From Spirochaetota bacterium (GTDB taxonomy: Bacteria > Spirochaetota > Spirochaetia > Treponematales > UBA12059), in the NCBI GenBank assembly GCA_018815555.1, contig JAHIWF010000318.1, forward strand, positions 1 to 37,202: a stretch of DNA of 37,202 nt. The letters are read 5' to 3'. Position 1 is the stretch's first letter, and each line of letters begins with the position of its first letter. The position numbers were made by a program, and so were the translations under genes. Positions 1-37,202 of this stretch are shown piece by piece. Below the pieces are notes generated by a model that was not told where the DNA came from, ran no database searches, and saw only the letters and a list, made by a program, of their open reading frames with translations.

Positions 1-15
1 GCGCGAACTGTGAAA

Positions 16-207
16 CGACTCCCGTCATAAACTTGAAAAACCCGCGCAAGGCGGGTTTTTCAAGTTTTGGAGGTGACGGGAGTCCCTTCCAGCTCTCGAC
101 TTCGTGTCTCGAGCCTCCAGGCCGTCTCCGCTCGCTTTCGCGGCCATCCATGGCCGCTTTTCCTCCCGTTGGTCGGCGCTCGCTCCGCATCGACTCCCGT
201 CACCTCC
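16..207. repeat. Repeated fragments of the tmRNA 3' end (direct and inverted)
   Basis: The 20-nt string at the tmRNA 3' end (252-271) recurs exactly at 65-84. Its 16-nt core gactcccgtcacctcc appears inverted at 192-207, and a 12-nt part appears at 16-27. Copies 69-84 and 192-207 form a perfect 16-bp inverted repeat around 107 nt of GC-rich sequence that holds a smaller palindrome, gcggccatccatggccgc-like, near 140-157. I see no convincing gene in 1-254. The arrangement resembles a scarred attachment site or a small non-coding repeat element. Confidence 0.6.
31..65. terminator. Rho-independent terminator-like hairpin in tmRNA 3' flank
   Basis: A perfect inverted repeat reads acttgaaaaacccgc / gcgggtttttcaagt around a short loop, so it has T-rich arms in both directions. 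On the minus strand it directly follows a second copy of the last bases of tmRNA (65-84), repeating the arrangement of the true tmRNA end and its terminator. It may be a duplicated terminator left by a rearrangement. Confidence 0.6.
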
Positions 208-211
208 TTAT

Positions 212-254
212 TAAAAACAACAAGCCCCGCCTTTTGGCGGAGCTTGCTGTTTTT
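212..254 (-). terminator. Intrinsic terminator of tmRNA
   Basis: On the minus strand, immediately after the tmRNA 3' end, a long stem (AACAGCAAGCTCCGCC with GGCGGGGCTTGTTGTT, AAAA loop) is followed by a T run. It is a classical Rho-independent terminator placed to end ssrA transcription. Confidence 0.85.
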
Positions 255-611
255 TGGAGGTGACGGGAGTCGAACCCGTGTCCTGATACGCGAGACGAGG
301 GCGTCTACAAGTTTAGATGGATGATCGAATTGTCGGGGGCCGGGTGGCGAACCATCGCGCTATCGGTCCCGTATCCTGCTACGTGTCCCCGTCAGTCCGC
401 AGGCTGGCTGACAGGTAAGCTCTGGTCGGGTTACAAACCGGTCGCAGCGCTCAGAGCGGGGCACTGCGGGGTCCGTCACTGTCGGCGCTTACGCGGCGAG
501 AGCGAAATTGCCGTTATCGTTGGCAATTATAGGTTTTGTCGATTTTAGGTGTCGGCACACCACCTGCGACCCAGGACTCAAGACCGTAACAGTCGAAACC
601 GGGGCACCCCC
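255..611 (-). ncRNA. ssrA: tmRNA (transfer-messenger RNA)
   Basis: tmRNA rescues ribosomes stalled on broken mRNAs and tags the unfinished protein for degradation. The 5' end GGGGGTG (611-605) pairs with CACCTCC at the 3' end to give the acceptor stem. The 3' end carries a T arm with TTCGACT, and the CCA is not encoded because A residues follow the discriminator. An internal tag frame at 524-489 encodes ANDNGNFALAA and stops, with the typical AN-start and ALAA end. At about 357 nt the length is normal for a one-piece tmRNA. The gene has its own terminator on the 3' side. The exact 5' end is inferred from acceptor pairing. Confidence 0.95.
489..524 (-). CDS. tmRNA proteolysis tag peptide frame
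   Basis: Inside ssrA, codons from GCC (524) to TAA (489) give the 11-residue tag ANDNGNFALAA. The terminal ALAA is the degradation signal recognised by ClpXP-type proteases in the known family. Resumption at the first Ala is inferred by analogy with other tmRNAs. Confidence 0.85.
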   Translation of the reverse strand, partial: ANDNGNFALAA

Positions 612-626
612 AAGGATGGAAAAACC

Positions 627-654
627 AAAGTATTTCCACGACTAACAATAGCAA
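627..654 (-). promoter_or_regulatory. Candidate ssrA promoter
   Basis: The minus strand reads TTGCTA, a 16-bp spacer, then TACTTT. The predicted start is about 9 nt before the mature tmRNA 5' end, which fits a short precursor trimmed by RNase P. Confidence 0.45.
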
Positions 655-669
655 ATTACACGGCTATAA

Positions 670-1632
670 TCAAGGCAGATACTCAGTTTTGATATTGCGC
701 AGCGATTCCAGTATAGCGCGCTTGGCGACTGACGAACCACCGGTAAGGGCTTCCACCCGCTCGCGCACCCGATCGCGGGCCGAATTGTCGTTAAAACCGC
801 AGGTGCAGGTGGTAAACAGACCGGGATCGGGCTTCTGCTCCGGCCCGCCGGCAGCCATATCCAGGCGGCCGGGTGGTACCTGGTCAACAGATGAAAAAGC
901 TCCTGCCCGCCCGGCAGCACCATCCAATCCTCGCGGCTGTACCTCGTCAACAGACTCCACCTCTCCCCCCACCGGCACCGAAGCGGCGGCGGCCGGACGC
1001 ACGGGGTCAACCTGGTCAATCTGGCTATTTTTGGATAGCTTGTATGGCCCGTCCGCGCTTACCAGGCCAAGCTGGCGGCCGAACTGCAGCAGCTGGTCTT
1101 CCTCCACCAGGTACAGCGGGCGTATGATCTTCAGCGGATACTTGTTGTAGTGCAAGAGCGGTGGCATGGTGGAAAGCTGGGCCTTGTCCATCATGTTCAT
1201 AAACAGGGTTTCCAGCACGTCGTCCAGATGATGGCCGAGCGCCACGGCCGTAAATTCGTGTTCCAAGGCATAGCGGATCAGCTCGGTGCGGCGCTGGGTA
1301 GAGCACCAGTAGCAGTTCATCTGCCGGCCGGGCTTCAAGCGCCCCTCCACGGCAACATCGATGGTTGCCAGCGGAATGCCCCACTGATCGTACAGGCTGC
1401 GCAAGCGCGGCGACAGAGCATGCGGGGCAAAATCATTGCGCACATGCAGGGCCAGCAGTTCGGCGTTTAGTCGCCCCTGGCGCTTTTTTTTGGCCAGGTC
1501 GTAGGCCAGAATCGCTGAATCCTTGCCGCCGGAGGCGCCAATCAGAATGCGCTCACCGCGCTGCACCATGTTCCAGGTTTTCAACGCTTTTACTACCAGA
1601 CCGTCGATTATCTGCTCGATGGTTTTAGACAT
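670..1632 (-). CDS. ttcA: TtcA-like tRNA 2-thiocytidine synthase with a repetitive insert
   Basis: Predicted PP-loop ATPase that thiolates cytidine 32 of tRNA, using an Fe-S cluster as in the TtcA family. The 320-residue protein shows the PP-loop SGGKDS (residues 34-39), the Cys pair C107-x-x-C110 (CYWC), the family motif GHHLDD (133-138), and late cysteines C276/C278 (CTCG) where the third cluster ligand is expected. I chose the ATG at 1632 because GAGGAAAC precedes it; an upstream in-frame start lacks homology-like sequence. Residues about 200-272 are a Pro/Ala/Gly-rich insert with three related units (DQVDPVRPAAA, SVDEVQPRGLDGAAG, SVDQVPPGRLDMAAG) placed just before the third cluster cysteine. 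Family members normally run on without it. The gene is divergent from the GH31 gene. TtcA versus another member of the TtcA/TtuA superfamily cannot be settled here. Confidence 0.85.
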   Translation of the reverse strand: MSKTIEQIIDGLVVKALKTWNMVQRGERILIGASGGKDSAILAYDLAKKKRQGRLNAELLALHVRNDFAPHALSPRLRSLYDQWGIPLATIDVAVEGRLKPGRQMNCYWCSTQRRTELIRYALEHEFTAVALGHHLDDVLETLFMNMMDKAQLSTMPPLLHYNKYPLKIIRPLYLVEEDQLLQFGRQLGLVSADGPYKLSKNSQIDQVDPVRPAAAASVPVGGEVESVDEVQPRGLDGAAGRAGAFSSVDQVPPGRLDMAAGGPEQKPDPGLFTTCTCGFNDNSARDRVRERVEALTGGSSVAKRAILESLRNIKTEYLP

Positions 1633-1755
1633 TGTTTCCTCTACTCCCTGCCATAGCAGTAAATCATCAGCACAATCCAGCCGATATACTAATGAGCAGC
1701 GCCAGCGGCTTTCCACTGACGTATCAGGCCTACCCTATCAGAAACAGGATGCATA

Positions 1756-3747
1756 ATGCTACGCATGGAGACCGGACCGGACAATTTTTCTATATTTCTG
1801 GATAAAACCTTGGTGCTGCAGCACAGCCGCCGCCGCCCGCTGTTTCGGGTAGGGCTCGGCCAGCGATCACCGGAAAAATGTGACACCAGCGCTACGATCA
1901 GCTCCTTCGGCAGCCGGGCTGTTCGGCAGTGGGAGGTTATCCGGGCCAGTCCGGACCTCATCGAGCTGCGTTTTCCCGGGCTGTTCAGCCTAAGTCTGGC
2001 CCGCAAAGAAAATGCCACAATGGTGATGTCGTTTTCCAGTCTGGGTCTTAACATCCAGTATTTCCGGATTCGCCTGCCGGTACTGCGTAAAACCCATTTC
2101 GAATTCTGCGGTCCGGACCGGATGATCCGGCTTAAAAAAAACCAAAGCTATGCCTGGCAGACCCTGCTTAGGCCGGCACATCCGGTTTCAGCCAGCCTGC
2201 TCAGCAACGGAGCCTTAAGCGCCAGCAGTAAATACCGCCTGGCCGAAGCTGTATACGGCATGAAGGCGCTGATAACCAGCAGCAACCGCTACATTTACCT
2301 GAGTGCAGATTCGGCTGCCTGCCGCCATCAGCGACGGTTTCTGTTTCTGGATACGGCCGGGCTGCCGGCCGAGCTGCGCATGGGCAGTACCGCTACCCGC
2401 AGCGAAACCCTGCGACGCCTGAGTATCCAGGCCAATCCGCCGGCCTGCAAGGCTCCAGACTGGATCCATGACGGCCTCTGCGTCGAGCTTTCCGGCGGCA
2501 TCGAAACAGCCACCCGCCGCCTGCACACCCTCCTGGATAACGATATTCATATCAATGCCATTTTGCTCAAAGACTGGGCCGGCCTCTCCGGCTCCGGTCG
2601 GCTGCGCCGCCCGCGTTGGGACCTGCAGCTGGACAACAGCCGCTATGCTAACCTGCAGGAAGATGCCGCCCGCTTCCGTCAAGCCGAAATCCGCACCCTG
2701 GCTTACCTGACTCCGTATCTGGATGTGCAGAGTGCCGGCTACCAACAAGCGGCAACGGCTAAATTACTGGTGCAAAACGATAGTGGGGAGGTGCATGTCG
2801 TACGGACTGCCTTCGGCTCTTTTGCTTTCTGGGATCTCTGGAAGCCGGCAACCCAGGACTATCTACGGACGCATATTCTGGAAAACATGATCAGTCTGGG
2901 CTTCGCCGGCTGGTTCGCCGATTACGGCAGCTTTTTGCCGCCCAAAAACACGCTGTTGCACGGCCTAAGCCCGGCCCAGGCCAGACTGCAGTATCCACAA
3001 CTGTGGGCAGAACTCACCCAGGCTTTGACAACCGAAGGCCGTCATGGCCTGGTTGGCATTCTGCGCGCCGGTGGAGCCATGGTCAACCAGGCATCGCTGC
3101 TTTTCTGCGCACCACCAACCAGCAGTGGCTGGCAGACCGAAGGCGGACTGGCCGATCTGCCCCGGCAGGCTCTGTCGGCAGCCCGTTCCGGAGCAGGACT
3201 GTGGTTTTCAGGCATCGGCGGCAGCTTCAGCAAGGGTCGCAAGCTGCGAACACCGGAACTGTTGATGCGCTGGTACGAAATGGCTGCTTTTACCCTCTTC
3301 CTATATAATGAAGAAGCCGCACAGCCGGAGCGCCAGCTGCAGCTATGGCAGGATAAAAACCTAATGCGCCATTGCGCCCGCTTTACTAAGGTTTTCCGGA
3401 TGCTAAAACCATACCGGCAGGAATTACTGGCTACCTGGAACCTGGGCGGTACTACGCCTATTCAGGACTGCGCAAGCCTGTATCCCGGCCTGCGCACAAG
3501 CGTCACACCAAGACAGTTCATGCTGGGACCAGACCTGCTGGTTGCCCCAACCCTGCAGGCCGAAAGCAGCAGTACCACACTGACGCTTCCGGAGGATGCA
3601 TGGGTGCATGTCTGGTCGAGTCGTGAATTTGGCGGCGGGAATATAAGTATAGAAAGCCCGCCCGGCTATCCCGCGGTTTTTTACCGGCGGGACTCTAACT
3701 GGGCAGGCCTCCTCGATACAATACGGGTGCAGTTGTCAGAATTCTGA
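1756..3747 (+). CDS. GH31 family protein, sulfoquinovosidase-like, probably catalytically altered
   Basis: The protein is 663 aa. Its C-terminal two thirds resemble GH31 sulfoquinovosidases of the YihQ type: FADYGSFLP (387-395, where YihQ has MADFGEYLP), RAG near 437, GIGG, and an ending close to LPEDAWVHVWSS...FYRRDS. The nucleophile Asp is kept (D389). The region matching the WAGDQ acid/base motif reads FCAPPTSSGW (450-459), so the general acid Asp is replaced, apparently by P453. The next conserved Asp (DIGG) is Gly here. The N-terminal 200 residues fit the beta-sandwich domain common in GH31. No signal peptide is evident. AGGA lies 6 nt before the ATG. The reading frame is intact over 2 kb, so it is expressed rather than decayed, but hydrolase activity is doubtful; a binding role or altered chemistry is possible. 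No sulfoquinovose pathway genes are adjacent. Confidence 0.75.
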   Translation: MLRMETGPDNFSIFLDKTLVLQHSRRRPLFRVGLGQRSPEKCDTSATISSFGSRAVRQWEVIRASPDLIELRFPGLFSLSLARKENATMVMSFSSLGLNIQYFRIRLPVLRKTHFEFCGPDRMIRLKKNQSYAWQTLLRPAHPVSASLLSNGALSASSKYRLAEAVYGMKALITSSNRYIYLSADSAACRHQRRFLFLDTAGLPAELRMGSTATRSETLRRLSIQANPPACKAPDWIHDGLCVELSGGIETATRRLHTLLDNDIHINAILLKDWAGLSGSGRLRRPRWDLQLDNSRYANLQEDAARFRQAEIRTLAYLTPYLDVQSAGYQQAATAKLLVQNDSGEVHVVRTAFGSFAFWDLWKPATQDYLRTHILENMISLGFAGWFADYGSFLPPKNTLLHGLSPAQARLQYPQLWAELTQALTTEGRHGLVGILRAGGAMVNQASLLFCAPPTSSGWQTEGGLADLPRQALSAARSGAGLWFSGIGGSFSKGRKLRTPELLMRWYEMAAFTLFLYNEEAAQPERQLQLWQDKNLMRHCARFTKVFRMLKPYRQELLATWNLGGTTPIQDCASLYPGLRTSVTPRQFMLGPDLLVAPTLQAESSSTTLTLPEDAWVHVWSSREFGGGNISIESPPGYPAVFYRRDSNWAGLLDTIRVQLSEF

Positions 3748-3748
3748 A

Positions 3749-3776
3749 GCTACCGCCACCAAATTGTCGCGGTAGC
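3749..3776. terminator. Hairpin between convergent GH31 and carD genes
   Basis: A perfect 8-bp stem GCTACCGC/GCGGTAGC with a 12-nt loop fills the gap between two convergent genes. Neither side has a strong T tract, so it may be a weak bidirectional terminator or mRNA end protector. Confidence 0.4.
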
Positions 3777-3793
3777 CAGGGTTCAAACCAAGC

Positions 3794-4387
3794 TCAGTCT
3801 TCGGAATCCTCTTCCTCAACCTCGTCGTCCAGCATATCGTCCAGCAAGTCATCATCGACGGCCAGTGTGGATGCCAGTGCCCCAAGCTTGATCTCCAGTT
3901 TGGAACGGATCACCTCGGCTATTTCGTCTTTTGGAATATCCAGCGCAAAAGAAATCTCGTCCTGCAGCAGGTTCAGTGCCGAGTCGTACAGCTTACGCTC
4001 CAGAATCGGCAGCTCCTTGATTTTGGACCGGTGGTACAGCGAGCGCACCACACTGGCTATGTCCATCACCGAACCTTTTTTAAGCAGATCCAGATTCATC
4101 TGGTACCGCAGCTTCCAGTCGGTCGGAATCGGCGCGTACTCCTCCGAGATAAAAGTCAGCGCATGCTCTGCCTCATCGCGCGGCACAATCGGCCGGATAC
4201 CCAGCTCGTCGGTTTTGTCCACCGGCACCATCACCGTCATGTCCGAAAATTCCAGATAGATGATGTAATACAGTATGGAATTTTCTTTGAATTTCTTCTC
4301 GCGGATCTCGACTATCCGCCCGACACCCTGGCTGGGATAGACAATACGCTGATCGACGCCGTAGCGCGGAGCTTCTGTTGTACTCAT
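3794..4387 (-). CDS. carD: CarD/CdnL-family RNA polymerase-binding regulator
   Basis: CarD proteins bind the RNA polymerase beta subunit and stabilise open complexes. From the chosen start the protein is 197 aa. It has the N-terminal Tudor-like RNAP interaction domain (Y-G-V-D-Q-R-I-V-Y-P-S-Q-G-V-G near residues 9-23, MVPVDKTDELGIRP) followed by a helical DNA-binding part (GSVMDIASVVRSLYHRSK), and ends in a very acidic tail (DDDLLDDMLDDEVEEEDSED). Two ATGs are available, at 4396 and 4387. The upstream one overlaps a good -10 box, so 4387 is preferred; the transcript would then be leaderless. It lies downstream of the formiminotransferase gene on the same strand but has its own promoter. Confidence 0.9.
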   Translation of the reverse strand: MSTTEAPRYGVDQRIVYPSQGVGRIVEIREKKFKENSILYYIIYLEFSDMTVMVPVDKTDELGIRPIVPRDEAEHALTFISEEYAPIPTDWKLRYQMNLDLLKKGSVMDIASVVRSLYHRSKIKELPILERKLYDSALNLLQDEISFALDIPKDEIAEVIRSKLEIKLGALASTLAVDDDLLDDMLDDEVEEEDSED

Positions 4388-4394
4388 TATTGCC

Positions 4395-4423
4395 ATTTTA
4401 CACTAAAAATTCACAAAAGTCAA
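4395..4423 (-). promoter_or_regulatory. carD promoter, leaderless geometry
   Basis: The minus strand reads TTGACT, a 17-bp spacer, then TAAAAT. Seven nucleotides separate the -10 box from the ATG at 4387, so the predicted transcription start is at or next to the start codon. No Shine-Dalgarno sequence precedes either ATG. Confidence 0.6.
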
Positions 4424-4431
4424 AGGCCACT

Positions 4432-4511
4432 GGGGAGCGCCAGGGAACCTAGCCCGCAGCAGGGGGTGGTCAGACGCGCCCCCCGCCGCGGACAAGGTTC
4501 CGCGGCTCCCC
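4432..4511. other. Long GC-rich imperfect hairpin between ftcD and carD
   Basis: GGGGAGC (4432-4438) pairs with GCTCCCC (4505-4511), GGAACCT (4444-4450) pairs with AGGTTCC (4495-4501), and an inner GGGGG can pair with CCCCC. The roughly 80-nt structure lacks a T tract. It could end or stabilise the ftcD transcript, or be a small repeat element. Confidence 0.45.
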
Positions 4512-4535
4512 GAAAGCAGGCATGAACCACCTGTT

Positions 4536-6206
4536 TCAGAACAAGGCTTCCACCTCGGCGATAATTTTGTCGCAAAGCTGGTCGGCTTCGTTGCGCAGTT
4601 GCGCCACCTGCACCTTCATGTTGGCCACATACAACGCATCAGTTATGGTGCCCAGGTTTATGAGCACGTTCAGGGCGGCGCCATGCAGGCCGGCACGAGC
4701 CAGCAGGGCGGCCACACCGGCATCGGAGGCGGAGTTCTTGTTGCCTGATACCGCTTCGCCGGCCAGTTTAAGCGCGGCCAGACAGGCTCTGGCGGTTTCC
4801 AGCGGCACATTGGCGGCTGTCTTGTAGCCTTCCTGGATTGCGACAGTGCGCACGGCCTGTTCTTCCGCCGTTACTTTAGGCAGCTTCATGGCGGCCATCA
4901 CGCTGTTAAACGCGTTGGTATCCTCGTCCACGGCGCGTACCAACTGGGCTTTTACCGCTTGAGCACGTACCGCCATGTCTGACAGTCCCTGCCACTGGCT
5001 TTCGTAGCCTTTCTTGCCCACGGTCAGGTTGGCTACCATGGCGGCCAAGGCCGCCCCCAGCGAACCGGCCAGAGCAGCCACCGAACCACCGCCGGGAGCC
5101 GGCGAGTCACTCGAAACTTCGTCCACAAAAGCAGCGGCTGCCATGGCCATCAGCGGCGCGTTCTCGCGCGCGGTATATTCAATTATCTTTTTATCAGGAT
5201 CAAAGGCAGCCACCGAAGCCAGACCCATCGACTTGATGGCTGTCTCCACCAGTTCAGCCTCCGGCGCTCCCAGGCTTTTGCCCATCCTCTGCAGATAATA
5301 GCGGCCGGCTTTTACCAGTGGTTCAAGCGGCAGCAGACCGACAACCTCGCTGCCGGTTACGCACAGTCCGGCTTTTTCGGCCTCGGCTTTGGCGGTCTCG
5401 TAGACAGTATGCAGCGGCGTCTCGTTGTAGTTGGTCAGGTTGATGGAAATCTGGGCGCAGCGGTAATCTTCTATATACCAGCCGATTGCGCGCACGTGCT
5501 TAAGCAGCCCGGGCACCTTTACGCTTTTTCCGTTAGCGTCCTTAACCAGGTTGCCGTTGGCGTCGCGGGCGCCACGGCCAGCTTCGCGCAGACTCAAGGC
5601 AACTTCGTTGGCCAGCTTGGGGTCGCGTGTATTCAGATTAATATTGTATGCAATAAGAAATTCACGGGCACCGACCACAGTAGCGCCCCATTGCGGCACA
5701 AAAGCGGCCTTGCCGTAATCGGGCGCCCATTCCGGCTTCTTCAGCTTTTCGTTAAGCGCTTCATATTCTCCTGCCCGGATATCGGCCAGGCTGCGCCGTT
5801 CGGGGCGACTGGCGGCATATTCATACAAATAAACCGGAACCTCCAGCTCCTCGGCGATGCGTTTCCCGGCGCGCCTGGCCAGCTCCACACACTCGTCCAT
5901 AGTCACGCCGGAAACCGGCACAAAGGGGCATACATCCAGCGCTCCCATACGCGGATGCGCGCCGCTCTGGGTGCGCATGTCAATCAAACCGCGGGCACAG
6001 CGCGCAGCGGCCACTGCGGCGTCAACTACCGCATCCGGCTCGCCCACAAAAGTATATACCGTGCGGTTGGTATCGGCTCCCGGATCCACATCCAGCAAAG
6101 TAACACCACCTACGCCGCGTATCGCCTGTGCAATCGCTTCAATAACAGATTTATTGCGCCCTTCACTAAAATTCGGTACGCACTCCACCAGCTTTCGTAC
6201 AGCCAT
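4536..6206 (-). CDS. ftcD: Glutamate formiminotransferase / formimino-THF cyclodeaminase fusion
   Basis: Bifunctional enzyme of histidine degradation. It moves the formimino group from formiminoglutamate to tetrahydrofolate, then releases ammonia to give 5,10-methenyl-THF. At 556 aa it matches the length of the animal-type fusion. Residues 1-~330 are the formiminotransferase (VPNFSEGR at 10-17; SGAHPRMGALD at 81-91, with H84 matching the catalytic His). Residues ~350-556 are the cyclodeaminase (SSDSPAPGGGSVAA, VGKKGY). The start is supported by GGAGAG 4 nt upstream. No hutH, hutU or hutI lies nearby, so its partners are elsewhere or it serves one-carbon supply. The gene precedes carD on the same strand, with a large hairpin between them. 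Confidence 0.95.
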   Translation of the reverse strand: MAVRKLVECVPNFSEGRNKSVIEAIAQAIRGVGGVTLLDVDPGADTNRTVYTFVGEPDAVVDAAVAAARCARGLIDMRTQSGAHPRMGALDVCPFVPVSGVTMDECVELARRAGKRIAEELEVPVYLYEYAASRPERRSLADIRAGEYEALNEKLKKPEWAPDYGKAAFVPQWGATVVGAREFLIAYNINLNTRDPKLANEVALSLREAGRGARDANGNLVKDANGKSVKVPGLLKHVRAIGWYIEDYRCAQISINLTNYNETPLHTVYETAKAEAEKAGLCVTGSEVVGLLPLEPLVKAGRYYLQRMGKSLGAPEAELVETAIKSMGLASVAAFDPDKKIIEYTARENAPLMAMAAAAFVDEVSSDSPAPGGGSVAALAGSLGAALAAMVANLTVGKKGYESQWQGLSDMAVRAQAVKAQLVRAVDEDTNAFNSVMAAMKLPKVTAEEQAVRTVAIQEGYKTAANVPLETARACLAALKLAGEAVSGNKNSASDAGVAALLARAGLHGAALNVLINLGTITDALYVANMKVQVAQLRNEADQLCDKIIAEVEALF

Positions 6207-6300
6207 CAGTCTCTCCTTTTTTGCGCCCCGCAGCTGAAAAAACCGCCGCCGGACAGCTCCATACTACCCTCCGCCGCAATTTGCTTCAAGCACACCACCG

Positions 6301-6398
6301 GGGGTCAGACCCCACCTTTTTGTGACTCGGGGTCAGACCCCACCAAATTTCAGCGTGGGGTCTGACCCCACCTGAAAACCCCTCGGGGTCTGCCCCCC
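6301..6398. repeat. Cluster of GGGGTCAGACCCC palindromic repeats
   Basis: The 13-bp element GGGGTCAGACCCC occurs at 6301-6313 and 6329-6341, in the other orientation at 6357-6369, and in degenerate form from 6385. Related copies (GGGGTCAGCCCCC, GGGGTCTGCCCCC) sit at 6926-6938 and 6955-6967 on the other side of yjbQ. The elements are near-palindromic, could form short hairpins, and look like a dispersed intergenic repeat family. Confidence 0.75.
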
Positions 6399-6408
6399 CG
6401 CTAGGCTC

Positions 6409-6437
6409 TGGTCAGAGTAGCCCCAATCAGGCACAAT
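6409..6437 (+). promoter_or_regulatory. Weak candidate yjbQ promoter
   Basis: TGGTCA, 17 bp, CACAAT, then 6 nt to the ATG. Each box matches consensus at only four of six positions. It is listed because the geometry equals that of the carD and mutL promoters and yjbQ lacks a Shine-Dalgarno sequence. Confidence 0.3.
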
Positions 6438-6443
6438 GTCAGC

Positions 6444-6866
6444 ATGAGAATTTTTCAAAAACTGCTGGTTTTGCCGGCCTTCCCGCGCGGCTGTCACCTT
6501 ATAAGCGACTGCCTCGAAGAAGCACTGCCGGAACTGGCAGATATTAAAACCGGTCTGGTGCAATTATTTCTGCAGCACACCTCGGCATCATTAAGCATCA
6601 ACGAAAATGCCGATCCGACAGTGCGAACAGATTTGGAAAGCATCCTGCGGGCATTGGTTCCTGATGATTCAGGTGAGTACCGGCACGATTACGAAGGCAG
6701 TGATGATATGAGCGCACATGCCAAGAGTTCGCTGCTGGGCTGCTCGCTCTTGCTGCCGCTAAGTTCGGGCCGCTTTAATCTGGGAACCTGGCAGGGTATA
6801 TATCTGTGCGAACACCGCAACCATGGCGGGCAGCGCCGGATACTGGCCACCATTCTGGCAAATTAA
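6444..6866 (+). CDS. YjbQ/UPF0047 family protein
   Basis: The 140-aa protein matches the compact YjbQ (UPF0047) family across its length: HTSASLSINENADPTV (residues 45-60), the HDYEGSDDMSAHAKSSLLG segment, and the ending GTWQGIYLCEHRNHGG. Some members have weak thiamine-phosphate synthase activity in the literature, but the physiological role is unclear, so no symbol is given. Conserved His residues suggest a metal or phosphate site. No ribosome binding site is seen; a promoter-like sequence ends 6 nt before the ATG. The gene is flanked on both sides by GGGGTCAGACCCC-type repeats and converges on fdhD. Confidence 0.85.
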   Translation: MRIFQKLLVLPAFPRGCHLISDCLEEALPELADIKTGLVQLFLQHTSASLSINENADPTVRTDLESILRALVPDDSGEYRHDYEGSDDMSAHAKSSLLGCSLLLPLSSGRFNLGTWQGIYLCEHRNHGGQRRILATILAN

Positions 6867-6925
6867 CCAAACTGCAGTCCGCCTCCGAATCCGCTGTTGG
6901 ATCAGCCCCCTCTGGAAACCCGATT

Positions 6926-6967
6926 GGGGTCAGCCCCCGCCCGGTCCGGCGGCTGGGGTCTGCCCCC
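6926..6967. repeat. Degenerate GGGGTC(A/T)G-CCCC repeats overlapping the fdhD 3' end
   Basis: Two imperfect copies of the palindromic repeat (6926-6938 and 6955-6967) lie in the yjbQ-fdhD convergent gap. The fdhD stop codon (6930-6932) falls inside the first, and the last residues of FdhD are encoded by the repeat region. Confidence 0.6.
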
Positions 6968-7718
6968 CGACCCGCTCAGGCGAACAATACAGCACCGGCC
7001 GGCTTTTTTCGATACGCCCCACCAGGGTAAGCCCGGTCGCCTTCGCCAACTCGAACGCCGTACTGGTAGGAATACTGCGGCTGACCAGCAGACGCACCCC
7101 GGCAGCGATGGCTTTCAGGATCATGTCGGCGGCGATGCGGCCGCTGGTCAGAATTACCGCCTGCTCCAGCGGCCAGCCGTTGCGGAACGCGTAGCCGATA
7201 ACCTTGTCCACCGCGTTGTGCCGGCCCACGTCTTCGCGCACCACAATATGCCCGGCCGGTAGCCCTTCGGCCGCAGCACCAGTGGCCGTGTCAGCCACAA
7301 ACAGGGCCGCGCAGTGCATGCCGCCGATCTCGCGATACAACTCAGCCATGTCAAACATGTAACGGGCTAAAAGCTGCAGCTCGCCCAGCGGTATACAGGG
7401 CCCGCCCTCCAGCAGCGGCAGACTGGCTTCGGTGCGGAACACCGGCCCCGATCCGCAGCCCGAAGAGACCACCACGCCCAGCCCGTAGCGGTCCTGGTGT
7501 ATCCCGTCCGGAGCAATCACTGTAGCCAGACGCAGATCGGCGCAGGCGCCGACACTCATCAAAGTCGCGCGGTCCGTAAGCATGCCGCGGCCTACCAAAT
7601 GCCCTACTGCCAGATCATCAAGATTATACGGACTGCACATCAGTACAGCCACTTTTTCGCCGTTAGCATGCAACTCCACCGGCAGCTCCGGCGCCATCCG
7701 TAATTCGTCGTCACTCAT
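6930..7718 (-). CDS. fdhD: FdhD-family formate dehydrogenase sulfurtransferase
   Basis: FdhD passes sulfur from the cysteine desulfurase to the molybdenum cofactor of formate dehydrogenase. The 262-aa protein keeps LDDLAVGHLVGRGM (33-46), the EDVGRHNAVDKVIG signature and LTSGRIAADMILKA. The usual C-x-x-C reads SSGCGSG here, so C88 is kept while the second Cys is Gly. The ATG at 7718 has AGGAGA 8 nt upstream and lies 23 nt after the ABC-F stop, so the two genes are probably co-transcribed. The C-terminal tail (GGQTPAAGPGGG) is read out of an intergenic repeat and is unlikely to matter. No formate dehydrogenase or molybdopterin genes are in the window. Confidence 0.85.
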   Translation of the reverse strand: MSDDELRMAPELPVELHANGEKVAVLMCSPYNLDDLAVGHLVGRGMLTDRATLMSVGACADLRLATVIAPDGIHQDRYGLGVVVSSGCGSGPVFRTEASLPLLEGGPCIPLGELQLLARYMFDMAELYREIGGMHCAALFVADTATGAAAEGLPAGHIVVREDVGRHNAVDKVIGYAFRNGWPLEQAVILTSGRIAADMILKAIAAGVRLLVSRSIPTSTAFELAKATGLTLVGRIEKSRPVLYCSPERVGGQTPAAGPGGG

Positions 7719-7741
7719 ATCCGCTCTCCTTGGTATCCCGC

Positions 7742-9691
7742 CTACAGCTGCTTCCATAATTGGTTCAGCAGACGGTTATGCCGCTCCAGCTCGGCCGTCA
7801 AATCCCTGGCCCGGGTATAATCCCGCTTGCCGAAGGCGGTCGCAATCTGTCTTTCCATATCTTCTTTAGTCCGTTCCATCGCGCTTATGCGCTGCTCCAG
7901 CTCGGCTTGCCCCTGCTTCGTATCGTCAGTTCCAGTTTGACCAGCTTTTGCCCCGCGGCCCTGTTTCCGTCCGGCGGCCGCAGCCGCAGTCCCTGAATCC
8001 CGGCCACGGCCACCCTGACTGTCGCCGATAGCCCGCGAGCGTTCCTGCAGGCCGCCGTCACGGGCGGCTTGCACTGCCGGTGCGCCGATATCGCGCCAAT
8101 ACTCGCTAAAGCTGCCTTCGTATTCCACAAATTTACGCTGCTCTATAAATACCACCCGATCGACAAGCTTGTCCAGAAAATAACGGTCATGCGACACTAA
8201 CAGCACCGTTCCCTCAAATTCCAGCAGCGCTTCCTCAACCGCCTCGCGGGTCGGAATATCCAGATGATTGGTCGGCTCGTCCAATATCAGAAAATTGGCC
8301 TTCAAGGCCGAAGCGCGTGCCAGCTGCAGTCGATTCAGCTCACCACCGGACAAGCTGCCGATTATCCTGGGCAGATCGGTATAAGTAAATAAAAATCGCC
8401 CCAGGTGGTGCAGTACCTCTTTCTTGTCAGTCAGCAATTTCAGAAAAGCATCCTCGATGCTGTCGTCATGATTAAATACTTCCTGCTGCTGGGCGCAATA
8501 GCCGACGCGCATGCTGGGCCCTACCCGCAGGCAGGGGTCGTCCCAGCTGCCGCGGGCTACCAGGTCGCGTATCAGACTGGTCTTGCCCGAACCATTTGGA
8601 CCCACCAGAGCCACCCGTTCGCCGTTCAGAATGGTAAAACCGGAATCTTCTATTATAACCACGTCGTCATAGCGCTTACTGTAGGCACTGATGGCCACTG
8701 CCAGATCGGCCCGCGATTTTTCCCCATCAAACACCACGCGGGCATCCAGGTTGCCGATATCCGGGCGCTCGGTAGCCTCGGCCTTAACCCGTTCCAGTTG
8801 ACTGCGCCGCGCGCGCAGGCGTTTACCCCAGGCCGGATCCGGCCGAGCGCGGGCTATGTCGGCAAAACGACGTACAAGTGCCTCCAGCCGCTCCACCCGC
8901 TTCTTGTCGGCCTGCCAGCTGCGGCCTTGGGCAGCGGCCGAACGCAAACGCTCCAGCCGGTACTGCGAATAATTGCCTTTCCATTCAGTTATTACCCCGC
9001 CGTCCATCTCCAGAATGGTATCGGCTACCCGATCCAGAAGACGGCGGTCGTGCGAAACCATCAGCACGCAGCAGGGCAGTCCGGCCAGAAACTCTTCCAG
9101 CCAGGCTAGCCCGCCGGCATCCAGATGGTTACCCGGTTCGTCCAAGATCAGCAAATCCGGCCGCGACAGCAAAGCCCGGGCCAGTGCCAGCAGGTTTTTC
9201 TCGCCACCGGACAGACTTTCTGCAGCTGTCCAGGCCCGCTCGCCCAGGCCGATGCGCTTCAGCAGCCGTTCAGCGTTATCAGCGGCATGGTCACCATCCA
9301 GCAGGTCATACTGCTCGCGCAAAATCGCATAATCGCGCATGGCCCGCTGACATATAGCCGGATCAGGATCGCCCATTTGGACTGCCAGCTCGTCCAGCTG
9401 TTCGCCCAAAGCGCTGATGTCGCGCACCAGAAAATCCACACTGGTCTCCGCCTCGCCAAAGTCCGGTGCCTTCTGTTCTACCAGGGCAATCTTTTGCTTG
9501 CCCTCGCGCTTCAGCCCGCCGCGAAAATCGTCATCCAGCCCGGCTAGAATGCGCACCAGGGTGGTTTTGCCGCAGCCGTTGCGCCCCACCAGCCCATATT
9601 TGCGGCCGGCCTCCAGCGAAATATTCACCCCGCGCAGTATCAGTTCGCCGCCGAAGTCGCGGGTCAAATTGTTTGTTTTAATCAATGCCAT
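7742..9691 (-). CDS. ABC-F family ATPase (ribosome-associated)
   Basis: Cytoplasmic tandem ABC protein without membrane segments; ABC-F proteins act on the ribosome E/P site, and some confer antibiotic protection. The 649-aa protein has two nucleotide-binding domains: Walker A GRNGCGKTT (36-44), signature LSGGE (160-164) and Walker B LLILDEPGNHLD (180-191); then GPNGSGKTS (364-372), SLSGGELNRLQ and LILDEPTNHLD. The basic helical linker at about 241-320 is the expected P-site tRNA interaction arm. A low-complexity Gly/Arg/Gln tail (about 545-590) leads into a C-terminal coiled coil. The first domain has DEPGNHLD rather than DEPTNHLD. The start has GAGGAG 7 nt upstream. An attenuator with a leader peptide lies upstream, which favours a role in antibiotic response over constitutive translation. 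Exact subfamily unknown. Confidence 0.9.
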   Translation of the reverse strand: MALIKTNNLTRDFGGELILRGVNISLEAGRKYGLVGRNGCGKTTLVRILAGLDDDFRGGLKREGKQKIALVEQKAPDFGEAETSVDFLVRDISALGEQLDELAVQMGDPDPAICQRAMRDYAILREQYDLLDGDHAADNAERLLKRIGLGERAWTAAESLSGGEKNLLALARALLSRPDLLILDEPGNHLDAGGLAWLEEFLAGLPCCVLMVSHDRRLLDRVADTILEMDGGVITEWKGNYSQYRLERLRSAAAQGRSWQADKKRVERLEALVRRFADIARARPDPAWGKRLRARRSQLERVKAEATERPDIGNLDARVVFDGEKSRADLAVAISAYSKRYDDVVIIEDSGFTILNGERVALVGPNGSGKTSLIRDLVARGSWDDPCLRVGPSMRVGYCAQQQEVFNHDDSIEDAFLKLLTDKKEVLHHLGRFLFTYTDLPRIIGSLSGGELNRLQLARASALKANFLILDEPTNHLDIPTREAVEEALLEFEGTVLLVSHDRYFLDKLVDRVVFIEQRKFVEYEGSFSEYWRDIGAPAVQAARDGGLQERSRAIGDSQGGRGRDSGTAAAAAGRKQGRGAKAGQTGTDDTKQGQAELEQRISAMERTKEDMERQIATAFGKRDYTRARDLTAELERHNRLLNQLWKQL

Positions 9692-9743
9692 GTCGTGCTC
9701 CTCATGTTGTTTTGCATGGCCTCATAACCTTCAGATTGACCAC

Positions 9744-9754
9744 AACAGCCGCAC
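9744..9754. repeat. Second copy of the terminator 3' arm in the ABC-F leader
   Basis: The 11-nt string aacagccgcac here repeats 9808-9818, which encodes the 3' arm of the attenuator terminator. On the RNA (GUGCGGCUGUU) it could compete for the terminator 5' arm, or pair near the ABC-F ribosome binding site. Confidence 0.4.
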
Positions 9755-9801
9755 ACAGGTACGACCTGCCGGCCGCTTTTGATCCGCACTCATGCCGATA
9801 C

Positions 9802-9839
9802 AAAAAAAACAGCCGCACCAACCCGAAGGTCTGTGCGGC
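9802..9839 (-). terminator. Attenuator terminator in the ABC-F leader
   Basis: On the minus strand, GCCGCAC-A-GACC pairs with GGUU-G-GUGCGGC through a UUCG tetraloop. That gives eleven base pairs with one A/G mismatch, followed closely by eight T residues (9809-9802). It lies about 110 nt before the ABC-F start codon and 26 nt after the leader ORF stop. No other minus-strand gene ends here, so it acts on the ABC-F transcript itself. Confidence 0.85.
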
Positions 9840-9949
9840 CACAATTTCAGTATTCAAAATACTGCTATCTTGTGCTCTGGACAGACCTCTCCCGTCGGAT
9901 CGCCGCTGCGGTGCCAGAGCGGATAGCCAGAACAGTAAGAATGTCCAGA
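9827..9949 (-). promoter_or_regulatory. Mutually exclusive RNA pairings: 1:2, 2:3, 3:4 attenuator
   Basis: Segment 1 (RNA UCUGGACA, 9949-9942, within leader codons 7-10) is the exact complement of UGUCCAGA (9883-9876). The overlapping segment 2 (AGGUCUGU, 9888-9881) is the exact complement of ACAGACCU (9834-9827), which lies in the 5' arm of the terminator. So 1:2 frees segment 3 to form the terminator, while 2:3 blocks it. A ribosome held on segment 1 would favour 2:3 and read-through; one reaching the stop codon would cover segment 2 and allow termination. A small extra hairpin (9849-9865, CAGTATT/AATACTG) sits at the stop. Confidence 0.75.
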
Positions 9950-9969
9950 AATACCAAAGTACAGTTCAT
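9865..9969 (-). CDS. Leader peptide of the ABC-F attenuator (34 aa)
   Basis: A 34-codon ORF runs from ATG at 9969 to TAG at 9867-9865. It begins MNCTLVFLDILTV and ends RRERSVQSTR, with a hydrophobic first half and a basic end. It starts 7 nt after a -10 box, so the message is predicted to be leaderless. It contains both segments that build the alternative RNA structures, and it ends 26 nt before the terminator. This placement, rather than any recognised homology, is the evidence that it is translated. The early LVFLDI stretch falls over segment 1, where a stall would have to occur for induction, at a chain length similar to that of known macrolide stalling peptides. I do not recognise it as a named peptide. 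Confidence 0.7.
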   Translation of the reverse strand: MNCTLVFLDILTVLAIRSGTAAAIRRERSVQSTR

Positions 9970-9976
9970 ATTTGCC

Positions 9977-10005
9977 AGAATATCACGGATGCGGCATTCG
10001 TGCAA
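9977..10005 (-). promoter_or_regulatory. Promoter of the ABC-F leader/operon
   Basis: The minus strand reads TTGCAC, 17 bp, TATTCT, with the predicted start 7 nt on, at the first base of the leader ORF or one base before. It is divergent from the VTE5-like promoter, with operator-like repeats between them. Confidence 0.65.
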
Positions 10006-10006
10006 G

Positions 10007-10054
10007 TCGAGTATTGCTCGACAGTCGACTCTAGTTCGACAGTCGACTTTAACT
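10007..10054. promoter_or_regulatory. Tandem palindromic element between divergent promoters
   Basis: TCGACAGTCGA occurs at 10018-10028 and again at 10036-10046, an 18-bp period, inside near-identical 13-bp units. GTCGAG...CTCGAC (10007-10023) adds an overlapping inverted repeat. It lies between the -35 boxes of the ABC-F leader promoter and the VTE5-like promoter, so a dimeric repressor bound here could affect both. Confidence 0.55.
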
Positions 10055-10065
10055 CGATGCTGACA

Positions 10066-10094
10066 TTGACTTCATTCCACCGCCTTACTATTAT
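10066..10094 (+). promoter_or_regulatory. Promoter of the VTE5/VTE6-like pair
   Basis: TTGACT, 17-bp spacer, TATTAT, a near-consensus vegetative promoter. The predicted start at about 10101 leaves a leader just long enough for the AGGA ribosome binding site before the ATG at 10114. Confidence 0.65.
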
Positions 10095-10113
10095 TTCATC
10101 ACAGGAAGATACA

Positions 10114-10800
10114 ATGACAACAGCGGACATCATAGGATTGGCACTCAGTTTCGTCTTTGTTTTTGCGGCCATTGGCGCGGCGGGACTAATACACAAATGC
10201 CGGATTTTTTCACCCTTTACCACACGCAAAATTATACACATCAGTGTAGCTCACTGGTGGATCATGGCAATGCTGCTGTTTACCCGGCTGTGGACAGCGG
10301 CCATAGGCCCGGTCTTTTTCATTATCTTCAATTATGTTTCACTGCGCCTGCATTTGGTAAAAGCTATGGAGGATGAACGCGAGAGCAGCAATTGGGGCAC
10401 GGTGCTATTTCCGCTTTCTTTGCTGGGCATGGTAGTGCTGTGCTGGTCCGGCTGGATGCCACTGTGGATAGGTGCTGCCGGCATTCTGGTACTTGGTTGG
10501 GGAGACGGACTGGCCAGCCTGGCCGGGCGGCGCTGGGGTCTGCGTAAAATAAAAATTCTCGGTGGCAAAAAATCCTGGGCCGGCACCGGAACCCTCGTTC
10601 TGGCCGCCTTTGTTGTAACGTTGGTTGTGCTGACCATTTTCAGCACGGCGGCCTGGTGGCTGCTGATCCTGGCCGCCGCGGCAACAGCGCTTTTAGCGGC
10701 CGTGGTAGAACTGGCAACACCTTTTAATCTGGACAACATCTCGGTACCGTTCTCAGTCGCACTGTTCCTTCAATTGCTGCACTCTGGAGGCCTGATATGA
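10114..10800 (+). CDS. VTE5/dolichol-kinase-like membrane CTP-dependent kinase
   Basis: The 228-aa polytopic membrane protein has about seven hydrophobic segments. It carries motifs of the phytol kinase/dolichol kinase/CDP-diglyceride synthetase-like family: TTRKIIHISVAHWW (36-49), GWGDGLASLAGRRWG (128-142) and GGKKSWAGT (150-158). Plant VTE5 phosphorylates phytol and Sec59 phosphorylates dolichol using CTP. Here the substrate is probably a linear isoprenoid alcohol. The start at 10114 has AGGA upstream; a longer in-frame extension back to 9685 would cross the promoter and is rejected. Its stop overlaps the start of the DUF92 gene (ATGA), so the two are translationally coupled. The substrate cannot be read from sequence. 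Confidence 0.8.
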   Translation: MTTADIIGLALSFVFVFAAIGAAGLIHKCRIFSPFTTRKIIHISVAHWWIMAMLLFTRLWTAAIGPVFFIIFNYVSLRLHLVKAMEDERESSNWGTVLFPLSLLGMVVLCWSGWMPLWIGAAGILVLGWGDGLASLAGRRWGLRKIKILGGKKSWAGTGTLVLAAFVVTLVVLTIFSTAAWWLLILAAAATALLAAVVELATPFNLDNISVPFSVALFLQLLHSGGLI

Positions 10801-11609
10801 TCACAGCCGAGCGCCTAGCATGGGGAATTTTTCTTAACTCGATTGTGGCCATACTGGCATGGAAACGTCGCGGGGTAACCATATCCGGGGCTCTTGCCGG
10901 TTTTACCAGCGGAGTCTTCATTCTGGTGGTCGGCGGGTGGATACAGTGGCTGCTGCTTATGACCTTCTTTGTTTCGTCCATGCTGGCCGGCCGCTACAAA
11001 CGCAGCCTCAAGCAGAAAGCCGAATCGATGCACAGCAAGGGCTACCGTCGCGATGCCGTACAGGTGCTGGCCAACGCCGGGCCTTCCATGCTGTTCATCC
11101 TGCTCAGCCTTTTACATGGTGACAAAATGCTTACAATTGCCGCCGCCGGCTTTGCCGCCGCTACTGCCGACACCTGGGCTGGCGAACTGGGCATGCTCAG
11201 CAAAAAAGCACCGGTTTCTATTCTTACCGGCAAGCCGGTTGCCAAAGGAACTTCCGGCGGGGTCAGCCCGCTGGGCTTTGCTTTTTCCTTCTCCGGCAGT
11301 CTGCTTATCGCCTTGGTATACACTCTGGCAACAGGTCTCAGCCGGGGCTTTTCGGCAACCAGTTTAGTTCAGCTGCTGGTAATCAGTCTGGGCGGCTTCA
11401 TTGGCTCTGTTATCGACAGCCTGCTCGGAGCCAGTGTGCAGGCAAAATACCGTTGTTCACAGACCGGAGAAATGACAGAGAAAGCGCGCAGCGGCCATCT
11501 GAGCAATCAGCTGGTTAGCGGTGCCGCGCTCATGACCAACGATCTGGTCAACTTTCTGGCTACCGCCGGCAGTGCTTCGCTGGGTATGCTGCTGCTGCGC
11601 CTGCTATAA
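10797..11609 (+). CDS. VTE6-like DUF92 integral membrane protein
   Basis: The 270-aa protein has about six membrane segments and the DUF92/TIGR00297 motifs AATADTWAGELGMLSKK (120-136) and KGTSGGVSPLG (about 150-160), with a glycine-rich GGFIGSVIDSLLGASVQAKY late in the chain. Plant and cyanobacterial VTE6 phosphorylate phytyl phosphate to phytyl diphosphate. The ATGA overlap with the upstream VTE5-like gene suggests successive phosphorylation of one prenyl alcohol to its diphosphate, a salvage route for isoprenoid chains. The gene converges on the antiporter gene. The imperfect stem at 11610-11638 lacks a T tract. Confidence 0.8.
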   Translation: MITAERLAWGIFLNSIVAILAWKRRGVTISGALAGFTSGVFILVVGGWIQWLLLMTFFVSSMLAGRYKRSLKQKAESMHSKGYRRDAVQVLANAGPSMLFILLSLLHGDKMLTIAAAGFAAATADTWAGELGMLSKKAPVSILTGKPVAKGTSGGVSPLGFAFSFSGSLLIALVYTLATGLSRGFSATSLVQLLVISLGGFIGSVIDSLLGASVQAKYRCSQTGEMTEKARSGHLSNQLVSGAALMTNDLVNFLATAGSASLGMLLLRLL

Positions 11610-11638
11610 GCCGGCTGCCAGGCTGTCCGACAGTCGGC

Positions 11639-13801
11639 TCACACACCAAACAGTTTGGCAACCTCTCCGGGATTTTTGGCAGCTAGAATCTTGGTACGCA
11701 TACTTTCTTCGCGTAAAACACTGCCAACTCCGGCCAAAAACTGCAGATGCGGTTCAGGATTCTTTTTCGGCGACAAGGACAACACAATAATGCGGGTAGG
11801 ATTACCATCCATTGAGGCAAAATCCATACCTTCCGGTTTCAGTCCCACTGCGGCAATCAGATGCTCAACCGAGTCGGACTTAGCGTGCGGTATGGCTATA
11901 CCATCCTGCATGCCAGTACTCATCGAGCTCTCGCGCTCCATTATTTCCGCCATGGGCAGCTCAATATCATGGATCTTATGCGCATCCTTCAGGATTTGCA
12001 GCAGCTCACGGATAACCGCTTCTTTGCTGTCACCCTGCAGCTTCATGATAATACAGAAGGGATTAATGGCCGCTGCCTGGCTGCTGTTCAGCAATGCAGC
12101 TCCGCTACCGCTCCGTTCATTCGACACCGCTGAAGAAGCAATATTCTTCTGCAGGCGTCCCGGATCAAAATCCTTCTTCAGCTTGGTAAAACTGGAATTC
12201 AGGGCGGCAACGGCCTCGAAAACCGCAGTCTGGGCTACCGGCATGTCGTTGATAGGCCCCTGAACCTCAAGGCTATCGCCGATCAGCTTCATAGAAAAAG
12301 CAGCGTCATCCTTGCGCACCTGGGCAATTCCGTCTTCGATATCCATAGTCCTGATATAAAAACCCTCGGCCTGCAGCTGATGGGTCATGGTATCAGTGAC
12401 CAGCGTGGCAACATCCGAGGACGGAAAGGCAAAATTCAGGGCAATAGTTTCGGTAGCCAGACTCTCTTTACGTGTCCCCCGACCGGGCAAGGCCAAGGCA
12501 CGACTCAACATGGCCGGAGCCACCAAAGCGGTAATCAGCGGCATCATAATGGCTACACCAAACAAATTTGACGGCAGAATACCGGAAGCCAGACCGATAC
12601 CGGCTAAAATCAACACTACTTCGCCACGCGGTACCATACCAAAACCGATACGCAGGGCACCTTTCATATTAAAGCCGGTAAACAAGGCCGGTACGCCACA
12701 ACCCAGCAACTTTCCCAAAATTGCCACAATGGTAAAAATAAGCCCGCCGATCAACACACGCGGATCCAGGAATTGCGACACATCAACCAGCATGCCCATA
12801 ACGGCGAAGAATATTGGAACAAAAAACTCATATAACACATGCATTTTCTCTATTATAATGTGGCTGATATCGGTCTTGGACAGTGACAGTCCAATAATAT
12901 AGGCACCGATTATCATGGCCAGACCTTCTTTCTCAAAGAAACCGGCTACAACCAGTGCCAATCCGAAGGCCATTACAGTAAACAAGGTGCTGCTGCGGAA
13001 ACGTTTCAGCATCAGGGCAATTTTTTTGGCAAACAGCAGGCCAAGCACAGTAAAGACCAGCCACAGTCCAAACGCCTTCAGGGCAATCATGCCAATACTG
13101 CCCCAGGCCAGGCCGCCGCCGCTGCTGCTTGTCGCGGCATTGATGCCCAGCACCACCGCCAACAGCACTATGCCTATAACATCATCAAATACTGCCGCGG
13201 CAAGTATAGTCACGCCTTCTGGGGTATCCAGCTTTTTCTTCTCCGACAATATCCTGGCGGTAATGCCGATACTGGTGGCAGTAGACATGATACCGAACAT
13301 CAGGTTCTGCGAATCCATAAAGGACCCACCAAACACCAGCATTCCGACCAGGGCACCACCAAAAAAGGTGAATACTACGCCTCCGATGCCGACTACAGCC
13401 CCGGCAATAGAGTATTTCAGGAAAAGGGTAAGATCGGTTTCCAGCCCGGAAATGAACAACAGGATAATCGAAGCTATAGTAGCCAGGGCATACAGCTCGG
13501 TGCTTACCGGAATTTCTGCGCCGATTATTCCAGTGCCGAACAAACCATGCGGGAAACCGGGGAAGGCAATACCGCCGAGTGCATACGGCCCGATTATAAC
13601 ACCAACCAGCAGCTCGCCAAGCACGCCGGGGATATGAAAACGCTGGGCCAGCAAACCACCCAACTTTACAGCAAAGAGCAAAATACCGATCTGAATTACC
13701 AGACTGCCTTGTGCATCAGCCAGCGATCCTCCGCTGGCGAACAGCCATACCCCGGCACCAATAAATAGCAGCAGCATAATCAGCCAGTGTTTTTTCTGCA
13801 T
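11639..13801 (-). CDS. Kef-type cation/proton antiporter fused to PTS EIIA-like domain
   Basis: The 720-aa protein starts at the ATG at 13801 (AGGAAGA 6 nt upstream; a GTG five codons earlier is less likely). The N-terminal ~430 residues are a CPA2 monovalent cation:proton antiporter with about 12-13 membrane segments, including AVFDDVIGIVLLAVVLGI with the paired Asp motif and GLETDLTLF. A soluble linker of about 130 residues follows. The last ~150 residues match the fructose/nitrogen EIIA (EIIA-2) fold, with IPHAKSDSVEHL, where H639 is the expected phosphohistidine. Such a fusion could tie ion exchange to PTS phosphorylation state, or the domain may only sense. No PTS gene is adjacent. The transported ion (Na+ or K+) is not determinable. 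Confidence 0.85.
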   Translation of the reverse strand: MQKKHWLIMLLLFIGAGVWLFASGGSLADAQGSLVIQIGILLFAVKLGGLLAQRFHIPGVLGELLVGVIIGPYALGGIAFPGFPHGLFGTGIIGAEIPVSTELYALATIASIILLFISGLETDLTLFLKYSIAGAVVGIGGVVFTFFGGALVGMLVFGGSFMDSQNLMFGIMSTATSIGITARILSEKKKLDTPEGVTILAAAVFDDVIGIVLLAVVLGINAATSSSGGGLAWGSIGMIALKAFGLWLVFTVLGLLFAKKIALMLKRFRSSTLFTVMAFGLALVVAGFFEKEGLAMIIGAYIIGLSLSKTDISHIIIEKMHVLYEFFVPIFFAVMGMLVDVSQFLDPRVLIGGLIFTIVAILGKLLGCGVPALFTGFNMKGALRIGFGMVPRGEVVLILAGIGLASGILPSNLFGVAIMMPLITALVAPAMLSRALALPGRGTRKESLATETIALNFAFPSSDVATLVTDTMTHQLQAEGFYIRTMDIEDGIAQVRKDDAAFSMKLIGDSLEVQGPINDMPVAQTAVFEAVAALNSSFTKLKKDFDPGRLQKNIASSAVSNERSGSGAALLNSSQAAAINPFCIIMKLQGDSKEAVIRELLQILKDAHKIHDIELPMAEIMERESSMSTGMQDGIAIPHAKSDSVEHLIAAVGLKPEGMDFASMDGNPTRIIVLSLSPKKNPEPHLQFLAGVGSVLREESMRTKILAAKNPGEVAKLFGV

Positions 13802-13917
13802 ACGGTCTTCCTTCACAAAAACACCACCGCGCAGTAAAGCGAATCAAAGCGGTAGTATTAGTAGTATATGCGGAATGGTACAACCTTTAGCAAGCTTGTT
13901 CAAGACCTGGATTTGTT

Positions 13918-14880
13918 TTACTGCCGGCTGATTTCCCAGGCTTTGTGAGCATTTGGCCGAAAATCTTCGGGTATGGTGGATGCACTGATGTCGCGGCTGT
14001 TCAGTTCCGGCAGCAGCGCAGCATCGAAGCGCAAGTCGCGCGAGTTGGTGGAAAAATACAGTAAGCCGTCGGGAGCCAGCAGCTTAGCGCATAACTGCAC
14101 CAGCTCCGGCCAATGCCGATTGGTATCCAGAAAGCCAGTCATTTTTTTGGAGTTGGAGAAGGTGGGAGGGTCAAGAATGATGCGATCGTAGCGTATTGTC
14201 GAATGAGCTGCGTCTTTCAGAAATTCTATGGCATCGGTCCGGATCCCCTGATACAAAGCAGTATCCAACCCATTCAGGCGGATATTCCGTTCCGCCCAGG
14301 CCAGATAGGTATTTGAAAGATCCACCGCATGCACCAGCGCAGCCCCGCCGGCCAGAGCACACACCGAAAAACTACCGGTATAGCAGAAGAGGTTTAAAAC
14401 CCGCATCCCCCCCGCTTCGGAGCGCAGACGCTGGCGTAAGGGCCGGTGGTCCATAAAAAGGCCGGTATCCAGGTACTCATGCAGATTGACCAGATAGGCC
14501 AGCCCGTGTTCATGAACTGTTTTCAGCTGTGCTTCTGGTGCGCTTGTCTTTTCATATTGATCCTCGACACCCAGCCGCCGCCGCACTTTAACATGAATAT
14601 TATCCGGCGCGATAGCCAGAGCCTGGCTCGTCGCCTGTTTCATCAGTTCCAGCCAGGCAAGCTCTTCGTCCTCCGGTTTTTCGTAGGGGCGCTCAAACAA
14701 AGCCAGGAGTGCTTCGTCGCCATAGCGCTCCACCAACAGAGGAATTTCAGGAATATCGCGGTCATAGACCCGGTAGCAGTCGGTTTCGGTACGCCGTCCC
14801 CATTTTGCCAGGTGACGATCACGTTTAAGCAGCCGGTTCAACAGATAGGCTTGCTGTTGCTCATCTTTTTCGGAAGGCAT
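13918..14880 (-). CDS. RlmK-like 23S rRNA (guanine-N7) methyltransferase
   Basis: SAM-dependent class I methyltransferase of 320 aa, similar to the C-terminal half (RlmK) of the E. coli RlmKL fusion, which makes m7G2069. It begins with the family N-terminal segment (NRLLKRDRHLAKWGRR...CYRVYDRDIPE), then has the SAM-binding motif RVLNLFCYTGSFSV (about 159-172) and the hallmark DPPTFSNSKKM. It is a stand-alone enzyme here, lacking the THUMP-RlmL half. Its ATG lies 9 nt after the rex stop, so the two form an operon; AAGGA sits very close to the start. An RlmI-type m5C enzyme is less likely, since the Cys-containing motif of that family is not seen. Confidence 0.8.
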   Translation of the reverse strand: MPSEKDEQQQAYLLNRLLKRDRHLAKWGRRTETDCYRVYDRDIPEIPLLVERYGDEALLALFERPYEKPEDEELAWLELMKQATSQALAIAPDNIHVKVRRRLGVEDQYEKTSAPEAQLKTVHEHGLAYLVNLHEYLDTGLFMDHRPLRQRLRSEAGGMRVLNLFCYTGSFSVCALAGGAALVHAVDLSNTYLAWAERNIRLNGLDTALYQGIRTDAIEFLKDAAHSTIRYDRIILDPPTFSNSKKMTGFLDTNRHWPELVQLCAKLLAPDGLLYFSTNSRDLRFDAALLPELNSRDISASTIPEDFRPNAHKAWEISRQ

Positions 14881-14889
14881 GTCCTTAAA

Positions 14890-15528
14890 TCAGGCCAGTT
14901 CCATAATCCGGCGCTTTACACACAGCATAGCAAAGCCGGAAGAAAGATCCTCGTTCTGTACCACAACATGCTCGGGCGTGCGCACCTTAAAATTGGTAAA
15001 ATTCCAGATAGCCAGAATACCGGCCGATACCAGCAGGTCAGTCAAATCCTGGGCAATATCGCGGGGCACGGTAAGAACGGCCAGGGCGATTTTCATCTCG
15101 GACACCTTCTCTTGCAGCTTGTCCAGTGAATATACGGGAACGTCATGGATGCGGGTACCGGCTTTCTGAGGTGAATTATCGAAAGCCGCTACAAAATTAA
15201 GGCCATGCGAACGGAAGCCGGGAAAACCGATAAGTGCGCTGCCCAAGTGTCCGGCGCCGACCAGAATAGCGTTGTTCACCTCGTCCCAACGCAAAAAGTG
15301 TACGATGGCATTAACCAGTTCCTCCACCGGATAACCCTTCTTGGGCTTGCCGACGATACCGGTTATGGCCAGATCCTTGCGCACCTGAATCGGTTCTAGC
15401 TCCAACTCGCTGGCGATACGGGTGGCCGAAATATATTGCAGACCTTCTTCCAGCGCTGCCCTGGTAATTAGCAGGTAAGAAGGCAGGCGACGCACTGATG
15501 GCGCTGAAAGGACTTTCACTTTGGGCAT
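14890..15528 (-). CDS. rex: Redox-sensing transcriptional repressor Rex
   Basis: Rex represses fermentation and respiration genes and releases DNA when NADH rises. The 212-aa protein has the N-terminal winged-helix domain (SVRRLPSYLLITRAALEEGLQYISATRIASEL... VRKDLAITG) and a Rossmann domain with the NAD(H) motif VGAGHLGSALIGF (about 91-103). The C-terminal domain-swap helix is shorter than in some homologues. The ATG at 15528 has GGAG 8 nt upstream. It heads an operon with the RlmK-like gene and has its own promoter. I found no clear TTGTGAA-n6-TTCACAA Rex operator upstream, so autoregulation is not supported here. Confidence 0.92.
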   Translation of the reverse strand: MPKVKVLSAPSVRRLPSYLLITRAALEEGLQYISATRIASELELEPIQVRKDLAITGIVGKPKKGYPVEELVNAIVHFLRWDEVNNAILVGAGHLGSALIGFPGFRSHGLNFVAAFDNSPQKAGTRIHDVPVYSLDKLQEKVSEMKIALAVLTVPRDIAQDLTDLLVSAGILAIWNFTNFKVRTPEHVVVQNEDLSSGFAMLCVKRRIMELA

Positions 15529-15564
15529 ACAATCTCCGTTATGAACAGTGTAGATAACAATATA

Positions 15565-15593
15565 ATATTAAAATATCTAAATGGAAATAGCAA
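15565..15593 (-). promoter_or_regulatory. rex promoter
   Basis: The minus strand reads TTGCTA, 17 bp, TAATAT within an AT-rich stretch. The predicted start at about 15558 leaves a 30-nt leader before the rex ATG. Confidence 0.6.
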
Positions 15594-15688
15594 CACATTA
15601 TTTTTATATATATGAATAATGCTAATACTAAATTAATGAAAAACGATAGATTTGGATTGGCTGCAATCGTTGGAAGTGAATTCGCGGT

Positions 15689-15740
15689 AAAAAAAAAGAA
15701 AAGCTCCGTGGAAAAAGGAGGTAAAACCACGGAGCTTTTT
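15689..15740. terminator. Terminator downstream of the pyrFE / cyclic-nucleotide-binding operon
   Basis: A perfect 11-bp stem AAGCTCCGTGG (15701-15711) / CCACGGAGCTT (15727-15737). On the minus strand it is followed by a T-rich run (positions 15698-15689), on the plus strand by TTTTT. It ends the minus-strand operon and can work in both directions. The rest of the gene-free stretch 15529-15832 holds the rex promoter and AT-rich sequence with no convincing gene. Confidence 0.85.
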
Positions 15741-15832
15741 GTAGAACGTTAGACTACTGCATAAATATACATAAAAAGTGTCATTTATGCAAGCTGTATG
15801 TATACCTAAAGTACTGATATATCCCTGATCCA

Positions 15833-16357
15833 TCAGTCGGCAAACAGGCTTTCCACCATCGAGTCGATATCGTCCTGGCAGGCATCGCAGCGCCGTTCGT
15901 AAGCCAGCTCTTGGTTGACCATGCGAAGCTTGCGCAGCAGGCTGTAAATGATAACCAGCAGTATCTTATTGCCGGATTCCGGATACTTCTTTATGAACTG
16001 CACCAGATCTTTCCGGGCAATACGGATAATATGAACCGAACCGGTACTGGTCACTGTGGCTGTTCGCTTCACATTCATGAAAATTCCGGCCTCGCCGAAA
16101 ACATCGCCCGGCCCGAGCGAATTAACGTACACCGATCGGCCCTCGGCTTCGCGCACGCTGATGCTTACCGTACCCTCCATGATGCCGTAAAAGTGGTTGC
16201 CGGTGTCGTTTTCCTCCAGTATCACCTCGCCTTCGGCATAGCTGACCAACTCCGACACCGATAGCAGATCGAGTATCTGCCCGTCGGTCAGGAATTTAAA
16301 CGAAATGATGCTGCGCACCTGATCAATATGCTTCAGATTTGCCAATAAATCTGCCAT
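15833..16357 (-). CDS. Cyclic-nucleotide-binding domain protein without a DNA-binding domain
   Basis: The 174-aa protein is a single cNMP-binding (Crp-type) domain: LLSVSELVSYAEGEVILEENDTGNHFYGIMEG, then the phosphate-binding cassette FGEAGIFMNVKRTATV (about residues 88-103), which keeps the Glu and Arg needed for cAMP or cGMP. A C-terminal helix ends in RRCDACQDD with a C-x-x-C pair. There is no helix-turn-helix, so it is a ligand-sensing adaptor rather than a Crp regulator. AGGAGG precedes the ATG, and only 11 nt separate it from the pyrFE stop, so the genes share a transcript. Known spirochaetes make cAMP with many cyclases, which fits this kind of receptor. Confidence 0.85.
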   Translation of the reverse strand: MADLLANLKHIDQVRSIISFKFLTDGQILDLLSVSELVSYAEGEVILEENDTGNHFYGIMEGTVSISVREAEGRSVYVNSLGPGDVFGEAGIFMNVKRTATVTSTGSVHIIRIARKDLVQFIKKYPESGNKILLVIIYSLLRKLRMVNQELAYERRCDACQDDIDSMVESLFAD

Positions 16358-16368
16358 GAAGTTCCTCC

Positions 16369-17814
16369 TTATTCAGCGTCGGCGTAGGCTTCCATGCTAC
16401 TGCGGGCGGCTGGGTCAATCAGGCCGAGATCTTCACACAAGGCAAACAGCTCGCGCACATGAAAAAAGGCGTGCAGTGCAACCTGCTGGCCTTCCATATC
16501 GCGCCGTCCCTGCCGCCCGCGCTCAATAAGCACAGCCAGATCCTCGATTACCAGGCCTTCTTCGCGCAGTATCTGGATAGCCTCCAGTTTGGAAGCGCCA
16601 GTGGTTATCAGGTCATCCACCAGTAGGGCTTTTTGGCCGGGTTCAAAGCGACCCTCAACCCGGACGCCGGTACCGTGGTCCTTGGCCGGCATGCGCGGCC
16701 AAATCATGGGTTTGCCCAGTTTCAGCGACAGGGCGGTGGCCAGCGGCAGTGCAGCCGCCGGAATACCGGCGATACAGTCGAATTCAAGCCCGGCGGCGGC
16801 ATGGGCATAGGCCTCGGCTACCGCGTCCAGCAGAGCCGGCGAGGCGATAACCCGCCGCAGATCCACATAAAACGGCGAAATCTTGCCGCTTTTCAGCGTA
16901 AAACTGCCGGTTTTAAAACAGCCGGTTTCCACTAAGCCGGCCATGACCCGGCGTTTAAGCAAATCGATACGGTTATAGCCGCTAAAGACGGCCGGCTGAC
17001 CGGCGGCTTTTCCGGCAGCAGGGGAAGTACCAGCCACTTTTCCGGCCGCTTCCATGCTCTTCTGCATGGCCTGCACAAAGCCGGCGGCAGCTTCTCCAGG
17101 CTTTTCGGCACCAGCCACGGCCCGCGCCACCACCGGAAGGATGCCCAGCCCGTCGGCACGCGCGCCGGCCTGCCAGGCCCGGCCGATCTCACCGCCCTGT
17201 GCACCGATGCCCGGAGCCAGAAACCAGGCTTCCGGTACAGCCGCACGTATGGTGGCCAGCGCCCGCTCATCATTACCGGCCACCACCAGCCCGACCCGCT
17301 CCGACCATGAACAGCATTCGGCGGCTACCCGGGCGTACAGCGGCTGCCCGTCCAGCACAATATCCTGAAAGACTCCGGCCCGCGGATTACTGGTACGTGC
17401 CAGCAGGAACACGGCCTTGCCCGCATGAGCCAGGAACGGGTCTACCGCGTCACGCCCCATATACGGGCTCAAAGTAACACAATCAGCCTTCAGGCGAGAA
17501 AAACAGGCTTCGGCATAGGCTTCGGCGGTATTTCCGATATCGCAACGCTTGGCATCCAGAATCACCGGACATTCTTCCGGAATATGCGCAATCAGCTGTT
17601 CCAGAACGGTCCAACCCTCGGCCCCCAGAGCTTCATAAAAAGCACTGTTGGGTTTGTAACAGGCCGCGAAGGGTACGGTCGCGTCAACGATACGCCGGGC
17701 CCAATCCAGTATGTCCGAAGGCTTGCGGCTGCCGCCCAGGCTGGGATCCAGTCCCACACACAATAAGGTTCCCTTCTGCCGGAAAGCAGTACTGATTCTG
17801 TCGAAAAAATCCAC
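16369..17814 (-). CDS. Orotidine 5'-phosphate decarboxylase - orotate phosphoribosyltransferase fusion
   Basis: The last two steps of UMP synthesis are in one 481-aa chain. Residues 1-~255 are a type 2 (PyrF) decarboxylase: CVGLDPSLGGSR (19-30) and DAKRCDIGNTAEAY (87-100), with the catalytic D87/K89/D92 pattern. A Gly/Ala/Pro-rich linker (about 255-285) leads to residues ~290-481, the PyrE domain with the PRPP motif ALLVDDLITTGASKLEA. The order PyrF-PyrE is the reverse of the animal UMP synthase. Translation starts at a GTG (17814) with GGGGGAGG 5 nt upstream; no ATG lies near. It is the first gene of the operon with the cyclic-nucleotide-binding protein. A TGGTATACC palindrome sits 20 nt upstream of the start. 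Confidence 0.92.
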   Translation of the reverse strand: MDFFDRISTAFRQKGTLLCVGLDPSLGGSRKPSDILDWARRIVDATVPFAACYKPNSAFYEALGAEGWTVLEQLIAHIPEECPVILDAKRCDIGNTAEAYAEACFSRLKADCVTLSPYMGRDAVDPFLAHAGKAVFLLARTSNPRAGVFQDIVLDGQPLYARVAAECCSWSERVGLVVAGNDERALATIRAAVPEAWFLAPGIGAQGGEIGRAWQAGARADGLGILPVVARAVAGAEKPGEAAAGFVQAMQKSMEAAGKVAGTSPAAGKAAGQPAVFSGYNRIDLLKRRVMAGLVETGCFKTGSFTLKSGKISPFYVDLRRVIASPALLDAVAEAYAHAAAGLEFDCIAGIPAAALPLATALSLKLGKPMIWPRMPAKDHGTGVRVEGRFEPGQKALLVDDLITTGASKLEAIQILREEGLVIEDLAVLIERGRQGRRDMEGQQVALHAFFHVRELFALCEDLGLIDPAARSSMEAYADAE

Positions 17815-17995
17815 GTGTTCCTCCCCCGTTGCTGGTATACCAGTTTGCCGCTACTGTAGCCTAAAGCCAGGCTTATTTCCAGAGCGACGAATGATTTGAA
17901 TGTTAAAATCTCCGTTTTCTCTTGTTGCCGGGGTGTTTTTCCCCTACATTTGCAGTATACTGAAATTACGTGTTGTTTATATGGAGGTTACATAT

Positions 17996-19405
17996 ATGAG
18001 ACGAAAAATAATTGCACTTGCTGTGGCCATGCTTTTCATGCTTCCTGGAATATATGCACAGGAAACGGCCGAAGAGACTCCGGCCACCGGCGGCGCACTG
18101 GCCTTTGCAGCTGGTCTTTCTCTGGGTGCAGACAGTATTCCCATAGTGAAGGATGGTGTAACCACTATGGTCACCTGGAACGTACTCGGCTTCCAGCCGG
18201 ATCTGGCCTTTGGCAACTTCGGTGTCGGCCTGGATCTTACCCTGCGCTTCCGTATCTATCCCGAGCCTGACACGGCTTTGGCCATCTATCCCGGCGACTG
18301 GATCCCCGAGGGTGACAACATCTTCCAGGGCATACTGGATATTTATCTGCCAAAAATCCAGTACGTACGCTACGGCCATCAGGGTGATCCGCTATATGTC
18401 AAACTGGGGTCTATCGAAGATCTTACCATCGGCAACGGCTTTCTGATGGGCAATTACGCCAATACCCGCTTCCTGCCCAGCCAGCGCATCTTTGGTGCCA
18501 GCTTCCGGCTGGACGGTGCGCTGTTCAACTTCCCCTGGGTGGGGCTGGAAGTCCTTACCGGCAACCTGGCCCGTTTCGACGTTATCGGCACCAGGCTGTT
18601 TGTACGGCCGCTGACCGGCCTGGAACTGCCCATACTTAAAGACATGCAGGTAGGTGGTTCGTTCATAACCGACCGCAATCCCGAACTATACCGTGATTAC
18701 GATAGCGACAGCTCCACAAGCCTGCCTGCTGTGGCCATGGGTAGTGCGGACATTCTGTTGCCAATTATCGGCGGCGCAGTATTCCCCCTGGCGGCCTTTA
18801 CCGAAATCGGTTTTCAGAGTGAAAACCGCATCGGCTGGATGCTTGGCGCTGGCGGCCGCCTGGTCAGCTTTATTACCTACGGAGCACAATTGCGTCTGAT
18901 CGGTCCGGGCTTCATTCCCAATTATTTTGATGCCAACTACGATCTGTTCCGCCCCGAAAAAGCATCTCTTCTGCAGAATGCTCCAGCCGCGGATGATGAA
19001 GGTTTTGCCGGCTGGTTCGGCAGTCTCGGCACAAGCCTGTTCGAAGACAAAATCATGTTCTCGGTAAACGTTGAAGGGCCCTTTGCGGCCAAGCCACTGG
19101 CAGTTTCGGACAATCCTTCGCTGTATCCGCACGTACGCGCGGTTGCCGGCGTGGCCGAAGGGCTGATCGGCGGCTTCAGCTTTAACTTTGCCTACGATAA
19201 ATATTACCTGGGCCGATCCGAAGACAGAACCTTCTGGGCGGACCTGATCGATCCGAATGACGCGGTAATCACTGCCGCCTTCAATTATTCTACCGGAGGG
19301 GCCATGTTCACACTACTGTATAACCTGACCTACAATCCGGACAAGCCGGAAGGAGAGAGCCAATTTGACATCACGTCCAGTCTCTCTACATCCATCAAAT
19401 TCTGA
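17996..19405 (+). CDS. Predicted outer-membrane beta-barrel protein
   Basis: The 469-aa protein starts at the ATG at 17996, with GGAGG 8 nt upstream, which gives a classical signal peptide (MRRKIIALAVAMLFMLPGIYA, cut before QE). The remainder has alternating hydrophobic residues, many aromatic and Gly residues, no membrane helices, and ends in a strand finishing with Phe (SLSTSIKF), typical of an outer-membrane barrel. A central segment from residue 146 (GNGFLMGNYAN...) is clearly homologous to residues 407 onward (GHGLIMRNYAN...) of the next gene product. Function is unknown; a porin or structural outer-membrane role is plausible. The two genes are 26 nt apart and probably co-transcribed. 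Confidence 0.75.
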   Translation: MRRKIIALAVAMLFMLPGIYAQETAEETPATGGALAFAAGLSLGADSIPIVKDGVTTMVTWNVLGFQPDLAFGNFGVGLDLTLRFRIYPEPDTALAIYPGDWIPEGDNIFQGILDIYLPKIQYVRYGHQGDPLYVKLGSIEDLTIGNGFLMGNYANTRFLPSQRIFGASFRLDGALFNFPWVGLEVLTGNLARFDVIGTRLFVRPLTGLELPILKDMQVGGSFITDRNPELYRDYDSDSSTSLPAVAMGSADILLPIIGGAVFPLAAFTEIGFQSENRIGWMLGAGGRLVSFITYGAQLRLIGPGFIPNYFDANYDLFRPEKASLLQNAPAADDEGFAGWFGSLGTSLFEDKIMFSVNVEGPFAAKPLAVSDNPSLYPHVRAVAGVAEGLIGGFSFNFAYDKYYLGRSEDRTFWADLIDPNDAVITAAFNYSTGGAMFTLLYNLTYNPDKPEGESQFDITSSLSTSIKF

Positions 19406-19431
19406 TACACGCGGCAGCGCAGGAGGTTTTT

Positions 19432-21735
19432 ATGCGTAAATACCGGTTATTCTGGCTGATACTGTTCGGCCTTGTCAGCATGGCAATGCTGAATGCTCAA
19501 CAGGCCGGCAACCAGGCCCTAGTCATCGAGTTTATCGATGGCAATAATTTCTCTTATACAGATGCCACTGGAATCGTGTACACCTATCCCAATGGCGTTA
19601 TGGAAGGCGACACCATACCGGTTGGCGCAACCGTTAATACCGGACTGCGTACTTCGGCCGAGCTGCGTATTGCCCCTAACGGCACCCTGATAAAACTAGC
19701 AGCCAGTACCGCTTTTCAAGTGCAGGCTATAGCCACCCAGGACCGCAATACCAACACCTTCGCTCTGGTAGCCGGTAAAGTGCGAGCGGTAGCCGCCCGT
19801 GGTTCCAGCTATGACATCCTTACCTCCACCACCGTTTGCGGTGTACGCGGTACCGACTTTACCATGGCGTATGAGGAGGGCACAAAAGCCCTACTTATGG
19901 TAAAAAAAGGTATTGTGGAATTCGGCGAACGCGGTGCAGACGGCATAATTAACCCGGTTATGGTAAACGCCGGCCAGTTCTCCGAGTTCTTCAGCAGCTT
20001 TGCTCCGCAGGAATTCACCCAGGAACTCTTCGATCAGGAATATGGCGACATGGATATACCAGTGGAGCGCCTGCCGGTAGAAGAAGAGCTGGCTGAAGAA
20101 GTTAGCGAAGAACCTGAAGAGGAAGCTGAAGAAGTAAAAGAAGAAGCGGTTGAAGAAGTAGCCGAGACCACAGAAGCGGCACCTGCCTCTGGTGTTACCG
20201 GTGCAGCCATTGCAGCCACTCCGGCAGCGACCGGAACTGAAAGCGAAGCTGAAGCTGAAGCTGAAACGCCCAAGGCTCCGGCTGCTAACAGTGCAATAGT
20301 AACTTGGCTGCAGGAAGTGCTTGGCATGGAAATCGGTGCCATAACCATCGGCGACCAGGTCTGGTCAAAAGCGGTTATTCAGCCGACCTTCCAGATTGGC
20401 AAACTGAAGACCGCCCTGTATCTGCCTATCATCTACAGCAGCAATCTCTTTGATCCGGACGACTGGTACAAACCCTCCGGCAACAGCGAATGGTCTTTTG
20501 GTACCGATATCGGCTGGAAAGACAACACCGTTGCCGCCCTGCTGGACGCCACCCGCGACTTGGCCCTTAAAATCCGCTATCTGGAATACGGCAACCAGCA
20601 GTTCGACCCCTTCTTCTTTAAAGTGGGTAACGTAAACAGCTTTACCATCGGCCACGGCCTGATCATGCGCAACTATGCCAATGACAGCGACTTCCCCGCA
20701 ACCCGCCACCTGGGCTTTAACCTTGGCCTGGATATGCAGAAGTGGGGCTTCGAGATTCTGACCAATGATCTTACCCAGCCGGAAATAATCGGCGGCCGCC
20801 TGTACGGACGCCCGGTAGCCGGCAGCAAGATCGCCTTCGGTGTATCTGCGGTAACCGACCTGTTCCCGGCCAAGGCTCTGGACTCCGAAGAAGCGGGCAC
20901 TACTGCCGAAGACTTTGGCAACCCGCTCTTTGCCGGCGTCGGCCTGGATCTGGATATTCCGATCGTTGCCAGCCCGGTATTCGGCATCAAGCTGTTCGGC
21001 GACATTGCCGGCATGCTGCCCTATATCCGCAACGACTACACCCTTCCTGGCCAGGATCTCCGTGCGAAGGGGTTCGGCTTGGATATGCTGTGGTATGAAA
21101 ACCAGCTGCGCAACTGGGGAGCCGCCGCCGGTTTCCTGGGCAACATCCTCTTCGTCAACTATCGCCTGGAGTACCGCTACTTTACCGGCGCTTTCCGTCC
21201 GGCCTTCTTTGACGCCGGTTACGAACGCCGCCGCATGGAAACAGTGCAGCAGTATGCCGCCTATCTGGCCGATCCGGCCTCCATTGCCCAGAGTCCCAAC
21301 GTAATGGGTATTTACGGCGAAGGCGGTGCCAGCCTGCTTAAAGACAAACTGTCGTTCACCTTCGGCTATTTCTGGCCCTTCGACATCACGGCAGACGTCG
21401 ATTCCATCGTCGGCACCGAAGACTATTTTAAAGCCCAACTGGTAGTGCTTAAAGGCCTGGTTCCGGTAGTCGACATCTCCGGCTCCATCATCTACGAGCG
21501 CCGCAACTTTATTCCCACCCTGCTTAACAAAGAGGGCGGCAGCCCCAGCCTGTTCGACGAAAACACCACCTTCGGCGGCGAACTGGTAATGCCGATTCCC
21601 ACCGCGCCCTTCCTGAGCCTGGCTATCATGGTAAGTACTACCCTGGCCCGCGAGGAGAACGGTGAAATCATGCAGTTAGACGGCAAGCCGGTAATGCAGC
21701 CACTGATTACCCTGGAAACCCGTCTGCGCTTCTAA
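19432..21735 (+). CDS. FecR-domain protein with acidic linker and C-terminal outer-membrane barrel
   Basis: The 767-aa protein has a signal peptide (residues 1-22, ...AMLNA-QQ). Residues ~30-170 form a FecR domain (GDTIPVGATVNTGLRTSAELRI, ALVAGKVRAVA, TVCGVRGTDFTM), a beta-rich periplasmic domain first known from iron-dicitrate signalling. Residues ~205-285 are a Glu/Ala-rich linker with EEEAEEVKEEA-like repeats. Residues ~290-767 are a barrel paralogous to the upstream protein (shared NYAN and GRLYGRP/TRLFVRP motifs), ending in LETRLRF. AGGAGG sits just before the ATG. The FecR part probably lies in the periplasm while the barrel anchors it. No sigma factor or TonB receptor is adjacent, so FecR-type signalling is not supported; a structural or peptidoglycan-binding role is as likely. 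Confidence 0.75.
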   Translation: MRKYRLFWLILFGLVSMAMLNAQQAGNQALVIEFIDGNNFSYTDATGIVYTYPNGVMEGDTIPVGATVNTGLRTSAELRIAPNGTLIKLAASTAFQVQAIATQDRNTNTFALVAGKVRAVAARGSSYDILTSTTVCGVRGTDFTMAYEEGTKALLMVKKGIVEFGERGADGIINPVMVNAGQFSEFFSSFAPQEFTQELFDQEYGDMDIPVERLPVEEELAEEVSEEPEEEAEEVKEEAVEEVAETTEAAPASGVTGAAIAATPAATGTESEAEAEAETPKAPAANSAIVTWLQEVLGMEIGAITIGDQVWSKAVIQPTFQIGKLKTALYLPIIYSSNLFDPDDWYKPSGNSEWSFGTDIGWKDNTVAALLDATRDLALKIRYLEYGNQQFDPFFFKVGNVNSFTIGHGLIMRNYANDSDFPATRHLGFNLGLDMQKWGFEILTNDLTQPEIIGGRLYGRPVAGSKIAFGVSAVTDLFPAKALDSEEAGTTAEDFGNPLFAGVGLDLDIPIVASPVFGIKLFGDIAGMLPYIRNDYTLPGQDLRAKGFGLDMLWYENQLRNWGAAAGFLGNILFVNYRLEYRYFTGAFRPAFFDAGYERRRMETVQQYAAYLADPASIAQSPNVMGIYGEGGASLLKDKLSFTFGYFWPFDITADVDSIVGTEDYFKAQLVVLKGLVPVVDISGSIIYERRNFIPTLLNKEGGSPSLFDENTTFGGELVMPIPTAPFLSLAIMVSTTLAREENGEIMQLDGKPVMQPLITLETRLRF

Positions 21736-21789
21736 ATCTCTATTGACCAGCTGCCGGTAATAAGTCCGGCAGGCTGTACCAGCTATTCG

Positions 21790-21820
21790 GCTGCCCGTCT
21801 ATATGGCGGGCAGCTTTTTT
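21790..21820 (+). terminator. Terminator of the outer-membrane gene pair
   Basis: GCTGCCCG...CGGGCAGC with a short loop is followed by TTTTTT. A second stem, CTGCCGG/CCGGCAG, lies just upstream at 21750-21771. The rest of the 327-nt gap (to 22062) is GC-rich, with Pro-codon-like low-complexity sequence and the mutL promoter; no other gene is evident. Confidence 0.85.
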
Positions 21821-22027
21821 CATCTGCCGGGGTATCAGCCTACCCGGCGGCGAAATCCCCCTACTTCCGCCAACTCGGCGGCCGCTCCAGTCACCCGGAC
21901 GAGCCAAAGCGCCGTCAGCCAATCCCGTCAGCCAACCCCTTCAGCCACCGGAAACCCCGACAGCCGGCCCCATCGGCCATTGCCTTTGCGCCCCTTGCCG
22001 CTGCCTGGCGTGCCCCCGGCAGCGGTG

Positions 22028-22056
22028 GTGACAAAAGCGCTCGCAGTCAGTACCAT
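22028..22056 (+). promoter_or_regulatory. mutL promoter, leaderless geometry
   Basis: GTGACA, 17-bp spacer, TACCAT, then 6 nt to the mutL ATG at 22063. The predicted transcription start coincides with the start codon, and no strong Shine-Dalgarno sequence is present. Confidence 0.45.
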
Positions 22057-22062
22057 AGGGCT

Positions 22063-23982
22063 ATGGCAGACGACAATAATTCCGAAAGCAACCCTAAACG
22101 CATCCATATTCTGGCACCGGAAACCGCCAAGCGTATCGCCGCCGGCGAGGTTATCGAACGGCCGCAGTCAGTACTGCGCGAACTGCTGGACAACAGCATT
22201 GACGCCGGCGCAAAGCTAATCCGGGTGGATTTGCGTTCCGGCGGGTTGGAAAGCCTGCAGGTACGCGACGATGGCAGCGGCATGGGCCGCGATGATCTGG
22301 AGCTGTGCATACAGCCGCATGCCACCTCCAAAATCAGCCAGCTGGACGACCTCTTGGCGCTGCACAGCCTGGGTTTCCGCGGCGAGGCCCTGGCCTCGGT
22401 GGCGGCAGTGGCCGATATCAGTATACGCAGCGCTCTGCGCGACGACGAAGCCTGGGAGCTGGAAGCCGGCCCCGGACGACCGACCGAAATACGGCCCAGC
22501 CGGGGTTCACGGGGCAGCAGCGTTACTGTCCGCAACCTGTTTGCCTCTTTTCCGGCGCGCAAGCAATTTCTGCAGCGGCCGGCCGCCGAGAGCCTGGCCT
22601 GCCGGCAAGTGTTCATCGACAAGAGTATTGCTTTCCCGGAGCTGGAGTTTCATTTGGCGGGGGATGGCAAAACTACCTTTGCACTGCGGCCGGATACCCT
22701 GTGCGAACGGGTTCGCCAAGCCGCCCTGCCCCAGCAGCCGCCGCAATTCTTCCGCGAGCTTACCGGCGGCGGCAACGGCTTTAGTCTGCGCCTGGTAGCC
22801 GGAGTACCGGCGCTGCACCGTGGCGACCGCAAACACATACAGGTTTTTATCAACCGGCGGCGGGTGCAGGAATACCGGCTGCAGCAGGCACTGGAATATG
22901 CCTACCGCGAGGTGCTGCCCGGCGGCAGCTATCCGGTAGTCTATGCCTTTATCGAGCTGGATCCGACACTGGCCGACTTTAACATCCATCCGGCAAAAAA
23001 AGAGGTGCGCCTGCGCAATGCCGACGACCTGCGTCAGGCTTTACAGCGCAGCATCCGCGACTGGCTGGCCAACTCCTGGCGCATGGGCTATAACGCAACA
23101 CCAGCCCAGGATTTCGAGCTTTTCGACCGCAGCAGCGACCAGTCGGCGGCAGTTCCCCCGACAGCCACAGCAGAACACCGGCAAGAGTTCAGCAACTCGA
23201 CGAAAGCGCACTCCTCCACAGACAAATTCAGCAGCCCGGTAGCCCCTTATCCCGCCGGAATAAGCGCTCCTGGCGCCGGGCCACAAAACACCCAAGCCTG
23301 GGTACAGGCTATCCAGAACGCCCGCGTGCAGGGTGGCGGGCAACTGCGGCCGCAAACGCTGCTGCAGCAGCAGCCAGCCGGCTTAGCCGGCCAGGGGGCA
23401 GACCAGGCAGACGACAGCCTGGGGCCAACCCATAACAGCCCCCCCCTGCGCTTCCTAGGGCAAACCCTGGGTACCTTTTTGCTCTTTGAATACGCCGATG
23501 AGCTCTTTATCCTCGACCAGCATGCTGCCCATGAGCGCATATTATATGAAGAATTGTGTGCTAAAAAGGTGGTCAGTCAGGACTTGCTGGTGCCGTTTGT
23601 GTACGAAGCGGCCTCAGATGAAGAAGACCGGCTGCTGGCGGGAATGCACACTGAACTGGAAGACGCCGGCTTTGCCCTGCAGCGCGAAGGCAGCACCTGG
23701 ATTCTGGAAAAAGTCCCGGCCATTCTGCCGGCCGAGGATTCCGGAATCGTGTTTGCGGCGCTGCGCGACGGCGGCGGACCAGAGGCTGTATTAAAGGCGG
23801 TTCGGGCAGGCATCGCCTGCAAGGCCGCCATAAAAGACGGCAGCTTGCTGGATGAACATGCCGCCACCCGCTTGGCTTGGCAAGCGCTGCAGCTGCCCGA
23901 AGCCCGCTGTCCGCACGGCCGCCCTATCTGGGTTCGGCTCAGCCGGCGTGAACTGTTCGAAGCAGTCGGCCGTATAGTGTAA
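22063..23982 (+). CDS. mutL: DNA mismatch repair protein MutL with endonuclease motif
   Basis: MutL links MutS mismatch recognition to strand removal. In the 639-aa protein the N-terminal GHKL ATPase has IAAGEVIERP, the catalytic Glu in RELLDNSIDAGA, DDGSGM and ATSKI, followed by GFRGEAL. After a Gln/Pro/Ala-rich linker (about 350-460), the C-terminal dimer domain carries the metal-binding nicking motif DQHAAHERILYE (485-496), matching DQHAx2Ex4E, plus AxKAAIK and CPHGRP (616-621). It is therefore the nicking type used where MutH is absent. The likely start is the ATG at 22063. mutS is not in this window. The gene converges on a TPR gene, and a GGCCGGT/ACCGGCC stem lies just after its stop. 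Confidence 0.95.
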   Translation: MADDNNSESNPKRIHILAPETAKRIAAGEVIERPQSVLRELLDNSIDAGAKLIRVDLRSGGLESLQVRDDGSGMGRDDLELCIQPHATSKISQLDDLLALHSLGFRGEALASVAAVADISIRSALRDDEAWELEAGPGRPTEIRPSRGSRGSSVTVRNLFASFPARKQFLQRPAAESLACRQVFIDKSIAFPELEFHLAGDGKTTFALRPDTLCERVRQAALPQQPPQFFRELTGGGNGFSLRLVAGVPALHRGDRKHIQVFINRRRVQEYRLQQALEYAYREVLPGGSYPVVYAFIELDPTLADFNIHPAKKEVRLRNADDLRQALQRSIRDWLANSWRMGYNATPAQDFELFDRSSDQSAAVPPTATAEHRQEFSNSTKAHSSTDKFSSPVAPYPAGISAPGAGPQNTQAWVQAIQNARVQGGGQLRPQTLLQQQPAGLAGQGADQADDSLGPTHNSPPLRFLGQTLGTFLLFEYADELFILDQHAAHERILYEELCAKKVVSQDLLVPFVYEAASDEEDRLLAGMHTELEDAGFALQREGSTWILEKVPAILPAEDSGIVFAALRDGGGPEAVLKAVRAGIACKAAIKDGSLLDEHAATRLAWQALQLPEARCPHGRPIWVRLSRRELFEAVGRIV

Positions 23983-23993
23983 ACCGGTTCGGC

Positions 23994-24011
23994 GGCCGGT
24001 AAAAACCGGCC
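23994..24011. terminator. Hairpin between convergent mutL and TPR genes
   Basis: A perfect 7-bp GGCCGGT/ACCGGCC stem with an AAAA loop sits 12 nt after the mutL stop. It lacks a T tract, so termination is uncertain. Confidence 0.35.
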
Positions 24012-24027
24012 ACAAGTAGCGCCCAGT

Positions 24028-26043
24028 TTACAATCCGGAAAGCAGACTGTTTACTTCGGCCCGCGCCGGATACGACGGATTCTTGGCCAGCAAGTCGGCA
24101 AGGGTACGTTTAGCATTCACATTGTCGCCTATTGCTATATAGAGTTTACCCAGCTCGTAATAAGCATCCCAGGCATTGGCGTCCAGCTTTACCACCTCTA
24201 TATAACCGTCGCGCGCCTTTTCGTTGTTCCCGGCCTGCACATAAGCCCGGCACAAATTCAACCTGATAGTTATATCCCGCGGGGCCAGGGCCAGAGCCGC
24301 TTCATAGTGGAAAACACTTTTCTCGAACAAGGACTTCTTGCCGTAGGCATTAGCTAGATTATTGTTGGCCTCCAGCGACTTCGGGTCAATCTTGTAGGCT
24401 TCATCGAATACCGTCAGCGCATTGTCCACAAAACCGGATTCCAGGTAAATGATGCCCAGATTTATACGCGACTGTATGTGTTTAACGTCCAGACGCGCGG
24501 CCTCGCGATAGGCGGCCAGAGCGGTATCCACCGAACCGGCCTTATGAGCAATCAAGCCCAGCAAATACTGATAGGTGGCCGAAGACGGACGCTCCTGCAC
24601 CGCTTTCTGGGCCAGTGGCAGGGCTTCGGCACTTTTATCCAGGTTATATTTTACTTCCGCCAGATTGTAGTAGGTTACGGCGTCGGCCGAAACCGCCAGG
24701 GCTTGTTCAAAAGCCTTCTCCGCATTGACCAGCTGGCCACCAGCGGCATACAAGACCCCCAGTTCGCGCAGCGCAGAAGCATCCTGCGGGCTGAAAGATA
24801 AGGCGGTATTAAAAGAGCGTATCGCGCCAGTAGTATCACCGCCGGCTGCCAGAATACGTCCCACCTCTACATGGGCACGGACATAATCCGGTTTTATGGC
24901 TATGGCACCGCGGAAGGCTGCCAGAGCAGCTGTATTGTTACGCAATACCCGGTAGGTGGTACCCAGGTTAAAGAAGGCCGGTTCATAACGCGGGTTCAGC
25001 CGGGTGGTTACCGACTCAAAGGCGCGCCGGGCTTCCTCATATTTTTTAACGCTAAAATAGGCCCGCCCCAGTTCATAGGCGTACAGATAATTATTGGGAT
25101 CCAGGCGCTGCGCCTGCTCCAGCTCGCTCAGCGCCTGATCCGGCAGATTGGCATCGTTATAGATCTTGCTTAAGGTATAATGCGGCTCGGCAGCCGTACT
25201 GTCTTTGCGGATGGCTTCTTGGGCGGCCCGCTGGGCTTCACGCACCGCCTGCACACCTTCAGGGCTACTGGGCTGCTGCTTGTAGGCTTCGTACCAGGAC
25301 TCAGCTATGTCCGACCAGGTCTGGGAGGCAAAGCGATCCTCGCCGGGCGGCAAGGCAGTGGTTGCTGCAGTAAACGATTTGCCGGCGGAAGTATTGTCAC
25401 CGGCCGTAATTGCCGTCCGGCCTTCCTGCACTAGACGGGTAACCGCTTCCATTTTCTCACGCAGTTCCTCGCTCATGCGGGCCAGTTCTGCTTCGCGGGC
25501 AGCTCTGGCAGCGGCGGCGGCTTCAGCTTCGGCCGCTGCCAGCGCATCTGTCTCAGCCTTCCTGGCGGCATCTTCCTCGGCTTTGCGGGCGGCTTCAGCC
25601 TGTTGGGCAGCAGCCAAGGCTGCCTGCTGGCTGCTGGTGCTGCTGTCTGCGGCTGAGCCCTGCGCTGTGCTCTGAGTACCCTGCTGGGCTGCCGATTGGG
25701 CAACTGTGCTGGCTGTACGTTCCAGTGAACGCCCCAACTCATCCAGCGACTGAGCCAGTGTGTCATCTTCGCGGGTGCCGCCTGCAGCCTTTAATTTGTC
25801 CAACGCTTCATCGCGCAGGCTCCGGGCTTCACTATCCGCCGCATCCTTGATTATCAAGGCATCCAGAATATCCAGCGCACGGTCATAACTCTCGCGGTCT
25901 ATATATTCACGGGCCAGAGTCAGCATATTATTGCGCTCTCGGCTGCCGCCTTTAAGCACTGCCATGGTTCCAAACAGCAGGGCCAGAGCAAGTACTCCGC
26001 CGGCAATACCGATTATCAGCCTTTTTTTTGTACGTTCCTGCAT
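24028..26043 (-). CDS. Membrane-anchored TPR protein with Ala-rich coiled coil
   Basis: The 671-aa protein starts at the ATG at 26043 (AAGGAA 7 nt upstream), seven codons inside the longest frame. A single membrane helix (about residues 8-30, IIGIAGGVLALALLFGTMAVL) follows a basic start, so the bulk should face the periplasm. Residues ~30-85 look like a first TPR-type hairpin. Residues ~100-205 are an Ala/Glu/Arg/Gln-rich coiled coil. From ~270 to the end there are about ten TPR units (for example AHVEVGRILAAGGDTTGAIRSFNTALSFSPQDA). It is probably a scaffold for an envelope complex. Its downstream partner on the minus strand is unclear; the upstream gene is another TPR protein 109 nt away, in the same direction. 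Confidence 0.8.
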   Translation of the reverse strand: MQERTKKRLIIGIAGGVLALALLFGTMAVLKGGSRERNNMLTLAREYIDRESYDRALDILDALIIKDAADSEARSLRDEALDKLKAAGGTREDDTLAQSLDELGRSLERTASTVAQSAAQQGTQSTAQGSAADSSTSSQQAALAAAQQAEAARKAEEDAARKAETDALAAAEAEAAAAARAAREAELARMSEELREKMEAVTRLVQEGRTAITAGDNTSAGKSFTAATTALPPGEDRFASQTWSDIAESWYEAYKQQPSSPEGVQAVREAQRAAQEAIRKDSTAAEPHYTLSKIYNDANLPDQALSELEQAQRLDPNNYLYAYELGRAYFSVKKYEEARRAFESVTTRLNPRYEPAFFNLGTTYRVLRNNTAALAAFRGAIAIKPDYVRAHVEVGRILAAGGDTTGAIRSFNTALSFSPQDASALRELGVLYAAGGQLVNAEKAFEQALAVSADAVTYYNLAEVKYNLDKSAEALPLAQKAVQERPSSATYQYLLGLIAHKAGSVDTALAAYREAARLDVKHIQSRINLGIIYLESGFVDNALTVFDEAYKIDPKSLEANNNLANAYGKKSLFEKSVFHYEAALALAPRDITIRLNLCRAYVQAGNNEKARDGYIEVVKLDANAWDAYYELGKLYIAIGDNVNAKRTLADLLAKNPSYPARAEVNSLLSGL

Positions 26044-26152
26044 CAATGTTTCCTTAATTTCCATACTCCCAGTCTGCCATTCGACAGCACCAGTTTACTA
26101 AAAGGATCAAATTGCTGGCTCTGCCAGCTTGCCAGTAATCAGCTTACCGGAC

Positions 26153-26860
26153 CTAATCTTCGAGTGAAAATTCCTCATCATACCCTTCCACTCCGGTAGA
26201 GCCGGCTGAAAGGTTGGTAGTATCCATCGCCGCATCCAGCAAAGATTGGGCTACGGTTTCCATCAGCGCCGCCCGTGCCGCCTCCTCAGCTTCTTTCTGG
26301 GCCTGGCGCAGAGCTTCTTCTTGTTGTGCGGCGGCAATTCTGGTGTTCAGTAAATCCAGCAGCCGCCGGATCTCGGCGGCCTGGCCAGAGGCCGGATCAA
26401 GCGCTAGATACACCCCGTAATCACTCACCGCCGACTTCGTGTCACCCAAACGCATATGCACATTTGCCCGGTTCAAATAGGCCGGTGCGTAATTGGCGTT
26501 TGCATCCAGCGCAGCAGTATAGGACTCCAGGGCAAAACTGTTGCGATTTTGCATAAAGAAGGTATTACCGATATTAAAATGAAAAAGATGGGTATAGTTT
26601 GACGCCGCGGACAGGCCACGCCTGAAGGCAGCTAACGCTTCGTCATAGCGAGTCAGCTGCATATAGGAAATCCCGAGATACAGAAACAGCATTTCGTCGG
26701 CACCAGCCTGACGGCTGGCCTGTTCCAGCAGTGGTGCTGCCTCTGCCGGTTTGTTCTCCAGAAATAATTTTTGACCCTGTTCGGCAATATCTCCGGAAAA
26801 TAGCGGCACTGAAACAAGTAATACTGCCCAAACCAGCAAACAATACCGGTATTTATACAT
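26153..26860 (-). CDS. Secreted TPR protein
   Basis: The 235-aa protein starts at the ATG at 26860, preceded by GGAGG; this start exposes a signal peptide (MYKYRYCLLVWAVLLVSVPLFS, then GDIAEQ). Three to four TPR units follow (EQGQKLFLENKPAEAAPLLEQASRQ, MLFLYLGISYMQLTRYDEALAAFRRGL, HLFHFNIGNTFFMQNRNSFALESYTAAL). A Glu/Ala coiled coil near 175-205 precedes an acidic end (GYDEEFSLED). It probably works in the periplasm with the TPR membrane protein encoded next to it. A 31-codon upstream extension in frame is rejected because it would bury the signal peptide. Confidence 0.8.
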   Translation of the reverse strand: MYKYRYCLLVWAVLLVSVPLFSGDIAEQGQKLFLENKPAEAAPLLEQASRQAGADEMLFLYLGISYMQLTRYDEALAAFRRGLSAASNYTHLFHFNIGNTFFMQNRNSFALESYTAALDANANYAPAYLNRANVHMRLGDTKSAVSDYGVYLALDPASGQAAEIRRLLDLLNTRIAAAQQEEALRQAQKEAEEAARAALMETVAQSLLDAAMDTTNLSAGSTGVEGYDEEFSLED

Positions 26861-26980
26861 ACGTCCTCCACTGAAAGCACAATCCGTCGCAAAGGTCCGA
26901 CCCTTTTGTACGCTGTATCCGTACTTTTTATGGAATAAAATGTATTTATCCATTACAATCTAACAGTAAAGGTATCATGC

Positions 26981-27009
26981 TTGAGCCATTTTATAAAGCA
27001 TGCTACCAT
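26981..27009 (+). promoter_or_regulatory. Candidate promoter of the TPR-Mrr-like gene
   Basis: TTGAGC, 17 bp, TACCAT, about 75 nt before the start codon, in the divergent gap between two TPR genes. Confidence 0.35.
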
Positions 27010-27083
27010 AATAAGGCAGATGATCGGGCAGGTTCTCCCGTTTTCATCGCTCTTAAAAGTATGTTACCGAACAAGGTAGGACA

Positions 27084-28442
27084 ATGCAGGGCTTAATCAT
27101 ACTCATAATACTTGTCGGCGTTGGCGTAGGTGTACTTGCCATTTTTGTTATTCGAACAATCATCATGCCCAAAAGAATATCCACAGTACAAAATCTGATC
27201 AAACAGAATCGCCTGACTGCTGCAGCAAAAACCGTAAAGGCTATCCTTATCAAAGAACCGAAAAATTCGGTCGCCCACTATTATATGGCTAAAATATACC
27301 TGGCCGAACAAAAAGCCGAGTTGGCCCTGATGGAACTAAAAACCGTAAACGCCATCGGCCAATTCGACTACGACATCCCCGAAAAAGAATTCCGCATCCT
27401 TATCGCCAGCCTGTATGAACGCTTCGGCCAGGCAGAAGAAGCACTCAAAGAATATATCATGCTCTCGCAAAAAGACCCGAACAATGCCGAGTATTTCTAC
27501 CAGTGCGGCCGGATCTTCGGCGATCGGGGAAAAACCGAAGTAGCCGTAAAATATGTACGCAAAGCCATCGAGCTGGACCCTAAACACGGCAAAGCCCATT
27601 TTACATTGGGCATGATACTGTACCGCACAAAACACCCGGTTGAGGCAAGAACCGAATTTGAAGCAGCTTTAAAACATGACCCGACTAACTATGAATCATA
27701 TTACTACCTGGGCAAGCTTCTAAAAGAGAACAACGATACTACCGGAGCGTTACTGGCCTTCGAGCGTGCACAGAAAAGTCCCGGCTACAAGCTTAAGGCC
27801 CTGGTAGAACGCGGCGCTACCTATATAAATCAGGGCTCCTTCGAAAATGCCATTATCGAGCTGGAACGGGCCATTAAAATGTCCAAAGATGACGCCCAGA
27901 ACGAAACTATCTATGCCCGATACTTTTTGGCAGCCTGCTATGAAAAGCTTAAGAATCTGGACAAGGCCATAGAAAACTGGGAGAAAATTTACGTGCGCAA
28001 GCCCCAGTTCCGCGATGTAGCCGAAAAACTGGGCCAGTATCAGGAGTATCGCACAGATGACCGCATGAAAGACTTTCTTATCTGCAACCAGGACGAATTC
28101 ATCAAGACCTGCAAAGAAGTCGCGGCAAAGGCCTTAACCCTGGCAGTGCACGATACACTGGAAATACCCAATGGCGTAGAATTTATCGCAGTCGAAGGGG
28201 AACAAGACAAGTGGCTGGGCGCAAAAAAGATGCCTAAACTGGTACGCTTTCTGAGGGTGGCCGATACCATCGATGAGTCCGCTATCCGCTCCTTGCTTGA
28301 AGCTATGAAAAAAAAGAACATTATTCGCGGTGTGCTGGTCACCAGCTCCACCTTTACCCGTACGGCCCTCGATTTTGCCGAAAACCGGCCTGTCGAATTA
28401 TATAATAAAGAACATTTGCAAGAATTTCTCAAAAAAATCTAA
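27084..28442 (+). CDS. Membrane TPR protein with C-terminal Mrr/restriction-endonuclease-like domain
   Basis: The 452-aa protein begins with an N-terminal membrane helix (residues 2-23, GLIILIILVGVGVGVLAIFVI). About six to seven TPR units span ~40-310 (for example AEYFYQCGRIFGDRGKTEVAVKYVRKAIELDPKHG). The last ~90 residues (EFIAVEGEQDKW... NIIRGVLVTSSTFTRTALDFAEN... KEHLQEFLKKI) resemble the Mrr-type fold, whose members show a GVFVTTSxFTxxAxxxA strand-helix. The expected D...ExK nuclease residues are not clearly retained, so DNA cleavage is doubtful. AGGTAGGA precedes the ATG. Codon use is more A-rich than in neighbouring genes. The role is unknown; an envelope-facing scaffold is the simplest view. 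Confidence 0.7.
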   Translation: MQGLIILIILVGVGVGVLAIFVIRTIIMPKRISTVQNLIKQNRLTAAAKTVKAILIKEPKNSVAHYYMAKIYLAEQKAELALMELKTVNAIGQFDYDIPEKEFRILIASLYERFGQAEEALKEYIMLSQKDPNNAEYFYQCGRIFGDRGKTEVAVKYVRKAIELDPKHGKAHFTLGMILYRTKHPVEARTEFEAALKHDPTNYESYYYLGKLLKENNDTTGALLAFERAQKSPGYKLKALVERGATYINQGSFENAIIELERAIKMSKDDAQNETIYARYFLAACYEKLKNLDKAIENWEKIYVRKPQFRDVAEKLGQYQEYRTDDRMKDFLICNQDEFIKTCKEVAAKALTLAVHDTLEIPNGVEFIAVEGEQDKWLGAKKMPKLVRFLRVADTIDESAIRSLLEAMKKKNIIRGVLVTSSTFTRTALDFAENRPVELYNKEHLQEFLKKI

Positions 28443-28527
28443 GTGGCTGTAACCACTGCCGGGGCTGCATGTTTCCTTATTGCATGGCAAGTGCAGAGTT
28501 GAGCTGTGTTCCTCCTTTACGTGGTGT

Positions 28528-28561
28528 AACCCCCGGATTTCGGTCCGGGGGGCTTTTTTTA
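28528..28561 (+). terminator. Terminator of the TPR-Mrr-like gene
   Basis: CCCCCGGA...TCCGGGGGG stem with a TTTCGG-type loop, followed by TTTTTTT. It lies about 90 nt after the stop codon. Confidence 0.85.
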
Positions 28562-28582
28562 AGGACATTGGCTCCTGCTTAA

Positions 28583-28611
28583 TTGACATAAGTGCTCATT
28601 CCATGTATTTT
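28583..28611 (+). promoter_or_regulatory. Promoter of the zinc-ribbon miniprotein
   Basis: TTGACA, 17-bp spacer, TATTTT, an excellent match to the vegetative consensus. The predicted start near 28618 gives a leader of about 78 nt. Confidence 0.7.
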
Positions 28612-28695
28612 CTTGGGTGATCATTATTGTGCTTTCAATCCGCACAGGAGATCTGAATATATTCATGGCAAGGAACTACCTTCCGAGGAGCAACT

Positions 28696-28866
28696 ATGGG
28701 ACAAGTAAGTAAGAACGCCCGTACGTCCAGTACTACCCATCGCTTCTACTGCCCTTGTGGCGGTGAAGTCAAGATGAAGACCCTTTTCGAAGACGGTCGT
28801 GTAAAGAACGTAGCTGAGTGCGAAAAGTGTAAGCGCAGCGAACGCCGCCCCAGCGATTTTAACTAA
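28696..28866 (+). CDS. Small zinc-ribbon protein (56 aa)
   Basis: The frame of 57 codons including the stop has GAGGAG 6 nt before its ATG, a strong promoter upstream and an intrinsic terminator right after. These surroundings show it is a real monocistronic gene. The protein reads MGQVSKNARTSSTTHRF, then CPCGG, and later CEKCKRSERRPSDFN, so two C-x-x-C or C-x-C pairs about 25 residues apart can hold one zinc ion, with basic flanks that could bind nucleic acid. I do not recognise a named family. A role near the ribosome or RNA polymerase is only a guess. Confidence 0.8.
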   Translation: MGQVSKNARTSSTTHRFYCPCGGEVKMKTLFEDGRVKNVAECEKCKRSERRPSDFN

Positions 28867-28894
28867 TCAGGGTACGACAGACGTACAGTCAGGA

Positions 28895-28921
28895 GGCCGT
28901 CCAGCAGGACGGTCTTTTTTT
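28895..28921 (+). terminator. Terminator of the zinc-ribbon gene
   Basis: GGCCGTCC AGCA GGACGGTC stem followed by seven T residues, about 28 nt after the stop. Confidence 0.9.
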
Positions 28922-28946
28922 GGGCAGCAGCGCAGTCCACTGATAA

Positions 28947-30854
28947 TTAGGATTCGGGAAAATCCTCGTCGGAGACTGCAGCCAAACGGAAAAAGCCAAT
29001 TATGCTATCAAGCTTAGTGGCTTCATCGGCCAAATCGGATGCAGTGGACGCCACCATACCGGCCTGCCCGGCTATTTGCTCGCTGCTTGCACTGAACTCC
29101 TCGGACAGCGCAGCGTTATGCTGAATCACCGAATCCAGCTGGGCAATAGCCGTACTTATCTGCTGAGCTCCGGAATCCTGCTCGCGGCTGGACACACTTA
29201 TTTCCTGTACCAGTTCAGCAGTTTTCTGTATATCCGGCACCATGTGCTGCAGCATCGTTCCGGCTTTCTCGGCAATATCAACACTGTATTTTGACAAGGT
29301 AGATATTTCCCCCGCCGCAAGCTTCGAACGCTCCGCCAACTTGCCAACCTCGCTGGCCACAACCGCAAAACCCTTGCCCTGCTCGCCGGCTCGTGCGGCC
29401 TCGATACTGGCATTCAAAGAAAGCATATTTGTCTGTCTGGCAATTTCTTCTATTATCGAGATCTTCTCGGCTATTTTGCGCATGGCATCAACGGTTTCAG
29501 CGACTGTCGCCGCGCCACTTTCAGCATCAAGGGCAGCTTTGGACGCCATTTTTTCTGTCTGGATGGCATTATCGGCATTCTGGCGGATATTTGCTGACAT
29601 CTGTTCAACACTGGCTGATACCTGCTCGGCACTGGCCGCCTGTTCGGTGGCTCCCTGCGATAATTGCTGACTGGAACTGGATACACCATCAATTCCGGAC
29701 GACATCTGAGCCGCAGCAATAGCCATCGCACGGGAATTACGGCCAACTGTATCAGAAACCTCCTGTACCTCTGACAGTACAGCCGCAAATTTGCCTACCG
29801 AACTCTGCAACGAGGCCGCCAGGGTGCCAATTTCATCCCTACGCCGAGTATTACTGTGGCCAAACTGAACCAGCAGCTCGCCGGCTTCTAATTGCAGGGC
29901 AGCATTGTTCATATCCATAATCGGCTGGGCATAGTAGCGAGAAATGAAATAAACCGAGCTTACCGCTACCACCAAAGTTAAAATTGCCGAAACCAGAATG
30001 GAGAGGCCGCTCAAACCCCAGAAACTTGGAACGAAATCCCGGACAGGACCGGTAAAAACAATTCGGTAGCCGGTCTGCATAAGCGGAGTTTCGGCCACAA
30101 TCGTCTCGCCGTCAGCTTTGTCCATATAATAGCTCAGCCCGGAATAGCCTTGTACAACCTTGGCATCTGCAGGCACCAAGTCCTTAACAGACAAGCCTAT
30201 AGCCCCGGTATCAGAAGAGATGACGATAACACCGGTGCCATCAACCAGATGCATCCGACTGGCAGCACTCGGACTAGCCGTTTTAAAATCCTCTGCGACT
30301 TTATCAATAGACAGTGCCACCCCGGCGGCACCGATTGGCCGATTGTTTTGACGCACTTGAGCATTAAACCACAACATGGTCGTATTCAGGCTGGCGTTAT
30401 AATCAAGGTTCAGCGCTAATTCTGCATCAGATTTTAGCAGATCAAAAAACCAGGAATCATCAGCATTAGATGAATTTAGGACACTTACCAATTCATCTTT
30501 GACATAAAAAGAGCCGGTGGCTGCGTTGGCGATAAAAACCGTCGCAAATCCGGTCCGTTCTCCATACTCCTTGGCAATTTCCAAAATAGACTGTCCCAGC
30601 TGCCGATCGCTTTCGCCGCCGGCCAGCCACTCACGGAGAAAGGGGTTCCGCGACAGAGCCAAGGATAACTCCCAGCCTCGGGCTATCTCGGTCTGAATCT
30701 CGGCTTTGGCTGCATAGATGATTTCCGGCACCACCGAATAAAAATTATCTTCTATATAATTACGTGTTGGCAGTATGCCGAGCAGCAGGGATACTGTTAC
30801 TCCTACAACCAACACCACCACAATAATCAAGGAAAACGCGGTCCTGAGTTTCAT
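28947..30854 (-). CDS. Methyl-accepting chemotaxis protein
   Basis: The 635-aa receptor starts at the ATG at 30854 (GGGAGAG 5 nt upstream). It has an N-terminal membrane helix (residues ~5-27), a periplasmic double-Cache type sensor (~30-275; features such as [21 protein letters not shown] and [10 protein letters not shown]), a second helix (~278-305), and HAMP ([23 protein letters not shown]...[13 protein letters not shown]). The cytoplasmic signalling hairpin has the conserved tip [42 protein letters not shown]. Cache sensors bind small metabolites such as amino or carboxylic acids; the ligand here cannot be told. No CheW-binding or pentapeptide tether is seen at the C terminus. It is an orphan receptor, without che genes nearby. 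Confidence 0.95.
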
Positions 30855-30987
30855 ATACTCTCCCTTTGCTACCATCTACCGGCCAAAAACAGCATAGAAA
30901 AAGTATTCTGCATGAAAAGCGTGTAATCAAGCTGAAGCTTTATATTTTTCAGGATTGACTAAGCGGCAATCTGGCGCTGACACAAGC

Positions 30988-31016
30988 TTGACATCATCCT
31001 CCGAATCTGATAATTT
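30988..31016 (+). promoter_or_regulatory. rpsT promoter
   Basis: TTGACA, 17-bp spacer, TAATTT. The predicted start near 31023 gives a leader of about 170 nt before the UUG start. The 340-nt gap 30855-31194 otherwise holds the upstream region of the chemoreceptor gene; no other gene is evident. Confidence 0.65.
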
Positions 31017-31194
31017 CTTACACCGACGCTATTTCCGGCAACAGCAACTAACCGGCTTTCGTCAACTGCAAGGGCACCGCGACAGTGATCATGGAACGCC
31101 CGGCAAATACGGTAACAGACAACGGCACACAGGAACCGCGCGGCAGTTTTGCTGCAGTCCGGGAGCTGCCCGTTCTTTTAGTATGGAGGAAACT

Positions 31195-31464
31195 TTGGCT
31201 ACAAAAAAAACATCCGCCGAAAAGCGGCAGAATCAGAGCGAAAAACGCAGAATCCGGAACAAACAGACCAAAAGCAGCGTTCGAACCGCTGCCAAAAAGG
31301 TTGTTGTTGCCGCTCAGGCTAAAGACAAGCCCGCTGCCGAAGCCGCTCTGATGGACATGATCAAGCAGATCGACAGTGCCGCCGGCAAGGGAATTATCAA
31401 GAAGAATACCGCTGCACGCAAAAAATCCAGAATGCAGCGCATGATCAACCTGCTGAACGCCTGA
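31195..31464 (+). CDS. rpsT: Small ribosomal subunit protein bS20
   Basis: The 89-aa basic protein reads ATKKTSAEKRQNQSEKRRIRNK, then SSVRTAAKK and GIIKKNTAARKKSRMQR, the bS20 pattern; family length is 85-90. Translation is assigned to TTG at 31195, with GGAGG 6 nt upstream, because this gives the standard MATKK-like start. An ATG ten bases upstream sits on the ribosome binding site itself, and the longer frame is not S20-like. bS20 is known in E. coli to use UUG and to be autoregulated at translation, so the weak start codon and the long leader may serve the same purpose. A terminator follows at once. Confidence 0.95.
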   Translation: MATKKTSAEKRQNQSEKRRIRNKQTKSSVRTAAKKVVVAAQAKDKPAAEAALMDMIKQIDSAAGKGIIKKNTAARKKSRMQRMINLLNA

Positions 31465-31495
31465 TTTTTCAAGCGTACTGATCACTTGATGCAAT

Positions 31496-31534
31496 GGGGG
31501 CAGCCAACACAGCGGTGAAGCCCCCGCCTTTTTG
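31496..31534 (+). terminator. rpsT terminator
   Basis: GGGGGC (31496-31501) pairs with GCCCCC (31520-31525) around an 18-nt loop, followed by GCCTTTTT. Confidence 0.7.
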
Positions 31535-31636
31535 CACGTCGGAACTGATTTCATAAACATACTACCTGTACTTCCTGTATCTTGAAATCGGTTGACGTTG
31601 TTTCGCTTGCACTAAATCGTTTTTGTGGAGTTGAAG

Positions 31637-31960
31637 ATGCCAGCAAAAAAAACTAAGGCTGATATTATCGAAGCCCTCTATGAGAAGACCACGGTAAGCA
31701 AGAAAGAAATCCACAGCATCATCGACGGCCTCTTCGAAGAAATAAAGCAGGCAATTTTAAGCGGCAGCGTAGTAGAACTACGCGGTTTCGGAACCTTCGA
31801 AGTTAAAACCCGCAAGGGCAAAAAACACGCCCGCAATCCAAAAACCGGCGATCTGGTTTCCGTTCCTGATCATGGTGTGGCCAATTTCCGGCCGGGCCGC
31901 GAGCTGAAGCAGGAAGCCTGGAAACGTCTAGCCGTGCCTAACAACACTGAACATGACTGA
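31637..31960 (+). CDS. HU/IHF-family DNA-binding protein
   Basis: The 107-aa nucleoid protein has the helical start TKADIIEALYEKTTVSKKEIHSIIDGLFEEI, then GSVVELRGFGTFEVKTRKGKKHARNPKTGD, with the ARNPKTG tip of the DNA-intercalating arm (RNP at about residues 72-74), and ends VANFRPGRELKQEAW. The ATG at 31637 is preferred over a GTG four codons earlier, because GGAG then lies 7 nt upstream. Its 3' end overlaps the lnt start by 8 nt, so the two are translationally coupled. HU or IHF cannot be told apart with certainty; a lone gene next to lnt suggests the single HU of a spirochaete. Confidence 0.92.
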   Translation: MPAKKTKADIIEALYEKTTVSKKEIHSIIDGLFEEIKQAILSGSVVELRGFGTFEVKTRKGKKHARNPKTGDLVSVPDHGVANFRPGRELKQEAWKRLAVPNNTEHD

Positions 31961-33575
31961 ACGCAGCCGAAAAATACTGACAGACCTGGGTCTGTTTATA
32001 CTCTCGGTACTGCTCTACGTTTTTTCTTTTCCCTTAGGGCAGCAGAACGGCATAACCATATTGCCGTTTTTCGCCCTTGTGCCCCTGTTGTTCTGGATAC
32101 GCCGCATCCGGATGCGCTGGATGCTGCCGGCAGGTATGCTTTATGGCGCCTTGGTCTACGGGCTCGGCTGTTACTGGCTGTATAATTTTTATCCAGCCGC
32201 TATGCTTGTGGCCATGGCGGCGGCAACACTCCGCTTCGGCCCCTTGTTTATCGCACTTAAATTTACAGCGCAAAAGCGTTATGGCCTGCTGGCTGCAGCT
32301 GTCTTTTGGGCAGCCTGTGATACTATTTCCAGCATAGGCTTTCTGGCCTTCCCTTACCTGACACTCCCTTACGCGCTCTATACATCCGGACTGGGCTTAT
32401 TCATTGCCTCGCTCGGCGGAATGTCCCTGCTCAGTCTATGTATTGCCCTGCTGAACAGTCTTTTGTTCCTGGCTATACGCCGATGGCTTGACCAGGCGGC
32501 CAAGACTTCAGTCAATCGATTCCGATTGCCAAGGCTTACCATAGTTGCGGCTGCCGTGTCCCTTATTGTCATCATAGCCTTTCAAGTGCCCCCCCGGGCC
32601 AGCGAGTCCACAGCGCAGCTCATTCAGCCTGCCGATGCCAGCCAGGCTATTCCCGAAGGCATGGCCCGGGTAGCCCTGTTGCAGCCCAGTACACCGCACC
32701 CGCAAAAAACCGTACACGACTACTACACAGCCTTCCTGCGCCAGAAAAACCTCAGCGACCAGCTACGCAATCAGACAGTCGACCTGGTAGTCTGGCACGA
32801 AACCGCGGTTGTTCCGCCAATCGGCTACAACTTGCGCTTTCGCGACGTAGAACCGGATAAATATGCAGTGGTACGGCAGGTACATGACTACCTTATCCAG
32901 TATCCCCACCCCGTAGTACTGGGAAACGGCTGGTCGCCTGATACCGAGGAAGTCCGCACCATTCGCGAGAACGTTGCCTTGTTATACCAAAACGGAAGTC
33001 AGGATCAAAAATATACCAAAATGAAATTGGTTCCTTTTTCCGAAAATTTCCCCTTCGAGAATATTTTCCCAAAACTTTCAGCCTGGCTGGAGATGAAGTT
33101 TGACTATTTCTGGCATCCCGGCACCGAATTTACCATCCTGAATACCGGGAAGGTCCGCTTTGCTGCACCGATATGCTTTGAAGACTCCTTTGGCCCACAC
33201 TTTATCAAATATACCGGAGCTGATTTTTATGTGGTGTTAACCCAGGATGCCTGGGCAAAATCGGTAGCCATGCAAAAGCAGCATAAATCGATGTCCATTT
33301 TCCGGGCGGCCGAAAGCGGTTCCATCGTATTGCGAGTTGGCAATACCGGTTACACTGCGGCCATTTTACCGGGCGGAAAAGTGGCCGCCGAACTTACCCC
33401 AATGACAGAAGGCATCCTGCTGGTAGATGTGGCCACCGGCTATGACAAGCTGACAGTGTACGAAAAAATCGGCAAATATTTTGACCCGGTACTATTCATA
33501 CTTACCGGCCTCTTTCTACTTCTAGCTGCAATACCGGCAGTATATACTTTGCTTGACAAGAAACGCCGGCTATAG
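31953..33575 (+). CDS. lnt: Apolipoprotein N-acyltransferase
   Basis: Lnt adds the third acyl chain to lipoproteins at the inner membrane. The 540-aa protein has about six N-terminal membrane segments (to ~215), a periplasmic nitrilase-like domain and a last membrane helix (~510-530). The catalytic triad is visible: E283 (WHETAVVPP), K358 (KMKLVPFSE) and C408 (APICFEDSF). The gene overlaps the HU gene by 8 nt and is followed 12 nt later by a response regulator gene, so all three probably share a transcript. The HU-lnt order is, from memory, also found in Treponema. Confidence 0.95.
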   Translation: MTERSRKILTDLGLFILSVLLYVFSFPLGQQNGITILPFFALVPLLFWIRRIRMRWMLPAGMLYGALVYGLGCYWLYNFYPAAMLVAMAAATLRFGPLFIALKFTAQKRYGLLAAAVFWAACDTISSIGFLAFPYLTLPYALYTSGLGLFIASLGGMSLLSLCIALLNSLLFLAIRRWLDQAAKTSVNRFRLPRLTIVAAAVSLIVIIAFQVPPRASESTAQLIQPADASQAIPEGMARVALLQPSTPHPQKTVHDYYTAFLRQKNLSDQLRNQTVDLVVWHETAVVPPIGYNLRFRDVEPDKYAVVRQVHDYLIQYPHPVVLGNGWSPDTEEVRTIRENVALLYQNGSQDQKYTKMKLVPFSENFPFENIFPKLSAWLEMKFDYFWHPGTEFTILNTGKVRFAAPICFEDSFGPHFIKYTGADFYVVLTQDAWAKSVAMQKQHKSMSIFRAAESGSIVLRVGNTGYTAAILPGGKVAAELTPMTEGILLVDVATGYDKLTVYEKIGKYFDPVLFILTGLFLLLAAIPAVYTLLDKKRRL

Positions 33576-33587
33576 GAAACTACTGAC

Positions 33588-34265
33588 ATGGACGAAAAAA
33601 AAAGAATACTGATAGTCGATGACGAACAGATCAACCTTGAATTCTTCGAAGTAATGCTTTCCAAACTCGGCTTTGACATACACCTGGCCGAAAATGGCAG
33701 AGAAGCCCTGGAAGCCGTGCGTAAGCTGAACCCGGACCTGATTATTCTGGATAATATCATGCCCAAGCTGACGGGCTGGGAAGTAACCAAGATACTCAAA
33801 AACGATCCGGAATACTCCAGCTTTGCTGACATACCGATCATAATGTTTTCGGCGTTGGACGATGTGCGCGACAAGGTAGAAGGCCTGGAACTGGGTGCAG
33901 ATGACTATATTACCAAACCCTTTAATTTTACCGAGGTTTTGGCCCGCATCCGGGTAGTACTGCGCACGCATGACCTGATAAAACAAATCGAAAACCGCGA
34001 AAAAAGAATAGCGATGGCGGAGACAGTGCTGGAAACTGTAACGGCCACCAGCACTGCGGCGCGTAAGCTGATCGATAAACTTAACGAGCAGGCAAACGAC
34101 CCGGCCGCTATACAGGCCAGCGCTAAAGCGCTGGCTGAAATCGTGGATTCGATGGACACAAAGGTACAGAGTCTGCGAAAAGAAGCTGAAGGACTCAGCG
34201 AATTGGCGACCGACCTGAAGGCAATTCGTCGCAAGGTGCGAGTGGAACTGTCCCACCCGAAATAA
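33588..34265 (+). CDS. Response regulator with C-terminal coiled-coil domain
   Basis: The 225-aa protein has a receiver domain (1-~125) with the acidic pair D11-D12, the phosphoacceptor D55 (LIILDNIMP), Ser/Thr in MFSALDD, and the lysine in DYITKPF. Residues ~130-225 are a predicted helical coiled coil (KQIENREKRIAMAETVLETV..., MDTKVQSLRKEAEGLSELATDLKAIRRKVRVE) with no DNA-binding or enzymatic domain. Output is therefore probably by protein interaction. AGGAAAC lies 9 nt before the ATG; the gene follows lnt by 12 nt. The kinase is not in this window. A small TPR gene resembling a cyclase tail comes next and could be a partner. Confidence 0.88.
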   Translation: MDEKKRILIVDDEQINLEFFEVMLSKLGFDIHLAENGREALEAVRKLNPDLIILDNIMPKLTGWEVTKILKNDPEYSSFADIPIIMFSALDDVRDKVEGLELGADDYITKPFNFTEVLARIRVVLRTHDLIKQIENREKRIAMAETVLETVTATSTAARKLIDKLNEQANDPAAIQASAKALAEIVDSMDTKVQSLRKEAEGLSELATDLKAIRRKVRVELSHPK

Positions 34266-34283
34266 TACCGGACGGACAGGATA

Positions 34284-34314
34284 ATCCGGACGGAAGCGCT
34301 TGATTCCGTCCCGA
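34284..34314 (+). other. Stem-loop between the response regulator and TPR genes
   Basis: GGACGGA...TCCGTCC can form a 7-bp stem just upstream of the ribosome binding site of the next gene. There is no T tract. It could tune translation or mark an mRNA processing site. Confidence 0.3.
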
Positions 34315-34328
34315 AGGAGCAGCCATCC

Positions 34329-34550
34329 ATGATAAGCGAAGAAAAAAAACAGGTATTGGACTTGTATGCCGAAGGCAGAAAGCTTTACAAGTTAATGAAA
34401 TTCAGCGAGGCGGTTGAACGCTTTGCCAAAGCCCTGGAGATTGACCCAAAAGATGGTCCGTCCAAGGTTTACTTCGACCGCTGTAAACTATATGCCGCCA
34501 ATCCTCCGGACGAGGACTGGGACGGTGTGTTTACCATGACCCATAAATAA
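34329..34550 (+). CDS. Stand-alone cyclase-tail TPR miniprotein (73 aa)
   Basis: One TPR-like unit (LYAEGRKLYKLMKFSEAVERFAKALEIDPKDGPSKVYFDRC) is followed by YAANPPDEDWDGVFTMTHK. The pattern GPSKV(F/Y)xxRCxxY...NPPxxxWDGV(F/W)xMxxK is, from memory, the usual C-terminal end of spirochaetal and other class III adenylate/guanylate cyclases. Here it is a separate small protein with no cyclase attached. GGAG lies about 11 nt before the ATG. The frame, coding bias and spacing to the response regulator gene (63 nt) support expression. It may be a detached regulatory or localisation module acting on cyclases in trans. Confidence 0.75.
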   Translation: MISEEKKQVLDLYAEGRKLYKLMKFSEAVERFAKALEIDPKDGPSKVYFDRCKLYAANPPDEDWDGVFTMTHK

Positions 34551-34680
34551 GCACATTCGAGCACAGCCTGGAGGCTGCTTGTTCACACGGTATTGCAACA
34601 GTTGCCGTCACAGACAGCGCTGCTGCGCAAACCGCTTCATTCCATGTTCTGGTTAAGGGCATGTAAAACACAGGAAACTA

Positions 34681-35067
34681 ATGGCAAAAAAATACGGAAT
34701 CAAGACAGTAGAGACCATAACCACCATACTTGGACCGGAAACCAGCCTCAGCGGAAGCCTGCGCTTCTCTACCAGTCTGATGATACGCGGCCATTTCGAA
34801 GGAGATATAACGGCACAAGGCTCCTTGTTCATCGCGGACACCGCCGACGTAAAAGCCGGCTCAATTAAAGTACAGAATATTTACATTGCCGGTACTGTGT
34901 CAGGCGACATTGAGGCCAGCGACAAGATCGAAATGCAGGGCGAAGCCAAAGTGCGCGGAAATATCCGCACCGCCAAATTGCGCATGGCTGACGGAGTTCT
35001 ATTTGAAGGCAATTGCGAAATGCTCAGTGATTCTGTAAATTTCGACCCCTTTGCCCAGCAAACCTGA
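34681..35067 (+). CDS. Bactofilin (polymer-forming cytoskeletal protein)
   Basis: The 128-aa protein consists mainly of the bactofilin beta-helix repeats: TTILGPETSLSGSLRFSTSLMIRGHFEGDI, then GSLFIADTADVKAGSIKVQNIYIAGTVSGDIEASDKIEMQGEAKVRGNI. Bactofilins polymerise spontaneously at the membrane and influence cell shape. AGGAAA lies just before the ATG. The pncC gene starts 4 nt after the stop, so they are probably one transcript. The short N-terminal tail (MAKKYGIKTVE) could hold the membrane-targeting residues, although it is not strongly hydrophobic. Confidence 0.92.
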   Translation: MAKKYGIKTVETITTILGPETSLSGSLRFSTSLMIRGHFEGDITAQGSLFIADTADVKAGSIKVQNIYIAGTVSGDIEASDKIEMQGEAKVRGNIRTAKLRMADGVLFEGNCEMLSDSVNFDPFAQQT

Positions 35068-35071
35068 TCAA

Positions 35072-35569
35072 ATGCCCCCGGAACTTCTGCGCAGCGCGGA
35101 ACACTTATATCAGATCTGCCGCCAGTACAATTGCCTGCTGGCCGGAGCAGAATCCTGTACCGGCGGTCTGGCTTCTGCCGCCCTTACCGCTCTGCCGGGA
35201 AGCTCCAGTGTCTTTGCCGGCACGGTTGTCAGCTATTCAAACCGGGCAAAGCAGGAATTACTGGATGTACCGGCAGAAGTTTTTGAAAAAGACGGGGCGG
35301 TATCGGAAGCCTGTGCCGCGGCCATGGCTCGCGGAGCAGCACGGCGTTTAGCTGCAGACTGCAGCTGGTCGATAACCGGCATTGCCGGGCCAGACGGTGG
35401 AAGCGCTCAAAAGCCAGTCGGACTGGTCTGGTTCGGATTTAGCTGCTTTGGAACAAGCAGCTGCCGGCACCAGATATTTAGTGGCGACCGTGATTCTATT
35501 CGCCAGCAGGCCGTAATTTTTGCCTTTAGCAGCTTGGCAGACCTGATCACAAGATCAAAAAAAGCCTGA
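35072..35569 (+). CDS. pncC: Nicotinamide-nucleotide amidase (CinA C-terminal domain)
   Basis: The 165-aa single-domain protein matches the CinA C-terminal/PncC family: LAGAESCTGGLASAAL (24-39, Ser28 equivalent to the nucleophile), VSYSNRAKQELLDV (53-66, with the Tyr and Lys), and TGIAGPDGG...KPVGLVWFG. It deamidates NMN to nicotinate mononucleotide in the pyridine nucleotide cycle. The ATG at 35072 is preferred; a TTG at 35051 would overlap the bactofilin gene. No clear ribosome binding site is seen, consistent with coupling to bactofilin translation. Confidence 0.92.
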   Translation: MPPELLRSAEHLYQICRQYNCLLAGAESCTGGLASAALTALPGSSSVFAGTVVSYSNRAKQELLDVPAEVFEKDGAVSEACAAAMARGAARRLAADCSWSITGIAGPDGGSAQKPVGLVWFGFSCFGTSSCRHQIFSGDRDSIRQQAVIFAFSSLADLITRSKKA

Positions 35570-35618
35570 ACCTATGAAAAATCGTAAAATTTTAATCAAA
35601 ACAGGCGATTTTCTTAGC

Positions 35619-35647
35619 TTGACAGAGCCGACGTAAGGGAGTATCGT
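35619..35647 (+). promoter_or_regulatory. Candidate rho promoter
   Basis: TTGACA, 17-bp spacer, TATCGT; another -10-like TTATAC follows at 35648. The predicted leader is about 210 nt. Long rho leaders are known to hold autoregulatory sites. The 296-nt gap between pncC and rho shows no other gene. Confidence 0.5.
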
Positions 35648-35865
35648 TATACAAACGCAAATATGCAGGCCTTTGTTGATCACACCCCTAATCCTGCCAA
35701 GTGGGAATAAAACAATAGAAAATGACTTACCAGGCTTTTTACAGCCTGATCTGTATACAAACCCGGTCGCCGGAAGACAGTACTCATGCACATTCTCGCG
35801 TGAGTTTAGAAAACAGGTACTTCCGCCTTCCAGACACAAAACATGAAACAGCAATGGAGAACGCG

Positions 35866-37202
<1,337 letters not shown>

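Follow-up and report, generated by a model that had tools for sequence, protein, structure and literature searches.

How is an ABC-F ATPase gene controlled when a promoter, a short open reading frame and a terminator are all packed into the region in front of it? This question is raised by positions 10004-9801 (-) of the window, by which we mean the whole 37,202-nt stretch of Spirochaetota DNA analysed here; the switch region ends 110 nt before the ABC-F start codon (Table 1). A sequence-only reading had proposed that stalled ribosomes on the short frame turn the gene on, and we consider it very likely that the region is indeed a ribosome-mediated transcription attenuator of the ABC-F gene. 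The support, comparative and computed throughout, consists of the conservation of its parts, peptide-level selection on the leader together with the spacing of a conserved Arg codon, the co-evolution of the helices and the position of the promoter. The building blocks named in that reading all stand: the promoter and the ORF start 7 nt later are exactly as noted, the 34-codon leader ORF is present, both 8-bp complementarities are as described, and folding reproduces the UUCG-capped terminator with its eight T residues.

Table 1. Features of the attenuator region and of the genes behind it, in window coordinates.
Feature	Positions	Strand	Basis or remark
Leader promoter	9976..10004	-	TTGCAC (10004-9999), 17 nt, TATTCT (9981-9976), read from sequence
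Leader ORF, leaderless (very probably), 34 codons, MNCTLVFLDILTVLAIRSGTAAAIRRERSVQSTR	9864..9968	-	sequence, peptide-level selection
Segment 1, TTTCTGGACA, 5' arm of anti-antiterminator	9941..9951	-	8-bp complement, co-evolution in 29 leaders
Invariant Arg codon (codon 17), putative stall codon (A site)	9918..9920	-	Arg in 29/29 leaders
Switch element GGGAGAGGTCTGTCCAGAGCACAAGA	9867..9892	-	3' arm of anti-antiterminator and 5' arm of antiterminator
Small hairpin CAGTATTTTGAATACTG	9847..9863	-	between element and terminator; folds in most leaders
Intrinsic terminator, UUCG loop, T8	9801..9839	-	folding
ABC-F ATPase P0001, 649 aa, regulated gene	7742..9691	-	two ABC domains
fdhD	6930..7757	-	PF02634, TIGR00129; overlaps ABC-F gene end

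P0001 is a bona fide ABC-F with two ABC domains. Its AlphaFold2 model (pLDDT 80) finds EttA, VmlR2 and PoxtA as the nearest solved folds, and it scores 375.2 bits against the curated ribosomal-protection ABC-F model NF000355, whose cut-off is 380. The nearest solved protein in sequence is EttA, a housekeeping factor, and a pairwise alignment gives P0001 an interdomain linker about 10 residues longer than EttA's; the PoxtA/OptrA linker has 4-5 residues more (PMC8987054), and ABC-F subfamilies with spirochaete members but without known function have been described (PMC6723617). The gene behind it had been regarded as an unusual companion. The adjacency holds, and fdhD, the gene of a formate dehydrogenase sulfurtransferase, is to some extent a conserved neighbour and not an accidental one: it directly follows the ABC-F gene in the window (6930-9691, -), in the congener G001, in G018 and in G065 (another family), is some 4 kb distant in G003, G015 and G020, and is found elsewhere in G006, G009 and G014.

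Conservation of the leader in relatives was put to the proposal as a check capable of refuting it, and peptide, switch and terminator proved to be kept in 29 genomes. These genomes, from three families of one spirochaete order, yielded 29 leaders in total, 28 besides that of the window; most are metagenome assemblies, and related genomes are not independent. At the threshold used, an ABC-F orthologue is present in 19 of the 23 own-family genomes, and an equivalent leader can be read before it in 16; other own-family loci break at contig ends. Two own-family species (L020 and L023) carry the ABC-F gene with no visible leader in a short upstream region, and thus offer a natural comparison for regulation. 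A covariance model (R1) made from the 16 leaders, blind to the genes behind them, was run on 294 genomes of the order. It recovered six leaders over their full length from a second family (E 4e-23 to 8e-12, the E-values being rough) and two weak ones from a third, and each of the eight has an ABC-F gene of that same branch immediately behind it. A second model, directed at the genus of the weak hits, added five more leaders, again before ABC-F genes, which took no part in any model, and 13 of the 28 additional leaders thus come from gene-blind RNA models. In a phylum sample of 393 genomes no leader was found outside the own family, with filters strict enough to lose some weaker leaders already known, and a generic ABC-F motif scan of genome contigs turned up a single true orthologue (L045, Spirochaetes bacterium SZUA-370).

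Two candidates were set aside: the pattern GRGTNTGGAGATATTTGAGA is too loose as a leader finder beyond the own family, and the genome's own paralogue on C239 (L135) was not counted, having a uORF-like frame but no run of T with its hairpin. A second ABC-F paralogue in G008 (L134, on C16) has a diverged leader of its own, MIAIRLSFAGNVKSDVSLRKERCAC, with a -10 end 8 nt before the ATG, an AGGTGTGCC element and a terminator, and an RNA model match occurs also in G016.

How, then, is the leader transcribed and read? The TATTCT -10 box ends 7 nt before the leader ATG at 9968 (-), and the RNA is therefore expected to start at or next to the ATG, making the leader ORF very probably leaderless; transcripts of this kind are frequent in Leptospira, also a spirochaete (PMC5243855). 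The same geometry recurs in 25 of the 29 leaders, where 6-7 nt separate the -10 hexamer from the start codon and a mostly good -35 hexamer stands at 16-18 nt, the four exceptions (L029 and L202-L204) having a longer 5' part and an SD-like sequence. When 548 long ORFs (at least 250 aa) from the same loci were held to the same threshold, a score of 8 or more, about 3% had a promoter at 5-8 nt, compared with 11 of the 16 own-family leaders. Just upstream of the leader -35 box, between two divergent promoters, lie two exact copies of AGTCGACTGTCGA, 18 nt apart (10018-10048), with no further exact copy elsewhere in the window; this repeat pair is a possible operator.

The leaders, 28 to 46 codons long, can be aligned without gaps at a single invariant residue, an Arg, which is written with five codons (CGC, CGT, CGA, CGG and AGA). 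The stretch before it varies from 9 to 16 codons, yet the spacing between the Arg codon and the GGT in the switch element is near-fixed, at 33 nt in most of the 29 leaders with a range from 32 to 36; in L201, for example, the Arg is codon 14, AGA, and the spacing is again 33. Among the first 24 leaders the residue after the Arg is Ser in 18, and four positions upstream 23 of them carry Val, Leu or Ile, Val being written there with each of its four codons. Furthermore, 51% of single-nucleotide codon differences are synonymous, against 30% expected. These patterns, together with the promoter at the start codon, argue that the leader ORF is under peptide-level selection and that a probably translated frame overlaps the RNA switch. 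We find it very improbable that the region is an RNA-only element (a pause or a protein-binding RNA) with an incidental ORF: strong conservation is indeed seen in the nucleotide sequences of the GGT element and of the GATATTTGA hairpin, but the excess of synonymous changes, an Arg kept by five different codons and a leaderless promoter set at the start codon in 25/29 leaders all speak against such an element. That Arg is the sole invariant residue, and that a second Arg adjoins it in five of the six second-family leaders, would in turn suit an amino-acid attenuator sensing charged tRNA-Arg, but one or two Arg codons do not make a run, the several synonymous codons are read by different tRNAs, and an ABC-F gene would be an odd target; this candidate was judged highly unlikely.

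The architecture of the RNA switch follows from its complementarities. Segment 1 contains TCTGGACA (9949-9942), the exact complement over 8 bp of 9883-9876, and segment 2, AGGTCTGT (9888-9881), is likewise perfectly complementary over 8 bp to 9834-9827, which belongs to the terminator 5' arm. The switch element, which holds a conserved GGT..G..C core, can accordingly pair either with the leader 5' part, as anti-antiterminator, or with the terminator 5' arm, as antiterminator, and both duplexes are present in all leaders; the two helices are mutually exclusive, sharing one element. The small hairpin would form the apex of the antiterminator and contains the leader stop codon in most relatives. 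An intrinsic terminator stands between the leader and the ABC-F gene: its hairpin (9839-9810) folds at -19.4 kcal/mol and is followed by T8, a simple pattern scan did not report it though folding does, and a GC-rich hairpin with a run of 5-10 T is found in the first 24 leaders. Rfam holds no family for the leader, giving a single chance-level match only, and at the gathering score it finds in the whole window the tmRNA alone, whose gene lies at the window edge (252-611, -).

An RNAalifold consensus of the leader alignment supported only the terminator; it misses the long-range helices because these shift register between clades, and was therefore replaced by duplex, shuffle and swap tests. In the swap test, chosen because the helix sequences differ between clades, helix segments were exchanged between genomes and native duplex energies compared with swapped ones. 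Across the 29 leaders the switch element pairs with its own terminator arm at -21.2 versus -17.4 kcal/mol when swapped, and the 5' part with its own element at -20.4 versus -17.4 kcal/mol (permutation p about 2e-5 or less for both helices), whereas four control segment pairs, which would share any base-composition effect, were flat (p 0.15-0.91). In five unseen leaders 10 of 10 comparisons, over both helices, went in the predicted direction. The covariation that the earlier reading had called for is thus seen in the relatives as the co-evolution of two mutually exclusive helices, its strength lying in the set, as single helices are often non-significant alone (p 0.0-0.9) and null duplex energies are high in GC-rich sequence, which pairs easily. 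That same ease of pairing, together with the great stability of the terminator, is what would be expected of a constitutive terminator that merely lowers expression and is accompanied by accidental complementarities, but to this explanation we give very little credence in view of the swap test with its flat controls and its confirmation in the five unseen leaders.

Where on the leader would a ribosome have to stop for the switch to be thrown? In folding models with the RNA made up to the terminator loop, which are equilibrium models with an assumed ribosome footprint and kinetics, the average capture of the terminator 5' arm is 0.70-0.78 for a ribosome placed anywhere between Arg-in-A-site and 5 codons beyond it, about 0.2 once the ribosome is 9 or more codons past that position, and 0.46 without a ribosome. 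If pairing behind the ribosome is allowed, capture falls from 0.68 to 0.59 once the ribosome passes the Arg codon; in these models, therefore, Arg-in-A-site is roughly the furthest point at which a ribosome covers the 5' part and still leaves the element free. Against shuffled sequences, capture with a stalled ribosome lies above the null mean in 14 of 14 leaders, and without a ribosome it is clearly below the null in 11 of 14. Six leaders (L025, L031, L144, L170, L175 and L182) show high capture in the folding model even without a ribosome.

We propose that transcription begins on or beside the ATG of the leaderless leader ORF. When ribosomes run through or are absent, the element (9892-9867) would be held by the leader 5' part or covered by the ribosome, allowing the terminator to fold and keeping the ABC-F gene silent. 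Were a ribosome to stall on the leader, its A site most likely at or close to the invariant Arg17 codon, it would instead mask the 5' part and leave the element free about 20 nt downstream, to pair with the terminator 5' arm; with that arm captured, RNA polymerase could continue into the ABC-F gene and fdhD. The switch between 1:2 and 2:3 pairing put forward in the sequence-only reading is supported by conservation and co-evolution, but its placement of the stall at codons 7-10 is the less likely one: because the conserved residue is Arg17, the stall is probably near codon 17, and segment 1 just marks the place that the 5' arm happens to have in this genome.

Concerning the trigger, we infer that a ribosome stalls on the leader, that the agent responsible may be an antibiotic bound at the peptidyl-transferase centre or in the exit tunnel, and that the stall may be relieved by the ABC-F protein. 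With the Arg codon in the A site, Ala or Ser occupies the penultimate position of the nascent chain in 15 of 24 leaders, which is the context of chloramphenicol and linezolid stalling (PMC8987054); we keep this fit as a lead to the inducer, but mostly the leaders of the other two families lack this residue. More tentatively, the leader could be a drug-selective arrest peptide of a new type, acting with an Arg codon in the A site and with leaderless initiation, which, if true, could keep the sensor working when normal initiation is impaired. The same attenuator might also answer to a non-antibiotic trigger, with a leader that stalls by itself and an ABC-F protein that relieves the stall, so that, in the manner of intrinsic arrest peptides, a shortage of ABC-F activity would increase expression of the gene. 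Such autoregulation would suit a chromosomal gene vertically conserved in 19/23 family genomes and a product closest to EttA, and MsrD is known to suppress induction through its own leader (PMC10314930); we nevertheless hold it to be rather unlikely, as the known ABC-F gene attenuators are drug-induced and the leader shows no recognisable intrinsic arrest motif of a known kind.

Ribosome-mediated attenuation as preferred here works like the vmlR family, a likeness of layout that is separate from the question of shared ancestry. In the vmlR attenuator of Bacillus subtilis (PMC9226507) the uORF likewise lies inside the anti-antiterminator, a stalled ribosome permits an antiterminator with a small apex hairpin, and a terminator precedes the ABC-F gene; the CAGTATTTTGAATACTG hairpin even takes the position of the vmlR pause hairpin SL-2 (PMC9226507). 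The vmlR uORF, however, has 3 codons (Met-Ile-Asn) and a Shine-Dalgarno sequence, and a fourth hairpin covers the vmlR SD, whereas the spirochaete leaders have 28-46 codons and a leaderless start, carry an Arg at near-fixed spacing, and belong to another phylum and another ABC-F branch. In streptococcal MsrDL-msrD (PMC10314930) a leader peptide stall also blocks a terminator before an ABC-F gene, but MYLIFM stalls at the stop codon on macrolides, while the conserved spirochaete residue is mid-ORF, well before the stop. The cplR, vmlR2 and lsaA uORFs (MR[I/M], MK[L/Q] and MAGN; PMC10201436) similarly combine a conserved uORF and a terminator with a genome-encoded ABC-F but span 3-4 codons, and known ABC-F uORFs altogether have 3-6 (PMC9226507, PMC10201436, PMC10314930); the internal conserved motif of the spirochaete leaders suggests context-specific stalling. 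Leaderless short attenuator ORFs exist in trpL of Sinorhizobium (PMC7298713) and in the Cys-codon ORFs of mycobacteria (cited in PMC9031893), but they sense amino-acid supply and control biosynthesis genes, and in the literature searched we found no description of an ABC-F gene attenuator with a leaderless leader ORF. What sets the spirochaete leaders apart is the uORF length, the leaderless start, the internal conserved residue near-fixed from the switch, the phylum and the ABC-F branch. ABC-F attenuation would thus extend to an uncultured spirochaete lineage and to a chromosomal ABC-F branch, and the conserved arrest-like motif at its near-fixed distance makes both the specificity of the sensor and the function of the branch directly testable.

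In three genomes of the third family (L202-L204) an SD and GATCCGGCC precede the leader start codon, and GATCCGGCC is perfectly complementary to GGCCGGATC, which sits immediately ahead of the ABC-F SD; their pairing could possibly provide an extra translational layer.
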